Notes under the pieces: model-generated | The model's input: only the letters and a program-made list of their open reading frames with translations | Told to the model about the DNA's origin: nothing | Database searches by the model: none | Position numbers and translations under genes: made by a program | Origin: Mediterranea sp. An20 | GTDB lineage: Bacteria > Bacteroidota > Bacteroidia > Bacteroidales > Bacteroidaceae | Direction of reading: 5' to 3' | NCBI RefSeq assembly: GCF_002160055.1 | Contig: NZ_NFJV01000005.1 | Coordinates: 1-64,000, forward strand | Length of the DNA: 64,000 nt | Shown: positions 1 to 64,000 of the stretch, one piece after another | Layout: each line of letters opens with the position of its first letter | How positions within the stretch are numbered: the first letter of the stretch is position 1

Positions 1-118
1 CCTGGTTCGATAATTATAGAAGGCTCTGTCGGAACTACGAATTCACGTTCGATTCGGCTGAGGAAATGGTGAAACTGGCGGCGATAAGAATGTTACTGAG
101 CAAAATTTAAACAGGCTC
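1..118 (+). mobile_element. 3' end of an IS5-family-like insertion sequence
   Basis: The window opens inside an insertion sequence. The transposase frame ends at 110 and the element appears to end at 118 with GGCTC; its reverse complement starts GAGCCTGTTTAAATTTTGC. The transposase stop codon lies inside this terminal repeat. The same end is found, with one mismatch in 23 positions, at the left end of the 173-bp element at 5584, which is the main evidence for the boundary. The left end of the IS lies outside the window, so its target duplication cannot be checked. Confidence 0.75.
3..110 (+). CDS. IS5-type transposase, C-terminal 35 residues (partial)
   Basis: In frame from base 3 the sequence reads a peptide beginning WFDNYRRLCRNYEF and ending AAIRMLLSKI before TAA at 108-110. 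A Tyr-Arg-Arg-Leu plus Arg-Tyr/Asn-Tyr-Glu stretch followed by a final helix is typical of the last part of DDE transposases of the IS5 group. The catalytic core lies upstream of the window, so activity cannot be judged. The IS boundary eight bases after the stop fits this reading. Confidence 0.75.
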   Translation, partial: WFDNYRRLCRNYEFTFDSAEEMVKLAAIRMLLSKI

Positions 119-174
119 TCAATCTCTTTTTCCAATTCTTCATTCGTCATAGCTTGTTGTCTTAAATGATACAT
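119..174 (-). pseudogene. 5' fragment of a small gene cut by the IS end
   Basis: On the reverse strand an ATG at 174 opens a frame reading MYHLRQQAMTNEELEKEIE that runs straight into the insertion sequence end at 118 and continues through it only as IS-derived sequence. A second ATG at 150 could also serve as start. The charged helical peptide and sensible start suggest the beginning of a real protein whose remainder was separated by the insertion. The product is not recognised. The call rests on reading frame and context only. Confidence 0.4.
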
Positions 175-293
175 CTTGTTTTTGATTACAATGCAAAAAT
201 ACATATTCTTTTGGTTATGTGCAAATATCCTTTGGTTTATTTTTATTTATGAATGATTCTTTTCATATTTGCACTTTAGATATATATAATATT

Positions 294-494
294 ATGAGGT
301 CGAAAAATATACGGATTGATACAGCTTTTATGGGCTACGGGCATTATAAGATAGTGGTAACATATTCAGGTTTCATAAAAGAAGCAATTTCGGGAGATAT
401 GGACCTGATACGGCGGCTTAAGTCCGAGGATAAGAAGGAAAGGGAAGAGGCTACCGCCGAAGCGATAGCCTATGTGGAATCCCAATCACTTTAG
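294..494 (+). CDS. Small hypothetical protein (66 residues)
   Basis: The frame from ATG 294 gives a 66-residue basic-then-acidic soluble protein starting MRSKNIRIDTAFMGYGHYK and ending in a Glu/Lys/Ala-rich helix. It is open further upstream to 219, but that part is hydrophobic and AT-rich and reads like leader DNA, so the internal ATG is preferred. It ends nine bases inside the convergent recombinase gene. No family is recognised. Its place beside a recombinase suggests an accessory of the integrated element. It could also be a chance frame. Confidence 0.45.
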   Translation: MRSKNIRIDTAFMGYGHYKIVVTYSGFIKEAISGDMDLIRRLKSEDKKEREEATAEAIAYVESQSL

Positions 495-1658
495 GTTATC
501 CAATATCTTCCGGATGGCTTCATCCGCGTGTTTCCGCATTATTTTTACGTAGTTGAAGATGGGGCGGTTCGCTTTCATGCTTTGCCCGATGCAATACTCC
601 AGCGTCTCCAGCGGGATGCCGAGCTCGAAGCCGTGCTGCACGAAAGACTTCCGGGCTGAGTAATAGACTACGTGTTGTTGGATGCCCAATCGTTCGCCAA
701 GACGGACAATTTCGTGTGTGACGTACTTGCGGAAATTATCGTAGGTGTACTTGTAGCCGAAATTCAGCTTCCCATTTTTCCCCATCCAACGCTGGATGAT
801 AGGCCATGCTTCCTCCGGGATGGAGAAACTCACCTTCTTGTCACCCTTCTTCGTGTTCTTCGATTTCTGCCGGATGTATTCTATGGTGGTACGCCCCTTG
901 AAATTAATCTGCATCAGGTCTACGAGATTGATGCCTCCCAGGTAGTAGGAGAGCATGAAGAGGTCTCGAGCCACACGGAGGGATTTTTCTGTCACGTCTG
1001 CGTCACGGATGAGCCTGACATCTTCCACGCTGATGTCCAGTTCGCGCACGCTGCCTTCCGGTTTCTCGTAGTACTCGAATGGATGGGTGTCATACGAAAC
1101 CTTCTTATCCCGTATGGCTCGGTTGATGATGGCCTTGATATGTACCAAGTGTGTTCCTCTTGTTACCGGGTTCAACCCTTTGTCGCGCAGGAACAGGTCG
1201 AAGTCTTTGATGGTTCGTGGCGTGATTCCATCCAGCATGATGTCTATGTGTGTAAAGCTGGTGAAGTAGTCGCAGGTTCTCTGATAAAGGGCAGCGGTAC
1301 TTTTGCGACCTTCTTTCAGCATGTCGCGGATGTAATCATCGGCAGCGGAGGAGAAGGTGGTGCTTCCTTCTTTGATATTTGAAAGATATTCAGCGACCTG
1401 AGTACATGTATATGAATTAGTGTTAATGCGGTCCAATGCATCTTCATACGAATTAAGCAGATTACGCAATTTAATATTGATGCGTGAAGCATCTGGGCGG
1501 CCGACAATCTGACCATCTCGAAGTTGGTCAGGGCTGTCCACAACGAATCTGGTAACGATGCATCTCGTTTCCTGTTTATGTCCTATTGCTATTCGGATTT
1601 TATGCTTGCCGGATTTTAGAGCCTTGGCTGGTACAACGGCTAATTTGATGGTTGTCAT
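486..1658 (-). CDS. Tyrosine recombinase / phage-type integrase
   Basis: A 390-residue tyrosine recombinase with an N-terminal arm-binding part, a SAM-like core-binding domain (about residues 100-190, with the family phrase TPRTIKDFDLFLRDKG) and a catalytic domain (about 205-385). Arg336 in YYSARKSF is the second catalytic Arg and Tyr370 in NYVKI is the likely nucleophile. The first Arg box reads YLGGINLVDL, without the usual Arg, as in many Bacteroidetes integrases. Tyr333 and Gln359 stand where His residues are usual. It lies about 130 bp beyond the 3' end of tRNA-Ala on the same strand, the normal arrangement for an element integrated at a tRNA. An inverted repeat lies 32 bp upstream of its start. 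Confidence 0.88.
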   Translation of the reverse strand: MTTIKLAVVPAKALKSGKHKIRIAIGHKQETRCIVTRFVVDSPDQLRDGQIVGRPDASRINIKLRNLLNSYEDALDRINTNSYTCTQVAEYLSNIKEGSTTFSSAADDYIRDMLKEGRKSTAALYQRTCDYFTSFTHIDIMLDGITPRTIKDFDLFLRDKGLNPVTRGTHLVHIKAIINRAIRDKKVSYDTHPFEYYEKPEGSVRELDISVEDVRLIRDADVTEKSLRVARDLFMLSYYLGGINLVDLMQINFKGRTTIEYIRQKSKNTKKGDKKVSFSIPEEAWPIIQRWMGKNGKLNFGYKYTYDNFRKYVTHEIVRLGERLGIQQHVVYYSARKSFVQHGFELGIPLETLEYCIGQSMKANRPIFNYVKIMRKHADEAIRKILDNLK

Positions 1659-1689
1659 AATTTTTTTGGATTCGTTTTCGACAAGTTCT

Positions 1690-1709
1690 TAATGCCAAAA
1701 GTGGCATTA
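1690..1709 (-). promoter_or_regulatory. Perfect inverted repeat upstream of the recombinase
   Basis: Two 8-base arms TAATGCCA and TGGCATTA are separated by four bases and end 32 bp before the recombinase start codon at 1658. This could be an operator for a dyad-binding repressor or a short RNA hairpin in the leader. No T-run follows, so a terminator is unlikely. Confidence 0.4.
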
Positions 1710-1761
1710 TTTGTCTTTTTTTTAATCCAAAACGGACTTCCAGCACTAATTTGAAAAAGAT

Positions 1762-1786
1762 AAAACCCTCTAAAACAGAGGGTTTT
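1762..1786 (-). terminator. Terminator of the tRNA-Ala gene
   Basis: Immediately beyond the tRNA 3' end on the reverse strand, arms AAAACCCTC and GAGGGTTTT form a perfect 9-bp stem with a 7-base loop, followed by ATCTTTTT. This has the form of an intrinsic terminator. It also separates the tRNA from the recombinase, so the recombinase needs its own promoter. Confidence 0.8.
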
Positions 1787-1792
1787 GAATCG

Positions 1793-1866
1793 TGGAGCAT
1801 AGCGGACTCGAACCGCTCACCTCGACACTGCCAGTGTCGCGCTCTAGCCAGATGAGCTAATACCCC
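1793..1866 (-). tRNA. tRNA-Ala(GGC)
   Basis: Read on the reverse strand, the 74 bases fold as a cloverleaf. The acceptor is GGGGTAT/ATGCTCC, the D arm starts GCTC, the anticodon stem is CGACA/TGTCG around loop CTGGCAG, and the T arm is AGCGG-TTCGAGT-CCGCT. Loop position 34-36 is GGC, which reads alanine GCC codons. The G3:U70 pair, the alanine identity element, is present. CCA is not encoded. The 3' end points towards the recombinase gene, making this tRNA the probable attachment site. Confidence 0.93.
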
Positions 1867-2210
1867 TTTTTGACGCTGCAAAGATAAGCACTTTTGTTGG
1901 ACTGGCAAAACATATCTGACTTTTTTTGTCTTTTTCTCATGTTTTTTCTCTGCTAATAGCTTATTTCCACGGATTGAGTTTATCATTGAAGATAAGAACA
2001 AGGATCTTACAAATAATATATCCGTGACTGTTCCTTAGCTTCATTAAACTAGATTTTGAGTGAAGCTGAATTTGTGTGATCCTTGCCTGGAGAACAGACG
2101 GAGCAATTAGCATGTAGTTCTGCCCAGCTTCAAAAACTAATCTGTGAAAGTCAGACCTATATTTTTACTTTGCTGGTAATCAGTGAAGAAGCGCTTTATG
2201 GTAACAGGCT

Positions 2211-2280
2211 CGCTGCGTATCGCTTAGCAGAATCTTGCTTATTGCTTAGCTGTTTCTTGCTTACCGCTTGGCAATATTTT
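2211..2280. repeat. Degenerate tandem repeat of about 22 bp (three units)
   Basis: Three imperfect units share the core GCTTAnnGCTTnGCn: one ends near 2235, the next is 2236-2257 and the last 2258-2280. The core resembles units seen at 27497, 34465, 20219 (reverse) and 52241. No open frame spans it credibly. Function is unknown. Confidence 0.55.
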
Positions 2281-2525
2281 GCTGAGGGATTGTAGCTGTT
2301 GTGTTGATTGATTTTCCTTCTGGTGCAAGGATATACATCTTTGGATGAGGTGCTTATCCGCCGTTGAGAAATGTATGGGAGTAGAAGTTGGCAGTAATGA
2401 TGCGGGGAAGCTACGTTTCATGAAGGTCGCATGGCCGATGGGAATAACCTGATCCGGAAAATAGCATTAGGCTCTTCGGTGAATAATATTAGGGTGAAAT
2501 GTGAATGTGGCGTTTAATTTTTAAT

Positions 2526-2533
2526 TAAATTTG
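2526..2533 (+). promoter_or_regulatory. Promoter -7 box (TAAATTTG) upstream of rprX
   Basis: TAAATTTG matches the Bacteroidetes -7 consensus TAnnTTTG and lies about 140 bases before the rprX start. A good -33 TTTG box is not seen at the right distance, so this assignment is weak. Confidence 0.35.
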
Positions 2534-2671
2534 CAAACAAAGACGAGTTTGAGTTGTTATACTGAATGGAGTGCGAATTATAAAAAGCCATTCGGTTAAT
2601 TAACAAGAACATGCGGTTAAATCAGGTTAATCGATTCGGAATGTTAATTAGGAATGGTTAATTTTGCGGTC

Positions 2672-4210
2672 ATGAAAAAGTCAACTATATGGATTTTGGG
2701 CATCGTTATGGGGCTTTCATTTCTCAGTCTGCTGTATTTGCAAATCAGCTACATTGAGAAGATGGCCAAGATGCGTAACGAGCAGTTTGATGAGTCGGTG
2801 AAACGGGCTTTAATGGCTGCTTCGAAAAGTGTGGAATCGGAAGAGGTAGACCGCTGGTTGCGTGAGGATATTTCTGAGGCTGAGAAAAAGGCTTGGGAGC
2901 AGTCCAATCACAGTGTGGTGACTCAGACCAACCGCTCTACGACTTTCTTAGGGAATGGTACTGTACATTCTTCCATTGAATTCAAGAGTTTCAGCCGGGA
3001 ACCGTCGCGGTTGCCCCGTGCGATGATTTCGAGAAAACATGGCATGAAAACCATTCCTAAGACTTCGCGTACTATTGCGGATATGTTGAAGAACCGTTAT
3101 CTGTATCAGCGTGCGTTGGTGGATGATGTGGTGTGGAAGATGATTTACAATGCGAGTGACAAGCCGGTGCAGGAACGCGTGAACTTCAAGAAGTTGGATG
3201 AATACCTCCAATCTGGTCTGATAGATAACGGTATAGATTTGAGTTATCATTTTAGAGTGATTGACGGGAACGGTAGGGAAGTGTACCGCTGTGGCGATTA
3301 CAATGATGTGGGAAGCGAAAATTCATATTCCCAACCCTTGTTTCTGAACGATCCGCCTGCCAAAATGAGTGTAGTGCGCATTCATTTTCCGGAGCGCCAG
3401 AACTATATTTATGATTCGGTGAGCTTTATGATTCCGTCAATGATATTCACCTTCGTACTGTTGATAACCTTTATTTTTACGATATATATCGTATTCCGTC
3501 AGAAGAAGTTGACAGAAATGAAGAATGACTTTATCAACAATATGACGCATGAATTTAAGACGCCTATTTCAACCATTTCGTTGGCTGCCCAGATGCTGAA
3601 AGACCCCGCCGTGGGAAAATCGCCTGCGATGTTCCAGCATATATCGGGTGTGATCAATGATGAAACCAAGCGTCTGAGGTTTCAGGTGGAAAAAGTCTTG
3701 CAGATGTCAATGTTTGACCGCCAAAAGGCTACCTTGAAGATGAAAGAACTGGACATGAACGAGTTGATTGCCGGTGTGGTGAATACATTTGCCCTGAAAG
3801 TTGAGCGTTATAATGGCAAGATAGAGACGGAACTGGAGGCTGCAGATTCTATTGTAGAAGCTGATGAGATGCACATAACGAATGTGATTTTCAACTTGAT
3901 GGACAATGCTGTGAAATATAAACGTCCGGATGTGGATTTGTTGCTGGTTGTCAAGACATGGAATGAACCCGGCAAAATGATGATTTCCGTTCAGGACAAT
4001 GGTATTGGTATCAAGAAAGAGAACCTGAAAAAGATCTTTGATAAGTTTTACCGCGTGCATACGGGTAATCTGCACGATGTAAAAGGCTTCGGACTCGGAT
4101 TGGCTTATGTGAAGAAAATCATCGCTGACCATAAGGGGGTCATCCGGGCAGAAAGTGAACTGAATATTGGAACAAAATTTATAATTGCATTACCTCTAAT
4201 TAAAAATTGA
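2672..4210 (+). CDS. rprX: Sensor histidine kinase RprX
   Basis: A 512-residue membrane sensor kinase. A transmembrane helix lies near residues 5-24, a periplasmic sensor region of about 230 residues follows, and a second helix is near 255-280. The cytoplasmic kinase core has the phospho-acceptor His293 in MTHEFKTPIS, the N box NLMDNAVKY (about 410), the G1 box DNGIGIK and the G2 box GFGLGLAYV. There is no HAMP domain of note. The start MKKSTIW at 2672 places the helix normally; an ATG at 2654 would add six residues. It overlaps the response regulator by one base. With its partner it matches the Bacteroides fragilis rprXY system described in connection with tetracycline resistance regulation; the signal it senses is not evident here. 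Confidence 0.92.
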   Translation: MKKSTIWILGIVMGLSFLSLLYLQISYIEKMAKMRNEQFDESVKRALMAASKSVESEEVDRWLREDISEAEKKAWEQSNHSVVTQTNRSTTFLGNGTVHSSIEFKSFSREPSRLPRAMISRKHGMKTIPKTSRTIADMLKNRYLYQRALVDDVVWKMIYNASDKPVQERVNFKKLDEYLQSGLIDNGIDLSYHFRVIDGNGREVYRCGDYNDVGSENSYSQPLFLNDPPAKMSVVRIHFPERQNYIYDSVSFMIPSMIFTFVLLITFIFTIYIVFRQKKLTEMKNDFINNMTHEFKTPISTISLAAQMLKDPAVGKSPAMFQHISGVINDETKRLRFQVEKVLQMSMFDRQKATLKMKELDMNELIAGVVNTFALKVERYNGKIETELEAADSIVEADEMHITNVIFNLMDNAVKYKRPDVDLLLVVKTWNEPGKMMISVQDNGIGIKKENLKKIFDKFYRVHTGNLHDVKGFGLGLAYVKKIIADHKGVIRAESELNIGTKFIIALPLIKN

Positions 4211-4914
4211 TGGATATGGACGAGAAATTGCGTATTTTATTGTGCGAAGATGACGAGAATCTTGGCATGCTTTTGCGGGAATATTTACAGGCTAAAGGAT
4301 ATGCTGCCGACTTGTTTCCCGATGGTGAAGCTGGTTATAAGGCTTTCTTGAAGAACAAGTACGACTTGTGCGTGTTTGATGTGATGATGCCGAAAAAAGA
4401 TGGTTTTACTTTGGCACAGGAGGTTCGTGCCGCCAATTCGGAGATTCCCATTATCTTCTTGACTGCCAAAACTCTGAAGGAAGATATTCTGGAAGGATTC
4501 AAGATAGGAGCAGACGATTATATAACCAAGCCTTTCAGCATGGAAGAACTGACATTCCGTATCGAGGCTATTTTGCGTCGTGTGCGAGGCAAGAAGAACA
4601 AGGAAAGCAATATCTATAAAATTGGTAAATTTACTTTTGATACACAAAAGCAGATATTGTCTACTCCTGAGAAGCAGACGAAACTGACTACTAAAGAATC
4701 GGAGCTGTTGGGGTTGCTTTGTGCACATGCTAATGAAATTTTGCAGCGCGATTTTGCCTTGAAGACTATTTGGATTGATGACAATTATTTCAATGCACGT
4801 AGTATGGATGTGTATATTACCAAATTGCGCAAACATCTGAAAGAAGATGATTCCATTGAGATTATCAATATCCATGGCAAAGGGTATAAGTTGATTACGC
4901 CGGATGTTGATTGA
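4210..4914 (+). CDS. rprY: Response regulator RprY (OmpR/PhoB type)
   Basis: A 234-residue regulator with an N-terminal receiver domain and a C-terminal winged-helix DNA-binding domain. The receiver has the acidic pair CEDDE, the phosphorylated Asp in CVFDVMMPKKDG (about residue 57) and the conserved Lys in YITKPFS. The DNA-binding part ends RSMDVYITKLRKHL then IHGKGYKL, typical of OmpR-type wings. The ATG at 4210 overlaps the rprX stop codon (TGATG); an ATG at 4216 is an alternative start. The overlap implies translational coupling with the kinase. A strong stem-loop follows the gene. Confidence 0.93.
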   Translation: MDMDEKLRILLCEDDENLGMLLREYLQAKGYAADLFPDGEAGYKAFLKNKYDLCVFDVMMPKKDGFTLAQEVRAANSEIPIIFLTAKTLKEDILEGFKIGADDYITKPFSMEELTFRIEAILRRVRGKKNKESNIYKIGKFTFDTQKQILSTPEKQTKLTTKESELLGLLCAHANEILQRDFALKTIWIDDNYFNARSMDVYITKLRKHLKEDDSIEIINIHGKGYKLITPDVD

Positions 4915-4938
4915 CAAGGAACTTTTTGAATATACGGA

Positions 4939-4987
4939 CTAAAGCAAGAGAGGGTTGTTGGCAGACAATGACCCTCTCTTGCTTTAG
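4939..4987 (+). terminator. Stem-loop ending rprXY
   Basis: Arms of 17 bases (4939-4955 and 4971-4987) pair perfectly around a 15-base loop, 25 bases after the rprY stop. A T-run is weak or absent, so it may act as a transcript-end stabiliser or a weak terminator. Confidence 0.65.
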
Positions 4988-5012
4988 CTGGATATTAAGG
5001 ATAAAAATGGAA

Positions 5013-5052
5013 AGTGAGAATATGCGTTCGTCTGAAGCTACATATTCTCACT
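5013..5052 (-). terminator. Stem-loop at the 3' end of the DUF3127 gene
   Basis: Arms AGTGAGAATATG (5013-5024) and CATATTCTCACT (5041-5052) pair perfectly. On the reverse strand the hairpin is followed by TTTCCATTTTT, so it can terminate the convergent DUF3127 gene that ends at 5080. Confidence 0.65.
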
Positions 5053-5079
5053 CTGTTTGTTCTGATAATTTTTGTAAAA

Positions 5080-5460
5080 TCAGAAGGGCAGGTCGTCCTT
5101 AGAATCACCGGCCAGGAAGTCTGGTGCTGCTGTGGGGGCAGGAGGAGGTACTGGTGCACCGGCGGGGGAGGCAGCTGCAGACATTGCAGGTTCTACTTTC
5201 CAGGCACGGATGCGGTTAAACCACCGGTCTTGCCACTGGTTGGCATCGATGTCGAAAGATACCTTCAGCTCTTGACCTTGCTGGATGTTGAATTGGGCAA
5301 TCCTGTCAGCTCCAAATACTTCAAAACACATGCGTCGGGGATATTGACCACTGGCGCTATCTTCGATTACATATTCTTGTGCCTGCCATTCGTTGCCCGA
5401 TGTTTTGCCAATTCCTTTCTTTAAAGGAAGTACAGCAATGATTTTTCCTATAAATTCCAT
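5080..5460 (-). CDS. DUF3127 family protein with SSB-like C-terminal tip
   Basis: A 126-residue protein starting MEFIGKIIAVLPLKKG. The first 95 residues form a beta-rich domain matching DUF3127 (phrases such as FEVFGADRIAQF and WFNRIRAWKVE). A Pro/Ala linker and an acidic tail ending DDLPF follow. The tail resembles the DDDIPF tip of single-stranded DNA-binding proteins, which recruits repair and replication enzymes; this suggests, but does not prove, a role on single-stranded DNA. An upstream ATG at 5556 would add 32 basic residues that look untranslated. The gene faces away from dnaN, with a MITE between them. Confidence 0.8.
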   Translation of the reverse strand: MEFIGKIIAVLPLKKGIGKTSGNEWQAQEYVIEDSASGQYPRRMCFEVFGADRIAQFNIQQGQELKVSFDIDANQWQDRWFNRIRAWKVEPAMSAAASPAGAPVPPPAPTAAPDFLAGDSKDDLPF

Positions 5461-5583
5461 GTTGCTCTTTTTGTTAACGCGGCGAAGATACAATTTTTTA
5501 GGCATACGTGACGAATAATCGGCTGTTTTTTCTTCTGATTTCTTTGCCATAGGCAATTCTTTTTCTAACTTTGTCCGTCATTA

Positions 5584-5756
5584 GAGCTTGTTTAAATTTT
5601 GCTCAGCTTTATTTTGAGTGCTGTTTCCGAGGATATTTTTCCGGTGTACTGAGGAACGTAGCGGGCTACGTGACGAAGTATGCCGGGAAAAGAGACCGGA
5701 AAGAGGCTCAAAAGAAGCTGAATATAAATCTAAAAGAGGAAAATTTAAATAGGCTC
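5584..5756. mobile_element. 173-bp foldback MITE related to the IS at the window start
   Basis: The element runs from GAGCTTGTTTAAATTTTGC at the left to the inverted GGCTC end at 5756. It is flanked by TTA on both sides (5581-5583 and 5757-5759), consistent with a target duplication. Its first 23 bases match the reverse complement of the IS end at 96-118 at 22 positions. The interior is also largely self-complementary, with TTTTGAG/CTCAAAA, TTTCC/GGAAA and ACGTAG/CTACGT pairs, so the whole element can fold into one long hairpin. It has no gene. It ends 42 bases before dnaN. Confidence 0.8.
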
Positions 5757-5798
5757 TTAATAGTGAAGCAAGAATCAAACATATAATAATAAGAAGAT

Positions 5799-6923
5799 AT
5801 GAAATTTGTCGTTTCGAGTACGGTGCTTTCTTCTCATTTGCAGGCTGTCAGCCGCGTGATAAATTCTAAGAACGCACTGCCTATTTTGGATTGTTTCCTT
5901 TTTGAATTACAGGATGGTACTTTGTCGGTGACAGTGTCTGACAGTGAAACTACCATGGTGACTTCTCTGGAAGTAGTGGAGAGTGATTCTGACGGCAGAT
6001 TTGCCGTAGTGGCCCGTACTTTGTTGGATGCTTTGAAAGAGATTCCTGAACAGCCTCTGACTTTTGAGGTGAATTTGAATACTCTGGAAATAACCGTGCA
6101 GTATCAGAATGGAACATATAATTTGGTGGGACAAAATGCCGATGAATTTCCTACCCCTGTCGTATTGGGCGATGGTGCAGTGAAGGTTGAGATGGATGCT
6201 CAAGTGTTGTTGAACGGTATTAATCGGGCTCTTTTTGCTACAGCCGACGATGAACTGCGTCCTGTAATGAATGGTATCTATTTTGATATTACAGCTGAAG
6301 ACATTACGATGGTAGCTTCTGATGGACATAAATTGGTGCGTTGCAAAACATTGGCAGCACATGGTAGTGAGCGGGCTGCTTTCATTTTGCCTAAGAAGCC
6401 TGCTAATCTGATAAAGAATCTTTTGGCCAAGGAGCAGGGAACGGTGCATCTGGAGTTTGACGACCGTAATGCGTCTTTTATATTGGAGAACTATCGCATG
6501 GTATGTCGCTTGATAGAAGGACGTTATCCGAACTATAATTCTGTTATTCCTAAGAATAATCCCAATAAAATTACGGTCGACCGTTTGCAACTTATTGGTG
6601 CTTTGCGCCGTGTGTCTATTTTCTCTTCTCAGGCGAGCAGCCTTATCAAGTTGCGCATGGAAGGAAACAGAATTGTTGTCTCTGCCCAGGACATCGACTT
6701 CTCCACTTCGGCTGAAGAAATGCTGGTTTGTCAATATGCAGGAACTCCTATGAGTATTGGTTTCAAATCGACTTTCCTGATTGATATTCTTAATAATATT
6801 TCTGCTGAAGAAGTGTTTATAGAATTGGCTGACCCTTCTCGGGCAGGTGTAATTATTCCTGTGGAGCAGGAGGAGAACGAAGATCTTTTGATGTTGCTGA
6901 TGCCTATGATGTTGAATGATTAA
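5799..6923 (+). CDS. dnaN: DNA polymerase III beta subunit (sliding clamp)
   Basis: At 374 residues this is the normal length for a beta clamp and carries its three repeated domains. It begins MKFVVSSTVLSSHLQAVSRVI and has family phrases such as LPILDCFLF, PVMNGIYFD, ASDGHKLV and IEGRYPNYNSVIP. It ends with the clamp-like LMLLMPM stretch before a short tail. The clamp encircles DNA and tethers polymerase III and repair enzymes. It leads a same-strand run with an exonuclease, coaBC and recN. The MITE occupies most of its upstream region, so its promoter must lie in or very near that element. Confidence 0.97.
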   Translation: MKFVVSSTVLSSHLQAVSRVINSKNALPILDCFLFELQDGTLSVTVSDSETTMVTSLEVVESDSDGRFAVVARTLLDALKEIPEQPLTFEVNLNTLEITVQYQNGTYNLVGQNADEFPTPVVLGDGAVKVEMDAQVLLNGINRALFATADDELRPVMNGIYFDITAEDITMVASDGHKLVRCKTLAAHGSERAAFILPKKPANLIKNLLAKEQGTVHLEFDDRNASFILENYRMVCRLIEGRYPNYNSVIPKNNPNKITVDRLQLIGALRRVSIFSSQASSLIKLRMEGNRIVVSAQDIDFSTSAEEMLVCQYAGTPMSIGFKSTFLIDILNNISAEEVFIELADPSRAGVIIPVEQEENEDLLMLLMPMMLND

Positions 6924-6971
6924 ACGGTCTTGTATGGTCTTTTTGTATATATCGTTTAACGGAAATTGAAA

Positions 6972-7742
6972 ATGAAATTGAATCTGAGGAATCCTCTTGT
7001 TTTCTTCGATTTGGAAACAACGGGAACTAATATCAATAGCGATCGTATTGTTGAGATTTGCTATCTGAAAGTTTATCCAAATGGCAATGAAGAGACTAAA
7101 ACAATGCGCATCAATCCGGAAATGCATATACCGGAGGAATCATCGGCGGTGCATGGTATTTATGATGAAGACGTAAAAGATTGTCCCACTTTCAAAGATG
7201 TGGCGCGCAATATCGCGCATGATATTGAAGGTTGTGACCTGGCCGGCTTTAATTCTAACCGTTTTGATATTCCGGTATTGGCAGAGGAGTTCTTGCGTGC
7301 CGGTGTAGACATTGATTTGAGTCGGAGGAAGTTTGTAGATGTGCAAGTCATTTTCCATAAGATGGAGCAGCGCACTCTGTCGGCCGCATATAAATTCTAT
7401 TGCGGGAAGAATCTGGAGGATGCTCATTCTGCCGAAGGAGATACACGCGCCACGTATGAGGTGCTGATGGCTCAATTGGACCGTTACCCGGAGTTGAAAA
7501 ATGATATTAATTTCTTGTCGGAGTACTCCAGTTTTACCAAAAATGTCGACTTTGCCGGACGGATGGTCTATGATGACAAGGGAGTGGAGATTTTTAATTT
7601 TGGCAAGTATAAGGGCATTTCGGTGGCTGAGGTGCTAAAGCGTGATCCCGGATATTATGGTTGGATACTGAACAATGACTTTACGCTGAATACGAAGGCT
7701 ATGCTGACTAAAATACGTTTGCGCGAATTGACGCAACGATAA
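6972..7742 (+). CDS. DEDDh 3'-5' exonuclease (DnaQ-like)
   Basis: A 256-residue exonuclease of the DnaQ superfamily. The metal-binding residues are visible: Asp and Glu in VFFDLETTGT near the start, Asp in FNSNRFDIPVL and the His/Asp pair in HSAEGDTRATY. About 70 residues follow with the phrase FNFGKYKGISVAEVL, a small C-terminal module seen in related bacterial exonucleases. The ATG at 6972 is preferred over a TTG at 6966. It follows dnaN by 48 bases, so proofreading or repair with the clamp is plausible, but it is not necessarily the polymerase epsilon subunit. Confidence 0.88.
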   Translation: MKLNLRNPLVFFDLETTGTNINSDRIVEICYLKVYPNGNEETKTMRINPEMHIPEESSAVHGIYDEDVKDCPTFKDVARNIAHDIEGCDLAGFNSNRFDIPVLAEEFLRAGVDIDLSRRKFVDVQVIFHKMEQRTLSAAYKFYCGKNLEDAHSAEGDTRATYEVLMAQLDRYPELKNDINFLSEYSSFTKNVDFAGRMVYDDKGVEIFNFGKYKGISVAEVLKRDPGYYGWILNNDFTLNTKAMLTKIRLRELTQR

Positions 7743-7752
7743 TCTTTGTGTT

Positions 7753-8979
7753 ATGACTAATATGTTGAAAGGAAAGAAAATCGTGCTGGGCATCACTGGA
7801 AGTATAGCTGCTTATAAAGCATGTTATATTATTCGGGGGCTGATAAAAAAAGGGGCTGAAGTGCAAGTGGTTATAACACCGGCAGGCAAAGAGTTTATTA
7901 CTCCTATTACTTTGTCGGCACTTACCAGCAAACCGGTTATCAGTGAGTTTTTTGCCCAGCGTGACGGTACATGGAATAGTCACGTTGATATTGGCTTATG
8001 GGCTGATGCTATGCTTATTGCTCCGGCTACGGCATCTACTATTGGTAAAATGGCTCATGGTGTTGCCGACAATATGTTGATAACAACCTATCTTTCCATG
8101 AAAGCTCCAGTTTTTGTAGCACCGGCAATGGATTTGGATATGTATGCCCATCCTTCTACGCAGGCTAATTTAGATAGGCTCCGTTCTTGGGGAAATCACA
8201 TCATTGAACCGGGAACCGGAGAATTGGCCAGCCATCTTGTAGGTAAAGGCCGGATGGAAGAGCCGGAAAATATTATTCTTTGTCTGGAGGAGTATTTTGC
8301 TGGTCGTGGAGGAGATTTGCTGGGGAAAACAGTTCTAATAACGGCGGGGCCTACTTATGAGAAGATAGATCCGGTTCGTTTCATTGGCAATTATTCGTCG
8401 GGGAAAATGGGCATAGCCATTGCCGATGAATGTGCGGCCCGTGGTGCCAAGGTCATTTTGGTGAGTGGTCCGATGCTGCAAGTTACGCATTTCCCTATGT
8501 ACAGGCATTGTCGTGTAGAGTCTGCTGCAGAAATGTATGATGCCTCAGTAGCGGCTTTTGCAGAAGCAGATGCAGCCATTATGACAGCAGCCGTAGCAGA
8601 TTATACGCCAGCTCACGTTGAGATGGAAAAAATGAAGCGTGAAAAGACTGGAGATCTTTTATTGGCGTTGAAACCTACGCGCGACATAGCAGCTTCACTT
8701 GGTGAATTGAAACGGAAAGATGAACGGAAAGTTTTGGTGGGCTTCGCTCTTGAAACGAACGATGAGACTTGGAACGCTAAAGATAAACTGATGCGAAAGA
8801 ATCTGGACTTTATCGTTTTGAACTCATTGAAAGATGAGGGTGCCGGATTTCGTTGTGATACCAATAAGATCAGTATCATAGACCATAAAGGAAAGAATGA
8901 TTATCCGTTGAAGCCTAAGACGGAAGTGGCGGAAGATATTGTAGACCGGTTGGTAGAAGTATTGAAGAATAAATCCTGA
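7753..8979 (+). CDS. coaBC: Phosphopantothenoylcysteine decarboxylase / phosphopantothenate-cysteine ligase
   Basis: A 408-residue bifunctional coenzyme A biosynthesis enzyme. The N-terminal flavin-dependent decarboxylase half (about 1-190) has GSIAAYKA, the catalytic His in HVDIGLWAD and the APAMDLDMY motif. The C-terminal ligase half begins with KTVLITAGPTYEKIDPVR and includes IGNYSSGKMG and the AAVADYTP stretch. Together they convert phosphopantothenate and cysteine to phosphopantetheine. It starts 10 bases after the exonuclease and recN follows after four bases, so the genes are probably co-transcribed. Confidence 0.97.
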   Translation: MTNMLKGKKIVLGITGSIAAYKACYIIRGLIKKGAEVQVVITPAGKEFITPITLSALTSKPVISEFFAQRDGTWNSHVDIGLWADAMLIAPATASTIGKMAHGVADNMLITTYLSMKAPVFVAPAMDLDMYAHPSTQANLDRLRSWGNHIIEPGTGELASHLVGKGRMEEPENIILCLEEYFAGRGGDLLGKTVLITAGPTYEKIDPVRFIGNYSSGKMGIAIADECAARGAKVILVSGPMLQVTHFPMYRHCRVESAAEMYDASVAAFAEADAAIMTAAVADYTPAHVEMEKMKREKTGDLLLALKPTRDIAASLGELKRKDERKVLVGFALETNDETWNAKDKLMRKNLDFIVLNSLKDEGAGFRCDTNKISIIDHKGKNDYPLKPKTEVAEDIVDRLVEVLKNKS

Positions 8980-8983
8980 GTTT

Positions 8984-10645
8984 ATGTTACATTCGCTTTA
9001 CATACAGAACTATGCCCTGATAGAAAAGCTGGATATCGGTTTTGAACGGGGATTTTCTGTCATTACGGGTGAAACCGGGGCGGGAAAATCTATCATTCTG
9101 GGTGCTATTGGTCTGCTGTTGGGACAACGTGCCGATGTAAGGTCTATTCGGGCAGGAGCTTCCAAGTGCATTATTGAGGCCCGATTTGATATTTCCCGTT
9201 ATAATATGAAGGCTTTCTTCGAGGAAAACGAACTGGATTATGAAGATGAATGCATTTTGCGTCGGGAGTTGTATGCTTCAGGAAAAAGCAGGGCTTTTAT
9301 CAACGATACGCCGGCTCAGCTATCTCAGATGAAGGAATTGGGGGAGCAACTTATAGACATTCATTCTCAACATCAGAATCTGTTGCTGAACAAAGAAGGT
9401 TTTCAGTTGAATGTATTGGACTTGTTAGCTCACGATGAAGAAGAACTGAATGCTTATCAGAAAGTATATAAGGAATGGAAACTGGCTCAAAATGAATTGG
9501 AACAGTTAAAAGAACGGATGACTCGTGACAAGGCTGACGAAGATTATGTACGCTTTCAATGGGAACAATTGGACGAAGCTCATCTTGTCGCAGGTGAGCA
9601 GGAGGAATTGGAACAGGAGGCTGAAACACTGAGTCATGCAGAAGACATCAAGGCTGGCTTGTACAGAGTAGTCCAGGTGCTCAGCAGTGATGAGGGCGGT
9701 TTGCTGACGGGGTTGAAAGAGTGCTGTAATGTCATGACAGGGCTTCAGCAGGTATATCCTGGAGCAGAAGAACTGGCTGTCCGTTTGGAAAGCTCGTATG
9801 TAGAATTGAAAGATATTTCTCAGGAAGTATCTGGCCGGGAAGAAAGCATTGAGTTCAATCCTGAACGATTGGCAGAAATAAATGAGCGCTTGAATCAGAT
9901 ATATACTTTGCAGCAAAAGCATCGCGTAAGTACAGTAGCTGAGTTGATTACTTTACGGGACGAGTATGCCTCCCGGCTGGCCGCGATAACTTCTTCGGAC
10001 GATGATTTGGAGGTTTTGAAACAACGTTGTGAACATTTATATGTGGAAGTATGCCGACATGCCGACTCGTTGACTGAGGCTCGTAAGCGGGCTGCACAAG
10101 AAGTAGAGCTTCAGATGGCTACCCGTTTGATACCTCTGGGGATGCCTAATGTGCGATTTGTAGTAGACATGGGGCGTAGGAAGGAACCGGGTGTACATGG
10201 AATGAATACGGTAAACTTCCTTTTTTCAGCGAACAAGAACGGGACATTGCAGAATATCTCATCCGTGGCTTCGGGGGGAGAAATTGCCCGTGTTATGCTT
10301 TCGGTAAAAGCTATGATTGCCGGAGCTGTGCAATTGCCTACCATTGTGTTTGACGAAATAGATACGGGCGTATCCGGTGAAATAGCCGACCGTATGGCCG
10401 ACATTATGCAGGAGATGGCCGATAATGAGCGGCAAGTAATAAGTATTACCCATTTGCCGCAAATTGCAGCGCGTGGACATACACATTATAAGGTGTATAA
10501 AAAGGATAATGAGACCGAAACGAATAGCCATATCCGTCGTTTGACAGATGCGGAAAGAGTGGAAGAAATCGCCCACATGTTGAGTGGGGCCACGCTGACG
10601 GAGGCAGCATTGAATAATGCACGTGCCTTATTAGGAAAGAAATAA
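8984..10645 (+). CDS. recN: DNA repair protein RecN
   Basis: A 553-residue SMC-like ATPase of normal RecN length. The Walker A motif GETGAGKSIILGAI is near residue 30, a Q-loop and SQHQNLLL follow, then a long coiled-coil middle with a hairpin arm. The ABC signature SSVASGGEIARVML and Walker B VFDEIDTGVSGEIA lie in the C-terminal third, with the H-loop SITHLPQIAA. RecN acts in double-strand break repair by bringing DNA ends together. It is packed four bases behind coaBC and twelve before rlmB. Confidence 0.97.
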   Translation: MLHSLYIQNYALIEKLDIGFERGFSVITGETGAGKSIILGAIGLLLGQRADVRSIRAGASKCIIEARFDISRYNMKAFFEENELDYEDECILRRELYASGKSRAFINDTPAQLSQMKELGEQLIDIHSQHQNLLLNKEGFQLNVLDLLAHDEEELNAYQKVYKEWKLAQNELEQLKERMTRDKADEDYVRFQWEQLDEAHLVAGEQEELEQEAETLSHAEDIKAGLYRVVQVLSSDEGGLLTGLKECCNVMTGLQQVYPGAEELAVRLESSYVELKDISQEVSGREESIEFNPERLAEINERLNQIYTLQQKHRVSTVAELITLRDEYASRLAAITSSDDDLEVLKQRCEHLYVEVCRHADSLTEARKRAAQEVELQMATRLIPLGMPNVRFVVDMGRRKEPGVHGMNTVNFLFSANKNGTLQNISSVASGGEIARVMLSVKAMIAGAVQLPTIVFDEIDTGVSGEIADRMADIMQEMADNERQVISITHLPQIAARGHTHYKVYKKDNETETNSHIRRLTDAERVEEIAHMLSGATLTEAALNNARALLGKK

Positions 10646-10656
10646 TATGTAAATAT

Positions 10657-11400
10657 ATGACAGATAAAAATGAGATGATATTTGGCATACGGGCAGTGTT
10701 GGAAGCATTGCAGGCCGGAAAGGAAGTAGATAAAATCTTGATGAAAAAAGATCTTCAAGGCGATTTGGCTAAGGAGTTGTTGGCTGCATTGAAAGGTACG
10801 GGTATTCCCTTGCAAAGAGTACCGGTAGAACGTCTGAATCGTATTACACGCAAAAATCATCAGGGCGTGATTGCTTATCTTTCAGCAGTTGTCTATCAGC
10901 GGGTAGAAAATCTCGTACCTATGCTCTTCGAGGAAGGGAAGGAACCTTTTTTCATCGCTTTGGATGGCATTACCGATGTGCGTAATTTCGGTGCCATAGC
11001 CCGTACCTGTGAATGTGCAGGTGTTGATGCTGTTGTAATTCCTACAACCAATAGTGTTTCTGTCAATGCAGATGCCGTGAAAACTTCAGCGGGGGCTTTG
11101 CATAAGCTTCCAGTTTGTCGGGAGCGAAATCTGACTGAAACTCTTCGTTATCTGAAGGAATGTGGATTTCGGCTTATTGCCGCGACGGAGAAAGGTGATT
11201 ACGATTATTCGAAGGCAGATTATAAAGGTCCTTTGTGTCTTATTATGGGAGCTGAAGACAGAGGAGTTTCCTATGACAATTTGGCTTTATGTGATGAATG
11301 GGTGCGTATTCCTATGCGGGGCACCATTGAGTCGCTCAACGTGTCGGTTGCCGCAGGAGTCCTTATTTATGAAGCAGTAAAACAAAGAATAGTTGAATGA
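10657..11400 (+). CDS. rlmB: 23S rRNA 2'-O-ribose methyltransferase, RlmB/TrmH family
   Basis: A 247-residue SPOUT methyltransferase. The N-terminal substrate-binding domain begins EMIFGIRAVLEAL, and the catalytic trefoil-knot domain has the three family motifs: LDGITDVRNFGAIART, LIMGAEDRGVS and IPMRGTIESLNVSVA. RlmB methylates G2251 in 23S rRNA; the exact target here is inferred from family resemblance. Its last codons overlap the start of the next gene (ATGA), indicating coupled translation. Confidence 0.92.
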   Translation: MTDKNEMIFGIRAVLEALQAGKEVDKILMKKDLQGDLAKELLAALKGTGIPLQRVPVERLNRITRKNHQGVIAYLSAVVYQRVENLVPMLFEEGKEPFFIALDGITDVRNFGAIARTCECAGVDAVVIPTTNSVSVNADAVKTSAGALHKLPVCRERNLTETLRYLKECGFRLIAATEKGDYDYSKADYKGPLCLIMGAEDRGVSYDNLALCDEWVRIPMRGTIESLNVSVAAGVLIYEAVKQRIVE

Positions 11401-13106
11401 ATATGAAAAAGGCAATATTATTATTCTTATCTCTTTTCTGGTTGATTCAGTGGAGTGTGGCTCAGACACCGAAATGGGTGGAAAAAGCGAAGCGGGCCGT
11501 ATTTTCTGTGGTAACGTATGACAAAAATGACCAGCTGTTGAATACAGGCAATGGCTTTTTTGTATCCGAAGACGGTATCGCTTTGTCTGACTATTCTCTG
11601 TTTAAGGGGGCACAAAGGGCAGTAGTTATCAATAGCGAAGGTGAGCAGATGGATGTAGAGAATATCATGGGGGCAGACGATATGTACGATGTCGTGAAGT
11701 TCCGTGTGAATATTACGTCTAAAAAGGTTACTTTTCTTCCGTTATCCTCTGTTGCACCTGCGGTAGGTGCTCAGGTGTATTTGTTACCTTATTCCACACA
11801 GAAAGATCGTATGTGTGCAGAAGGAAAGGTAAAGGCTGCTGATAAAATGGAGAAGGATTATCTTTATTATACGCTGGATATGCGTTTAAAGGATAAAATG
11901 ATAAGCTGTCCACTTACAACAGCCGAGGGAGCTGTTTTCGGACTGGCTCAAAAGTCATCCGGGCAAGATACGGCTACTATCTGTTATGCTGTCGATGCCC
12001 GTTATGCCATGGCTCAAGCCATTTCCGCGTTATCATATAGCAATACGGCTTTGTCTGATATTGGCATTAAGAAGGCGCTGCCCGATACGGAAGAACAGGC
12101 TTTGGTCTTTCTTTATATTGTTTCTTCAGAACTTTCTCCCGAAAAATACGCTCAGGTGCTTGACGATTATGTTGCCCAATATCCCCAGAGTGCTGAAGGC
12201 TATTTGCGGAGGGCTACCAATCGTTTGGCTCAAACGCAGGATGAGGCTGCTATGCAATTAGTGGAGGCTGATTTGGATCAGGCTTTGAACGTTGCTGCAA
12301 ACAAGGCTGATGTCCGTTTTAACCGGGCTAAGACAATTTATAATTATCTATTAACCAATCCGGCTCAGCCTTATAAGGATTGGAATATAGACAAAGCTTT
12401 GACGGAAATTCGTGAGGCGGTGGCTTTGCAGCCTTTGCCAGTATATAAGCAAATGGAAGGAGATATTCTTTTCTTCAAACAAGATTATGCTGCAGCTCTG
12501 TCTGCTTATGAAGAAGTAAACCGGTCAGAACTTGCTTCGCCTGCCACTTTCTTCAGTGCAGCCCAGGCCAAAGAGATGTTGAAGGCTCCTTCTTCGGAGA
12601 TTGTTGCTTTATTAGACAGTTGTGTGGCTCATTGCCGACAGCCTTATTCTGATGCGGCTGCTCCCTATCTTTTGGCTCGGGCACAAGCTTTGTTGAATGA
12701 TGGACAAGCCCGGAAAGCCATGTTGGATTATGATGCTTATTTCAAGGCAGTGAACGGCAATGTCAATGATGTATTCTATTATTATCGTGAGCAGGCAGCC
12801 TTGGAGGCTCATCAATATCAGCGGGCGCTTGACGATTTGAATAAAGCCATTGAACTGGCGCCTCAGAATATGCTTTACCGGGCAGAACTGGCTGTGGTCA
12901 ATATCCGGGTAGGGCGCAGTGAAGAAGCTGTCAAGGTGTTGCAGGAGGCTTTGAAACTGGATGAGAAGTATGCGGAAGGTTATCGGCTTTTAGGACAGGC
13001 TTACATACAGCTTAAGAAGAATGCTGAAGCATGTGAAGCTTTTGCCAAGGCCAAAGAATTAGGCGATCCCAATGTGGATGCATTGATAGAAAAGTATTGT
13101 AAATAG
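11397..13106 (+). CDS. Exported trypsin-fold protein without catalytic triad, plus TPR repeats
   Basis: A 569-residue exported protein. A signal peptide (MKKAILLFLSLFWLI...VAQ) precedes a domain laid out like an HtrA-type serine protease (about 25-215), with NTGNGFFVSEDGIALSD. Where HtrA has His the sequence reads ALSDYSLF, and the GNSGG serine loop is replaced by SCPLTTAEGAVFG, so it should not be an active protease. The remaining 350 residues are helical TPR-like repeats, clearest near the C-terminus (ALDDLNKAIELAPQN, AVKVLQEALKLDEKYAEGY). A scaffolding role at the envelope is inferred. ATG 11397 overlaps the rlmB stop; MKK at 11403 is an alternative start. Confidence 0.75.
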   Translation: MNMKKAILLFLSLFWLIQWSVAQTPKWVEKAKRAVFSVVTYDKNDQLLNTGNGFFVSEDGIALSDYSLFKGAQRAVVINSEGEQMDVENIMGADDMYDVVKFRVNITSKKVTFLPLSSVAPAVGAQVYLLPYSTQKDRMCAEGKVKAADKMEKDYLYYTLDMRLKDKMISCPLTTAEGAVFGLAQKSSGQDTATICYAVDARYAMAQAISALSYSNTALSDIGIKKALPDTEEQALVFLYIVSSELSPEKYAQVLDDYVAQYPQSAEGYLRRATNRLAQTQDEAAMQLVEADLDQALNVAANKADVRFNRAKTIYNYLLTNPAQPYKDWNIDKALTEIREAVALQPLPVYKQMEGDILFFKQDYAAALSAYEEVNRSELASPATFFSAAQAKEMLKAPSSEIVALLDSCVAHCRQPYSDAAAPYLLARAQALLNDGQARKAMLDYDAYFKAVNGNVNDVFYYYREQAALEAHQYQRALDDLNKAIELAPQNMLYRAELAVVNIRVGRSEEAVKVLQEALKLDEKYAEGYRLLGQAYIQLKKNAEACEAFAKAKELGDPNVDALIEKYCK

Positions 13107-13156
13107 ATGAATTACCAATATATTTAACCTTTTAAGAAGAAAGGAGAATACAGATT

Positions 13157-13531
13157 ATGAAAAAAGCAATCAACAGTAAGAAGGCGCCGGGAGCTATCGG
13201 CCCTTACAGCCAGGCCATTGAGGCAGGCGGAATGGTGTTCGTTTCAGGACAGTTGCCTATCAATGCAGAAACAGGTGAGATGGCTCAAGGAGCTCAAGCA
13301 CAGACGCGTCAGTCGTTGGAGAACATCAAGCACATCCTGGAGGAGGCTGGCCTCACAATGGGTGATGTTGTGAAAACCACCGTATTCCTCGAGGATATGT
13401 CGTTGTTTGGCGAGATGAACGAGGTTTATGCCACGTATTTTGAAGCACCTTTCCCCGCCCGTTCAGCCGTAGCTGTCGATGCACTGCCCAAGGGTGCGTC
13501 AGTAGAGATTGAGTGCATTGCGGTTCGATAA
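13157..13531 (+). CDS. ridA: RidA family enamine/imine deaminase
   Basis: A 124-residue protein with the full RidA/YjgF signature: GAIGPYSQAIEAGG at the start, VFVSGQLPI and, at the end, PARSAVAVDALPKGASVEIECIA with the substrate-binding Arg. RidA hydrolyses reactive 2-aminoacrylate made by PLP enzymes. An AAGGAG ribosome-binding sequence, unusually strong for this phylum, lies about ten bases before the ATG. Its 3' end overlaps the convergent folC gene by 33 bases. Confidence 0.95.
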   Translation: MKKAINSKKAPGAIGPYSQAIEAGGMVFVSGQLPINAETGEMAQGAQAQTRQSLENIKHILEEAGLTMGDVVKTTVFLEDMSLFGEMNEVYATYFEAPFPARSAVAVDALPKGASVEIECIAVR

Positions 13532-14755
13532 AAGGTCGGCCACAACAAACGTACTGCCTCCTACGAAGATAAAGTCTTCGGGGAGGCTTCTTTTTTGTGC
13601 AGCGCGTACAGCTGCCGGTACATTGGCAAAGGCTTCTCCCTTCAGCCCAGCTTCTGTTCCCAAACGGGCTAATTCATCGGCAGGCAGGGCGCGTTTCACA
13701 CTGGCCTGTGTGAAATAATAGTCGGCTTCGTGGGGTAGCAGGGCCAGCACTCCGCGGATATCTTTGTCATTCACCATTCCCAGCACGATGTGCAGGCGGT
13801 GGCAGGGTTGCGCCCGGAGTTGTTGGGCTATGTAGGCGATGCCTCCTGTGTTATGTCCTGTGTCGCATATCAGTGTAGGAGAATCCTGCAGCTTTTGCCA
13901 GCGCCCCATCAGCCCGGTCAGTTCCACCACGTGTGCGAAGCCTTGACGGATGTCGTTTTCCGTCAGGCGGTAGCCTATTTCCTTTAGTATCGGCAGGGCT
14001 GTCAGCAGTGTGCGGCGGTTTTTCTCTTGGTAAAGTCCTTTTAGTTCGAAGGAGAGTCCGGGGTAATCATTTTCATGTCCTTCCTCTTCAGCCCAATGTA
14101 TGGGTGCACCTTCTTCTTGGGCTTTTTGGTAGAAAACAGGTCTGGTTTCAGGAGTTGTTTCTCCGATAACTATAGGGATACCCGGCTTGATGATGCCGGC
14201 TTTTTCGCCTGCAATCTGGGCTAAGGTGTGTCCTAAGAACTGGGTATGGTCCAGACTGATGTTGGTAATGATACACAAGTCCGGGTGGATGATGTTCGTA
14301 CAGTCTAACCGTCCTCCTAAACCTACCTCCACTACTGCCACGTCCACTTTTTCATCGGCAAAGTATTTGAATGCCATGGCGGTTGTCAGTTCGAAGAACG
14401 AGGGAGACAAGGGCTCGAAGAAAGCACGTTCCTCTTCTACAAAACGGATAACATAGTCCTCGGATATCGGTTGGCCATTGACGCGAATCCGCTCGCGGAA
14501 GTCTACCAGATGAGGGGAGGTGTAAAGCCCCACACGATATCCTGCCGATTGCAGTATGGCAGCCAGCGTGTGCGAGCAAGAGCCTTTCCCGTTGGTACCG
14601 GCAATATGCAGGGAGCGGAAATGTTCATGCGGGTGCCGGAAGTGGGCATCCAATGCCCGTGTATTTTCCAGTCCTTCTTTGTAAGCGCCTGCTCCAACTT
14701 GCTGGAACATGGGCGCACTGTTGTACAAGTACTCTAAGGTGTCTTGATAGTTCAT
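13499..14755 (-). CDS. folC: Folylpolyglutamate synthase / dihydrofolate synthase
   Basis: A 418-residue Mur-ligase-like enzyme. The P-loop GTNGKGSCSHTLA lies near residue 50, followed by SPHLVDFRERIRVNG, the metal-binding VEVGLGGRLDCTN, and DHTQFLGHTLAQIAGEKAGI. The C-terminal domain has CDTGHNTGG and ends with GSTFVVADLL. It adds glutamate to dihydropteroate and folates. The last ten codons overlap ridA on the other strand. It diverges from phoH, sharing a promoter region of about 100 bases. Confidence 0.95.
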   Translation of the reverse strand: MNYQDTLEYLYNSAPMFQQVGAGAYKEGLENTRALDAHFRHPHEHFRSLHIAGTNGKGSCSHTLAAILQSAGYRVGLYTSPHLVDFRERIRVNGQPISEDYVIRFVEEERAFFEPLSPSFFELTTAMAFKYFADEKVDVAVVEVGLGGRLDCTNIIHPDLCIITNISLDHTQFLGHTLAQIAGEKAGIIKPGIPIVIGETTPETRPVFYQKAQEEGAPIHWAEEEGHENDYPGLSFELKGLYQEKNRRTLLTALPILKEIGYRLTENDIRQGFAHVVELTGLMGRWQKLQDSPTLICDTGHNTGGIAYIAQQLRAQPCHRLHIVLGMVNDKDIRGVLALLPHEADYYFTQASVKRALPADELARLGTEAGLKGEAFANVPAAVRAAQKRSLPEDFIFVGGSTFVVADLLSNRNALNLY

Positions 14756-14823
14756 CTTTTGAAATATTTAACCAGGGAGCCAAAAACCCTTTGTTCCCTT
14801 GGATTGTTTATTTTAAGCAACGG

Positions 14824-14831
14824 CAAATTTA
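14824..14831 (-). promoter_or_regulatory. Promoter -7 box (TAAATTTG) for folC
   Basis: On the reverse strand TAAATTTG fits the Bacteroidetes TAnnTTTG box and lies 70 bases before the folC start. The -33 region is CGTT rather than TTTG, so support is moderate. Confidence 0.4.
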
Positions 14832-14857
14832 GTATTAACTATTTAAATCTAACGTAT

Positions 14858-16183
14858 ATGGGAGCCAAGAAAAACTTTGTGATTGACACAAATGTCATTT
14901 TGCATGATTACAACTGCCTGCAGAACTTCCAGGAAAACGATATCTATCTGCCCATCGTGGTGCTGGAGGAGTTGGATAAGTTCAAGAAAGGCAATGAGCA
15001 AATTAATTACAATGCGCGTGAGTTTGTCCGTCAGTTGGATCTTATTACTGACGATGACCTGTTTACCCGGGGAGCTAGCTTGGGCGAGGGAATGGGGCGA
15101 CTGTTTGTCGTGACCGGCCGTATTGATGCCCCGCGTGTATCGGAATCGTTTCCCGAATCGATTCCCGACCATCGCATCCTGGCTGTGACTGATTGGTTGT
15201 GCCGCAAGCACCCGGACATGAAGACTATTCTTGTCACGAAAGATGTAAACCTGCGCATGAAAGCCCGTTCCATCGGCCTGTTGTGCGAGGATTATATCAA
15301 CGACAAGGTGATGAATGTGGACATCTTCGAAAAGTCCAATGAAGTCTTTGAGGGTATTGACCCGGCACTCATTGACCGCATTTATTCTTCGCGCGAGGGT
15401 ATTGATATTGGCGAGTTCGACTTCCGCGATGTGGTTCATCCCAACGAGTGCTTCATTCTCAAGAGCGACCGCAACAGTGTGCTGGCCCGTTATAATCCTT
15501 TCGACCGCACGGTGGTGCGTGTGTCGAAGTCGAAAAACTATGGCATTGAGCCGCGCAATGCCGAGCAGAGTTTTGCTTTCGAGATTTTGGATGATCCGAA
15601 TGTTAAGCTGGTGGCACTGACTGGCAAGGCCGGTACTGGAAAAACGCTACTGGCACTAGCGGCCGCGTTGAGCCAGATGAGTGACTATAAGCAGATATTA
15701 CTGGCGCGTCCCGTTGTGGCGTTGTCCAACAAAGACATCGGTTTCCTGCCCGGCGATGCCCAGGAGAAGGTTGCGCCTTATATGCAGCCCTTGTTTGACA
15801 ATTTGAACGTTATCAAGCATCAGTTTTCGCCCACTTCGTCCGAACTCAAGCGACTGGATGATATGCAGAAGAGCGGGCAGCTCGTCATCGAGGCACTTGC
15901 CTTTATCCGCGGGCGTAGCCTGAGCGATACGTATTGCATTGTAGACGAGGCTCAGAATCTGACCCCGCACGAAATCAAAACCATCATCACCCGTGCTGGT
16001 GAGGGCACAAAGATGGTCTTTACGGGAGACATTCAGCAGATTGACCAGCCGTATTTGGACAGTCAGTCCAATGGCCTGGTCTATATGATAGACCGTATGA
16101 AAGACCAGAAACTCTTTGCGCATGTCAATCTGGTAAAAGGTGAACGGAGCGAATTGAGCGAGCTGGCCAGCAATCTGATGTAA
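14858..16183 (+). CDS. phoH: PIN-domain PhoH-like ATPase (PhoH2)
   Basis: A 441-residue protein with two domains. The N-terminal PIN nuclease domain (about 1-135) has the first Asp in KNFVIDTNVILHD and later acidic residues in IPDHRILAVT and LVTKDVNLRMKA. The C-terminal PhoH ATPase domain (about 230-441) has Walker A ALTGKAGTGKTLLA and Walker B CIVDEAQNLTP followed by FTGDIQQID. PIN-PhoH proteins are RNA-dependent ATPases/ribonucleases in studied cases. ATG 14858 is used because upstream codons reach into the folC leader. A terminator follows. Confidence 0.93.
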   Translation: MGAKKNFVIDTNVILHDYNCLQNFQENDIYLPIVVLEELDKFKKGNEQINYNAREFVRQLDLITDDDLFTRGASLGEGMGRLFVVTGRIDAPRVSESFPESIPDHRILAVTDWLCRKHPDMKTILVTKDVNLRMKARSIGLLCEDYINDKVMNVDIFEKSNEVFEGIDPALIDRIYSSREGIDIGEFDFRDVVHPNECFILKSDRNSVLARYNPFDRTVVRVSKSKNYGIEPRNAEQSFAFEILDDPNVKLVALTGKAGTGKTLLALAAALSQMSDYKQILLARPVVALSNKDIGFLPGDAQEKVAPYMQPLFDNLNVIKHQFSPTSSELKRLDDMQKSGQLVIEALAFIRGRSLSDTYCIVDEAQNLTPHEIKTIITRAGEGTKMVFTGDIQQIDQPYLDSQSNGLVYMIDRMKDQKLFAHVNLVKGERSELSELASNLM

Positions 16184-16219
16184 TGGCGGGCAAGTATGTA
16201 TGGACATACTGGCAAAAAA

Positions 16220-16272
16220 ATGAGGGTATCCAAACGGAAACAGTGTTCCGCGTGGGTACCCTCATCTTTTTT
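16220..16272 (+). terminator. Terminator of phoH
   Basis: The arms ATGAGGGTATCC and GGGTACCCTCAT pair with one wobble, then CTTTTTT follows, 37 bases beyond the phoH stop. A standard intrinsic terminator. Confidence 0.85.
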
Positions 16273-16287
16273 CGGGGTTGACAGGTT

Positions 16288-17010
16288 TTAGCGTATGAGC
16301 CCGTTCATGAGCGTCAGGCTGAGTGCTATGCCGATAATGACGCAGATGGTGATAAGAAATCCGTTCATGAACCGGGCGCTGGGCTTGGTCTCTTTATGCA
16401 GATTCTGGTCGAAATAGTTTTTGAAGAACAGGTAGATGGCAGGAACAGTGGAGGCTGCCAGAAGTACGTCTTCGGGTATGTGGTAGACGTATATTTTGGA
16501 GAAAGAGATGAGGGCCCAGTGGCAGATGAAAAGTATGATGAGCAGGTTCACCTTGCGCGAGAAGCCCAGCAGCAGACCGATGGTGAATACCGCTACCGAA
16601 CAGGGCATGACGGTGGTGGTCATCATCGGGAATTCCATGCCGCGCACCCACGACAGCAAAGGATAGAGAAAGGGCATGGCGTAGAGCACGGCTACCAGAT
16701 AACTGTATCGGCGGTTGCGTTCGAAAGTCGTGTAGTTGGTCCACAGATCCCACAGCCAGATAAGCGCCAGGATGCCCCAAAAGATGGCAAGGATGTAGTG
16801 GTAGCTTCGGATTCCTCCATAAATCATATAATATACGGCAGCTATCCATCCGTTGACAAAGACCATGTAAGCTTTCATGGTGCGTTTGACTCCCATCGTG
16901 GGACGTCGGTAGAGTAGTATGGTCAGCACGATACCGGTCAGTGTAATGATGCATTGAGCTATCCAAGTACCCCGGTTATATTCGGCAATGGTATTCCAAA
17001 AAGTTTCCAT
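16288..17010 (-). CDS. Multi-pass membrane protein, DUF6064-like
   Basis: A 240-residue integral membrane protein with about seven or eight hydrophobic helices, starting METFWNTIAEYNRGTWIAQ. The opening phrase YNRGTW followed by a helix resembles the DUF6064 family of uncharacterised membrane proteins, but this is a recognition by eye. No catalytic motif is visible. It lies 60 bases downstream of the exporter pair on the same strand and may be co-transcribed with it. Confidence 0.7.
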   Translation of the reverse strand: METFWNTIAEYNRGTWIAQCIITLTGIVLTILLYRRPTMGVKRTMKAYMVFVNGWIAAVYYMIYGGIRSYHYILAIFWGILALIWLWDLWTNYTTFERNRRYSYLVAVLYAMPFLYPLLSWVRGMEFPMMTTTVMPCSVAVFTIGLLLGFSRKVNLLIILFICHWALISFSKIYVYHIPEDVLLAASTVPAIYLFFKNYFDQNLHKETKPSARFMNGFLITICVIIGIALSLTLMNGLIR

Positions 17011-17070
17011 AGGTGGTTTATTGTTTAGTGTTATATAAGTTCGGTGAATAATAGTTATGTATCTTTTTCT

Positions 17071-17565
17071 TTATGCTTTCTTCCTTCTTGTCATTGAGAA
17101 GGCCCGGTTGATGAAGAGAAACAATGGGAAGGTGGCTCCTACGGCCAGCATGAAAATGACGCTGCACGTCACCAGGCCATTGCTGAAAATATCTTGTATG
17201 TATTTCTGTAACATTTCCGGGGTACCCAGGTTCTGCATGAACATGATGAGGGCGAATACTGTCTTATAGGCATACATACCTGGAATCATGGGCAGCAGAG
17301 CGGGGATGTAGAGCACCGTCATCGGACAGAGAATGCGCTTGCCCAGCAGCAGGCTTCCCATACCGATAGTGAACGATGCACAGAGCGAGGCCGTAGCAAT
17401 GTCGATGCCGACATACGTCATGAGGCAGAAACGTAGTGCATGACCGATAGCAGCCAGCAGGGCGATGGATGGGAAAGCGCGCAAGGGTGGGTCGGATATG
17501 GCGCCAAAGCCGATGGCTGCCACGGCGGCAAAAAGCCCGTCGGTGATAATATCGAAAATCATCAT
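17071..17565 (-). CDS. yjjB: YjjB-type subunit of a threonine/serine (or succinate) exporter
   Basis: A 164-residue protein with four or five membrane helices. The phrase ALLAAIGHALRF and PALLPMIPGMYAYKTVF match the C-terminal half of the ThrE exporter family, split off as YjjB in many bacteria. It follows the YjjP-type gene by 61 bases. In studied species such pairs export threonine/serine or succinate; the substrate here is unknown. Confidence 0.85.
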   Translation of the reverse strand: MMIFDIITDGLFAAVAAIGFGAISDPPLRAFPSIALLAAIGHALRFCLMTYVGIDIATASLCASFTIGMGSLLLGKRILCPMTVLYIPALLPMIPGMYAYKTVFALIMFMQNLGTPEMLQKYIQDIFSNGLVTCSVIFMLAVGATFPLFLFINRAFSMTRRKKA

Positions 17566-17626
17566 ATCGTATTACTTTATTGTTAATAGAGTGTATATAT
17601 ATAAAATAGGTGTAGGCCAGCCGTTT

Positions 17627-18394
17627 TTATAACAGACTGTTGCGTACCAGCATCAGTGTGAACGAAAGTCCCACGGCTATGCACAGTACCAGCAGCAAGG
17701 CTTGGATGAGCCGACTGCAACCGGTGATGACGTGTCCTTCTACAATGTCGATAACTCCGTTCAGCAAGGGAACGCCCGGCACCAGAAACAATACACTGGT
17801 AGCTATGGCCACTTCTGAAGTCGTGTCAAGTGTAAGAGCCGATGAGGCTGCCAGTGAGGCAGCAAAGGCTGATACCATGAAGACGATGTAATGGTTGATG
17901 TGTTTCTTCTGCATGACCTGGCGGATGTAGAAGCCGATAAGTGTGGCAGAGAAAACAATGCCCCGCGATGTCCAGTCGCCTCCGAACAAGGCACAGAAGG
18001 ACGCATTGGCAAAGGCCACGAGGAACAAGGTGCATAGAGGGTCCATCTTGGGACGGGCGATGATTTCGGCATACTTCTTGCGCAAGTCGGCCAGTGGAAG
18101 GCGGTTGTCGTAAGCATCCCAGCTCAGGGCACTCAACTCGGCGTTCAGTTCAAAGCTGATGGGAAAGGCGGGGATAGCTGCCATTTCGTTGTACACTTCG
18201 TGGCTTTCGGTGTCGCGCACGCTTACAATGAGGTTGCGTTGCAATACGCATACATTGGTTTCCACATCCAGCGAGTGGCCGATACGGCATGTGTTACGCA
18301 CTACACGTGAGGTATGTACGCCCGAACCCATCAGGCGGTTGGCATACTCCAGCAAAAAGTGAGTAATGTCTTTTAGTTCATTCAATGAATGCAT
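17627..18394 (-). CDS. yjjP: YjjP-type subunit of a threonine/serine (or succinate) exporter
   Basis: A 255-residue protein starting MHSLNELKDITHFLLEYANRL. The soluble N-terminal part has the family phrase LMGSGVHTSRVVRN, and five hydrophobic helices follow, with PGVPLLNGVIDIVEGH near the end, a ThrE/YjjP signature. ATG 18394 is chosen because the promoter box at 18433-18440 sits upstream of it and downstream of the ATG at 18463. It forms one exporter with the YjjB-type protein encoded next. Confidence 0.87.
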   Translation of the reverse strand: MHSLNELKDITHFLLEYANRLMGSGVHTSRVVRNTCRIGHSLDVETNVCVLQRNLIVSVRDTESHEVYNEMAAIPAFPISFELNAELSALSWDAYDNRLPLADLRKKYAEIIARPKMDPLCTLFLVAFANASFCALFGGDWTSRGIVFSATLIGFYIRQVMQKKHINHYIVFMVSAFAASLAASSALTLDTTSEVAIATSVLFLVPGVPLLNGVIDIVEGHVITGCSRLIQALLLVLCIAVGLSFTLMLVRNSLL

Positions 18395-18432
18395 TTCTTT
18401 AGTAAGTTTGGGGTTATCCTGAAAAACGGGCG

Positions 18433-18464
18433 CAAAGGTATGACTTTTTTGCCTAATTGCCAAA
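18433..18464 (-). promoter_or_regulatory. Promoter of the yjjP-yjjB operon
   Basis: On the reverse strand TTTG (18461-18464) is followed after 20 bases by TACCTTTG (18433-18440), an almost ideal Bacteroidetes sigma-ABfr promoter. It lies 38 bases before the yjjP start codon. Confidence 0.75.
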
Positions 18465-18481
18465 AAGGAGAAAGAACAGAT

Positions 18482-20134
18482 TTATTCTGTGCCGACAGCT
18501 TTGAATACGGGGCGTACGGCTTGTATTTCTGATTCGTAACCATACCAGATTCCTTGTCCGGCTTCTGTGTCTGCAGGCAGGAAGCACAGTCGTAGTCCGG
18601 GGTGGTAGTGTCCTTTCAGCACCTGCCAGTGTTCGGGGGGAGTCTGACGCTTGGTCCGTACTTTTTCGGCTGGCTTTTTTTTGAGCGACAGTCCGGCTTC
18701 TATCCATGCCTGGCTGACTTGTCGGGCAAAGGTGGGATAGTGCTTTTGGCAGAAGTCATAAAGAAGGAAGCCTCTGCGTTCCAGGCTCAGTGGTTGGTCG
18801 ATGACATTCAGCCGGATAAGTTCGTCGAGAAAAGCAGGAAGAAAGTCCGTATCGTGCAGGATGAGTGTTCTGGTGACTTCCTGCCATGCTTCGCTGTTAT
18901 AGAATCCGTCCAGCAGGCGCGACAGCAGGCGGGCTGTTTGCAGTTCCTCCGGGGTAATTTCCCGGGTCATCAATACTTCATAAGGCGGGAGAGGTGAGTA
19001 GCTGATGCCCCATTCGGAGGCCCGCCGGCGCATTTCGGTGCCGGGCAGTACTTTTAGAGATTCCAACTGGATTTCTCCGGCCCGGTAATCGGCCAAGGTG
19101 CGAATATCGTCGAAAATCTGTTTCAGGTGGTAGAGGGGCAAGCCAGCAATGAGATCGGCATGGGTGACGACGTTGGGCAGGGAGCATAGGTAGTGCAGCC
19201 CCTCCAGCGATTCTTTCAGTCCTCCTGCCCGTCGGCTGGTGCAGAGCACATCCTCGTGCAGGCTTTGTATGCCGGCTTCCAGGTGGAGCAGTCCGGAAGG
19301 CATTTCTGCCAGCAGTTCTTTCAGTGGAGGGGTGAGTAAGGCGGGGTGAATCTCCAAATGGAAGCGCAGGTCGGGATGGAATTGTCGGAAGAGCAGGAGC
19401 AGTTGGCGGGCGCGTTCCGGATGGTAGTTGAACGTTCTATCCAATACTCGTACGTCGTGGATACCATGTCGTCGGATATTTTCCAGGCGGCGGGCAATGG
19501 TGTCGATGGAGAGGGTTCGTACCGGTTTTTCGCCTCCGCTTACACAAAAGGCGCAGGTATTGAAGCATCCTCGTGTAGTTTCCAATTGCACGAAAGGCTT
19601 GCTCCAGTTGAATAAGTAGCTTTCTTCGGGTGATGCCAGCCGGTCGAAGTGCTGCACGCGGGCGATGCCCTGGTCGGTATAGATGCCGTCGGACGCATTC
19701 AGGTAGCACAACCCATCCACTGTGCTCCATTGTTCGGGGCGGTTCCAACAGGACAGCCATTGAGCAAACGCTTCTTCTCCCTCACCCCGAAAGACACAGT
19801 TTATATAGGGGTGGCGGCGCAGGTAGGCTTCGTTGTCGCCCAGAAACTCCGGTCCTCCCAATGCCAGTATGCATTCGGGCAGCAGAGCTTTGGCACGTGA
19901 GGCGATATGCAGCAGCATTTCGTGGTTGAACAGCCAGGCTGTTCCTGCCAGAATGTCTGGACGGCTGCGGTAGATGCAGCTCACCATGGGACCGGGATTT
20001 TCGTTGACGGTGGCCGATACAATTTCCCATTCCACATCTTCACGGTTGGCCACTTGGGCATGGAGAGCCGGTAGTGCTAGCGAGGAGTGGGCGTATGAAC
20101 TGTTCAGGTCTATCCAAAGAATCTTTGTCGGCAT
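18482..20134 (-). CDS. B12-binding-domain radical SAM protein (DUF4080)
   Basis: A 550-residue protein. The N-terminal Rossmann-like B12-binding domain (about 1-140) includes WIDLNSSYAHSSLALPAL and LALGGPEFLGD but no obvious DxHxxG cobalamin ligand. The radical SAM domain (about 170-370) has the cluster motif in TTRGCFNTCAFCVSGGEKP, with three Cys spaced CxxxCxxC. The C-terminal part fits DUF4080. The reaction and substrate are unknown. It is a single gene with its own promoter. Confidence 0.9.
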   Translation of the reverse strand: MPTKILWIDLNSSYAHSSLALPALHAQVANREDVEWEIVSATVNENPGPMVSCIYRSRPDILAGTAWLFNHEMLLHIASRAKALLPECILALGGPEFLGDNEAYLRRHPYINCVFRGEGEEAFAQWLSCWNRPEQWSTVDGLCYLNASDGIYTDQGIARVQHFDRLASPEESYLFNWSKPFVQLETTRGCFNTCAFCVSGGEKPVRTLSIDTIARRLENIRRHGIHDVRVLDRTFNYHPERARQLLLLFRQFHPDLRFHLEIHPALLTPPLKELLAEMPSGLLHLEAGIQSLHEDVLCTSRRAGGLKESLEGLHYLCSLPNVVTHADLIAGLPLYHLKQIFDDIRTLADYRAGEIQLESLKVLPGTEMRRRASEWGISYSPLPPYEVLMTREITPEELQTARLLSRLLDGFYNSEAWQEVTRTLILHDTDFLPAFLDELIRLNVIDQPLSLERRGFLLYDFCQKHYPTFARQVSQAWIEAGLSLKKKPAEKVRTKRQTPPEHWQVLKGHYHPGLRLCFLPADTEAGQGIWYGYESEIQAVRPVFKAVGTE

Positions 20135-20168
20135 GTTAGTTTTCTTTCTTCAGGATGGTTTATGGGTG

Positions 20169-20176
20169 CAAAAGTA
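20169..20176 (-). promoter_or_regulatory. Promoter -7 box (TACTTTTG) of the radical SAM gene
   Basis: TACTTTTG on the reverse strand lies 34 bases before the start codon at 20134 and fits TAnnTTTG. No clear TTTG stands at the -33 distance. Confidence 0.5.
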
Positions 20177-20218
20177 CGACTTTTCTGTCAAATGCAGGCA
20201 TGCGTGCGAAGTCGGCTT

Positions 20219-20305
20219 TTCTTCTTATAAGGAAGATACCTGTTTCGGAGGTATAAGAAGTCGGTTTCCAAAGTATAAGGAATCTGCTGAGAAGGTATAA
20301 GAAGG
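20219..20305. repeat. Degenerate 22-bp tandem repeat (about four units)
   Basis: On the reverse strand four units carry the core CTTATACCTTnnnAA or a variant, separated by AnCCGACTT-type spacers. The spacing between successive TATAAG/TATAC cores is about 22-24 bases. Same family as the array at 34465-34593. It lies in the 348-base gap between two divergent genes. Confidence 0.6.
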
Positions 20306-20420
20306 AGACGCTGATAATCAGTGTTATACACCCAGTCTGTAGCTCATCGGATTAATGAAGGCACCATGAAGTGATAGGCAGGTGACAAGGGCGGAATATG
20401 GGAAATAAGCAAGGCGTGGA

Positions 20421-20452
20421 TTTGCATTTGTGTGGGGAAATGTGTAGTTTTG
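20421..20452 (+). promoter_or_regulatory. Promoter of the murein-peptide operon
   Basis: TTTG at 20421-20424, a 20-base spacer and TAGTTTTG at 20445-20452 form a good Bacteroidetes promoter 30 bases before the NlpC/P60 start codon. Confidence 0.7.
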
Positions 20453-20482
20453 AAGCCAGAATTTTGTAAACTCCTGTAGAGC

Positions 20483-21679
20483 ATGATAAAAGCATTGTTT
20501 CTTTTTCTTCTTTCCTCTTGGCTGGTAGTTCTTCTGCCGACTGTAGCTCAAGAAACTGTGCCGGCCGAGGTCGCCCGTTTGTCGGATAGTCTGAAGCAAG
20601 TGTATGCGCCCGACAGCCGAGTGGCGTTGTTTGACGTGGACTATGCCTTTTCGGGCAAAAACGTAATGTTGCGAGGAGTCACCACTTCGGCAAAGGCAAA
20701 GGAAACTCTCCTTGATGCTTTGACGGAACGAGGCTATCGTATGATGGATTGTCTGGAGTTATTGCCCGACACGCAGGAGCTGGGAGAACAGGTGTACGGC
20801 ATCTTAAACCTGTCGGTTGCCAACCTGCGGGTATCGCCCGATTTCTCGTCGGAGATGACCACCCAGGGGTTGCTGGGTATGCCTGTGTGCGTATTGCAAT
20901 GCAACGGATGGTATCGCATTCAGACGCCGGATCGCTATATAGCCTGGGTACATCCCGTAGCCGTACACCGGGTGACGCGGGCGGAACTGAAAGCATGGAA
21001 CCGGGCGCCGAAAATAGTAGTGACATCGCACTACGGGTTTGTCTATTCTGAGCCAGACGAACATTCGCAGCCGGTGTCTGACATCGTGGCAGGCAACCGT
21101 CTGAAGTGGGAGGGCAGCAAAGGGAGTTTCTACCAGGTGTCTTATCCCGACGGTCGCAAGGGATATATCCACCAGTCTCTGTCCATGCCTGAAGACAAGT
21201 GGAGATCTTCGCTGAAGACGGGTGCAGACGACATTATCCGCACGGCCCGTACGCTGATGGGAGTCCCCTATCTGTGGGCAGGCACTTCGTCGAAAGGGGT
21301 AGATTGTAGTGGCTTTGTGCGTACCGTATTGTTCATGCACGACATTATCATTCCGCGTGATGCTTCGCAGCAGGCTTATGTGGGCGAACATATCGACATC
21401 GCGCCCGACTTTTCCAATCTGCAGCCCGGCGACCTGATTTTCTTCGGCCGCAGGGCTACTTCTACAAAAAAAGAGCGGGTGGTGCATGTGGCTATATATA
21501 TAGGTAATAAGCGTTTCATTCATTCGCAGGGGGATGTTCACATCAGTAGCTTTGACCCGCAAGATGAACTGTTCGACGCATTTAATTTGAACCGTCTGTT
21601 GTTTGCCGCACGTGTCTTGCCTTATATCGGCAGCCAGCCAGCCCTGAACACTACGGCTACCAATGACTTTTATCATTAA
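20483..21679 (+). CDS. NlpC/P60 gamma-D-glutamyl endopeptidase with SH3 domains
   Basis: A 398-residue exported protein with a signal peptide at the N-terminus. Two bacterial SH3-type domains cover about residues 105-245 (LNLSVANLRVSPDFS, HYGFVYSEPDE), and the C-terminal NlpC/P60 domain has the catalytic Cys275 in GVDCSGFVR, His in VVHVAIYIG and a polar residue after IHSQGDVHISS. This architecture matches YkfC-like enzymes that cut between D-glutamate and the diamino acid of murein peptides. With the epimerase 15 bases downstream it forms a murein-peptide salvage operon. Confidence 0.92.
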   Translation: MIKALFLFLLSSWLVVLLPTVAQETVPAEVARLSDSLKQVYAPDSRVALFDVDYAFSGKNVMLRGVTTSAKAKETLLDALTERGYRMMDCLELLPDTQELGEQVYGILNLSVANLRVSPDFSSEMTTQGLLGMPVCVLQCNGWYRIQTPDRYIAWVHPVAVHRVTRAELKAWNRAPKIVVTSHYGFVYSEPDEHSQPVSDIVAGNRLKWEGSKGSFYQVSYPDGRKGYIHQSLSMPEDKWRSSLKTGADDIIRTARTLMGVPYLWAGTSSKGVDCSGFVRTVLFMHDIIIPRDASQQAYVGEHIDIAPDFSNLQPGDLIFFGRRATSTKKERVVHVAIYIGNKRFIHSQGDVHISSFDPQDELFDAFNLNRLLFAARVLPYIGSQPALNTTATNDFYH

Positions 21680-21694
21680 AACCCACAGGTATTT

Positions 21695-22873
21695 ATGCAG
21701 AACCGTAGAGAATTTCTGAAGACAGCAGCGTTTGCCGCATTGGGTGCCGGATGGGCTGCCAACCAGATTTGGGCAGGTAGCGTGGAAACAATCCCTCGTT
21801 TTCATATTAATTCCCGAGCCGGGGTAGTCCCCCGCATGAGGCTGCGTTTTTTCCCTTACGAGCTGAAGTTGCGTCATGTGTTTACGGTGGCCTCGTATTC
21901 GCGGTCGACCACACCGGATGTGCAGGTCGAAATAGAATATGACGGTGTCATTGGTTATGGAGAAGCCTCCATGCCTCCTTATTTGCAGGAAGAATTGGGT
22001 ACGATGGAGAGCGTGATGGGATTTCTGCGAGATTTGCAAGGCAAGATAGGACGCTTTGCCGACCCCTTTCAGCTGGAAGATATATTGGCTTATGTCGATG
22101 GACTCTCTGAGGGAAATGCAGCTGCCAAGGCTGCGGTGGATATTGCTTTGCATGATTTGGTAGGCAAACTGCTTCAGACGCCTTGGTATAAGCTGTGGGG
22201 ATTGGACAGGGAGAAAACTCCTTCAACAACCTATACCATCGGGATGGATACACCTGATGTGGTGCGTAAGAAAACAGAAGAATGTGCCGGTCGGTTCAAT
22301 ATTCTCAAAGTGAAACTGGGGCTTGACAATGACAAGGCAATGATTGAAACTATCCGTTCTGTAACCAATCTGCCCATAGCGGTCGATGCCAATCAGGGGT
22401 GGACCGACCGCCAATATGCGCTTGACATGATTTATTGGTTGAAGGAGCAGGGCATTGTCATGGTGGAGCAACCCATGCCCAAGAACCGGTTGGATGATAC
22501 GGCTTGGATTACCCAGCAAAGCCCTCTGCCTATATTTGCCGATGAATCCGTTCAACGCTTGAAGGATATAGTCGGACTGAAGGGTGCCTTTACGGGTATT
22601 AACATCAAGCTAATGAAGTGTACTGGTATGCGGGAGGCTTGGAAGATGTTGAATCTGGCGCGGGCTTTGGACATGGGAGTCATGGTGGGGTGTATGACGG
22701 AAACATCGTGTGCTGTCTCTGCTGCTGCGCAGCTTTCGCCTGCTGTGGATTTTGCCGATTTGGACGGGGCACTGCTTATTGCCAACGACCGTTTCCGGGG
22801 GATGGAAGTGATAAAGGGCAAAATTACCTTGCCAGATTTGCCCGGTATCGGTGTGATAAGAGTGGAGGATTGA
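21695..22873 (+). CDS. Exported dipeptide (L-Ala-D/L-Glu) epimerase
   Basis: A 392-residue enolase-superfamily enzyme. The barrel carries the acid-base lysines in NILKVKLGL and NIKLMKCTG, the metal ligands in AVDANQGW, VEQPMPKNR and FADESVQ, and the dipeptide epimerase phrase SRSTTPDVQVEI. The family converts L-Ala-D-Glu to L-Ala-L-Glu. Unlike the cytoplasmic E. coli enzyme it begins NRREFLKTAAFAALGAG, a twin-arginine-like signal, implying export. It sits between an NlpC/P60 endopeptidase and a transglutaminase-fold lipoprotein, so it probably acts on peptides released from the wall. Confidence 0.9.
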   Translation: MQNRREFLKTAAFAALGAGWAANQIWAGSVETIPRFHINSRAGVVPRMRLRFFPYELKLRHVFTVASYSRSTTPDVQVEIEYDGVIGYGEASMPPYLQEELGTMESVMGFLRDLQGKIGRFADPFQLEDILAYVDGLSEGNAAAKAAVDIALHDLVGKLLQTPWYKLWGLDREKTPSTTYTIGMDTPDVVRKKTEECAGRFNILKVKLGLDNDKAMIETIRSVTNLPIAVDANQGWTDRQYALDMIYWLKEQGIVMVEQPMPKNRLDDTAWITQQSPLPIFADESVQRLKDIVGLKGAFTGINIKLMKCTGMREAWKMLNLARALDMGVMVGCMTETSCAVSAAAQLSPAVDFADLDGALLIANDRFRGMEVIKGKITLPDLPGIGVIRVED

Positions 22874-22876
22874 GGC

Positions 22877-24208
22877 ATGAGAGGTTTGTTATACATCATG
22901 GCTTGCCTGGTATTAGTGTCGGCTTGTCAGAGAAATTCCGCTTCGCAGACTTATTCATGGGAACAGGATTTGCATCAGCGTTTGCTCACTGATTTCTGTC
23001 TGACGGAGTCGCAGGTGAAAGACTACATCCGCAAATACATTCCCGATGTGACCGATGAACAGATGCGTGCTTGGGAGCACGACAAGGTGCTGGAGTGTAT
23101 GGAACTGGATGGTGAGAAACGCTATTTCCGTAATGCCGGCCCTAATCTTTTCCGTTTAGATCCAACCTGCCGGGATATTAAAGTGGCCCGGGAAGGCTCT
23201 GTCGCCAGTGTGACGGAACAAGTGGACAGTGAAAATATCCCCGAAATCATGGCAGCTGTGCGACAGGACGGAACCCCGATAGTTGCGCCCAGACGTATGC
23301 GGGTTACATATACACTGACAGTGGATACTAACGTGGTTCCGGCCGGTAAGATAGTACGCTGCTGGTTGCCTTACCCCCGGACTGACCATCCAAGGCAGCG
23401 TGATGTGAAACTATTGGTTACCAGCGAGCCGGAATATGTGCTGGCATCTGCCGGATACAGTCATAGTACACTTTATATGGAGAAGCGGGCAGTGGCAGGA
23501 TGTCCTACCGTCTTTTCCGAAACTTTCGAGTACACTTCTTATGGCGAATGGCATCCCATACGGGCAGAAGAAGTGAAACCTTACCACACGGATTCTCCCC
23601 TTTATAAGGAATTTACTGCTGAACGGAAGCAACATGTTGTTTTTACTCCACAGTTAAGAAGTCTGGCAGATAGCCTGACTGCCGATGAACCGAATCCCTG
23701 GCTGAAGGTGTGCCGTATCTTCCGCTGGATTCATGATCACTTCCCATGGGCATCAGCCAGAGAATACTCTACCATAGATAATATTCCGGAATATGTATTG
23801 GAGAACCGTCATGGCGATTCCGGACAGCTGAGCCTTTTGTTTGTTGCATTATGTCGCGTTAGTGGCATTCCTGCTCGTTTCCAGAGCGGTTTTATGATGC
23901 ATCCGGGTGGGTGGAAACAGCACGGTTGGGCTGAAATATATCTGGAAGATATAGGGTGGATTCCTGTCGACCAGTCGTTGGGTATTTTCCCGCTTGCCCG
24001 CAGCGAAGAGGAAAAATATTTTTTCTGTGGAGGTGTTGATTCTTGGCGTATGCTTGTTAATCAGGACTATGGAATGCCTTTGTTCCCAGCCAAGCATTAT
24101 CTGCGCAGTGAAACCGTAGATTTCCAACACGGTGAAGTGGAGTGGGAGGGAGGAAATCTCTATATCACGGATTGGGATTACGACATCGAGATTGAATATC
24201 TGGACTGA
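22877..24208 (+). CDS. Transglutaminase-fold lipoprotein with Ser at the catalytic Cys position
   Basis: A 443-residue lipoprotein; the signal peptide ends in a lipobox, VSAC. The C-terminal half (about 280-400) is a transglutaminase-like fold with RIFRWIHDHFPWA, then the active-site region RHGDSGQLSLLFVALCR and GIPARFQSG, the His region KQHGWAEIYLED and the Asp in IPVDQS. Ser315 stands where the nucleophilic Cys is expected, so classical thiol catalysis is unlikely. It may bind or modify murein peptides. It starts three bases after the epimerase, the last gene of the operon. Confidence 0.85.
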   Translation: MRGLLYIMACLVLVSACQRNSASQTYSWEQDLHQRLLTDFCLTESQVKDYIRKYIPDVTDEQMRAWEHDKVLECMELDGEKRYFRNAGPNLFRLDPTCRDIKVAREGSVASVTEQVDSENIPEIMAAVRQDGTPIVAPRRMRVTYTLTVDTNVVPAGKIVRCWLPYPRTDHPRQRDVKLLVTSEPEYVLASAGYSHSTLYMEKRAVAGCPTVFSETFEYTSYGEWHPIRAEEVKPYHTDSPLYKEFTAERKQHVVFTPQLRSLADSLTADEPNPWLKVCRIFRWIHDHFPWASAREYSTIDNIPEYVLENRHGDSGQLSLLFVALCRVSGIPARFQSGFMMHPGGWKQHGWAEIYLEDIGWIPVDQSLGIFPLARSEEEKYFFCGGVDSWRMLVNQDYGMPLFPAKHYLRSETVDFQHGEVEWEGGNLYITDWDYDIEIEYLD

Positions 24209-24631
24209 ACAAATGGACTGTCGGGAATCTTTTGATGGGTGGTATCTGACTGTGGCAGGCAGATAGTATCGGCGTGTCTATTGGCAAATACCTAAGGCAT
24301 AGGAGAATGCCTTAGGAGATACAAGGACTGCGTTTATGGTTTAAAACTATACATCGCGTTCGTCTTTATAGCGATTGTCTTGTTGCAAAACCTGCACACT
24401 TGTCAGGGCTTTTTCTCTATTTCTGTTCTTGTCAGATTTAACATTTCCCTATCCTATAGAAATGCAAATTTGTCACTCTTTGCCGTTAACCGCCGTTAAG
24501 CCCCTGTCAGCCTCTGTTAAAAGAGAACAAAAAAGAGTGACAGAGGGAATAAGTGAATGTTTTTTGTTCTTATTTTAACGTCGAAATCTTAAAAGAAACC
24601 CGAATATTAACATTTAAACGAATAATGGATT
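24209..24631. other. Gene-free leader region of htrA
   Basis: About 420 bases without a credible gene. It ends the murein operon and must carry the htrA promoter. No clear TTTG/TAnnTTTG promoter was found; the only structured signal is the inverted and direct repeats at 24471-24542. Confidence 0.5.
24471..24542. promoter_or_regulatory. Inverted repeat with internal direct repeats upstream of htrA
   Basis: Perfect 11-base arms TGTCACTCTTT (24471-24481) and AAAGAGTGACA (24532-24542) enclose 50 bases. Inside are two copies of GCCGTTAA (24482 and 24492), ten bases apart, about one helical turn. The spacing suggests binding of a dimeric regulator, perhaps for stress control of htrA. An RNA hairpin is an alternative. 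Confidence 0.45.
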
Positions 24632-26167
24632 ATGAAACAGACAATGAAAAATGTAGCAATAGTAGGTGCCATCGTCCTGGTCAGTGCAGGCGTGGGAGGT
24701 GCTTCGGCCTACAAACTGCTGAGTAAGGAAAGGGAAGCCTCTGCTTCATTCAGCGAACTTTTCCAGCAAAATCCGGATAATCTTCGTTTGGCAGGTCTGG
24801 GCAGTGTAAATGCACAGCCTGTCGACTTGACTCAGGCTGCCGAGTCGTCGGTTCATGCTGTCGTGCATATCCGTTCCACTCAGTTGGGACGTACGGAAAC
24901 TGTGCGTATGCAACCAGATATCTTTGACTTCTTTTTTGGTAATCCGCAAGGACAAGAACGTCAAATCAAGACACAACCGAAAGTCGGATACGGTTCGGGC
25001 GTCATCATTTCGAAAGACGGTTATATCGTGACCAATAACCACGTGGTAGAAGATGCTGATGAAATAACTGTGGAATTGAATGACGGCCGTGAAATGAAAG
25101 GACGTATCATCGGTACCGACCCGGATACGGATCTTGCCCTGCTGAAAATTGAAGGGGATGATTTTCCCACTATCCCAGTCGGAGATTCTGATGCATTGAA
25201 AGTTGGTGAATGGGTATTGGCTGTGGGTAATCCCTTCAGCTTGAGTTCTACTGTGACAGCTGGTATTGTCAGTGCCAAAGCTCGTGACATCGGTACGTCG
25301 GCTGCCAATGGGAATGCTGCTACTATCCAGTCTTTCATTCAGACAGATGCAGCTATCAACGCAGGAAACAGTGGCGGTGCGCTGGTTAATGCACGGGGTG
25401 AATTGGTGGGCATCAATGCCATGCTTTATTCTCCGACAGGCACTTATTCGGGATATGGTTTTGCCATTCCTACCAGTATCATGAAGAAAGTGGTGGCAGA
25501 CCTGAAACAGTACGGTGTCGTTCAGCGTGCACTTCTGGGCATCAAGGGAGGAGATCTTACCACAGATTTGCAGATGAGTGAGGATTTGATTAATGCACGG
25601 AAGAAACTGGCGGATGAGCTGGGTGTCAAGGAAGGTGTCTATGTGAATGAGGTCTTGGACAGCGGCTCGGCTGCAGGCATCTTGCAGAAGAATGATGTCA
25701 TCACTGAACTGGATGGAAAGAAAATACACAAATTCACAGACTTGCAGGAGATTCTGGCTAATCATCGTCCGGGCGACAAGGTGAAGGCTACGATTATTCG
25801 CGACAAGAAAGAGAAAGAGGTAACCATTACGCTGAAAAATTCGCAGGGGAACACGAAGGTAGTAAAAGACCGTGGCATGGAGATTCTGGGTGCAGCTTTC
25901 AAACCTGTCAGCGATGAACTGAAACGCCAGCTCAATCTGGGCTATGGTTTGGAAGTAACGGCTGTAGGTCCGGGCAAGATGAAAGATGCGGGCATCCGCA
26001 AGGGCTTCATAATCCTGAAAGCCAACGGACAAAGCGTAAAGACTGTTGATGATCTGGAAAGTGCTTTGAAGGAAGCTACGCAGTCGCCGGAGCAGGTAAT
26101 GTTCGTCACAGGCATGTTCCCTTCCGGTAAGCGTGGATATTATCCCATTGATTTGCAAGAGGAATAA
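24632..26167 (+). CDS. htrA: HtrA/DegP-type periplasmic serine protease
   Basis: A 511-residue protease with an N-terminal signal/anchor helix (VAIVGAIVLVSAGVGGASAY). The chymotrypsin-fold domain has a complete triad: His137 in TNNHVVEDA, Asp167 in DTDLALLK and Ser247 in GNSGGALV. Two PDZ domains follow (about 295-400 and 415-505). It degrades or refolds damaged envelope proteins. It stands alone between a repeat-bearing leader and a terminator. Confidence 0.95.
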   Translation: MKQTMKNVAIVGAIVLVSAGVGGASAYKLLSKEREASASFSELFQQNPDNLRLAGLGSVNAQPVDLTQAAESSVHAVVHIRSTQLGRTETVRMQPDIFDFFFGNPQGQERQIKTQPKVGYGSGVIISKDGYIVTNNHVVEDADEITVELNDGREMKGRIIGTDPDTDLALLKIEGDDFPTIPVGDSDALKVGEWVLAVGNPFSLSSTVTAGIVSAKARDIGTSAANGNAATIQSFIQTDAAINAGNSGGALVNARGELVGINAMLYSPTGTYSGYGFAIPTSIMKKVVADLKQYGVVQRALLGIKGGDLTTDLQMSEDLINARKKLADELGVKEGVYVNEVLDSGSAAGILQKNDVITELDGKKIHKFTDLQEILANHRPGDKVKATIIRDKKEKEVTITLKNSQGNTKVVKDRGMEILGAAFKPVSDELKRQLNLGYGLEVTAVGPGKMKDAGIRKGFIILKANGQSVKTVDDLESALKEATQSPEQVMFVTGMFPSGKRGYYPIDLQEE

Positions 26168-26230
26168 GATTTAGGTAAATAAGTATAGGTAAAAAGGTTG
26201 ATTGTAGCTTTCTTTAACAGAAGCTGAGTA

Positions 26231-26267
26231 AAAAGGTGCTGACATGAACCAAGTCGGCACCTTTTTT
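26231..26267 (+). terminator. Terminator of htrA
   Basis: Arms AAAAGGTGCTGAC and GTCGGCACCTTTT pair with one wobble around a nine-base loop and run into a T6 tract, 63 bases after the htrA stop. Confidence 0.88.
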
Positions 26268-26300
26268 GTTATAGGAAAATGAAAAGTTATGTCAGATTGC

Positions 26301-26329
26301 TTGGAATCCGATAATTTGTCGTAAATTTG
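26301..26329 (+). promoter_or_regulatory. Promoter of rpoD
   Basis: TTG at 26301-26303 and TAAATTTG at 26322-26329 are 18 bases apart, close to the Bacteroidetes consensus. The -7 box is 22 bases before the start codon, so the leader would be short. Confidence 0.6.
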
Positions 26330-26351
26330 TACCCCAAATATGTTTTGAAGA

Positions 26352-27212
26352 ATGAGACAATTAAAAATTACCAAAAGTATCACTAACAGAGAGAGCGCGT
26401 CACTTGACAAGTATTTGCAGGAAATCGGTCGTGAAGACTTGATTACTGTAGAGGAAGAGGTGGAGCTCGCTCAACGCATCCGTAAGGGTGACCGTGCAGC
26501 ATTGGAGAAACTGACACGTGCCAATCTTCGTTTCGTTGTTTCTGTGGCCAAGCAGTATCAGAATCAGGGATTGAGTTTACCAGACTTGATTAACGAAGGC
26601 AATCTGGGACTGATTAAGGCTGCTGAGAAGTTTGATGAGACACGTGGATTCAAGTTTATCAGTTATGCTGTGTGGTGGATACGCCAGTCCATTCTGCAAG
26701 CTCTGGCCGAACAGTCGCGTATCGTTCGTTTGCCGTTGAATCAGGTGGGTTCACTGAATAAAATCAGCAAAGCCTTCTCTAAGTTCGAGCAAGAAAACGA
26801 GCGTCGTCCGTCGCCCGAAGAGTTGGCTGATGAGCTGGACATTCCCGTTGACAAAATCTCCGACACACTGAAGGTTTCCGGCCGTCACATTTCGGTGGAT
26901 GCTCCTTTTGTGGAAGGAGAAGACAACAGCCTGCTTGATGTGCTGGTCAATGATGACTCTCCCATGGCTGACCGCTCGTTGGTGAACGAGTCTCTTGCGA
27001 GGGAAATTGATAGAGCTCTTTCTACGTTAACCGATCGCGAAAAAGAAATCATTCAGATGTTTTTCGGTATCGGACAGCAGGAAATGACCCTGGAAGAAAT
27101 CGGCGACAAATTCGGTCTGACCCGTGAACGTGTTCGCCAGATTAAAGAAAAAGCTATCAGACGATTAAGACAAAGTAATCGTAGCAAATTGCTCAAATCT
27201 TACTTAGGTTGA
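26352..27212 (+). CDS. rpoD: Primary RNA polymerase sigma factor (RpoD/SigA)
   Basis: A 286-residue sigma-70 factor lacking region 1.1, the usual size of the Bacteroides primary sigma. Region 1.2 begins [12 protein letters not shown]; region 2 has [29 protein letters not shown] and the -10 reading helix [10 protein letters not shown]; region 3 includes [11 protein letters not shown]; region 4 ends with [20 protein letters not shown]. It directs transcription from TTTG/TAnnTTTG promoters such as those noted in this window. It is monocistronic with its own terminator. Confidence 0.97.
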
Positions 27213-27258
27213 GTAGGAAATATCGATTTCCGACAACTTTAGAAACATTTGCAAAAAG

Positions 27259-27295
27259 AGGCTGTCTCAAAATAAAAATTGAGATGGCCTTTTTT
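27259..27295 (+). terminator. Terminator of rpoD
   Basis: The 12-base arms AGGCTGTCTCAA and TTGAGATGGCCT pair with two G-U wobbles around an eight-base loop and are followed by TTTTT, 46 bases after the rpoD stop. Confidence 0.88.
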
Positions 27296-27780
27296 ATATC
27301 CACAAAACAATGGTGGACTTAGGCATCAAATGGTTTGACAATATGATGCGGCTTGGGCTGTGGTTGTTTTTATCGCCTGTCAGTTTGTTGTAAATGGCCA
27401 CTCAATATGTTGAAGTGGTTTATACTTGGGGATGGATGATTGGATAAGGTGTCATGCTGTTGATAATCAATGTGCTATTTCATATATATAACAAGTCTGC
27501 TGCTTATCGTTTGGAAGTTGGCTGCTTATTGCTTGGCAGTTTCCCATAAAGAGCTTGTCAGAAAGGCTGTTCTGTGTGCTGTGTACGAGTGTCGTACATA
27601 AAAAGAATGAAATCCTTTATTGTTTACTATGCGGATAATATGGGTAGACTATCAGGCGTTTGCCTTTCATGCCGGATGCCTGCTTACAAAGCACGAGAAG
27701 TGCATTATTCAGTTTGAAGCAGCGGAGGTTGGAGAGAAAATACTTGAAGGGGTTAAAAACGGACTCTCTTTGCCCGATTG
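27296..27780. other. Gene-free stretch after rpoD
   Basis: Nearly 500 bases without a credible gene. It contains two tandem units of the recurring 22-bp repeat (27497-27546). A 64-codon frame at 27629-27823 overlaps the promoter of the next gene and looks fortuitous. Confidence 0.5.
27497..27546. repeat. Degenerate 22-bp tandem repeat (two units)
   Basis: Two units share CTGCTTATnGnTTGG, one ending AAGTTGG and the next CAGTTTCCC. They match the units at 2211-2280 most closely. Confidence 0.5.
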
Positions 27781-27811
27781 TTTGGCATTCCGGCTAAAAA
27801 ATGTATCTTTG
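27781..27811 (+). promoter_or_regulatory. Promoter of the DUF3805 gene operon
   Basis: TTTG (27781-27784), exactly 19 bases, then TATCTTTG (27804-27811): a textbook Bacteroidetes promoter, 30 bases before the start codon at 27842. Confidence 0.8.
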
Positions 27812-27841
27812 CAAGGTAGATAAGATTTACTGATTGAGATT

Positions 27842-28657
27842 ATGGCACAAGATAAGAAATTTATATCACCCGGGGCATGGTTCTCTATGTATTATCCTGC
27901 TGCCTGGAGTGAGTTTGAGGATGGTGAGGGTTCTTTTCTCTTTTATGATCCCAATGAGTGGTCGGGCAATTTCCGGATTTCGGCTTTTCGTGGTGGACCT
28001 GGTTATGGACGTGACTTCATACATCAGGAACTTCGGGACAATGCTCAGGCAGTAGCTTTGCAAGTGGGAGAACTGAATTGTGCTTACAGCCAGGAAGAAT
28101 TTGCCGAGGGAGGTGTTGATTATGTAACGCATTTTTGGGTGACGGGCATAGATGACATAGGTTTTGAATGTTCCTTTACCGTTGCCCGGGGAACTCCTCC
28201 TGAGGCGGCCGCTCGGGTCATTTCTTCTCTCGAAGTGCGTCATTGCGGTACGAAGTATCCTCCTGAACTTATTCCTGTGCGCCTTTCTGAAATCTATCAG
28301 ATTGATGCGGCCTATGAGTGGGTGGAGCGTAAAATTAAAGATGTGCTTAAAGTCGATTTTCAAGGTCTGGAGGAGGATATTAGTCGGATGCAACAGCTGG
28401 TGAATCAGTGTTCTTTCAACGTCCGGAAACGGGAAGTGTGGATTGATTTGGGCATAGTGCTTTGTGTCATTCTGGCCAATGAAGTCGACGGATTGGAGTG
28501 GAGAACCCTTATTGATGGAAACCGGGAAGTCCCCGTGTTGTTGCAGACATGTACAGAACTAGTCATTGACCCGATGAAGTTGGTGTGGAGCCGTGTGAAG
28601 GCCGGAGATGGCTGTCACCTCCAGGAAGCGTATGCACAGGCTTTGAAGAATTTGTAA
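27842..28657 (+). CDS. DUF3805-domain protein
   Basis: A 271-residue soluble protein with no signal peptide. The first half (FISPGAWFSMYYPAAWSEFED) reads as a DUF3805-type domain of alternating strands resembling a PsbP-like fold, and the second half, from about residue 150, contains VWIDLGIVLCVILANEVDGLEW, fitting DUF3806. Function is not known. It leads a probable operon with the ABC-F ATPase 27 bases downstream. Confidence 0.8.
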   Translation: MAQDKKFISPGAWFSMYYPAAWSEFEDGEGSFLFYDPNEWSGNFRISAFRGGPGYGRDFIHQELRDNAQAVALQVGELNCAYSQEEFAEGGVDYVTHFWVTGIDDIGFECSFTVARGTPPEAAARVISSLEVRHCGTKYPPELIPVRLSEIYQIDAAYEWVERKIKDVLKVDFQGLEEDISRMQQLVNQCSFNVRKREVWIDLGIVLCVILANEVDGLEWRTLIDGNREVPVLLQTCTELVIDPMKLVWSRVKAGDGCHLQEAYAQALKNL

Positions 28658-28684
28658 ATACTACTTAAAAAAAACGAGAAACTC

Positions 28685-30565
28685 ATGACTCCTATTCTAC
28701 AGGTAGAAAATCTGACTAAGTCTTTTGGCGACCTGATACTTTTTGAAAATATATCTTTCGGATTGGCCGAGGGACAACGAGTGGGACTTATAGCAAAGAA
28801 TGGAAGCGGGAAATCTACTCTGCTCAATATCCTTTCCGGTAAAGAAGGGTATGATGCGGGCAACATCTCTTTCCGCCGTGACCTGCGTGTGGGGTATTTA
28901 GAACAAGATCCGCGTTATCCGGAGGAACTTACGGTGCTCGAAGCCTGTTTCCATCATGGGAACTCTGTCGTGGCTCTCATACGTGACTATGAACGCTGTC
29001 TGGAGACGGAAGGACATCCCGGACTGGACGAACTTCTTGCCCGTATGGATCAGGAGAAAGCCTGGGATTATGAGCGGCAAGCCAAGCAAATTCTCTCTCA
29101 GCTTAAAATCAGGGATTTTAATCAGAAGGTAAAGCATCTTTCGGGCGGTCAGCTGAAGCGGGTCGCCTTGGCCAATATACTTATTACAGAACCTGAACTC
29201 CTGATTCTGGATGAGCCCACCAACCACTTGGATCTGGATATGACGGAGTGGCTGGAAGGTTATTTGCGTCGTACCAACCTCACGTTGCTTATGGTTACGC
29301 ACGACCGTTATTTCCTGGACCGTGTCTGCTCTGAGATTATTGAAATCGATCATCGCTGTCTTTATTCATATAAAGGAAACTATAGCTACTATTTGGAGAA
29401 GCGTCAGGAACGCATGGAGGCCAAAACGGCAGAGATCGAGCGGGCCAATAATCTATACCGCACTGAGTTGGAATGGATGAGGCGTATGCCCCAGGCACGC
29501 GGACACAAGGCGCGTTACCGTGAAGAAGCTTTCTATGAACTTGAGAAAGTAGCCAAACAGCGTTTTTACAACGCAGAGGTTAAGCTGGAGGTCAAGGCTT
29601 CTTATATTGGAAATAAAATCTTTGAAGCAGACCACCTCTATAAATCTTTTGGCGACGTTAAGATTCTGGAAGACTTTTCTTACATCTTTGCCCGTTATGA
29701 GAAGATGGGTATCATAGGCAACAACGGTACGGGGAAGTCTACTTTCATAAAAATACTGATGGGGCAAGTGAAACCCGACCGTGGCATGCTTGATATAGGT
29801 GAAACTGTTCGTTTCGGTTATTATTCGCAAGAGGGACTGAACTTTAACGAGCAGATGAAAGTCATTGATGTCGTTCAGGACATAGCCGAGGTTATCGAAT
29901 TGGGGAATGGGCAACGGCTTACGGCTTCGCAATTCCTTCAGCATTTCTTGTTCACGCCAGAAACCCAACATAGTTATGTCTATAAACTGAGTGGCGGTGA
30001 ACGGCGACGGCTTTATCTTTGCACGGTGCTGATGCGGAATCCTAACTTCCTGGTATTGGACGAACCTACGAATGATTTGGATATAGTAACGCTGAATGTG
30101 CTTGAGGAATATTTGCGTAGCTTTAAAGGATGTCTGATTGTAGTGAGCCATGACCGTTATTTTATGGATAAGGTCGTAGATCATTTACTGGTATTCAACG
30201 GACAAGGAGACATACGTGACTTCCCGGGCAATTACACCCAATATCGCGAGTGGAAAGATTTGCATGCTCAGCACGAGAAGGAGTTGGAGAAAAAAACGGC
30301 AAAGCCGCAGGAACGTCGTTCGACACGTACGAAACCCGAGGGAAAAAGGCGTCTTACTTTTAAGGAACGTAAGGAATTGGAACAACTGGAGTTGGAAATC
30401 GCTGCTCTGGAAGAAGAAAAAACGCAGTTGGAGCAAGCTCTGTGTACGGGTGCCCTTTCTGTGGAAGAGTTAACTGAGAAGTCGAAGCGTTTGCCTATTC
30501 TGACTGAAGAAATTGATAGTAAAACCAATCGTTGGTTGGAACTTAGTGAAATAGAAGAATCATGA
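28685..30565 (+). CDS. ABC-F ATPase, Uup-like
   Basis: A 626-residue protein with two ATP-binding cassettes and no membrane segments. Cassette 1 has AKNGSGKSTLLN, LSGGQLKRVAL and LILDEPTNHLD; cassette 2 has GNNGTGKSTFIK, LSGGERRRLYL and LVLDEPTNDLD. The linker between them is ABC-F-like (LEKRQERMEAKTAEIE). A charged C-terminal coiled coil (about 535-625) resembles that of Uup. ABC-F proteins act on ribosomes; Uup also affects DNA transactions. Its stop overlaps the next start (ATGA). Confidence 0.92.
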   Translation: MTPILQVENLTKSFGDLILFENISFGLAEGQRVGLIAKNGSGKSTLLNILSGKEGYDAGNISFRRDLRVGYLEQDPRYPEELTVLEACFHHGNSVVALIRDYERCLETEGHPGLDELLARMDQEKAWDYERQAKQILSQLKIRDFNQKVKHLSGGQLKRVALANILITEPELLILDEPTNHLDLDMTEWLEGYLRRTNLTLLMVTHDRYFLDRVCSEIIEIDHRCLYSYKGNYSYYLEKRQERMEAKTAEIERANNLYRTELEWMRRMPQARGHKARYREEAFYELEKVAKQRFYNAEVKLEVKASYIGNKIFEADHLYKSFGDVKILEDFSYIFARYEKMGIIGNNGTGKSTFIKILMGQVKPDRGMLDIGETVRFGYYSQEGLNFNEQMKVIDVVQDIAEVIELGNGQRLTASQFLQHFLFTPETQHSYVYKLSGGERRRLYLCTVLMRNPNFLVLDEPTNDLDIVTLNVLEEYLRSFKGCLIVVSHDRYFMDKVVDHLLVFNGQGDIRDFPGNYTQYREWKDLHAQHEKELEKKTAKPQERRSTRTKPEGKRRLTFKERKELEQLELEIAALEEEKTQLEQALCTGALSVEELTEKSKRLPILTEEIDSKTNRWLELSEIEES

Positions 30566-31413
30566 ATTTGACCAATTATCATAGTCATTGCCTTTATTGT
30601 GACGGGCGTGCCGATATGGCTTCTTTTGCCCGTTTTGCAATTTCCAAAGGATTTACTGCTTACGGGTACAGTTCCCATGCTCCTTTGCCTTTTCCTACAG
30701 CCTGGACTATGGAGTGGGACCGGATGGATGATTACCTCAATGAATTTTCCCGTCTCAAGAGCCAATATGAAGGACGTTTGGAGCTTTATGTTGGGCTTGA
30801 GATTGATTACCTGAACGAAGAAAGCCATCCTGCTGCGGCTCGTTTCCAGGATTTGCCCTTGGATTATCGTATCGGTTCCGTCCACTTGCTCCAGAATGCA
30901 AAGGGAGAGGTTGTGGATGCGGACCTTTCTCCCGAGCGTTTTGCACAAATGGTGGAGAAGCATTTTCATGGCAATCTGGAGAATGCTGTGCGGCAATATT
31001 TCGACCGCTCAGAGCGTATGCTTCAATTGGGAGGGTTCGATATTCTGGGACATGCGGATAAGGTGCATTACAACGCCGAGTGCTATTGTCCGCACGTCAC
31101 TTCCGAAGATTGGTATGTTTCCTTAGTCCGTATGCATCTGGCAAACGCTGTGCATCGGGGGTATCTGATAGAAGTAAATACAAAGGCATGGCAAGATCTG
31201 AAGGTCTTCTATCCGGGTATCAGTTATTTTCCTTTCTTGCACGAATTGGGGGCGCGGGTAGTTGTAAATAGCGATGCGCATTATCCGGAGCGTATCAATT
31301 ACGGGCGTTTAGAAGCTCTCCGTGCCTTGCAGGAAGCCGGGTTCCATACTGTAGCAGAGTTGCACGGAGAGAGGTGGATGGATGTGCCTATTTCAATAGA
31401 AACTCTTCAATAG
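30562..31413 (+). CDS. PHP-domain phosphatase, histidinol-phosphatase-like
   Basis: A 283-residue PHP-family metal-dependent phosphatase. Metal-binding residues are visible in NYHSHCLYCDGRADM at the start, GYSSHAPLPF, GLEIDYL, IGSVHLL, DILGHADKV and VVNSDAHYPE. This matches HisK-type histidinol phosphatases, though other phosphoesters are possible since no his genes are nearby. It overlaps the ABC-F gene by four bases. Its end overlaps the convergent thioredoxin gene by 26 bases. Confidence 0.88.
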   Translation: MNLTNYHSHCLYCDGRADMASFARFAISKGFTAYGYSSHAPLPFPTAWTMEWDRMDDYLNEFSRLKSQYEGRLELYVGLEIDYLNEESHPAAARFQDLPLDYRIGSVHLLQNAKGEVVDADLSPERFAQMVEKHFHGNLENAVRQYFDRSERMLQLGGFDILGHADKVHYNAECYCPHVTSEDWYVSLVRMHLANAVHRGYLIEVNTKAWQDLKVFYPGISYFPFLHELGARVVVNSDAHYPERINYGRLEALRALQEAGFHTVAELHGERWMDVPISIETLQ

Positions 31414-31801
31414 CTTGCTTGAACACTTCTTTGTCGGCTGCTCCACTGATAAGCTGGGGCAGTCCCTTGCTGGGAATAAGGACAAAGAGCGGGATGCTGG
31501 AAGCTTGGAATAGGGCAGCCAGTTCCTTTTCTTGGTCAACGTTGATTTTGTAAATGACGATACGCCCGGCATATTCTTTGGCCAATTCTTGCATAATCGG
31601 AGCCATGCGCCGGCAAGGACCGCACCAGTCAGCATACAAGTCGATGATGGCAGGCAGTTCGCCTTTGTATTTCCATTCCTCTTCTTGGGTATAGTCACAT
31701 ACTTTGTCCAGAAACTGCTGCCGGTTCAAGGTCATTACTTCTTGGGCTGACAGTCCCGCTGTAAAAAGCGTAAGTATGAATATGATGATATGTCTTTTCA
31801 T
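31388..31801 (-). CDS. Exported thioredoxin-like protein (TrxP type)
   Basis: A 137-residue thioredoxin-fold protein with a signal peptide ending GLSAQ. The active site is WCGPC in LYADWCGPCRRMAPIM and the cis-Pro is in SIPLFVLI. It would catalyse thiol-disulphide exchange in the periplasm, like the TrxP proteins of Bacteroides. It lies 21 bases downstream of a cytoplasmic thioredoxin gene on the same strand. Confidence 0.9.
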   Translation of the reverse strand: MKRHIIIFILTLFTAGLSAQEVMTLNRQQFLDKVCDYTQEEEWKYKGELPAIIDLYADWCGPCRRMAPIMQELAKEYAGRIVIYKINVDQEKELAALFQASSIPLFVLIPSKGLPQLISGAADKEVFKQAIEEFLLK

Positions 31802-31822
31802 AATGCTACTATTCTTTTACGG

Positions 31823-32125
31823 TTATATGTTTTCGCTTGTGAGGAGTTGTTGTTTCAATTCATTTTTGCTTATCATTCCCGAATGCCGCCATACTATTTT
31901 CCCTCCTTTAAAGATGATGAATGTAGGCACAGCCTGTATGCCGTATTCTGTGGCGAGTGATTGTTTTTGGTCTACGTCAATCTTTACGATTCGTGCCGTG
32001 TCACCAATCTCTGCTTTCAGGTTTTCCAATACCGGATGCATGGCTTTACAGGGACCGCACCAGGTAGCGAAGAAGTCTACCAATACGGGTTTCCCGGAAT
32101 TTATCAGTTCTGTAAATGTTTCCAT
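31823..32125 (-). CDS. trxA: Thioredoxin
   Basis: A 100-residue classic thioredoxin without signal peptide. The active site is ATWCGPCKAMHP and the cis-Pro lies in AVPTFIIFKGG. It is slightly short at the N-terminus compared with E. coli thioredoxin. It precedes the exported thioredoxin, pairing cytoplasmic and periplasmic forms in one transcript. Confidence 0.93.
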   Translation of the reverse strand: METFTELINSGKPVLVDFFATWCGPCKAMHPVLENLKAEIGDTARIVKIDVDQKQSLATEYGIQAVPTFIIFKGGKIVWRHSGMISKNELKQQLLTSENI

Positions 32126-32189
32126 TTTCGTTTTGTTTTAGGGTTTGAAAAATAGTCTTGTAAGTTATTATTTATGGTTTCATCTCTTT

Positions 32190-34358
32190 TTATTTCTCTT
32201 CTGCAATATCCAGCTCATCAATGATGTGTCGGGCATTTGCGTATTTTTCAATAATGAAAAGTGTATAACGGATGTCCACACAAGAGGCTCGTTGCAGCGT
32301 GGGATGGAAAGCGATGTCTCCCGTCAATCCTTCCACATTCCGGTCGAATCCTGTACCTATCAGTTCTCCTCGGGCGTTGAAGACCGGGCTGCCAGAATTT
32401 CCCCCTGTTTGGTCGGTGTTGATGATAAAGCATACAGGCATTTCCCCGTTGCGCATGGCATAACGTCCATAATCTTTTGTGCGGTAGAGTTGTTTTAGCT
32501 TGTCGGGTACGACAAATTCAAAATTTGTCGGATCTTCCTTTTCCATCACTCCGCTCAGGGTCGTATAGTATTTATATTCTATGCCGTCTTGGGGACTGTA
32601 GGGCAGTACCTGTCCATAAGTAAGACGCAGCGTAAGATTGGCATCGGGATAGATGGGGCGTCCTTGCGACCGTTTCATGTCCAGCATTCCTTTTACCCAT
32701 ACTTTATGTGCGCGGTTGTAGTTAAGGTTGGCATCCATCATGGCAATGGCTGTTTGTAGCAATCCGTCGGTAATGGAATATTTGAAAAGAACCATCCAGT
32801 CTGTTTCAAGCTTGCGCAAGGTGGGTTTGGCTATGAACTCATTGAAATTTTCGCGACTTCCGAAAATAGAATGTTTAAGGCAGGCATCTATAAACTTGTC
32901 ACTGTCTCCTTTGAAACGCCTGTCAATGATTTGGAAGATGCTGATGCGTTGTTCGGCAGGGATGTAACGCATATATACACGCATCATCTCTTTAGCCACT
33001 TTACGTTCTACCTCGGGGAATGGTACACTTTGGAAGTAGCGGTCGGCTGCCATGCGTAGACTGTCGGTGGCGCGACGGATGTATTTCTCGTCTTTCTTTT
33101 TCAATGCGGTTGCCAATCCGGTCGTAGAAGGGATACGCATGAAGTCCATGCCTGTGATAAACGCCTCTTGTATGGCTTGCTGATGATAGAGGGCAGGGCG
33201 TCGGCGGGCTACGATGCTCTCGATGGTGCGGTAGGCTGCGGCACAAGCCGTGTCTCCCTGGGCTGCTTCCCATTGGAGCAGTTCTTGTTCCTGGGCGCGT
33301 TTGGCATCAAGCACATTCAGCTTCACAAGCCCTTCGTTCATGCCCAGTGCGTTTTTCCAATAGTTGGCGCTTCGGGCATAGACGGCAGCATAATGTATGC
33401 GGGTGGCATCGTCGGCTTGCATTGCTTGCATCAGCAATTGCTGCCTGGCATCCCGCACATGGATACGCATAAAGTTCGTGGTTTCCATACGTTCTTTAAC
33501 TTCATCGCTGATCATGTAGCGCCAGTTGTGTCCAGGAAATCCCATGACAAAAGCGAAGTCGCCTTCGGTATATCCCTCAAGGCTGATTCGGAGGTGCTGC
33601 TTCACGTGCAAGGGCATGTTGGCAGTAGAGTAGTCGGCAGGTTCGCCATTGGGGGCGGCATAAATGCGGAACAGACTGAAATCGCCTGTGTGGCGGGGCC
33701 ACATCCAATTGTCTGTATCGGCGCCAAACTTTCCGATGCTGGAGGGAGGAGCCAGCACCATGCGTATATCCCGATAGGTTTTCTTGATGAAAAGGTAGTA
33801 TTTGTTGCCTCCGTAGAAAGGCTTCAGTTCAAGACTCCCTCCGCGCCCGATAGCGATGCCTTCGGTCAGGGCGAAACGCTCGGCCACTTCTTGAAGGTAT
33901 TTAGGCGAAAGGTAATTGGTGCCTTGCGGGTCGGGGTCGTGTTGCAGTTGTTCTTCTACGAAGGAAGTGATGTCCATCACACGGTCGATGAAAGTGATGC
34001 TCAGTCCTTGGCAGGGCAGTTCCTCATTCCGGTTGCGTGCCACAAAGCCATCGGTCAGATAATCATGGTCAACGCTACTGTGTTGCTGTATGTATGGGTA
34101 TCCGCAATGGTGGTTGGTCAGCACCAGTCCTTCGGACGAGATGACCTCTCCTGTGCATCCTCCTCCAAACTGCACTACGGCGTCTTTCAGAGAAATGCTG
34201 TCGGGGTTATAGACTGATTCGACAGGAATGAGAAGGCCTAATTCCTGCATGGCAGCAGCATTCTGCTTTTTGAGGTCGGTAAGCATCCACATCCCTTCAT
34301 CGGCCTGTGCGGTGACGAAAGAAACCAGCAGTGCTGCAGTCAGTAGATATTGTTTCAT
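32190..34358 (-). CDS. dpp11: S46 peptidase, DPP11-type (Asp/Glu-specific dipeptidyl-peptidase)
   Basis: A 722-residue exported S46 peptidase with a signal peptide ending AQA. The catalytic His is in LTNHHCGY, the Asp in the [13 protein letters not shown] region and the nucleophile is Ser655 in GNSGSPVF. Eighteen residues later stands Arg673, the residue known from Porphyromonas DPP11 to select acidic P1 residues. Even the numbering agrees with that enzyme. It should remove dipeptides after Asp or Glu from peptide N-termini in the periplasm. A paralogue with Gly at the matching position lies upstream. Confidence 0.9.
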   Translation of the reverse strand: MKQYLLTAALLVSFVTAQADEGMWMLTDLKKQNAAAMQELGLLIPVESVYNPDSISLKDAVVQFGGGCTGEVISSEGLVLTNHHCGYPYIQQHSSVDHDYLTDGFVARNRNEELPCQGLSITFIDRVMDITSFVEEQLQHDPDPQGTNYLSPKYLQEVAERFALTEGIAIGRGGSLELKPFYGGNKYYLFIKKTYRDIRMVLAPPSSIGKFGADTDNWMWPRHTGDFSLFRIYAAPNGEPADYSTANMPLHVKQHLRISLEGYTEGDFAFVMGFPGHNWRYMISDEVKERMETTNFMRIHVRDARQQLLMQAMQADDATRIHYAAVYARSANYWKNALGMNEGLVKLNVLDAKRAQEQELLQWEAAQGDTACAAAYRTIESIVARRRPALYHQQAIQEAFITGMDFMRIPSTTGLATALKKKDEKYIRRATDSLRMAADRYFQSVPFPEVERKVAKEMMRVYMRYIPAEQRISIFQIIDRRFKGDSDKFIDACLKHSIFGSRENFNEFIAKPTLRKLETDWMVLFKYSITDGLLQTAIAMMDANLNYNRAHKVWVKGMLDMKRSQGRPIYPDANLTLRLTYGQVLPYSPQDGIEYKYYTTLSGVMEKEDPTNFEFVVPDKLKQLYRTKDYGRYAMRNGEMPVCFIINTDQTGGNSGSPVFNARGELIGTGFDRNVEGLTGDIAFHPTLQRASCVDIRYTLFIIEKYANARHIIDELDIAEEK

Positions 34359-34395
34359 AAGATGTCAATAGTTGAATGAATAATGAAGTTAAGGG

Positions 34396-34403
34396 CAAAG
34401 ATA
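34396..34403 (-). promoter_or_regulatory. Promoter -7 box (TATCTTTG) of the DPP11 gene
   Basis: On the reverse strand TATCTTTG lies 37 bases before the start codon at 34358. The -33 element is not well matched. Confidence 0.55.
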
Positions 34404-34464
34404 CGGTTTTGTATGAAACTTTTAGAGGAACAGGGAAGAAAAATTGTTGTGAAACAGATGCCGT

Positions 34465-34593
34465 TGCTTTCTTATACCTTGCAAGCCGCTTTCTTATACT
34501 TTGCAAGCGGGCTTTTTATAGCTTGGAAGCAAGCCTCGTCTGTATAAGGGCGACGAAATGCAAGCCGGACGGCTTTTTATACAAAGCAAGGCG
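34465..34593. repeat. Degenerate 22-bp tandem repeat (about five units)
   Basis: Successive units read CTTATACCTTGCAAGCCG, CTTATACTTTGCAAGCGG and TTTATAGCTTGGAAGC, then two more diverged or inverted units ending with TTTTATACAAAGCAAGG near 34590. Period is 22-23 bases in the first three. This is the clearest copy of the family. Confidence 0.65.
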
Positions 34594-34690
34594 CAGATTC
34601 TGCGATTTCATCCGGATGTCCGGTGGGATTTGTCCGGATGGTGTGTCGCATCATCTGCGCCTTGGATATGGCAGGCTCAATGCCCGTTTT

Positions 34691-36850
34691 TTATTCGATG
34701 ATAGTCATCTCGTCAATCAGGTGCTTGCAGCCGCCCAGCTTGTCGAGTATAAAGAGCATGTAGCGGATGTCGAGAGCAATGCAGCGTTGCAGGTTGTTGT
34801 CGAAGTTGATGTCACCGCTCAACGATTCCCAGTTGCCGTCGAAAGCACAGCCGATGAGGTTGCCTTCACCGTCGATGACGGGGCTACCGGAGTTGCCGCC
34901 TGTGATGTCGTTAGTGGTCAGAAAGCAGACGGGCATGGTGCCATCGGCCATGGCGTAGCGTCCGAAGTCTTTCTTCTGAATCAGTTCCTTCAGCTTGGCG
35001 GGTACTACGAATTCCGGATTTTCGGGGTCTTCTTTCTCCAAAATGCCATCGGTAGTTGTGAAATACTTATAGTGTACGCCATCTTTAGGATCGTAGGACT
35101 TCACGTTGCCGTAAGTCAGACGGATGGTGAAGTTGGCATCGGGATAAGAGGGGGTGGGGAGCTTCATCTCGTTCAGTCCGCGGATGTAGGCTTTGTGCAA
35201 CAGTTCGAGTCCTTCTGTGGCTTGCGCCAGTTCCTGGGCGGTTTCTTGCAGCTTGGCCAGCTTGGAGCGGCTGTATAGGGTGGCTAAGTCATTCTCAATG
35301 GCTTTCACAGTGGGTTTCTTCAGGAATCTGTCGAGGTTTTCGCGACTGGAGAGGATAGAGTTGTTGAACATCTCTTTGATGAACGTCTCGGCATTGCCTT
35401 TATATTCCTTCTCAATGATGTAGTGGAAGTCGGGCAGTTCTTCGGGTTTCAGCGCCTGCGTCAGTGCGGGTAGCATGGCTATGGCCACGGCTTCGTCCAC
35501 CATGGGGGAGTAGTCCTTGTTGTAGATATTTTCGTAGGCAGCTTCCAGCTGCTTCTTGCCAACCTCCAGCAGGGAGTCGTTCTTGGTTTCCAATGCTTCC
35601 TTTATCTTGTCCATAACGGCGGGCGGGCAGCCGAACTCAATGGTACGGTTCAGTCCCTCGTTGAGGTACATGAGGCGGCGCAATATGGGAGTAGCCTTCT
35701 CCACAATGGCGTCTATCTTTTCTACTACGCCTTCATATTCGGGTTTACCCTTGGCAAATTCGGCAAAGCGGCGTTCTTGCTCGGCTTTAGTACCCAGCAC
35801 GTCGTTGTCCACGATAGCCTTGTTCATGCCGATGGAGTTTTTCCAGTAGTTGCTGCTTCCGGCAAACTTGTTGGCATATTGGATGCGGATTCTGTCGTCC
35901 TTTGCCATAAACTTCTTCAATACGTCCAGATAGACGGTGCGCATGTCAATCATGGCCTGGTTTTGGGCAGTCATCATCTGGCGCACTTCGCTCTGTGTGA
36001 GATAGCGTTCGGTGCTGCCGGGGAATCCCATGATCATGGCATAGTCGCCCTCGTTCAGTCCCTTGATGGAGATAGGAAGGTATTTGGGCGTCTTCAGAGG
36101 AACATTGTCGGCACTGTAGTCGGCAGGCTCACCGTTCTTGTCGGCATAGATGCGGAAGATGGAGAAGTCGCCTGTGTGGCGGGGCCACATCCAGTTATCT
36201 GTCTCACCGCCAAACTTGCCTATGCTCGAAGGCGGGGCAGCCACCATGCGCACGTCGCTGTACACCTTATAATATATAAGGTAAAATTGGTTGCCGGCAT
36301 AGAAAGGCAGAGCCTGTGCCACGATGCCCGGTTTGCCGTTGAGGTCGCTCTTGGCCAGTTCTTCTTGGGCAATCTTGTGGAGGAAGGGCGAGGTCATGGC
36401 AGTGTATTCGTCTACTTCGCCAGCCTTTACTTTGGCATTTACCAGGTCGGTGATGTCTACGATGCGATGTACAAAACGGAATTTCAATCCCGGTGTGGGT
36501 AATTCCTCGGCACGGCTCATGGCCCAGAATCCGTCGGTCAGATAGTCATGCTCCACACTGCTGTGCTGTTGGATTGAAGCATATCCGCAGTGGTGGTTGG
36601 TAAGAATGAGGCCTTCGGGCGAAATAATTTCACCTGTGCATCCACCGCCGAAGATACCTACTGCATCCTTCAGCGACACACCGTTGGGGTTGTAAAGGTC
36701 GTCTGCCTCCAGCTTCAGTCCTTGTTTCTTCATCATGTCGATGGAATTCTGTTGCTTCATCAATTGAAGCAGCCACATGCCTTCGTCGGCTTGGGCCGCG
36801 CAGGTCAGCAAGGCGGCAAAGGCCGCCACAAAATACTTCTTTACGTTCAT
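34691..36850 (-). CDS. dpp7: S46 peptidase, DPP7-type dipeptidyl-peptidase
   Basis: A 719-residue exported S46 peptidase with a signal peptide ending AQA. The catalytic His is in LTNHHCGY, Asp in [13 protein letters not shown] and Ser654 in GNSGSPVI. Eighteen residues after the Ser is Gly672, which in DPP7 allows hydrophobic P1 residues, unlike the Arg of DPP11. It is a paralogue of the next gene. Together the two would release dipeptides with hydrophobic and acidic P1 residues, supporting amino-acid uptake from peptides. Confidence 0.9.
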
Positions 36851-37071
36851 AAATGACTTGGTATAAAAACAATGTTTATAATTAAGTGCTTTATATATTG
36901 TTTCTTAATAGTTCTGCTTCATGCCCGAACCTTGAAACTGTCCTCTCCAAAGTTGGCGACCGCCTCATTTGACCGGAGAGAACAAGTCGGCCCGTTTGGA
37001 AAAGATTGTGCAAAAATACGTAAACCACCTGAAAATACCTTTCTTTCCATCTGGTTTATAAGGAATATTAA

Positions 37072-37079
37072 TACCTTTG
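37072..37079 (+). promoter_or_regulatory. Promoter -7 box (TACCTTTG) of the DUF4369 lipoprotein gene
   Basis: TACCTTTG lies 34 bases before the ATG at 37113 and fits TAnnTTTG. It overlaps an upstream in-frame start, which argues that the later ATG is the real one. Confidence 0.55.
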
Positions 37080-37112
37080 TCTCGGCTAATTCATTTTAAT
37101 GTGGTTTCAAGT

Positions 37113-37859
37113 ATGAATAAAATAGTTATGCATATAGGGTTGCCCTTTTTGCTGTTGATCGTGCTCTTTTCTTCGTGTAGCCGCAAGTATCGGGTGGAAG
37201 GTAACTCGTCGATAATCAGTTTGGACGGTAAGATGCTCTATCTGAAGATGCTTGAGGATGGAATCTGGGTGCCGGTAGATTCGGCAGAAGTAATTCATGG
37301 ATGTTTTAAAATGAAGGGACCTGCCGATTCGGTACGTATGGTTACGCTTTATATGAATGACGATGCCCTGATGCCTTTGGTATTGGAAGACGGAAAGGTG
37401 AAAGTTTCGATTACGCCGGGAAACTTTGTGGCAGAAGGAACTCCTCTGAACGATAAGCTTTATGATTTTATAAACCGGCGCAATAACCTGGAGCGGGCCG
37501 TTGAAGATTTGGAGCGTAAAGAAGCGCGAATGGTGCTGGATGGAGCCGATATTGATGCTATCCACGATGATTTGAAAAGGCAGGGTGAAGAGAAGCTGAA
37601 GGAAATGGATAAGTACATACGTGACTTCATTGCCGAGAATTATGAGAATGTGTTGGGTCCCAGTGTCTTTATGATGATGTGTAGCATGTTGCCCTATCCT
37701 ATGATGACAGAACAGGTGGAGGATATTATGCGTACGGCTCCCCAGTCATTTAAGGACAATCCTTTGGTGAAAGACTATCTTTCGAAAGCCAAGGAAAACA
37801 TGAAATTGATAGAAGAGCATAAGCGCTTGCAGGAAAATATGTCGGCACAGTCGCATTAA
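37113..37859 (+). CDS. DUF4369-type lipoprotein
   Basis: A 248-residue lipoprotein. The signal peptide ends with the lipobox FSSC. The mature part starts with a beta-rich domain (YRVEGNSSIISLDGKMLYLK, VIHGCFKMKGPADS) typical of DUF4369, then a helical charged region (RRNNLERAVEDLERKEAR). In longer relatives this domain precedes a thioredoxin-like domain, which is missing here. Function is unknown. ATG 37113 is chosen because of the promoter box at 37072. Confidence 0.8.
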   Translation: MNKIVMHIGLPFLLLIVLFSSCSRKYRVEGNSSIISLDGKMLYLKMLEDGIWVPVDSAEVIHGCFKMKGPADSVRMVTLYMNDDALMPLVLEDGKVKVSITPGNFVAEGTPLNDKLYDFINRRNNLERAVEDLERKEARMVLDGADIDAIHDDLKRQGEEKLKEMDKYIRDFIAENYENVLGPSVFMMMCSMLPYPMMTEQVEDIMRTAPQSFKDNPLVKDYLSKAKENMKLIEEHKRLQENMSAQSH

Positions 37860-37901
37860 CGACTACAGGAAAGCCCGGTTCATCTTTTTCAGAAACAACG
37901 T

Positions 37902-37957
37902 AAAAGCGGATGAAGTGTGTAACGTACAATGGGGTTACACTTGCTTCATCCGCTTTC
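37902..37957. terminator. Bidirectional terminator between the DUF4369 and CobW genes
   Basis: Long arms starting AAAGCGGATGAAGTG and ending CTTCATCCGCTTT pair with a small bulge around a loop near 37925. T-rich flanks occur on both sides, so it can serve both convergent genes. Confidence 0.8.
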
Positions 37958-38002
37958 TTTGGTTGGCTTGCATGACTCTTAGCTTGTCTAAGAGGTAGCC
38001 TC

Positions 38003-39214
38003 TTATTCAAGGCACTCGTCTAATGCCTTAGTCAGTGCTTTCTTGTCCAAGTGCTGGCCAATAAATACCAGCTTTATCATGCGGTCACCATATTTCTCGT
38101 CCCAATCGCGTAAGAGCCCAGGTTCTTGGCGCATCAGCTCAATCAAGTCTTCTTCAGGCGCTGTAGCATACCACAGCCCGGCTTCTTTAATTTGCTTTTG
38201 TCGTCCGGCTTGTTCAAAAAGGAAAGACATGTCCTTATTGTGACTGAAGTAGCATACTCCTTTTGTGCGGATAACATTCTTCGGCCATTGGGTTGCCACG
38301 AAATAATCGAATTTGTGAATGTCAAAAGCTGGTCGGCGGTAATAGACAAAAGTTTCAATGCCATATTCTTCTACCTCGCCTCCTTCCGCATGGTGGTGAT
38401 GGTGCTCCTCTTCTTCCTGGTGGTGATGATGGTGATGGATAGGTGCTTTAGCCTCACGTTCTTCTTCAGCGGTGGCTTGGCGCTCTATTTCGCGCACCCA
38501 TCCGGCAGAAGTAGCCACTTGTTCGAAGTTGAATAAGTGTGTGTGGATGATTTTGTCCAGATTAATCTTGGCATAATCGCATTCAATGATTTCCGCCGAG
38601 GGTTGCAGGGTATGTATGATTCGTTTGATCCGTTCCCGTTCTTCGGGATTTACTTCTGAAATCTTATTGAGCAGGATGATGTTACAGAATTCTATCTGCT
38701 GGATAATGAGGTTCTCAATATCTTCTTCATCAATGTTCGGGCGTGTCAGTGCATCTCCGCAGGCAAACTCGTCCGACAGGCGAAGAGCATCCACTACCGT
38801 AACGATGCTGTCCAGGCGGCACGTGCCGTATTTGGTGTATGCTCCTCCCAAGCGGGGGATGGAACAGATGGTCTGGGCGATGGGTTCGGGTTCGCAAATG
38901 CCGCTGGCTTCGATAACAATGTAGTCGAAACGCTGCATTTTCATCAGTTCGAATATCTGTTGGATGAGGTCTGCCTTCAATGTGCAGCAGATACATCCGT
39001 TCTGCAAAGCTACCAGGCTGTCGTCTTTCTTGCCTACGACACCTCCTTGTTGGATAAGGTCGGCGTCGATGTTTACTTCGCCAATGTCATTGACAATGAC
39101 TGCAAACTTGATTCCGCGTTCGTTGGCAAGGATGTGGTTGACCAGTGTAGTTTTCCCGCTGCCCAGATAGCCGGTCAGGAGCAGAACGGGGATTTCTTTT
39201 TCATTCTTCATCAT
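38003..39214 (-). CDS. CobW/COG0523 G3E GTPase metallochaperone
   Basis: A 403-residue GTPase. Walker A is GYLGSGKTTLVNHIL, the metal-binding CxCC motif is in NGCICCTLKADL, and Walker B/switch is EASGICEP. A histidine-rich stretch around residues 255-275 (runs of His with acidic residues) joins the GTPase domain to the CobW C-terminal domain (FDIHKFDYFVATQWP). Such proteins insert or deliver metals, often zinc. The metal here is inferred as zinc from the His stretch. It is 12 bases behind plsC. Confidence 0.9.
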   Translation of the reverse strand: MMKNEKEIPVLLLTGYLGSGKTTLVNHILANERGIKFAVIVNDIGEVNIDADLIQQGGVVGKKDDSLVALQNGCICCTLKADLIQQIFELMKMQRFDYIVIEASGICEPEPIAQTICSIPRLGGAYTKYGTCRLDSIVTVVDALRLSDEFACGDALTRPNIDEEDIENLIIQQIEFCNIILLNKISEVNPEERERIKRIIHTLQPSAEIIECDYAKINLDKIIHTHLFNFEQVATSAGWVREIERQATAEEEREAKAPIHHHHHHQEEEEHHHHHAEGGEVEEYGIETFVYYRRPAFDIHKFDYFVATQWPKNVIRTKGVCYFSHNKDMSFLFEQAGRQKQIKEAGLWYATAPEEDLIELMRQEPGLLRDWDEKYGDRMIKLVFIGQHLDKKALTKALDECLE

Positions 39215-39226
39215 AATTGTATGCGT

Positions 39227-39943
39227 TTATTTTAGTCCGCCGGCAACGGCCTCATACGTTCCGGTCATCAGGGCTTTGACGTTTTCAGGACCTTTGCCTT
39301 GTGGAGGGATAGGCTGGTGGATAGTCAGTTCCAGCCGATGGCGGCGGACCCATTTGGCTGAACGTGGCAGTACATCGAACGAGCCGTTGATGGTGACCGG
39401 TACTACAGGCAGTTGCAAGTCGTCGGCCAACTGGAATGCTCCGCGCTTGAAAGAACCAAGGCTACCGTCTTGGGTACGTGACCCTTCTGGGAAAACTACC
39501 AGCGAGACGCCGTTGGTGAGCGAGCGTTCTGCCTGGCGAATGGTGGAAAGCATCCCTTTGGGGCTGGTGCGGTCTACGAATATGTGTCCGGCGCTTTCAC
39601 AAGCTTTCCCCACGAAAGGTATCTTCCGCAAGCTTTTTTTCATCATCCATTTAAAGTTGCGTCCCAGAAAACCGTAGATTAGGAAGATATCGAAAGCGCC
39701 CTGGTGGTTGGGGGCAAATACATACGAGGTATGTTTATCCAGTTTTTCTCTTCCGTTCACCTTGACGGGCAATAACAGGAGGTAACAGGTCAGTTGCGAC
39801 CATATTTTGCCGGGATAATACCCCCATACGTGGGCACCTCCTATCAGCGATCCGACGATGGTGGTAAGGGCGGTGAGTAGGGTCAGCACCAGAAAGATGG
39901 GCAGGGCAATGCATAATTGGTAGATTCGGTAGAGTATTTTCAT
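39227..39943 (-). CDS. plsC: 1-acyl-sn-glycerol-3-phosphate acyltransferase
   Basis: A 238-residue acyltransferase with an N-terminal membrane helix. The catalytic HxxxxD motif is NHQGAFD and the substrate-binding box is FPEGSRTQDG, with VPVTINGS later. It makes phosphatidic acid from lysophosphatidate at the inner membrane. It leads an operon with the CobW-type gene. Confidence 0.92.
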   Translation of the reverse strand: MKILYRIYQLCIALPIFLVLTLLTALTTIVGSLIGGAHVWGYYPGKIWSQLTCYLLLLPVKVNGREKLDKHTSYVFAPNHQGAFDIFLIYGFLGRNFKWMMKKSLRKIPFVGKACESAGHIFVDRTSPKGMLSTIRQAERSLTNGVSLVVFPEGSRTQDGSLGSFKRGAFQLADDLQLPVVPVTINGSFDVLPRSAKWVRRHRLELTIHQPIPPQGKGPENVKALMTGTYEAVAGGLK

Positions 39944-39963
39944 AAGAGCTCGTATTTTTGCGG

Positions 39964-39971
39964 CAAAGTTA
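39964..39971 (-). promoter_or_regulatory. Promoter -7 box (TAACTTTG) of plsC
   Basis: On the reverse strand TAACTTTG lies 20 bases before the plsC start. The -33 region is T-rich but not an exact TTTG at the preferred distance. Confidence 0.5.
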
Positions 39972-40077
39972 ATATAAAAATGCGAAATACGGATGAAATG
40001 CCGGTATCTGATTGCCCTTCCTAAACTTCTTTTCAGAGAGTTTGTAAGCCACGTCTTCTGCCAATCCGTTAAATGGC

Positions 40078-41253
40078 TTATTCGGTTTTCTTTCGCAGGG
40101 TGATGACTGTAATCTCAGGCCAGGCACCAAAACGGAAGGGGAGTCCTACATAGCCAATGCCTATATTGACATACAGGGCACGTTCTCCTTCCTGGTACAT
40201 GCCTTTCCATTCCGGATATTTCAGTTCTGCGAGCGAGTGCCCGAAGAAGATGCCTTGCATGGCATGGGTATGTCCAGCCAACATCAAATCAATATCAGAG
40301 CAGGGAAGTACTTCCCGGCGCCAATGGGTGGGATTGTGGCTGAGCAATAGTTTGAACATGCCCCCTGTTCCCTGCATGGCTTGAGGCAAGTCGGCGTATT
40401 GTGAGAAAGGGGGTTCACCATCATTTTCTACGCCAATGAGAGCTATGCTGTCTCCTTGGTGCCGTATAATGTCATGGGAGTTATTGAGCATTTTCCATCC
40501 CATAGTTTCTTGCTGTCGGATAAGGTATGTCAGATTGGCTTTTTCTTCTTCAACGCTTTTCCAATGATAGTAGGTCCCATAGTCGTGGTTACCTAAAATG
40601 GAATAAACTCCGTCTTTTGCATGGAGTTGGCCCAATATATCCTGAAATCCGTCTAACTCATGGCTTTGTTGGTTTACCAAGTCTCCGGTAAAAACAAGAA
40701 GGTCGGCTTGTTGTTCGTTGACCAGGCTGACCAGTTCCTGCATAGGTTGGGGATGTCCTTGCCAACTGCCTATATGGATGTCCGACAACTGGACGATGCG
40801 ATAGCCGTCAAATCCTGCCGGAAGCCGGGGTGAGGCATATTCTACTTGTTTTATTTCAAAGCGTGTGATTCCTATGAACGAACCGTAAGCGATGCAGCCG
40901 AAGCAGACGGCTCCCAGAATAATGCCGGACAGGGTGAACGGGAGGCGTGGACAAGGCTTGATGAGTGCATGCATCAGGTTGCCTGTCAGTGAGCAGAGCA
41001 TAAATACCGTTTTAGGGGTGGCAAACAGCATCAGGGCAATAGCCAGGCGGCCGATGCCCAGAGCATGGTGCGACATGGGATTGTCACCGGTCAGATACAT
41101 ATAGTAGACATAAAGGATGCCTAACAGCAGCGTAGGTATCCAATAAGACAACCGCAACAGGGAGTTCCGGGTTTTGCGGGTTATATACACGAAATAGATG
41201 TATAGGTCCGGAAGGAGCAGGGTCAGGAGGAGTAGAAGGGTTATTCGGTGCAT
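40078..41253 (-). CDS. Membrane-anchored metallophosphoesterase
   Basis: A 391-residue protein. Four or five hydrophobic helices fill residues 1-135, then a calcineurin-like phosphoesterase domain carries the full metal set: QLSDIHIGSW, FTGDLVNQ, LGNHDYG, SHNPTHW and AGHTHAMQG. The fold resembles YkuE-like phosphoesterases. The substrate is unknown. It overlaps the preceding membrane protein gene by 13 bases, so it belongs to the sigma factor operon. Confidence 0.88.
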   Translation of the reverse strand: MHRITLLLLLTLLLPDLYIYFVYITRKTRNSLLRLSYWIPTLLLGILYVYYMYLTGDNPMSHHALGIGRLAIALMLFATPKTVFMLCSLTGNLMHALIKPCPRLPFTLSGIILGAVCFGCIAYGSFIGITRFEIKQVEYASPRLPAGFDGYRIVQLSDIHIGSWQGHPQPMQELVSLVNEQQADLLVFTGDLVNQQSHELDGFQDILGQLHAKDGVYSILGNHDYGTYYHWKSVEEEKANLTYLIRQQETMGWKMLNNSHDIIRHQGDSIALIGVENDGEPPFSQYADLPQAMQGTGGMFKLLLSHNPTHWRREVLPCSDIDLMLAGHTHAMQGIFFGHSLAELKYPEWKGMYQEGERALYVNIGIGYVGLPFRFGAWPEITVITLRKKTE

Positions 41254-41870
41254 ATATCTTTCAGTTCTTCAATGTTTTTGCGGATGTCGTTAATGTATTT
41301 GAACATAACCTTTTTATATAATATGTAAATGATGAGTATATCGGCTGCCGCCAGCAGGGCGATGACCAGCACTTGTGTGGCTGGTGGTGCCTGGTGGTAT
41401 CCCATGACCCAGAAATTGATTGCATTGAATATCACCACCCAGAAGCAGGCTCCGATTACTTCGTTGCGCATGCACCGGCGAAAAGTTATCATACGCCGGC
41501 TCACTTCTACCACGCTCATCCGGTCAACCTGGATGGATTGAAGCCACCGGTATGTTTTCCAGTCCCATATCAATCCTGCTATTGCACTGATGGCCAGAAA
41601 AGCCAATAGGCAGATAATTCTTTGCCGGGAGTTTTCGCCGTCTGCCATCCAGTCGGGTGTCCATAAGCAGATGGGGATAATCAGGCAAAGCATCACGATA
41701 CCTACATAGAGGGAAGTTCGTTGCCACAGGTTGAGATGTCCCAGTTTCTGGCGGGTATCCGTTTTGCCGGCTGCAATCAGCCGCTTCATTTCTTCTTCGC
41801 TCACCAGCGGATGTTGGTCCGTCTGATTGTCCAACACGTTCCATGACTTTTTCAGTTCGTTCAGTTCCAT
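41241..41870 (-). CDS. Four-helix membrane protein next to an ECF sigma factor
   Basis: A 209-residue protein with a soluble N-terminal 45 residues (MELNELKKSWNVLDNQT) followed by four membrane helices. Position two bases after an ECF sigma factor gene suggests a membrane-bound partner, perhaps an anti-sigma factor, but no zinc-type anti-sigma HxxxCxxC motif is seen. No family is certain. Confidence 0.7.
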   Translation of the reverse strand: MELNELKKSWNVLDNQTDQHPLVSEEEMKRLIAAGKTDTRQKLGHLNLWQRTSLYVGIVMLCLIIPICLWTPDWMADGENSRQRIICLLAFLAISAIAGLIWDWKTYRWLQSIQVDRMSVVEVSRRMITFRRCMRNEVIGACFWVVIFNAINFWVMGYHQAPPATQVLVIALLAAADILIIYILYKKVMFKYINDIRKNIEELKDICTE

Positions 41871-41872
41871 GT

Positions 41873-42361
41873 TTAGTCCTCCTTGTTCATTTTCCTCAAT
41901 TTGTCTTTGATGCGGTTCAGTTTGGTAGCCACATTGGTTACAGTGAGCCCGGTGATTTCTGAAATTTCTTCGTAACTCCTTTCATCCAGGTAGAGCAGGA
42001 TGATGGATTTTTCGAGCTGTCCCAGCCGGTTAATCATCCGGTACAGTTGTCGCAGCATGGCTTGAGTCTCATCGGTTTCTTCCATGTGGTCGGCAGCCTG
42101 GGTCAGAGTGATGATTTCAGGGATGTTTTTTTCCTTTCGGATAAAACTGATGCAAGTATTCAGGGCGATGCGGTATATCCACGTAGATGGTTTGCATTCA
42201 TGTCTGAATTTTCCGAAAGCCTTCCACAGGTTCAGCACGACCTCCTGATACAGGTCGTGAAGAGGTGTGTTGGGAGTAGTGTACATGTAGCACACTTTGT
42301 AGATGACCCGCTCATAAGTCCGTATCATCGCCATAAACTCTTGCTCTTCTTTGCTTTCCAT
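41873..42361 (-). CDS. ECF RNA polymerase sigma factor
   Basis: A 162-residue sigma-70 family protein with regions 2 and 4 only. Region 2 has HDLYQEVVLNLWKAF and KPSTWIYRIALNTCI; region 4 ends with RSYEEISEITGLTVTNVATKLNRIK. It should direct a small regulon, possibly including its own operon of a membrane protein and phosphoesterase. Confidence 0.9.
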   Translation of the reverse strand: MESKEEQEFMAMIRTYERVIYKVCYMYTTPNTPLHDLYQEVVLNLWKAFGKFRHECKPSTWIYRIALNTCISFIRKEKNIPEIITLTQAADHMEETDETQAMLRQLYRMINRLGQLEKSIILLYLDERSYEEISEITGLTVTNVATKLNRIKDKLRKMNKED

Positions 42362-42726
42362 CTTCTCTTATTTTGAAGAATCCCAAACGGGTGGCTTTTA
42401 CTGCATCTGTCGTGTGAAATAGGATTAAATCACAAAACATCGCAAAAATAGTTCATTTGTTATAGTTTCTGGCAAAAATGACGGATAAAATTTGCAGGAT
42501 TCAGGGGGCAGGATTCAGAGAAGGGTAGGAAGCGTTGGAGCGGTTTTGACAATTTTTTGTCTGGCTATTTTGTGAGGTGAAATTTTTCTTCCGTTTAGTA
42601 TGTGATTATCGTCGGATAAGACTGCGTGGCGCCTCTTGGTGATTTGTTTGCAAATTTACGTTTGATGATGTTAAATAAATCCGATACCTTTGTAGTGATT
42701 AATTCTAAATATAGAAACAGGGAAAT
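42362..42726. other. Divergent regulatory gap
   Basis: About 365 bases between the ECF sigma operon and the lipoprotein operon. No gene is seen. It holds the lipoprotein promoter near its right end and a TATTTTTG box on the reverse strand at 42443-42450 that could serve the sigma gene. Confidence 0.5.
42661..42692 (+). promoter_or_regulatory. Promoter of the lipoprotein/beta-barrel operon
   Basis: TTTG at 42661-42664 and TACCTTTG at 42685-42692, with a 20-base spacer, form a strong Bacteroidetes promoter 34 bases before the start codon at 42727. Confidence 0.75.
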
Positions 42727-43596
42727 ATGAAAAAAGTACTTTGTCTGCTGAGCATAGCCTTGCTGTTGTTCAGTTGTAATGAGGTGGACGACTTCGGACG
42801 TGTGTTGCCGGAGAGTGTTTCTTTGGGTGAAGTCGTATCCGTCTCCGATTTGAGCTACGAAGAACTGAATGAATTAGTGACCGACGAGAATCTGCGCGAG
42901 GATATGCGTATGTCTGGAGGGCTGCTGATTCGTCCTTTTTCTGATGCCTTTTCCGGCAGTTTTGATTTTATGGAGATTCTTTTCTCGGATGTTTCATCCA
43001 ATCTTCCTTCTCCTTCATTGGGTGATAGACCCATGTCAGATACCGAATTGACGGGTAGTATACCTTATTATGAGAATGCTGGGATTTTAGATTATGTTTA
43101 TTTGAATTGGGATACGTATGAACAATTATTCCTGCCCGGTACAACTCTCTATTTTGAATTAGTATTGGGTATATATAACGGGGGAGGATGGCCCGGTTTT
43201 GTCGACGACTGTACTGATTTCGGTACTACTACCAAATACTGTTATTCGGATGTGAAGTCTTACACTTATCCGGATGCTCCGGTGATTTCTACCTTTAAAA
43301 CATGGGGCGGTGACGGCTTGTATGCCGATTTCTATATGGAAGTAGAAGGCGACATTTCATCCCAGGTTACCCGCCGTGGCATTTGTTACAGTACCACGAA
43401 TTCGTTGCCGGATGTCGACGACCAAGTGGAAGCATCTGTCGGATATGAAGAAAGCTTCTATACCTCGGTCTATGCCCCTGTGCCGGCTGGCACTTATTAT
43501 GTGCGGGCTTTTGTTCAGGGTACGGGAGGAGATATCGCTTACTCTCCGGTGTGCCAGGTGACGTGTGATGGTTCGGTGGATGAAAGCGCACGTTGA
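42727..43596 (+). CDS. Lipoprotein of unknown function
   Basis: A 289-residue lipoprotein; the signal peptide ends LLFSC. The middle is acidic and Gly/Ser/Tyr-rich. The last 100 residues form a beta-sandwich-like domain with VTRRGICYSTTNSLPD and PAGTYYVRAFV, a phrase set common in Bacteroides surface lipoproteins with fibronectin-like domains. Its end overlaps possible upstream codons of the next gene and the two are likely co-transcribed with a third. A surface or outer-membrane role is inferred. Confidence 0.75.
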   Translation: MKKVLCLLSIALLLFSCNEVDDFGRVLPESVSLGEVVSVSDLSYEELNELVTDENLREDMRMSGGLLIRPFSDAFSGSFDFMEILFSDVSSNLPSPSLGDRPMSDTELTGSIPYYENAGILDYVYLNWDTYEQLFLPGTTLYFELVLGIYNGGGWPGFVDDCTDFGTTTKYCYSDVKSYTYPDAPVISTFKTWGGDGLYADFYMEVEGDISSQVTRRGICYSTTNSLPDVDDQVEASVGYEESFYTSVYAPVPAGTYYVRAFVQGTGGDIAYSPVCQVTCDGSVDESAR

Positions 43597-43624
43597 TTTT
43601 GAATACAAATATTGCGATTATACA

Positions 43625-44575
43625 ATGACGATGAAACATATATTAATGTTATGCCTTGCAGCCTGGTTGGGGACAGCATCTCTGACGGCGCAAGAGGTTG
43701 TGGCTGATACGGTGGCAACCGGAATGGAAGAAGGTGTGCTCACGCACGACATCAAAGGTGTGGTGACGGACAAGGATGGCCAGCCTGTCGTAGGGGCACT
43801 GGTTACACTCAGAGATTACGAAGACAAGCCGAGGCTGTTTAAAAAATATGAGGAATACGGCATCAGCGCCATAACGGATGTGGATGGCAAATTCTTTTTG
43901 GAAGATGTGCCTGTTACAGCCAAGTATATTGTCGTGGAATCTGTAGGCATGGGGACTGAAGTGCGGGAGATAAATAAACCGCTTTCTGTAGATACCAAAC
44001 GCAAGAAACTGACATTTGTGGTGCAGGCGGGTGTATCTATGAGCCGTTATACGGTCAATGGCGGCAGTTTCAAGACTGGCTATGAGGTCGGTGTGGGTCT
44101 GGAGGTGCGCACCTCCAAGCACTGGGCTTTCCGTCCTATGATACAGCTGGCCCAACGGGGTACGGTTTACGAACAGAATCAAGACGGAATGAGTTACCGG
44201 GAAACCTGGAATCCGAATTTCCTGGATTTGTCTTTGTATTTTGTCAACCGTCAGAAGCTGGCTCATAAGACGAATCTGGTTTTCTCGTTCGGACCGGTCA
44301 TTGCTTACGGATTCAGTGGCAAGGTAAAGACGGATTACAACGGACAGCAGGAAGAAATGGATGTTTTCGACAACAAGGTGTTTTATGATGGATACGATTA
44401 TTACTCTCTGCTCCATCCGTTGAGTTTTGGCGTGGCCTACAGCCTGGGGGTGGAATACAAACAGCTTACTGTCGGTGTCTGGGGTAAGAACATGGCTATA
44501 GGAAACGATTACAATGGCTTTGATAGTCCTGAACATTGTTGGGCTTTGACATTTGGTGCGATTTACCGATTCTGA
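43625..44575 (+). CDS. Outer-membrane beta-barrel protein with CarboxypepD-regulatory-like domain
   Basis: A 316-residue exported protein; MKHILMLCLAAWLGTASLTAQ is close to a signal peptide. An N-terminal beta-sandwich (about 40-125) has GVVTDKDGQPVVGALVTL and TDVDGKFFLEDVPV, the carboxypeptidase regulatory-like repeat. The C-terminal 200 residues alternate as in an eight- to ten-strand barrel and end in YRF, the outer-membrane sorting residue. ATG 43625 or 43631 are the likely starts. The next gene is a shorter paralogue. Confidence 0.8.
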   Translation: MTMKHILMLCLAAWLGTASLTAQEVVADTVATGMEEGVLTHDIKGVVTDKDGQPVVGALVTLRDYEDKPRLFKKYEEYGISAITDVDGKFFLEDVPVTAKYIVVESVGMGTEVREINKPLSVDTKRKKLTFVVQAGVSMSRYTVNGGSFKTGYEVGVGLEVRTSKHWAFRPMIQLAQRGTVYEQNQDGMSYRETWNPNFLDLSLYFVNRQKLAHKTNLVFSFGPVIAYGFSGKVKTDYNGQQEEMDVFDNKVFYDGYDYYSLLHPLSFGVAYSLGVEYKQLTVGVWGKNMAIGNDYNGFDSPEHCWALTFGAIYRF

Positions 44576-44605
44576 TAATTATACTAAAAACAACATAGGA
44601 TACGT

Positions 44606-45394
44606 ATGAAAAGAATATATGTTATGCTGTTGCTTTGTACATGTGCGGCAGCAGCCATGGCCCAGGGCCAGAAATTCAAGCAACGTCTCATAGACCGGGA
44701 TTATTATCCCATAGACAGTGCGAAGGTAACGGTAAAGGGTACGAATATCAGTACAGTGACTGACAAAGATGGAAACTTCATTTTGGAAGATGTGCCCTTG
44801 ATACTTGATTCGATAGAAGTGACAAAGGGCAAGAAATCCAAGACATTGCCTATACCGCTTGCGATTGAGATGAAGCAGGATATTCAGGACCGCTTTATGT
44901 GGTTTGTCAAGGCCGGATGGGGAGCCAACCAGGATTATGACGGCAATTGGTCTGGAGGAAATTTCTATGGAGGCGTTGGTATGAATATAGCTGTGTCGCG
45001 CCATTGGTTCTACGAATTGGGAGTGTACTATTTCCGGAGACAAATGAACTTGTGGGATTGGGATTTTGACGGAGAAATAAGAACTGGTGGAGTCGATTAT
45101 GAAACTCATAACCTGGAGATTCCTGTGGCCTATGGCGTGAAATACTCCTTGGGCAAACCGATGTTGCTTGCTGTAAAGTTCGGTGCTTATTATAGCCGTG
45201 TATTAAGCTCTTCCATCAACGGAGGTTCGTATTACGATGAATTGGAAGGAGACGACCGTGACGGTGGTGGATTGCTTCTCGGCTTAGGCCTGGAGGTGAA
45301 GCGCCATTGGCTGGTAGACATTATGTATAAGTCAGGGTGGACGGCTGGTGACGCCTATATGGATCTTACTTTGGGAGTAGGATACCGGTTCTGA
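44606..45394 (+). CDS. Outer-membrane beta-barrel protein, paralogue of the preceding gene
   Basis: A 262-residue exported protein with a signal peptide ending AMAQG. It repeats the arrangement of its neighbour: a short N-terminal regulatory-like domain (VTVKGTNISTVTDKDGNFI, LEDVPL) and an aromatic-rich barrel ending GYRF. It lies 30 bases downstream on the same strand. Function is unknown. Its stop is two bases from the end of the convergent MetH-like gene. Confidence 0.8.
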   Translation: MKRIYVMLLLCTCAAAAMAQGQKFKQRLIDRDYYPIDSAKVTVKGTNISTVTDKDGNFILEDVPLILDSIEVTKGKKSKTLPIPLAIEMKQDIQDRFMWFVKAGWGANQDYDGNWSGGNFYGGVGMNIAVSRHWFYELGVYYFRRQMNLWDWDFDGEIRTGGVDYETHNLEIPVAYGVKYSLGKPMLLAVKFGAYYSRVLSSSINGGSYYDELEGDDRDGGGLLLGLGLEVKRHWLVDIMYKSGWTAGDAYMDLTLGVGYRF

Positions 45395-45396
45395 CC

Positions 45397-46218
45397 TTAC
45401 AAGACTGCCGCCAGGAATTTCCGCATCACATCTATCGGAAGTCCGCGGCGTCGGGCATAATCTTTTAGCTGGTCTTCGCCAATGCGGCCTATAGCAAAAT
45501 AGCGGGCAGCAGGATGGGCCAGCATCAATCCGGAAACGGAGCTGTGCGGATGCATGGCTCCGTTTTCCGTAAGGGTGATTCCGATGCGTTGCATGTCCAG
45601 CAGAGCGTCCAGGATGAAATTGACGGACTGGTCGGGCAATGAAGGATAGCCTACGGCGGGGCGGATGCCCTGGAAGCGTTCTGCCAGCAGGTCGGGAATG
45701 GGCAGGTCCTCGTCTGGAGCATAGCCCCAGGCTGTCCGGCGGACATATTGGTGCATCTTCTCCGTGGCTGCCTCGGCCAGACGGTCGCCGAGGGTTTGAA
45801 CAAGCAGGTCGCGGTAAGGATCGTCTGGGGTGTGGAGGGTTTCAAGTCCGTTGACGGTTGAGGCGAAAAGTCCTACCGTATCTGTCCTGCCCGACGAGAG
45901 CGGTCGCACGAAGTCGCTCAGACAAAGATGCGGACTTCCCTTGGTGCCGGGCTTCTGTTGGCGCAGCAGAGGGAAAACGGTATCTTCGATGAGCAGATTA
46001 TCTTCGTCTGCATTGGCGCGGCAGAGACGGAAGAGACATGGAAGGGTCAGTACGTCTTCTGACTCTTCCAGCAGCAGAAAGGCATCTTCTTGCAGTTGTC
46101 TTGCCTCCGTAGAATGTGCCGCAGTGGGCTTGAACCCCCAGGCATGGAAGAAATACGTCCAGTTGATGTAAGGGGTAATCTCGTGGACCCGGTAGGTGAG
46201 TAGCTGGGCTTCAGGCAT
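45397..46218 (-). CDS. Free-standing MetH activation-domain protein
   Basis: A 273-residue protein that matches only the AdoMet-binding activation domain of cobalamin-dependent methionine synthase. Diagnostic phrases are PYINWTYFFHAWGF, the RPAVGYPSLPDQS box (the RxxxGY AdoMet motif) and HPHSSVSGLMLAHPAARYFAIGRI near the end. In MetH this domain brings AdoMet for reductive methylation of cobalamin. Here the homocysteine, folate and B12 domains are absent from this polypeptide, so it may work in trans on a MetH encoded elsewhere. It overlaps the dihydroorotase gene by eight bases. Confidence 0.85.
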   Translation of the reverse strand: MPEAQLLTYRVHEITPYINWTYFFHAWGFKPTAAHSTEARQLQEDAFLLLEESEDVLTLPCLFRLCRANADEDNLLIEDTVFPLLRQQKPGTKGSPHLCLSDFVRPLSSGRTDTVGLFASTVNGLETLHTPDDPYRDLLVQTLGDRLAEAATEKMHQYVRRTAWGYAPDEDLPIPDLLAERFQGIRPAVGYPSLPDQSVNFILDALLDMQRIGITLTENGAMHPHSSVSGLMLAHPAARYFAIGRIGEDQLKDYARRRGLPIDVMRKFLAAVL

Positions 46219-47563
46219 GGAAACGCAGCTCCTCTCCGCGACAGGTGTCGTCCACGCCTGTCGCGTGGTCGTAGATTACGTGTCCGTTGACAAATGTCTT
46301 TTCTATCTGCCAGTCGAAAGTGCGACTTTCCAGTGGGCTCCAGCCGCATTTACTCCATATCTTGTCACGTGTCACCTGCCAGTGAGTGTGCGGACGTACG
46401 AGCACCAGGTCGGCATGGTAACCTTCGCGGATGAAGCCGCGGCGGTCGATGCGGAAGAGTCGGGCAGGAGCGTGGCACATCTTTTCCACCACGAGTTCGG
46501 GGGTGAAAATGCCTTTATCAGCCAGTTGCAACATGCTGACCAACGAGAACTGCACCATCGGCATACCCGAAGCTGCCCGCAAGGCTCCGCCACTCTTTTC
46601 CGTCAGCAGGTGTGGGGCATGGTCGGTGGCAATGACATCTATCTGTCCTTCGACGACAGCACGGCGCAGGGCATCGCGGTCGGCCTGTCGTTTGATGGCG
46701 GGGTTGCATTTGATGCAGGCGCCCAGCATTTTATAGTCGCGTATGTCGAACAGCAGATGAGCTACACAGGCTTCGGCGGTGATTCGCTTGTGTTCGTCCA
46801 GCGGTGCATGGCTGAACAGCGGCAGTTCCTTGGCTGTGGAGATATGCAGCACGTGCAGGCGTGCCCCGGCTTCTGTGGCCAGTTGGACAGCCAGATGCGA
46901 TGAGGAATAGCAAGCCTGTACGGTGCGGATGTAAGGATGTTTGTTGAGAGGTATCTGAGCTTCTTCAAGGTAGGCGGCCTTGTATTTTTCGGTATTGCGG
47001 TGGATGATTTCCTGCTCCTCGCAATGGGCAGCGATGAGCATGTCGGTGCCGCCGAAGATGTGCCGCAGGCTATCCATACGGTCTACCAGCATGTTGCCCG
47101 TGCTTGAGCCCATGAATAGCTTGATGCCACACACGCGGGTTTTGTCCAGGCGGGGGAAGAGGGTGTAGTTGCTGTTGGTGGCACCGAAGTAGCATGAATA
47201 GTTTACGATACATTTCTCCGCCAGCAGCGCCTGTTTCTGTTCCAGAGCTTCGAGGGTTGTTGTAGGTGGGTTGGTGTTGGGCATATCCATGATAGATGTG
47301 ACGCCTCCGGCTGCTGCTGCACGGCTTTCGCTGAATATGTCGGCCTTGTGCGTCAGTCCCGGGTCACGGAAATGCACATGGTCATCAATGACGCCAGGCA
47401 ACAGGTAGCAGCCTGTGGCATCGATAGTCTCGTCGCATGGGGCGGAGAGGGGGCGGCCTTCGGTCAGTATCTCGGCAATGTTGCCGTCGGCTATCACGAG
47501 GGAGCCTTGTTTGCGCGTACCCTCATTGATTAGGGTGGCGTTATGTATCAGTGTACGTTTCAT
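46211..47563 (-). CDS. pyrC: Dihydroorotase
   Basis: A 450-residue amidohydrolase of class I dihydroorotase type. Metal-binding HVHFRDPG, the substrate Arg and Asn (MPNTNPPT), GIKLFMGSS, later His ligands AAHCEE and VLHISTA, and the catalytic Asp in ATDHAPH are all present. It closes dihydroorotate in pyrimidine synthesis. It is between the glycosyltransferase and MetH-like genes on one strand, with small overlaps or gaps suggesting an operon. Confidence 0.95.
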   Translation of the reverse strand: MKRTLIHNATLINEGTRKQGSLVIADGNIAEILTEGRPLSAPCDETIDATGCYLLPGVIDDHVHFRDPGLTHKADIFSESRAAAAGGVTSIMDMPNTNPPTTTLEALEQKQALLAEKCIVNYSCYFGATNSNYTLFPRLDKTRVCGIKLFMGSSTGNMLVDRMDSLRHIFGGTDMLIAAHCEEQEIIHRNTEKYKAAYLEEAQIPLNKHPYIRTVQACYSSSHLAVQLATEAGARLHVLHISTAKELPLFSHAPLDEHKRITAEACVAHLLFDIRDYKMLGACIKCNPAIKRQADRDALRRAVVEGQIDVIATDHAPHLLTEKSGGALRAASGMPMVQFSLVSMLQLADKGIFTPELVVEKMCHAPARLFRIDRRGFIREGYHADLVLVRPHTHWQVTRDKIWSKCGWSPLESRTFDWQIEKTFVNGHVIYDHATGVDDTCRGEELRFHA

Positions 47564-47602
47564 TATGAGGAATATTATGGTTTAAGAGTTTTTTGTACCA
47601 AG

Positions 47603-48352
47603 TCACTCTGCAGGTCGCTGGTATTTTTTCCACAAGCTGTCCCACTTCAGGCGGATGACGCCGAATACAGCTTCGCCGAAGATGCTGCTATTCATCTTCG
47701 ACGTACCCAGTTCGCGGTTGATGAAGATAACAGGCACCTCCTTGATGCGGAAGGCATATTTGTAGGCAGTAAACTTCATTTCTATCTGGAAAGCATATCC
47801 TTTGAATCGGATGCTGTCCAGCGGGATAGTTTGGAGTACGCGACGACGGTAGCACACGAAACCCGCTGTGGTGTCGTGGATGGGCAGACCGGTAATGAGG
47901 CGCACGTATTTCGAGGCGAAGTACGACATCAGCACGCGGCCCATGGGCCAGTTCACTACGTTGACGCCGCTGACATAGCGCGAGCCGATGCTTACGTCTG
48001 CTCCTTCGTCGTGGCAGGCGGCATAGAGTCGTGGCAGGTCGGCGGGGTTGTGGCTGAAGTCGGCATCCATCTCGAAGATGTATTCATAGCCGTGCTCCAG
48101 AGCCCAGCGGAAGCCGGCGATGTAGGCCGTGCCCAGTCCCTGCTTGCCGGGGCGTTGGAGCATGAAAAGGCGGTCGGCAAACTCCTCGCGCTGTAGCCGC
48201 TTTACGATGTCGGCAGTGCCATCCGGCGAGTTGTCTTCAACTACCAGAATGTGGAAACCGTGCTCCAGTCCGAAGACGGCGCGGATAATGTTCTCTATGT
48301 TCTCCCGCTCGTTGTAAGTGGGGATAATGACGATGCTGTCCGAAGTGTTCAT
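47603..48352 (-). CDS. Polyprenol-phosphate mannosyltransferase-like GT2 enzyme
   Basis: A 249-residue family 2 glycosyltransferase without C-terminal membrane helices. The nucleotide-binding start is IVIIPTYNERENIENII, then VVEDNSPDGTA and the metal-binding EMDADFSHNP, followed by GSRYVSG. It most resembles dolichol/polyprenol-phosphate mannose synthases (DPM1 type). The sugar is inferred. It leads an operon with pyrC; a palindromic repeat lies in its leader. Confidence 0.88.
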   Translation of the reverse strand: MNTSDSIVIIPTYNERENIENIIRAVFGLEHGFHILVVEDNSPDGTADIVKRLQREEFADRLFMLQRPGKQGLGTAYIAGFRWALEHGYEYIFEMDADFSHNPADLPRLYAACHDEGADVSIGSRYVSGVNVVNWPMGRVLMSYFASKYVRLITGLPIHDTTAGFVCYRRRVLQTIPLDSIRFKGYAFQIEMKFTAYKYAFRIKEVPVIFINRELGTSKMNSSIFGEAVFGVIRLKWDSLWKKYQRPAE

Positions 48353-48363
48353 TGTCTTTATAG

Positions 48364-48452
48364 CTACGGGCTACAAGCTACGAGCTACGAGTGGCAAGTT
48401 CTGTAGCGCGTCGGATGGCAAGAACTTGTAGCTCGTAACTCGTAGCCCGTAG
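48364..48452. repeat. Palindromic CTACGAGCTAC repeat in the divergent gap
   Basis: The left arm (48364-48402) contains several copies of GCTACGAGCTAC/GGCTACAAGCTAC and ends CAAGTTCT. The right arm (48421-48452) starts AGAACTTGTAGC and ends CGTAGCCCGTAG, complementary to it with a few mismatches. A hairpin of more than 25 pairs is possible. It lies in the leader of the glycosyltransferase operon and upstream of the mfd promoter. It could affect either gene or just be a repeat element. Confidence 0.6.
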
Positions 48453-48519
48453 CCTGATTATTTCCTGCAAATGTACAGCTTTTCCCCCATATCCCCACGC
48501 AAGTTGGAGGATTATTTCG

Positions 48520-48527
48520 TACTTTTG
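48520..48527 (+). promoter_or_regulatory. Promoter -7 box (TACTTTTG) of mfd
   Basis: TACTTTTG fits TAnnTTTG and lies 20 bases before the mfd ATG, implying a very short leader. The -33 box is poor. Confidence 0.5.
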
Positions 48528-48547
48528 CGGCCGTAAACCGAATAAGT

Positions 48548-51500
48548 ATGACCCTAAGCGAACTGCAACAACTTTATGCTGCCCATCCCAATGTGGAGGG
48601 CATGCACCGTCTGCTGGACAATCCGTCCGTTCATCATATCTATTGCGGGGGACTGACTGGTTCGTCTGCCTCTCTGTTCTCTTCCGTATTGGTCGGGCAA
48701 GCCTTTTGCCCGTTTGTCTTCATTTTGGGCGATTTGGAAGAGGCCGGTTATTTCTATCACGACCTCGTACAGGTGCTGGGTGATGCCAATGTGCTGTTCT
48801 TCCCTTCGTCCTTCCGCCGTGCCATAAAATACGGACAGAAGGACGCTGCCAATGAGATACTGCGCACCGAGGTGTTGAGCCGTCTGCAAAAAACAGATAA
48901 ATCCTTTTGCGTGGTGACTTATCCCGATGCGCTGGCAGAGAAAGTGGTGTCGCGTACCGAGTTGACCGACAAGACCTTGAAACTGCATGCCAACGAGCGG
49001 GTAGACATGACCTTTGTCACCGAAGTATTGCACAACTACGGTTTCGAACGTGTGGATTATGTCTACGAACCCGGCCAGTATGCCGTGCGCGGCAGCATCA
49101 TCGACGTCTTCTCCTTCTCTTCTGAATATCCTTATCGCATCGACTTCTTCGGCGACGAGGTGGAGAGCATCCGTACCTTCGAGGTAGAGACTCAGTTGTC
49201 GAAAGACCGGAAAGACAGCATTGTCATCGTCCCCGACCTGAGTCACGACCTTGAGCAGAAAGGTACGGGCGGCATGGTTTCTTTTCTCGACTTCCTCCAA
49301 GACGATACCGTGCTGGCTATGCGCGATTTCCTCTGGTTGAGGGAACGTATCCAGCAAGTGCACGACGAAGCGCTCACTCCGCAGGCCATTGCCGCCCGTG
49401 AGGCAGAAGAAAATGGGACCATCTCGCTGGAAGGAAAGCTCATTGACGGAGGGGACTTTACCGTGCGTGCCCTCGACTTCCGCCGGTTGGAGTTTGGCAC
49501 CAAGCCTACGGGCACGCCCGATGCTACGCTCGCTTTTCATACCTCGGCACAACCCATCTTCCATAAGAACTTCGACCTTGTGGTCGATTGCTTCCACAAG
49601 TATCTGGCTGACCATTATACTATCTATATATGTAGCGACAGCCGCAAGCAGACCGATCGCATTCGTGCAATCTTCGACGACAGGGGAGACTGCATTACCT
49701 TCACTGCCGTTGACAAAACCTTGCACGAAGGCTTTGCAGATGACAGCCTGCGTCTCTGTGTCTTCACCGACCATCAGTTGTTCGACCGCTTCCACAAGTA
49801 CAACCTCAAGAGCGACAAGGCACGTAGCGGCAAGGTGGCCCTTTCGCTGAAGGAACTGAACCAGTTTACTCCCGGCGACTATGTGGTGCACACCGATCAT
49901 GGTGTAGGACGATTTGCCGGGCTGGTGCGCATTCCTAATGGTAATACCACACAGGAGGTGATGAAGCTGGTCTATCAGAACGACGACGTGGTGTTCGTTT
50001 CCATCCATTCGTTGCACAAGGTATCCAAATACAAAGGCAAGGAAGGCGAGCCGCCCCGTCTGAACAAACTGGGTACGGGAGCTTGGGAGAAGCTGAAGGA
50101 CCGCACGAAGAAAAAGATTAAGGACATTGCCCGCGACCTTATCAAACTCTATTCCCAGCGCCGCGAAGAGAAGGGTTTTCAGTTCAGTCCCGACAGCTTT
50201 CTGCAGCGAGAGTTGGAGGCTTCCTTCCTTTACGAAGACACCCCCGACCAAAGTAAGGCTACTGCCGAGGTGAAGGCCGATATGGAGAGTGCCCGCCCGA
50301 TGGACCGCCTGGTGTGCGGCGATGTGGGCTTCGGCAAAACGGAGGTGGCCATACGTGCCGCATTCAAGGCGGTGTGCGACAACAAGCAGGTGGCTGTGCT
50401 GGTGCCTACCACTGTGCTGGCTTACCAGCACTTTCAGACTTTCAAGGAGAGGCTGAAAGACTTGCCGTGCCGGGTGGAATATCTCAGCCGTGCCCGTACT
50501 TCCGCCCAGGCGCGTGCCGTCATTAAAGGACTGGCGGCGGGTGAGGTAAACATTCTCATCGGTACGCACCGCATCTTGGGTAAGGATGTCAAGTTCAAGG
50601 ACTTGGGGTTGCTTATCGTCGACGAAGAGCAGAAGTTCGGCGTCAGCGTGAAGGAGAAGCTTCGCCAGATGAAGGTCAATGTCGATACGCTTACGATGAC
50701 CGCCACGCCCATACCCCGTACCCTCCAGTTCTCGCTGATGGGGGCACGCGACCTCAGCGTCATACAGACACCGCCCCCCAACCGCTATCCCATTCAGACG
50801 GAGGTGCATACGTTCAACGAGGAGGTCATCGCCGATGCCATCAACTTCGAGATGAGCCGCAACGGGCAGGTGTTCTTCGTCAACAACCGCATTGCCAACT
50901 TGCCGGAACTGAAGGCACTCATCGAGCGTAACGTCCCGGATTGCCGCGTCTGCATCGGCCATGGGCAGATGGCACCTGAAGAGCTGGAGAAGATTATCCT
51001 GGACTTCGTGAACTATGATTACGACGTGCTGCTGGCGACAACCATCATCGAGAGTGGCATTGACATACCCAATGCCAACACCATAATCATCAACCAGGCG
51101 CAGAACTTCGGCCTTTCCGACTTGCACCAGATGCGCGGGCGTGTGGGCCGCAGCAACAGGAAGGCTTTCTGTTACCTGTTGGCGCCTCCGCTTTCCAGCC
51201 TTACGATTGAAGCTAAGCGGCGTCTTCAGGCCATCGAGAATTTCAGCGACCTGGGCAGCGGCATACACATTGCCATGCAGGACCTCGACATACGTGGCGC
51301 AGGCAACATGCTGGGTGCCGAGCAGAGCGGCTTTATTGCCGACCTGGGCTATGAGACGTATCAGAAGATTCTTTCCGAGGCTGTGCGCGAGCTGAAAACC
51401 GACGAGTTTGCCGACCTCTACGCTGAAGAGCAGCAGGCCACCGACGGATCGGGCAAGATAAGCGGCGAACAGTTTGTTGAAGAATGCCAGGTGGAGAGCG

Positions 51501-51940
51501 ACCTCGAACTGCTGCTTCCCGCCGATTATGTGACCGGTAGCAGTGAGCGCATGCTGCTCTACCGCGAACTGGACGGACTGACACTGGACAAGGATGTGGA
51601 GGATTTCCGTTGGCGCCTTATCGACCGTTTCGGTCCCGTTCCGCCTGAGACGGAAGAACTTCTGCGCATTGTTCCCCTGCGCCGCATTGCCGCCCGGTTG
51701 GGTGCTGAGAAAGTTTTTCTCAAAGGTGGGCGTATGACGCTTTACCTGGTTAGTAACTCTGAAAGTCCCTACTACCAGAGTCAGGCTTTCGGTCGTTTGA
51801 TAGCCTATATGATGAAGTACACCCGGCGATGCAATTTGCGCGAACAGAACGGCAAACGTTCCATGTTGGTGAAAGATGTCACTACAGTGGAAGAAGCGCT
51901 TAATGTCTTACAGGAAATGTTGGCTATGCAGGTGGAGTGA
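48548..51940 (+). CDS. mfd: Transcription-repair coupling factor Mfd
   Basis: A 1130-residue motor protein of normal Mfd length. The N-terminal UvrB-like part is followed by the RNA polymerase-interacting RID domain (about 437-500, NQFTPGDYVVHTDHGVGRF). The helicase domain has Walker A GDVGFGKTEVA (about 590), IVDEEQKFG (about 690), TATPIPRTLQ and the motif VI stretch QMRGRVGRSNRKAFCY. The C-terminal TRCF domain follows. It dislodges stalled RNA polymerase and recruits UvrA. It is transcribed alone. Confidence 0.97.
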   Translation: MTLSELQQLYAAHPNVEGMHRLLDNPSVHHIYCGGLTGSSASLFSSVLVGQAFCPFVFILGDLEEAGYFYHDLVQVLGDANVLFFPSSFRRAIKYGQKDAANEILRTEVLSRLQKTDKSFCVVTYPDALAEKVVSRTELTDKTLKLHANERVDMTFVTEVLHNYGFERVDYVYEPGQYAVRGSIIDVFSFSSEYPYRIDFFGDEVESIRTFEVETQLSKDRKDSIVIVPDLSHDLEQKGTGGMVSFLDFLQDDTVLAMRDFLWLRERIQQVHDEALTPQAIAAREAEENGTISLEGKLIDGGDFTVRALDFRRLEFGTKPTGTPDATLAFHTSAQPIFHKNFDLVVDCFHKYLADHYTIYICSDSRKQTDRIRAIFDDRGDCITFTAVDKTLHEGFADDSLRLCVFTDHQLFDRFHKYNLKSDKARSGKVALSLKELNQFTPGDYVVHTDHGVGRFAGLVRIPNGNTTQEVMKLVYQNDDVVFVSIHSLHKVSKYKGKEGEPPRLNKLGTGAWEKLKDRTKKKIKDIARDLIKLYSQRREEKGFQFSPDSFLQRELEASFLYEDTPDQSKATAEVKADMESARPMDRLVCGDVGFGKTEVAIRAAFKAVCDNKQVAVLVPTTVLAYQHFQTFKERLKDLPCRVEYLSRARTSAQARAVIKGLAAGEVNILIGTHRILGKDVKFKDLGLLIVDEEQKFGVSVKEKLRQMKVNVDTLTMTATPIPRTLQFSLMGARDLSVIQTPPPNRYPIQTEVHTFNEEVIADAINFEMSRNGQVFFVNNRIANLPELKALIERNVPDCRVCIGHGQMAPEELEKIILDFVNYDYDVLLATTIIESGIDIPNANTIIINQAQNFGLSDLHQMRGRVGRSNRKAFCYLLAPPLSSLTIEAKRRLQAIENFSDLGSGIHIAMQDLDIRGAGNMLGAEQSGFIADLGYETYQKILSEAVRELKTDEFADLYAEEQQATDGSGKISGEQFVEECQVESDLELLLPADYVTGSSERMLLYRELDGLTLDKDVEDFRWRLIDRFGPVPPETEELLRIVPLRRIAARLGAEKVFLKGGRMTLYLVSNSESPYYQSQAFGRLIAYMMKYTRRCNLREQNGKRSMLVKDVTTVEEALNVLQEMLAMQVE

Positions 51941-51976
51941 TGTATGTCGTATTCATTTACGAGGATTAATCTTCAA

Positions 51977-52039
51977 AGCGGCGTAAACCTGCATTTGAGC
52001 GGCGTAAAGTGCCACTTTAGCAGCGTAACTCTGACTTTG
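51977..52039. repeat. Three exact-period 21-bp tandem units
   Basis: Units at 51977-51997, 51998-52018 and 52019-52039 start AGCGGCGTAAA, AGCGGCGTAAA and AGCAGCGTAAC and end in ATTTG, ACTTT and ACTTTG. The three copies are adjacent without spacers. No unique spacers exist, so this is not a CRISPR. Confidence 0.7.
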
Positions 52040-52052
52040 GTGAAGCTTAAAT

Positions 52053-52133
52053 GAACACAGAGACACAAAGTTTCGTAACTGTCTGGAAGGGGGATAACTT
52101 TGTGACTCCGTGCCTCTGTGTTCTGTATCATCA
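52053..52133. repeat. CACAGAG-type inverted repeat
   Basis: Perfect outer arms GAACACAGAG (52053-52062) and CTCTGTGTTC (52124-52133) continue inward with CACAAAGTT / AACTTTGTG pairing. A related structure lies at 54182-54297 on the other side of the VapE-type gene. Confidence 0.6.
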
Positions 52134-52148
52134 ACTGTCCGCAGCATC

Positions 52149-52407
52149 CTTCACGCCTTCACCGCCCTCCAACCCATTGATTTCCGGAAAGTTCCGGTGA
52201 AAGATGCTGCCCTCACGCTGCTTTCACGACTCCTTTCAGCCTTTAGTGGCAAGGTATAACAAGTCGGCTCCCCATATAGATTGTACCGCTCTTCCATACC
52301 TCGGCAATCCGGCTCCCAAATAAAGACCGTGAAAGATGCGTGAGGGCAGCATCTTTCACAGCAACCGTCTAAACCACAACGATTTGAAAGAGGGTGAAGG
52401 CGTGAAG
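52149..52407. repeat. Nested long inverted repeat of about 260 bp
   Basis: The outer arms (52149-52169 and 52390-52407) pair with a three-base gap. The inner arms (52197-52218 and 52338-52359) are perfectly complementary over 22 bases (GTGAAAGATGCTGCCC at the start of the left arm). The right inner arm is itself a hairpin, GTGAAAGATGC/GCATCTTTCAC. Between the inner arms are units of the TATACCTTG repeat family. The structure may be a decayed mobile element or a replication-linked site given the helicase gene downstream. Confidence 0.65.
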
Positions 52408-52507
52408 TCGGTAGGCATATACTTCCACGCACATAAAGAGATAATCAACGACAATCCGCTCTAACCAACTATAACCTGCATTTTGTGGTACAGAATCAAT
52501 TTCCCGC

Positions 52508-52539
52508 TTGACAAATGCCATCGGCAAGTTGTATCTTTG
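52508..52539 (+). promoter_or_regulatory. Promoter of the VapE-type gene
   Basis: TTG at 52508-52510, 21 bases, then TATCTTTG at 52532-52539. The box lies 29 bases before the ATG at 52569 and inside the longer open frame, which fixes the start downstream. Confidence 0.7.
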
Positions 52540-52568
52540 CGGAAAATCATTTCAAAAACAGAAAGCCC

Positions 52569-54155
52569 ATGAACCTGATTACCCGTTTGAGAAACTTCTT
52601 CTATGGGACACAAACACCCCAACTGCCGAACACTGCGAAGAATGCCGCAGCCGACCACACCCTTCTTTACCAACAACTCCTGTCTGCCCTGCAGCAGGCG
52701 TGTGCCGATGTGCCCGGCGGGAAAGCCTTCCTCATCTGCGGCAACGGAGAATTCGGCATCCGGCTGACCTGGACTCCGGAGGCAAACGCTACTGACACGC
52801 CCAAACAGGTCTACTGCATAGAGGGTAATGGCGAAGTGACCGGATGGGAGGAACAGCCGGAAGCAGAAATAACCGGGAAAGAACCTACAAAGAACATACA
52901 GCCTCTAAGCGTTCAGGAATCTTCCCCGAAAAAGGAAGAGAAAGCCCCGAAACAGCAACAAATCATGCAGCAGCTCATCGGATACCTGGAGGAACACTAC
53001 AGCTTCCGCTATAACCGCCTGGCAGACCGCACGGAATGTGCCGCAACCGGTGCAGGCGAAGCAACTTATATGCCTGTAGACCAACGCACCCTCAACAGCA
53101 TCGTGCTCCGTGCTATGGATGAGGGTATCGCCTGCTGGGACCGCGACGTGAAACGCTACGTTGAATCGGCACACGTGCCGGCTTATCATCCCTTTATACA
53201 CTATTTTGATAACCTGCCCGAATGGGACGGCAAGGACCGGGTGTCAGAACTGGCACGGCGTGTGTCGGACGACGGCCTTTGGATAAACTCCTTCCACCGC
53301 TGGATGCTTGCCTGTACCGCCCAGTGGATGGGCAAGGAAGCATACAGCCAACGTGCCAACAGCGTAGCCCCCATCCTCATCAGCACGCAGCAGGGTCTGG
53401 GCAAGTCCACCTTCTGCCGCATGCTCCTGCCCAAGCCCCTGCAGGACTATTTCACCGAAAGCTTTGACCTGAACAACGCCTCCGGCGCGGAAAACAAATT
53501 GGCAGCCTGCGGTCTGATTAATATTGATGAGTTCGACCGCTTGCCAGCTACCCGTCTGCCCCAGTTGAAGAACCTGATGCAGATGGAGAGCCTGCGCATC
53601 CGCCGTGCCTACAAGAGGAATGCCGAGCCCCTGCCCCGCATCGCCTCGTTCATCGGCACGAGCAACCGCCTGGACCTTCTGACGGACCTGAGCGGCAGCC
53701 GCCGCTTCATCTGCGTGGAGGTGGAGCGTGCCATCGACTGCACCACCCCCATCGACTACGGACAGCTTTACGCGCAGTTGAAGCACGAGATAGAGCGGGG
53801 CGAACGCTACTGGTTCAGCAAGGAGGAAGAAGCTGACATCCAGCAGTCCAACCGGAAATTTTACCGCGTAACGCCTGCCGAAGAACTGGTCGGCACCTGC
53901 TTCCGCTTCGTGGAACCGGGAGAGCCGGGCGCCCGCCTGATGTCCGCTGCCGACATGTATGCCGTGCTGAAACGGAAGAATGCGGCGGCCCTGCGCGACT
54001 GTTCGTGTACGGCCTTCAGCCGACTGCTGGCGCAGATGGGGCGGCGGGTGCATACACGGTATGGGAATGGGTATTGGGTCAAGGCCCTCCAACTCCCGGC
54101 CCCCTCAACTCCCCCCGAGGGGGAGCTTAGAGATACCTTACGTGTTAGGGAATAA
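52569..54155 (+). CDS. VapE-type P-loop protein with DUF3874 C-terminus
   Basis: A 528-residue protein. The N-terminal 130 residues are unrecognised and end in a Lys/Glu/Gln linker. The central VapE domain (about 195-410) has WDGKDRVSELARR, Walker A STQQGLGKSTFCR (about 275), Walker B LINIDEFDRL and the sensor FIGTSNRLDLL with the arginine SGSRRFICVEV. The C-terminal 100 residues fit DUF3874 (YRVTPAEELVGTCF). Such ATPases resemble phage/plasmid replication helicases, usually joined to a primase domain that is missing here. The last codons run into a CTCCCC/GGGGAG palindrome (54109-54125). Confidence 0.88.
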   Translation: MNLITRLRNFFYGTQTPQLPNTAKNAAADHTLLYQQLLSALQQACADVPGGKAFLICGNGEFGIRLTWTPEANATDTPKQVYCIEGNGEVTGWEEQPEAEITGKEPTKNIQPLSVQESSPKKEEKAPKQQQIMQQLIGYLEEHYSFRYNRLADRTECAATGAGEATYMPVDQRTLNSIVLRAMDEGIACWDRDVKRYVESAHVPAYHPFIHYFDNLPEWDGKDRVSELARRVSDDGLWINSFHRWMLACTAQWMGKEAYSQRANSVAPILISTQQGLGKSTFCRMLLPKPLQDYFTESFDLNNASGAENKLAACGLINIDEFDRLPATRLPQLKNLMQMESLRIRRAYKRNAEPLPRIASFIGTSNRLDLLTDLSGSRRFICVEVERAIDCTTPIDYGQLYAQLKHEIERGERYWFSKEEEADIQQSNRKFYRVTPAEELVGTCFRFVEPGEPGARLMSAADMYAVLKRKNAAALRDCSCTAFSRLLAQMGRRVHTRYGNGYWVKALQLPAPSTPPEGELRDTLRVRE

Positions 54156-54181
54156 ATAATCAATTAGATTTATTTTATATC

Positions 54182-54297
54182 GAACGCAGAGGCGCGGAGA
54201 CACAGAGCTCCGTAACGACCTGCTTGAAACGGGCGGGAGAGCGCGGAGTTCGCGGCTGCGCCGCATACGAGAGAGGAGAAAATAACTCTGTGACATC
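54182..54297. repeat. Second CACAGAG-type inverted repeat
   Basis: CACAGAG (54201-54207) and CTCTGTG (54286-54292) face each other in sequence that begins GAACGCAGAGGCGCGGAGAC, a relative of the 52053 repeat. GC-rich stretches between them can form further stems. It marks the boundary between the VapE-type gene and the island. Confidence 0.45.
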
Positions 54298-54457
54298 GCC
54301 TGTTAGGATTGAAACCTACCACCAATTATCGGTTTGATAACGATTGTTGTGCGGCACCATTGGCGACAATTAATGTCTGACGGATGGCTTTTTAATGAAT
54401 TTGAGTGAAGGGGGAGAGTTTCCTTCCCCTTTTCTCTTTTTATAGCACGATATTTTA

Positions 54458-54465
54458 TACCTTTG
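54458..54465 (+). promoter_or_regulatory. Promoter -7 box (TACCTTTG) of the XRE gene
   Basis: TACCTTTG lies 24 bases before the start codon at 54490; a -33 TTTG is not clear. Confidence 0.5.
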
Positions 54466-54489
54466 TAAACAGAACTAAGATAACAGACA

Positions 54490-54693
54490 ATGGACAAACC
54501 CATGAACCGAATAAAAGAAGTGCTTGAAGAACGTGGTATCAAACAGACGTGGCTGGCGGAGAAGCTCGGCAAGAGTTTCTGTATGGTCAATGCGTATGTT
54601 TGCAACAGACGGCAGCCCAGTTTGGAGGTGTTGTTTCAGATAGCGGAGATTCTGAATGTGGATGTGAAGGATTTGATAAACGATAAGAAATAA
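54490..54693 (+). CDS. XRE-family helix-turn-helix regulator
   Basis: A 67-residue one-domain DNA-binding protein: MNRIKEVLEERGIKQTWLAEKLGKS forms helices 1-3 with the recognition helix around SFCMVNAYVCNRRQPS and the family ending EILNVDVKDLI. It probably represses a nearby operon, such as the Fic gene downstream, where a dyad at 54749-54777 could be the operator. It is the first gene of the island. Confidence 0.88.
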   Translation: MDKPMNRIKEVLEERGIKQTWLAEKLGKSFCMVNAYVCNRRQPSLEVLFQIAEILNVDVKDLINDKK

Positions 54694-54748
54694 TGAAAGG
54701 ATGAGTTTAATATAATGATATGTTTTTCCAAAGAGCCATTCTTTACGG

Positions 54749-54777
54749 TTTCAAAGAGCCAAAATGGCACTTTGAAA
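54749..54777. promoter_or_regulatory. Dyad and direct repeat upstream of the first Fic gene
   Basis: TTTCAAAGAGCC and GGCACTTTGAAA form a near-perfect dyad. The left part, CAAAGAGCCA, also occurs at 54729-54738, 23 bases upstream. Position between the XRE gene and the Fic gene suggests an operator. A terminator for the XRE gene is the alternative. Confidence 0.5.
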
Positions 54778-54814
54778 AACAGCATGAGTAACTCTGCTAA
54801 ATATACATAGGAAT

Positions 54815-55378
54815 ATGAATAAGCAATACCCAATAGATGAACAAAGCCTCTTGAAAGCTCAACGATTATTTGAGTCAGGTGATATAGACAAGATTGAGGT
54901 TGGCACTACAAAAGGCTTGTGCGCCATACATAAGTATCTTTTTGACGGACTTTATGATTTTGCCGGTAAGATCCGTAACTTGAATATAGCCAAAGGAGGA
55001 TTCCGCTTTGCTAACTGCTTGTACTTGAAAGCGATACTTCCAATCGTCGAAAAGATGCCCGAAAGCACCTTTGAGGAAATCATCGCCAAATATGTGGAAA
55101 TGAACATTGCCCATCCGTTCATGGAAGGAAATGGCCGTGCTACCCGAATGTGGCTTGACATGATATTGAAAAAGAATCTTGGCAAGGTGGTAGACTGGCA
55201 AACCGTGGACAAGGACCTTTATCTGCAAGCCATGGAGCGAAGCCCAATCAACGATTTGGAACTTCGTGTATTGCTCCAACCTGCACTGACCGACAAGGTC
55301 AATGACCGGGAAGTTATCTTCAAGGGAATTGAGCAATCGTATTATTACGAAGGATATATCCCAGACAAAAGGTGTTAA
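54815..55378 (+). CDS. Fic-domain protein (AMPylator type)
   Basis: A 187-residue Fic/DOC family protein with the canonical active-site motif [12 protein letters not shown] at residues 100-111; His100 is the catalytic base. A Fic flap precedes it ([19 protein letters not shown] region). No (S/T)xxxE(G/N) inhibitory motif is seen within the protein, so regulation by a separate antitoxin is possible. Family members transfer AMP or other nucleotide parts to target proteins. It may form a unit with the XRE regulator upstream and the nuclease gene 44 bases downstream. Confidence 0.9.
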
Positions 55379-55422
55379 CAAATAATCAAGGTGTCACACT
55401 TAATTTAAGATTAAAAGGCTAT

Positions 55423-56253
55423 ATGGGCAAAACAATAACAACATATTTAATAGATGGTGACCCTAAAAGTACGCAGTATTCATTCATCAGTAACAAGATT
55501 TGCCAAATGTTTGTCATTCCCCGTTCTAATTTGGAATATCTGAATGTGCAGGAAAAATTGCATAAACCGGCATTCTATATTCTAATTGGTGAAGACGAAG
55601 CGACCAAACCGCAAGCCTACATCGGAGAAACGGAGAATTTTAAGGAACGTATAAAAGACCACGACTATAAGAAAACGTTTTGGCAAAAGGCACTTGTATT
55701 TGTATCCAAAGATGAGGATATGACCAAAGTCGATGTACAATACTTGGAATATAAGGCTATTGCGGAAGCTAAAAAAGCAAATACATTTGTACTGAACGAA
55801 AATAAGCAAGTCCCCAAAGCTCCCAATCTTCCTGAACATCAGCAGGACGCCATGGACGAGTTTTTTGAGGATATCAAGTTTCTTGCTTCCTTCATCGGAT
55901 GCAATATCTTTGAATTTTTCCAGTCTAAAGAAGAGCGTCTCTTCTATGCTAAAGGACGGGGATGTGATGCCAAAGGTTTATATAATTCTTCCGGCTTTAC
56001 TGTATTAAAAGGAAGTATTATTGTTAATAATTGTACGCAGTCTTTTCAATGGAAAGAGAAGCGGGAAAGAATGATAAAAGAATATGCAATAGATGATAAC
56101 GGCATTTGGAAAATGCTTTCGGATAAAACATTTGCCAGTCCTAGTACGGCTGCGATGTTTTGTTTGGGAAGGGCTGCTAATGGATGGATAGAGTGGAAAG
56201 ACAAAGAAGGAAACACCTTAGATTCTGTCTATAGGAAGCAATTGGAGATCTGA
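55423..56253 (+). CDS. GIY-YIG nuclease with DUF4357 C-terminus
   Basis: A 276-residue protein. The GIY-YIG domain (about 45-130) has FYILIGED...QAYIGETENFKERIKDH, with the two Tyr motifs and the Arg of the family, and a downstream Glu in VQYLEYKAI. The C-terminal part includes YNSSGFTVLKGSII and ends SPSTAAMFCLGRAANGWIEWK, matching DUF4357. Such fusions occur beside restriction systems. ATG 55423 is preferred; the frame is open from a GTG at 55372. A RhuM-like stub follows after three bases. Confidence 0.88.
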   Translation: MGKTITTYLIDGDPKSTQYSFISNKICQMFVIPRSNLEYLNVQEKLHKPAFYILIGEDEATKPQAYIGETENFKERIKDHDYKKTFWQKALVFVSKDEDMTKVDVQYLEYKAIAEAKKANTFVLNENKQVPKAPNLPEHQQDAMDEFFEDIKFLASFIGCNIFEFFQSKEERLFYAKGRGCDAKGLYNSSGFTVLKGSIIVNNCTQSFQWKEKRERMIKEYAIDDNGIWKMLSDKTFASPSTAAMFCLGRAANGWIEWKDKEGNTLDSVYRKQLEI

Positions 56254-56255
56254 AT

Positions 56256-56339
56256 ATGAATCAACAAGATTTTTCCAAGGGCAATATCCTCCTCTGCCAG
56301 ACCGAGGACGAACGGACAAAAATAGAAGTCACGAGATAG
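56256..56339 (+). pseudogene. N-terminal stub of a RhuM-family gene
   Basis: A 27-codon frame reads MNQQDFSKGNILLCQTEDER and then TKIEVTR before TAG. This matches the start of RhuM/virulence RhuM proteins, which continue with a helix-turn-helix domain absent here. The stub sits between the GIY-YIG gene and the restriction enzyme gene. RhuM genes are common passengers of type I-like restriction loci in this phylum, supporting loss of most of the gene. Confidence 0.5.
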
Positions 56340-56378
56340 AACATAGAAATCATAACAATTAGCATCTATTCAGTTAAA

Positions 56379-59300
56379 ATGATTACTAAAGATAATATAA
56401 AAAAATTACTATCTGTTCTGCATTTTGAACAGGATGGTGATGTGTTCATAAAATCATACGAAGGTGTTAGTGCTCCACTAAAGGTTGATGTAAGGAACGA
56501 GCATTTCCATTACAAGGAGACAGGTATAACAGTTGGTCGTGAAACGACGAGTAATTTCTCAGAACCAGAGAATTTTGTTGTATTTGAATGCATTGATCGT
56601 CTGCTTTCGATGGGGTATAAGTCTGAACACATAGAGCTTGAACCGGCATGGAAACTTGGACACACGCAAAAAGGCGGTTATGCAGACATTTGGGTGCGGA
56701 CGCATGGCAGTCTGTCTGGCGAAATGGCGGCAGACAAAGAATCTTTGTTGATCATTGAGTGCAAGAAGCCGGATGAATTTGATGGTGCTTGGCGAGATAC
56801 TCTTGAAGATGGCGCACAGTTGTTCAGTTACTTTCAGCAAGAACAGGCGACGAAGTTCCTTTGTCTTTATACTTCAGATTTTGATGGAGAAAAGACAAAA
56901 CCGGAATATTATCTGATAAACGTACAAGATAACGAAGAACTGTTAAAAAGTAACTCTGAATTGCTTTCTTATAAAGATGCAAAGAATAATAGGCAGTTGT
57001 TCCGTGTATGGCATGATACATATCAATGCGATGCTGCCACACGAGGCTTGTTTGAATCAGACATTCAACCTTACCACATCGGGAAAAACAAATTCTCTGT
57101 TAAAGACCTTGTCCCTATAAGCAATGAAGAGATAAAAAAGAAGTATAACGAGTTTGCTACAATTTTGCGCCGACATAATGTTGGAGCAAAAGAAAATGCT
57201 TTCGATAAACTTGTCAATCTATTTCTTGCCAAAGTGGTTGACGAGACAAACAATCCAGACGACCTGCATTTCTATTGGAAAGGCGCTGCCTACGATGACG
57301 ACTTTTCTTTGCAAGACCGTTTACAGAGACTTTATCGTGACGGAATGGAAAAATTTCTGAATGAAACGGTCACTTACATCGAAAACGAACAAATAGAAAA
57401 GGCTTTCCGTTGGTATAAGAAAGATCCGGATGCGACGATGAAGACTGTGATGGAGTATTTTCGTGCACTTAAGTTCTATTCTGATAACGACTTTTCTTTC
57501 ATTAGCGTCCATAACGAACGGCTTTTCAAGGAAAATGCAAAGATTCTTCGCGAAGTGTTGCTAATGCTTCAAAATATCAAACTGAAATCTACTGTAGATG
57601 AAGGTTGCGATACAGAAACAAATCAATTCTTGGGAGATCTTTTCGAAGGCTTTCTTACAAAAGGTGTGAAGCAAAGCGAAGGTCAGTATTTCACGCCAAT
57701 GCCGATTGTCCGCTTCATTGTTTCTTCTCTTCCTTTGGAACAGATTGTAAGTCAAAGCGAGAGAATACCTTCGTGTATTGATTATGCTTGTGGTGCCGGT
57801 CATTTCCTGACAGAGTACGCCGTAAGGATTAAAGAATTTGTAGAGAAGTACCGCCCAGATATTGATATCCACGAGTATTACAAGCATATCACCGGTATAG
57901 AAAAAGAATACCGTTTGTCTAAAGTATCGAAGGTCTCTGCATTTATGTACGGGCACGATGAGACAAACATCATTTATGCCGATGCCCTTCAGCCACACGC
58001 TGCGCTGCAACCCAACAGTTATGACGTACTTGTCGCCAATCCTCCGTACGCTGTGACAGGTTTCCTTGAAACACTTAACGACAACGACCGCGCAGCATTC
58101 TCCCTCTTTACTAATAATATCAATACAGCAAAGAACAATGCCATAGAGACTTTCTTCATGGAGCGTTCAACGCAACTTATGCGAGCGGGTGGAGTTGCAG
58201 GTATTGTGTTGCCGGTTTCTGTGCTCAACAAGGGAGGAATCTATGCTCGTGCAAGAGAAATAATTTTGGAAAACTTCGATATTGTTTCACTTGCTGAGTT
58301 CGGCAGTGGTACATTTGGAAAGACAGGCACAAATACTGTAGTTTTGTTTTTACGCCGGAAAGAAACCAATACTCCGGCAGCAGAGCATTATCGCAACCGT
58401 GTCAAAACCTGGTTTGCGACAAACGACCATACGGAAGAAATCTATCAAGATGAATACTTGCTACAGGCATATTGCGATCATTGTGGATATAGATTGGATA
58501 ATTACCGCACATTCCTTAAAGATGGAATCATCAATGAAGCCCTGTCTGAAACAGAAGTGTTCAAAGCTTATTGTGAGTCATTTGACAGCACCGATCGCAA
58601 TGCCATGAAGGGAGTTTGCGATGCGGCAAAAGATATTCGCACCCGTTTCCGCACAAGAAGCAAAACACAGGCTTTCCGCAGACAAAGTGATGAGCAGAAG
58701 AAAGCCGAAAAAGAAAAAGCTCTGCGCAATTTCATTATCTCTATAGAGCGGGAAAAAGTCTATATTTTCTTGCTGGCATTTACCGTAGATACCCCTGTGC
58801 TTATTGTCAAGTCTCCAACAACAACAGCTGCGATAAAAAAATTCCTCGGTTATGAATGGAGCGACAGCAAAGGTAATGAAGGGATAGAATACCTGCACTT
58901 GACGAAATCAAAATCAGAAAATGATGACGAGGGTGACGAAGATGATACTGTACAGCAGATTCGAGGAATTAACGGGATACGCACGCCGTTGTTCAGCCCC
59001 GAAAATTTATATGACCCTGAAAAGATAAACACATTGATTCGCCAAAACTTTTTAGGCGAGGATGTTGTTATTCCGGAAGATTTGTCTGAGTTCGTTTCAC
59101 AGGCAAGGCTTGTGGATATGATTGATTTTAAACGGACAGCTTTTGATAAGGCAATAAAGACGAGTGCTTTTACTAATATAGATTTTGTACATAGTAAATG
59201 GCCATTGGTTTCACTTGGAAACTTGGTTTCTACTCCTCCACAATATGGGGCAAATGTAGCTGCAACAGAAGGAAATCCATTGACAGATTATCGCTATATC

Positions 59301-60308
59301 AGAATAACCGACATCACCGACTCTGGCGAATTGAATAATGATTGGAAAACTGCAGAAAGAATTGATGAACAATATATCCTAACAGACAAAGATTTGCTGT
59401 TTGCACGTTCTGGTGCAACGGCTGGTAAGCCATTCCTATATCGGAAGAAATTTGGTAAAGCATTATTTGCAGGCTATTTAATCCGTTTCCGATTTACAGA
59501 GAAAGTAATTCCTGAATATGTTTTCCAATTCTGTCTCGCTGAGGAATATCGTACATGGGTATTGGCTCATCGAAGCGGAACAGCACAGCCTAACATTAAT
59601 GCACAACAATATTCGTCTTTCAAACTTCCACTGGCTCCACTGGATATCCAGGAAAAAGTAGTTGTTGAATGTGATGCGATCGATAAAAAAGTAGAAGAGG
59701 CAAGAGTGCAAATTGCCAAAGCAAAAGAGCAGATAGAACAAATTATTGCCGGAGTAAAAGGTGAAATAAAAACATTGCGGACGATTGCACCATTTGCAAC
59801 AGACAGAATAGACTTTGACAGGATTTCCGCAGGCGATTACATCACAACGGATAACATGCTTCAAGATTTTGAAGGTGTGCGTCCATACGATGGAGAACTA
59901 CAGACTGGCAATGTTACGGAATATAAGCGTGGTGATATTTTGATGTCTAACATCCGACCTTATTTAAAGAAGTTTTGGCTCGCAGATCGTGATGGTGGTT
60001 GCAATCCTGATGTTATTGTTTTCCGTCCAACGTCTGAAGTCATACCAGAGTTTGTCTATTACATGCTTCGTCGCCAAGCATTTATTGATTATGTAATGAG
60101 CGATGTCAAAGGAATGAAGATGCCACGTGGTAATAAAGATAATATCATACGTTACGCTATTCCTGTTCCCCTGCCAGAAATACAGCGGCAAATAGTGAAG
60201 GAAATCTCAGTCTACGAGACAAAGATAGCTGTAGCCAAAGCCATTATTAATGGCAGTGCAGAACGCAAGCAAGCTATTTTAGATAAATACTTAAAAGATA
60301 ATTTGTGA
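56379..60308 (+). CDS. Single-chain restriction-methylation-specificity enzyme (type IIG-like)
   Basis: A 1309-residue fusion of three functions. The N-terminal nuclease (about 1-200) has a PD-(D/E)xK site, Asp103 in YADIWV and Glu127/Lys129 in IIECKKP. A helical part and an N6-adenine methyltransferase (about 410-680) follow, with FEGFLTKGVKQSEGQYFTP, the AdoMet motif DYACGAGHF (about 468) and catalytic NPPY (554-557). The C-terminal 370 residues resemble an HsdS subunit, with two target-recognition halves (starting WPLVSLGNL and DRIDFDRISAGDYI) joined by a coiled coil. It would methylate and cut DNA at a bipartite site without other subunits. No partner hsd genes are nearby. Confidence 0.92.
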   Translation: MITKDNIKKLLSVLHFEQDGDVFIKSYEGVSAPLKVDVRNEHFHYKETGITVGRETTSNFSEPENFVVFECIDRLLSMGYKSEHIELEPAWKLGHTQKGGYADIWVRTHGSLSGEMAADKESLLIIECKKPDEFDGAWRDTLEDGAQLFSYFQQEQATKFLCLYTSDFDGEKTKPEYYLINVQDNEELLKSNSELLSYKDAKNNRQLFRVWHDTYQCDAATRGLFESDIQPYHIGKNKFSVKDLVPISNEEIKKKYNEFATILRRHNVGAKENAFDKLVNLFLAKVVDETNNPDDLHFYWKGAAYDDDFSLQDRLQRLYRDGMEKFLNETVTYIENEQIEKAFRWYKKDPDATMKTVMEYFRALKFYSDNDFSFISVHNERLFKENAKILREVLLMLQNIKLKSTVDEGCDTETNQFLGDLFEGFLTKGVKQSEGQYFTPMPIVRFIVSSLPLEQIVSQSERIPSCIDYACGAGHFLTEYAVRIKEFVEKYRPDIDIHEYYKHITGIEKEYRLSKVSKVSAFMYGHDETNIIYADALQPHAALQPNSYDVLVANPPYAVTGFLETLNDNDRAAFSLFTNNINTAKNNAIETFFMERSTQLMRAGGVAGIVLPVSVLNKGGIYARAREIILENFDIVSLAEFGSGTFGKTGTNTVVLFLRRKETNTPAAEHYRNRVKTWFATNDHTEEIYQDEYLLQAYCDHCGYRLDNYRTFLKDGIINEALSETEVFKAYCESFDSTDRNAMKGVCDAAKDIRTRFRTRSKTQAFRRQSDEQKKAEKEKALRNFIISIEREKVYIFLLAFTVDTPVLIVKSPTTTAAIKKFLGYEWSDSKGNEGIEYLHLTKSKSENDDEGDEDDTVQQIRGINGIRTPLFSPENLYDPEKINTLIRQNFLGEDVVIPEDLSEFVSQARLVDMIDFKRTAFDKAIKTSAFTNIDFVHSKWPLVSLGNLVSTPPQYGANVAATEGNPLTDYRYIRITDITDSGELNNDWKTAERIDEQYILTDKDLLFARSGATAGKPFLYRKKFGKALFAGYLIRFRFTEKVIPEYVFQFCLAEEYRTWVLAHRSGTAQPNINAQQYSSFKLPLAPLDIQEKVVVECDAIDKKVEEARVQIAKAKEQIEQIIAGVKGEIKTLRTIAPFATDRIDFDRISAGDYITTDNMLQDFEGVRPYDGELQTGNVTEYKRGDILMSNIRPYLKKFWLADRDGGCNPDVIVFRPTSEVIPEFVYYMLRRQAFIDYVMSDVKGMKMPRGNKDNIIRYAIPVPLPEIQRQIVKEISVYETKIAVAKAIINGSAERKQAILDKYLKDNL

Positions 60309-60320
60309 AATAAAGCAAAT

Positions 60321-60889
60321 ATGGAAGAACTTAAAGAATACAAGTTACCAGAAAAGAACGATTTGATGGTTTGCGAACCTCAAAAGAATTGGGGTGGAAC
60401 ATGGACGGAAGAGAAACTCGACGCTTTTGATAAAATATTCACTGTAATTAAGAAAACGCCTCAACATCGATACCAGATTCTTACAAAAAGAGCGGAACGA
60501 ATGGCTGAATATTTTGCGACACATGACATACCAGAAAATGTTTGGCTTGGTGTCACGGTAGAGGCAAAAAAAATCGTTCCAGAATAGATTGCCTGCGCAA
60601 TTTACAAGCCACAGTCAAATTCCTTTCATGTGAACCATTAGTGGAAGATCTTGGCGAAATTGATTTGGATGGAATTGATTGGGTCATTGTTGGTGGAGAA
60701 AGCGGTCCACAAGCGCGTCCAATGCAAGAATCGTGGGTGCTTAATATCCGCAAACAAGTGGAGGAACAAGGGATACGATTCTTCTTTAAGCAGTGGGGAA
60801 CATGGGGTGCCGACGGTATTAAGCGCAATAAACATGACAATGGAAAACTTCTTAATGGTGAGATTATTCAAGAGATGCCTGAATTATAA
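60321..60889 (+). pseudogene. Gp37/Gp68 (DUF5131) family gene, truncated and frameshifted
   Basis: Two overlapping frames together encode most of a Gp37/Gp68 phage-type protein. The first has QHRYQILTKRAERM and VWLGVTVEAKK; the second continues with ATVKFLSCEPLVEDLG, DWVIVGGESGP and FFFKQWGTWG. The switch point is an eight-A run at 60566-60573, where one more A would restore one frame. The usual N-terminal cysteine cluster (about 100 residues) is missing. Hence it is probably inactive. A sequencing slip could explain the frameshift but not the truncation. It is 12 bases after the restriction gene. Confidence 0.75.
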
Positions 60890-60910
60890 AATATAAACTA
60901 ATAAATAACA

Positions 60911-61138
60911 ATTAAAGATATAAAAAACTTATTTCTGCCAATGAATCAAAGACTTTAGAACCGAAGATAAATACCTGTGACTTGAAAGACGGTATGCACT
61001 CAGCGTGTGCATTTCTAAATACAGAAGACGAGTGGTTGATTTTGGGTATCGCACCGAAATTGTTTAAGGTAATCGACAGTTTCCCAATAATGACACATAT
61101 TTCTTGTAAATCTTTGAGAAAGAGCAGAAGTAATTGAA
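60911..61138 (+). pseudogene. Degenerate AlbA_2 (Schlafen-like) domain fragment
   Basis: Without any usable start codon, the frame reads IKDIKNL, then after a one-frame shift LISANESKTLEPKIN, DLKDGMHSACAFLNTEDEW and LILGIAPKLFKVID before TGA. This follows the start of AlbA_2-domain putative ATP-binding proteins, whose pattern is GExKTLExK then GMHxxCAFLNTxGGWLIFGV. Two Gly residues are changed and the rest of the gene is absent. It fills most of the gap before the second Fic gene. Confidence 0.55.
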
Positions 61139-61151
61139 AGGAAAGTAAGAA

Positions 61152-62177
61152 ATGAAAGATATTGATAAAAAACTGATAGAAACCATCAACCGATACGCTG
61201 CTTCGGGGATTGAGCAACAGGTGGATTATGAGAAATTCTACCTCTATTCGCTTATCACGCACTCAACCGCCATTGAAGGCTCTACTGTAACGGAGGTGGA
61301 AAATCAATTGTTGTTCGATGAAGGTATTGTAGCCAAAGGCAGAAGTCTTGTTGAGCAGATGATGAATGTGGACCTTAAAAACGCTTATCTTTTCGGTTTT
61401 GAATGGGTAAAAACATCCAAGCCCTATACAGTCGATTTTTTATGTGAGTTGTCAGCTAAGGTTATGCGGCGTATGGACTCTGAATACTCCACATTGGGCG
61501 GCAACTTTGATTCCTCAAAAGGCGAGTTGCGTCGATGCAACGTAAGTGCAGGCATTGGAGGAAGAAGTTATATGGCATTTCAGAAAGTTCCACAAGCCAC
61601 CGCTGATTTCTGCCAATGGTTAAACGATGCACTTGCTTCTGTGGATAAAAATAATGCAGCAGCCTGCTATCGTCTGAGCTTTGAAGCTCATTTTCGTCTG
61701 GTAACCATTCATTCGTGGGTGGATGGCAATGGGCGCACCACAAGGCTTCTGATGAACATCATACAACGACAGCTGGGTCTTATCCCGTCCATTGTAATTG
61801 TAACGAAAGATGCTAAAGGTGAATATATTCAAGCCTTGATTGATAGCCGAGAGCAAGAAGACAGCACGATTATTCAAGATGTCATGCTTGCCCAGCATAT
61901 CACCAACCTTGAAAGCCGGGTTTTACAGTATCAGCAAAGCATAAATGATACTGTAAACGATGAAAGTGATACTGTAAATGATACTGCAATGCGGTTTATT
62001 GCCTTGATTAAGGCACATCCGGAATATACCTACGATGAATACGCCAAAACACTGGACATTGGTCGGGCTATCGTAGCACGCCACATCAAAAAATTGAATG
62101 GAACGATAATCAAACGTATCGGCTCGGACAAAGACGGGCACTGGGAAATTATAACAAATATAACAAACGGACAATAA
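61152..62177 (+). CDS. Fic-family protein, class II, with C-terminal winged helix
   Basis: A 341-residue Fic protein. The inhibitory motif Ser38-xxx-Glu42-Gly43 (in STAIEG) is N-terminal, defining class II. The active site is HSWVDGNGRTTR at residues 187-198 with His187; HSW replaces the usual HPF. After a linker holding two copies of DTVND, the last 75 residues form a winged-helix domain (YTYDEYAKTLDIGRAIVARHIKKL). It is expected to AMPylate targets under self-inhibition, and may also regulate transcription. Its stop overlaps the start of the next gene (TAATG). Confidence 0.9.
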   Translation: MKDIDKKLIETINRYAASGIEQQVDYEKFYLYSLITHSTAIEGSTVTEVENQLLFDEGIVAKGRSLVEQMMNVDLKNAYLFGFEWVKTSKPYTVDFLCELSAKVMRRMDSEYSTLGGNFDSSKGELRRCNVSAGIGGRSYMAFQKVPQATADFCQWLNDALASVDKNNAAACYRLSFEAHFRLVTIHSWVDGNGRTTRLLMNIIQRQLGLIPSIVIVTKDAKGEYIQALIDSREQEDSTIIQDVMLAQHITNLESRVLQYQQSINDTVNDESDTVNDTAMRFIALIKAHPEYTYDEYAKTLDIGRAIVARHIKKLNGTIIKRIGSDKDGHWEIITNITNGQ

Positions 62178-62764
62178 TGGCAAGGAAAATACTTTTTCTG
62201 CACGGCTTCTTCGCATCAGGCTGTTGTATACCTGCCCAAGCATTGAGGCAAGCATTTGCGGGCAAGGCAGAAGTCCTCACGCCCGACCTTCCTTTGCACC
62301 CGAATGAAGCACTTGCATTTATTGAGGACATCTGCAAACAGGAAAAGCCATGCGTGCTGGTTGGCAACAGCAATGGAGCATTCTTAGCACAGATAGTGGC
62401 ATCACGTTTGGGAATACCTGCTCTATTGGGCAATCCTTACTTGGAAATGACCCGCTTTCTCATTAAACGAATCGGAGTGCATGAATACAAATCCCCACGG
62501 GCAAACGGACGGCAACATTTCGTGATAGACCAACCGCTGATAGACGAATTTGCCGAGGTACAAGCCCATCAGTGGGACAATTTCCGAACGGAACAGAATG
62601 ACCGCATCTGGGGATTGTTTGGCGAAAATGACCATCTGGCACACTTTGAACCGCTGTTCCTGCAATACTATACGCACGCTCATCACTTTCCCGGCGGGCA
62701 TACACCTACGGCAGAAGAAGTGCGGGAGTATTATGTGCCGTTGACGGAAAAACTCATACAATAA
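62177..62764 (+). CDS. YqiA/YcfP-type alpha/beta hydrolase
   Basis: A 195-residue hydrolase. LFLHGFFASG is the oxyanion region, the nucleophile is the Ser in VGNSNGAFLA (GxSxG), and GENDHLAHFEP and HFPGGHTP carry the Asp and His. This fits the YqiA esterase family. The substrate is unknown. It starts on the last base of the Fic stop codon, so the pair is translationally coupled. A terminator follows. Confidence 0.85.
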   Translation: MARKILFLHGFFASGCCIPAQALRQAFAGKAEVLTPDLPLHPNEALAFIEDICKQEKPCVLVGNSNGAFLAQIVASRLGIPALLGNPYLEMTRFLIKRIGVHEYKSPRANGRQHFVIDQPLIDEFAEVQAHQWDNFRTEQNDRIWGLFGENDHLAHFEPLFLQYYTHAHHFPGGHTPTAEEVREYYVPLTEKLIQ

Positions 62765-62810
62765 GGTCACTTCCTACTCCATAAGAAGGGAAGAAGTGAT
62801 CTTTCATTTT
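62765..62810 (+). terminator. Terminator after the hydrolase gene
   Basis: GGTCACTTC and GAAGTGATC pair with one wobble around a 19-base loop, followed by TTTCATTTT. It closes the island. Confidence 0.6.
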
Positions 62811-62889
62811 AATCTTCTATGGATTCGTTTATCCTGTTGGCGTTGACCTTTAACTTGGGCTGTGTAGTCCTTAATCTTGAAGAGGAAAG

Positions 62890-63732
62890 TTACTTATAGT
62901 ATTTGCGGTAAATCTTTTTGTATTCTTTTCCCTTTTTGAATTGTTCTATCCAGGTATTAAGTGTGTCCAGCAGGACCGGTGAGTTCTTGCTGACTGCCCA
63001 GCAGTAGAATTGGGTGAAACTTATGGCAGTGCTGATGTCAATTTGAGGTATGCTATCGGCTACGATTTCAGCTATGTTTTCTTCGCATACGGCATAGTCG
63101 ATGTCGCCATAGGCAACCAGAGAAATCAGCTGTTCGGCACCATATTTCTCTATTTCCTTTATGTAAATCGTATCGCCAATCTCGTCCTCTATATTACGGA
63201 TACGTAGGATGCAGGGCGAATCCTTGACTACATGCACCGTTTTTCCACCCAAGTCCAACAGGCTTTCTATATACATGGTGTCTTGTTCCGATACGGGTTT
63301 GCGCTGCACCAGCACCTGGCGACTCAGGGCTATGGGGACAGTAAGAAGCAATGAATCTTTTAATTCACTGGTGCCCAGAATTCCATTGGCTATGATGTCA
63401 TATCTTCCTTGTGCAAGTCCTTCCAGGCATTTGTCGAAAGCCATCTGGGGGTGAATGTCAGCCTTCAGGTGGTGATCGCGTGAAAAAGCCTGCAGTAATT
63501 CATAATTGAAACCGGCCATCGTGTCACCTTCTACAAAATAGCTGATGGAATTGTATTCCGTGGTAGCCCGGATTGTGTCTGACGCAACTATTTCGGCGTA
63601 GTCTCTGGTTCGGTTCTTGCTTCTTTCGCCGGGTTGTCTGAAAGTAAAGGTGGCTATCAGGAGTACGAATAGTCCGATGACACTGATTCCTGCATAAACC
63701 CATGACTGATGCTTTTTGAGGTAGGTTTTCAT
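62890..63732 (-). CDS. Periplasmic solute-binding-like protein (SBP family 3)
   Basis: A 280-residue protein with an N-terminal membrane anchor (VYAGISVIGLFVLLIATF). The rest follows the family 3 solute-binding fold, with YFVEGDTMAGFNYELLQAFSR, AFDKCLEGLAQGRYDIIA and IPQIDISTAISFTQFYCWAVSK. Similar domains stand in amino-acid transporters and in the first half of MltF. No transport or lytic transglycosylase gene is next to it. Its ligand is unknown. Confidence 0.85.
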   Translation of the reverse strand: MKTYLKKHQSWVYAGISVIGLFVLLIATFTFRQPGERSKNRTRDYAEIVASDTIRATTEYNSISYFVEGDTMAGFNYELLQAFSRDHHLKADIHPQMAFDKCLEGLAQGRYDIIANGILGTSELKDSLLLTVPIALSRQVLVQRKPVSEQDTMYIESLLDLGGKTVHVVKDSPCILRIRNIEDEIGDTIYIKEIEKYGAEQLISLVAYGDIDYAVCEENIAEIVADSIPQIDISTAISFTQFYCWAVSKNSPVLLDTLNTWIEQFKKGKEYKKIYRKYYK

Positions 63733-63755
63733 AAGGTCTGTTCGGTATCACTTAA

Positions 63756-64000
63756 TTAATCGTAGAAATTCCAAGAAATTCCAATCTTTAACAGACGGGG
63801 GTTAATCGGATAGTGCGGCACCAAAAACGATTGTCTGTTACCCATACCGGCATTTACGTGATACATCATGACAAAGATGCGTGTACGTTTCAAATGGATG
63901 TTGAGATAGGCATTTACGATGGGGTAACCGCCGATTTTTACCTGGTCATCTTCCGGTTGGAGATGGAATTGCTGGGTAGCAGGCATATAGGCGGGAGCAT
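63756..64000 (-). CDS. Putative porin, C-terminal part (runs off the window)
   Basis: The reverse-strand frame is open from the window edge to a stop at 63756 and gives about 81 residues. Phrases such as IGGYPIVNAYLNIHLKRTRIFVMMYHVNAG and the end RLLKIGISWNFYD match the C-terminus of the Bacteroidetes putative-porin family of outer-membrane barrels. The amphipathic strands support this. The start lies beyond base 64000. Confidence 0.75.
   Translation of the reverse strand, partial: APAYMPATQQFHLQPEDDQVKIGGYPIVNAYLNIHLKRTRIFVMMYHVNAGMGNRQSFLVPHYPINPRLLKIGISWNFYD

Follow-up and report, generated by a model that had tools for sequence, protein, structure and literature searches.

The window analysed here comprises 64,000 nt of Mediterranea sp. 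An20 (contig NZ_NFJV01000005.1, positions 1–64,000) and carries dnaN, which encodes the DNA polymerase III beta subunit (TIGR00663), at 5799–6923 on the + strand. A native dnaN promoter motif of the -33/-7 type, TTTG-N19-TAACTTTG, is intact at 5543–5573 (+ strand, strict motif), and between this motif and the gene lies a MITE of 173 bp at 5584–5756, whose structured strand is the + strand, co-directional with dnaN. The MITE is bounded by a left terminal inverted repeat at 5584–5600 (+ strand, one mismatch to GAGCCTGTTTAAATTTT) and a right terminal inverted repeat at 5740–5756 (− strand, one mismatch), and an apical hairpin with a tandem-GA internal loop, TGAGGA...TGACGA, is located at 5650–5676 (+ strand). 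TTA is present on both sides, as the preliminary description had stated, and the sequences at 5581–5583 and 5757–5759 are the left and right copies of the target duplication. The rest of the dnaN leader, at 5760–5798 (+ strand), was predicted by RNA folding to be largely unpaired.

The element is short, contains no transposase gene and has terminal inverted repeats in common with an insertion sequence (IS); ORFs of 71 and 65 aa traverse it. The reported match of its left end to the IS end at 96–118 was confirmed, with 23 of 24 bases pairing between 5583–5606 and 96–119, and the MITE's own ends (5583–5604 and 5736–5757) showed 86% pairing over 22 bases. Self-folding, which had also been claimed, was evident both in the DNA fold of the MITE (−37.8 kcal/mol, z −8.2, equalled by 0 of 200 shuffles) and in the RNA fold of the MITE with its flanks at 5579–5807 (−82.7 kcal/mol, z −9.9, 0 of 200 shuffles). 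The IS that had been placed at the window start does share this end, but only its last 118 bases are present because the contig starts within it: positions 1–118 (+ strand) hold the final 35 codons of the transposase gene and the terminal repeat (96–118) of an IS5-family IS. In its size, IS-like ends, target duplication, multiple copies and empty sites, the element showed every MITE feature examined.

Two other features were observed in the window. The gene at 486–1658, whose product has a phage-integrase SAM-like domain, adjoins a tRNA-Ala gene at 1792–1866, an arrangement like that at the border of an integrated element. At 2214–2279, where no gene was called, there are three adjacent 22-nt direct repeats with 73–77% identity to the first.

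The dnaN promoter, leader and empty site

It had been proposed that the MITE occupies the place of the dnaN promoter, which might then be derived from the mobile element. The native motif was found intact, ending 10 nt before the MITE, which is thus downstream of the -7 box. The consensus of the Bacteroides -33/-7 promoter has been described (PMC7366714), and the strict form TTTG-N17-21-TAnnTTTG was present in 21 of 28 dnaN upstream regions, including that of the window. The distance from the end of the motif to the dnaN ATG was 225 nt in the window compared with 48–84 nt in 20 relatives; without the 176 inserted bases it is 49 nt, within the range of the relatives. The native promoter is therefore at its ancestral distance, and a mobile-derived promoter is unsupported. 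When both strands of the MITE were scanned, it lacked the strict -33/-7 motif and also any -7 box, and a sigma-70-type scan gave one weak site, on the − strand. Although the MITE lies upstream of dnaN, and Correia elements of Neisseria can create promoters according to the parts of the literature drawn on here, we regard a new dnaN promoter supplied by the MITE as highly improbable.

In 18 further genomes, the strict motif was present in 10, at least a -7 box within 100 nt in 16, and an element, by BLAST, in one. A complete MITE was absent from the dnaN leader in 44 of 45 relatives; for 27 of the 45, absence was judged by promoter distance (20 genomes) or by the lack of an end-like 17-mer in 260 nt rather than by BLAST. 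The preliminary description had staked its account on the existence of other copies and of an empty site in related species. Neither contrary outcome was observed, because copies occur in many genomes and the site is empty in relatives. End-like 17-mers (≤3 mismatches) were found in the dnaN upstream regions L044, L481 and L486; that of L486 (genome G125), which lies beside TAA, may be a decayed MITE end, and those of L044 and L481 may be due to chance.

A second insertion was found in genome G088, identified as Bacteroides rodentium JCM 16496, where a 172-bp element of another subfamily, with ends like GAAACTGTTTTGATTTT, lies in the dnaN leader in the same orientation as the window copy, approximately 34 nt downstream of an intact dnaN promoter. 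The left copy of its duplication has lost one base. Since position and subfamily differ, the two insertions were taken as separate. The relative G155 carries the site uninterrupted (GGTTTC-TAA-GACG). In G155 itself, however, the bases preceding TAA are similar to an element end at 14 of 17 positions and may stem from an older fragment or reflect an excision. Preferential targeting of dnaN was considered and rejected: the genomes examined contain approximately 300 matches, and a single recurrence among so many goes little beyond what chance would give (0.06–0.13 by a rough estimate).

The 173-bp MITE thus almost certainly sits in the dnaN leader. This leader is predicted to be approximately 215 nt long and to open with a 173-nt hairpin, and the MITE would account for most of the initial ~175 nt of the mRNA. 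The alternative put forward in the preliminary description, that dnaN may depend on an RNA structure, could hold in a modified form, given a body that is a conserved fold of one strand. In B. thetaiotaomicron, leaders have a median length of 32 nt and 13.5% exceed 100 nt, in the data drawn on here (PMC7366714), by which standard the predicted leader is long. The predicted fold keeps the dnaN start region nearly free of pairing.

Copies, mobility and distribution

Further copies of the MITE were found in the same genome and in many others. In the Mediterranea sp. An20 genome (3.84 Mb, 88 contigs) there were at least 41 matches at E ≤ 0.001, with 40 of 66 candidates scored; this figure includes matches to IS ends and copies matched a second time on the reverse strand. 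Eleven matches, the window copy included, span at least 158 of 221 query bases at 87–100% identity. For sample 1, 150 loci from 15 genomes of 3 genera gave 140 MITE places and, after removal of duplicates and of places with <130 aligned bases, >5 mismatches in either end or flanks <10 nt, 117 distinct copies with ends and flanks, among which two orthologous pairs (L006/L110 and L178/L132) remain. For sample 2, 133 of 184 rows were kept after opposite-strand duplicates and matches <120 nt were dropped, with the composites of genome G578 counting as two rows each. Exact 3-bp duplications were present in 91 of the 117 complete copies (TTA 50, TAA 40, TCA 1), compared with 48.6 expected from random pairing of the observed flanks. 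Identical or near-identical copies within several genomes show that the family has moved recently.

The tail of the cognate IS, with 116–117 identical bases, ends six other contigs of the same assembly. Complete related ISs in other species are approximately 854 bp long and encode one transposase of approximately 253 aa. The transposase of the relative in G003 belongs to the IS5 family (NF033580, 1.2e-58; also PF13340 and PF01609), and the 35 residues known for the window IS are identical to it at 32 positions. The MITE thus bears the marks of IS5-family mobilisation, namely the ends of an IS5-family IS, typed through the transposase in G003, and a 3-bp duplication; we take the transposase to be of the IS1031-like group. 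The MITE and the IS have only the 17–23 bp ends in common, and the MITE was therefore rejected as an internal deletion of the IS. The IS tail occurred in 4 of 8 MITE-bearing genomes compared with 8 of 52 others (Fisher p = 0.043, from a hand count and as co-occurrence only). Near a contig end (L012, G000:C31), an apparent left end of the cognate IS follows a copy of the MITE at a TTA in its 3′ part, as though the IS had inserted into this copy.

In the genus, 45 of 158 genomes matched at E ≤ 0.001, some through the ends alone, with five candidates scored per genome; by count of the listed rows, 29 genomes had a match of at least 100 query bases. The family sample gave matches in 18 of 201 genomes and 9 of 30 genera, again some through the ends alone. 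A covariance model (R1) built from 14 copies and used with strict filters and seven candidates scored per genome matched 21 of 393 genomes and 17 of 206 genera in the order sample, where the weakest matches may be chance; the model can be used to find copies in further Bacteroidales genomes. In the distant members examined, the IS5-like ends were mostly kept, in varied forms. A scan for the apical hairpin gave at least 116 stretches, and the 80 titles among the matches listed, judged by their organism names, are of Bacteroidales, a result with no bearing on other phyla. Spread by plasmids was not indicated, with no MITE match among 72,556 plasmid records. Among 50,697 phage records there was one partial match, MT838136.1 (L493), an unverified 5.6-kb scaffold labelled Bacteriophage sp.; the ORFs beside the partial copy look bacterial, resembling a SulP-type transporter and rubrerythrin, and the record is perhaps a mislabelled bacterial scaffold.

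Several arrangements were observed at individual loci. At L006/L110 (also L203 and L158), the MITE follows directly after a stop codon in a 2.5-kb segment that is 95% identical between the An20 genome and G074, whose dnaN genes are only 70% identical; horizontal transfer of this segment is possible. An element lies at the same gene pair in G020, and one lies upstream of a related right-hand gene in G143. In G578, all five loci taken (L243 and L316–L319) have two oppositely oriented copies of the fold in a composite of approximately 320 bp. At 1181–1580 of the reverse complement of L241, which comes from another family of the order, there are repeated hairpins with a similar GAGG...GACGA apex and no evident IS ends.

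The fold of the body and the direction of the copies

The + strand folded better in 115 of 117 copies of sample 1, which were oriented by BLAST and not by fold, with a mean of −69.3 kcal/mol compared with −50.3 kcal/mol, and DNA parameters favoured the same strand in 114 of 117. In sample 2, it folded better in 132 of 133 copies, a count that is partly circular because these copies were found and oriented by the family model; among the 93 of 133 copies with only GCGGGC or only GCCCGC, all 93 folded better on the GCGGGC strand. When 14 representatives from 13 genomes were aligned, the consensus was a hairpin of 60 pairs, 16 of them with compensated changes. Compared with 500 shuffles, uncorrected for relatedness, none of which reached the observed values, doubly changed pairs (16 versus a mean of 9.4), paired cells (96.7% versus 90.7%), doubly changed cells (59 versus 19.3) and the covariation score (0.261 versus 0.147) were all increased, and a fifth measure, further pair types, was unremarkable (reached by 113 of 500). 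Slid controls gave 3–7 doubly changed pairs compared with the 16 observed.

Such a pattern might arise in an ordinary MITE with a decaying palindrome, whose structure and strand bias would be functionless by-products of ancestry and hairpin-templated repair. Foldback elements are common, quasi-palindrome repair can yield compensated pairs, and the lack of a relatedness correction in the shuffle control also favours this reading. However, templated repair or symmetric mutation predicts equal numbers of G-U and A-C pairs, whereas the inner pairs over the 14 representatives comprised 514 Watson–Crick, 61 G-U, 4 A-C and 22 other pairs and one gap, and columns with only G-U outnumbered those with only A-C by 19 to 2 (p = 2e-4). 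Even in the structure predicted for the minus strand, the plus strand kept 22 G-U cells compared with 7 A-C cells. Among single-copy changes from the genome consensus, 129 led to G-U and 52 to A-C; in 3 of the 13 genomes counted (G145, G080 and G315), recent changes were opposite and favoured A-C. Several genomes in this count hold more than one subfamily, and G255, with an unmapped consensus, was left out. A strand-symmetric neutral process is thus disfavoured, because it would produce G-U and A-C in equal numbers. Furthermore, the mean column identity of the apical loop (0.991) was as high as that of the ends (0.989) and exceeded that of the inner paired columns (0.844) and of the unpaired 3′ stretch (0.676), which the ordinary-MITE reading would not lead one to expect. 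We consider that reading improbable.

The apical internal loop, whose two sides are TGAGGA and TGACGA, can be interpreted as a G-C pair flanked by two tandem sheared G-A steps. A second loop, read as tandem G-A, had a column identity of 0.816 and was not specially conserved. GAGGA-N16/17-GACGA was exact in 73 of 117 copies of sample 1 and 35 of 133 of sample 2, and present with at most one mismatch a side in 111 of 117 and 76 of 133, respectively; on the complement, no exact match was found in either sample. Taken together, the base changes suggest that the MITE body is very probably maintained as the fold of one strand across many species. The MITE was rejected as a known RNA family, with no Rfam 15 match over it above the gathering score: in the window no family matched over it at E ≤ 1, and seven related loci gave only sub-threshold miRNA/UTR matches, plus one tRNA outside the element.

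Sample 1 sites comprised 57 tandem, 20 divergent, 18 convergent, 4 intragenic (3 of which lie no more than 29 nt from a called start), 10 incomplete and 8 short sites; in sample 2 there were 66, 24, 20, 9, 7 and 7, respectively. Gene calls around the copies were made by codon scoring and are still rough. An orientation bias towards tandem genes was rejected as evidence, since the 38 same to 19 opposite of sample 1 was not replicated in sample 2 (34:32), and the bulk of copies thus has no host-level preference for + transcription. Boxes of the -7 type within 25 nt pointed into the left end in 12 of 117 and 9 of 133 copies and into the right end in 2 of 117 and 2 of 133, where nearby TTA/TAA sites predict approximately 3.4 (sample 1) and 4.2 (sample 2) per side. 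This asymmetry was first noticed in sample 1, whose 12 include the orthologous pair L178/L132 and also the window copy. It recurred in sample 2 alone (p = 0.033 one-sided, 0.065 two-sided), which is suggestive. As orientation elsewhere is random, selection seems to act on source or transcribed copies and not on each insertion.

The selected molecule might instead be single-stranded DNA. During replication or transposition the + strand could form its hairpin, and source copies that keep the hairpin would spread better if the transposase or a host factor recognised it. The random orientation in sample 2 (34:32) fits selection on mobility and not on transcription, DNA parameters favour the + strand too (114 of 117), G-T and G-A pairs contribute to the stability of single-stranded DNA as well, and identical copies occur in several genomes. 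However, IS5-family DDE transposases act on double-stranded ends, and the -7 boxes at the left end would be left unexplained. In addition, the Y1-type transposase domain PF01797, which marks single-strand transposition, had no match in the An20 genome (assembly 96% complete); it was found in 35 of 157 genus genomes, of which only G143 belongs to sample 1. A RAYT/REP single-strand partner for the MITE was likewise rejected, as no Y1 transposase was found in its own genome. We regard selection on single-stranded DNA as unlikely. Because promoters adjacent to copies tend to be directed into the + strand, and the An20 genome yielded no Y1 transposase, the selected molecule is probably RNA.

A trans-acting small RNA of the MITE itself, for example one acting on the cognate IS, would accord with selection seemingly on source copies and not on each locus. 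No promoter or terminator was recognised inside the MITE, and no variable guide-like segment was present across the aligned representatives, and we judge a small RNA of this kind quite improbable.

We therefore favour the reading that a MITE lies in the dnaN leader, that its body is a maintained one-strand fold, and that RNA is the molecule that counts, with a probability of roughly 0.6 for the whole statement. Under this proposal, a non-autonomous IS5-family element with 17-bp ends and a 3-bp duplication would have transposed into TTA behind the dnaN promoter and lengthened the leader to approximately 215 nt, with the 173-nt hairpin first. A copy in the + direction behind a host promoter would be transcribed and fold as one long hairpin that leaves the original leader and start of the downstream gene almost unpaired, and for this reason the insertion would be tolerated even before an essential gene. 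The hairpin may also set the life of the mRNA, as RNase III does on Correia elements, and the MITE may alter dnaN expression. More tentatively, and as a combination that we hold to be possible but rather doubtful, an ancient double tandem-GA RNA may travel in an IS5-type MITE as a leader RNA that is compatible with, or useful to, host leaders, with its + fold kept through transcribed source copies and with at least two independent settlements at dnaN, perhaps a third in G125.

MITEs are usually regarded as a pair of ends with filler between them. Should this filler be a conserved strand-specific RNA spreading through a bacterial order, MITEs would be vehicles of portable regulatory RNA, one of which would sit in the leader of the replication clamp gene of Mediterranea sp. 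An20. A conserved folded RNA in copies across many Bacteroidales would be unusual for a mobile element that seemingly makes no protein, and the locus offers a testable case of a mobile element before an essential gene without evident harm.

Comparison with known systems

No description of this MITE family was recognised in the open-access literature, although one may exist; the novelty lies in the MITE body, with its apparently maintained one-strand fold. CGTC- and GTAG-tagged REPs are likewise short, mainly intergenic palindromes, some with an unpaired CGTC tag, and the apical hairpin starts with CGTC on the − strand; CGTC repeats reportedly have no dedicated transposase and are present in Bacteroidetes too (PMC3733652, as far as drawn on here). 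However, REPs are described in the same sections as 20–40 bp long and without IS ends or target duplication, and CGTC stems begin almost invariably with AT pairs, which the apical stem here does not.

The IS5-type MITEs of Porphyromonas gingivalis (BrickBuilt, MITE239, MITE464/PgRS and MITE700) also belong to Bacteroidales, have the ends of IS5-family ISs and occur in around 10–20 copies, and BrickBuilt forms long stem-loops (PMC4596501, in the parts drawn on here). In contrast to the family described here, their end sequences are different (the bodies were compared by description only), BrickBuilt and 464/PgRS contain 23- or 41-nt tandem repeats, and the duplications of BrickBuilt vary in length, according to the same parts of that source.

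The Correia (NEMIS) elements of Neisseria are MITEs of similar size with other ends, by description, in another phylum, and strand-specific covariation of the body, which is present here, was not seen described in the sections of PMC2649163 drawn on. Unlike Correia elements that create promoters, the MITE here contained none that could be found. At mtrCDE, as those sections report, a transcribed Correia element separates the native promoter from the genes and is a substrate for RNase III cleavage (PMC2649163). Correia elements thus provide a precedent for a MITE that is located between a promoter and its gene and is processed by RNase III.
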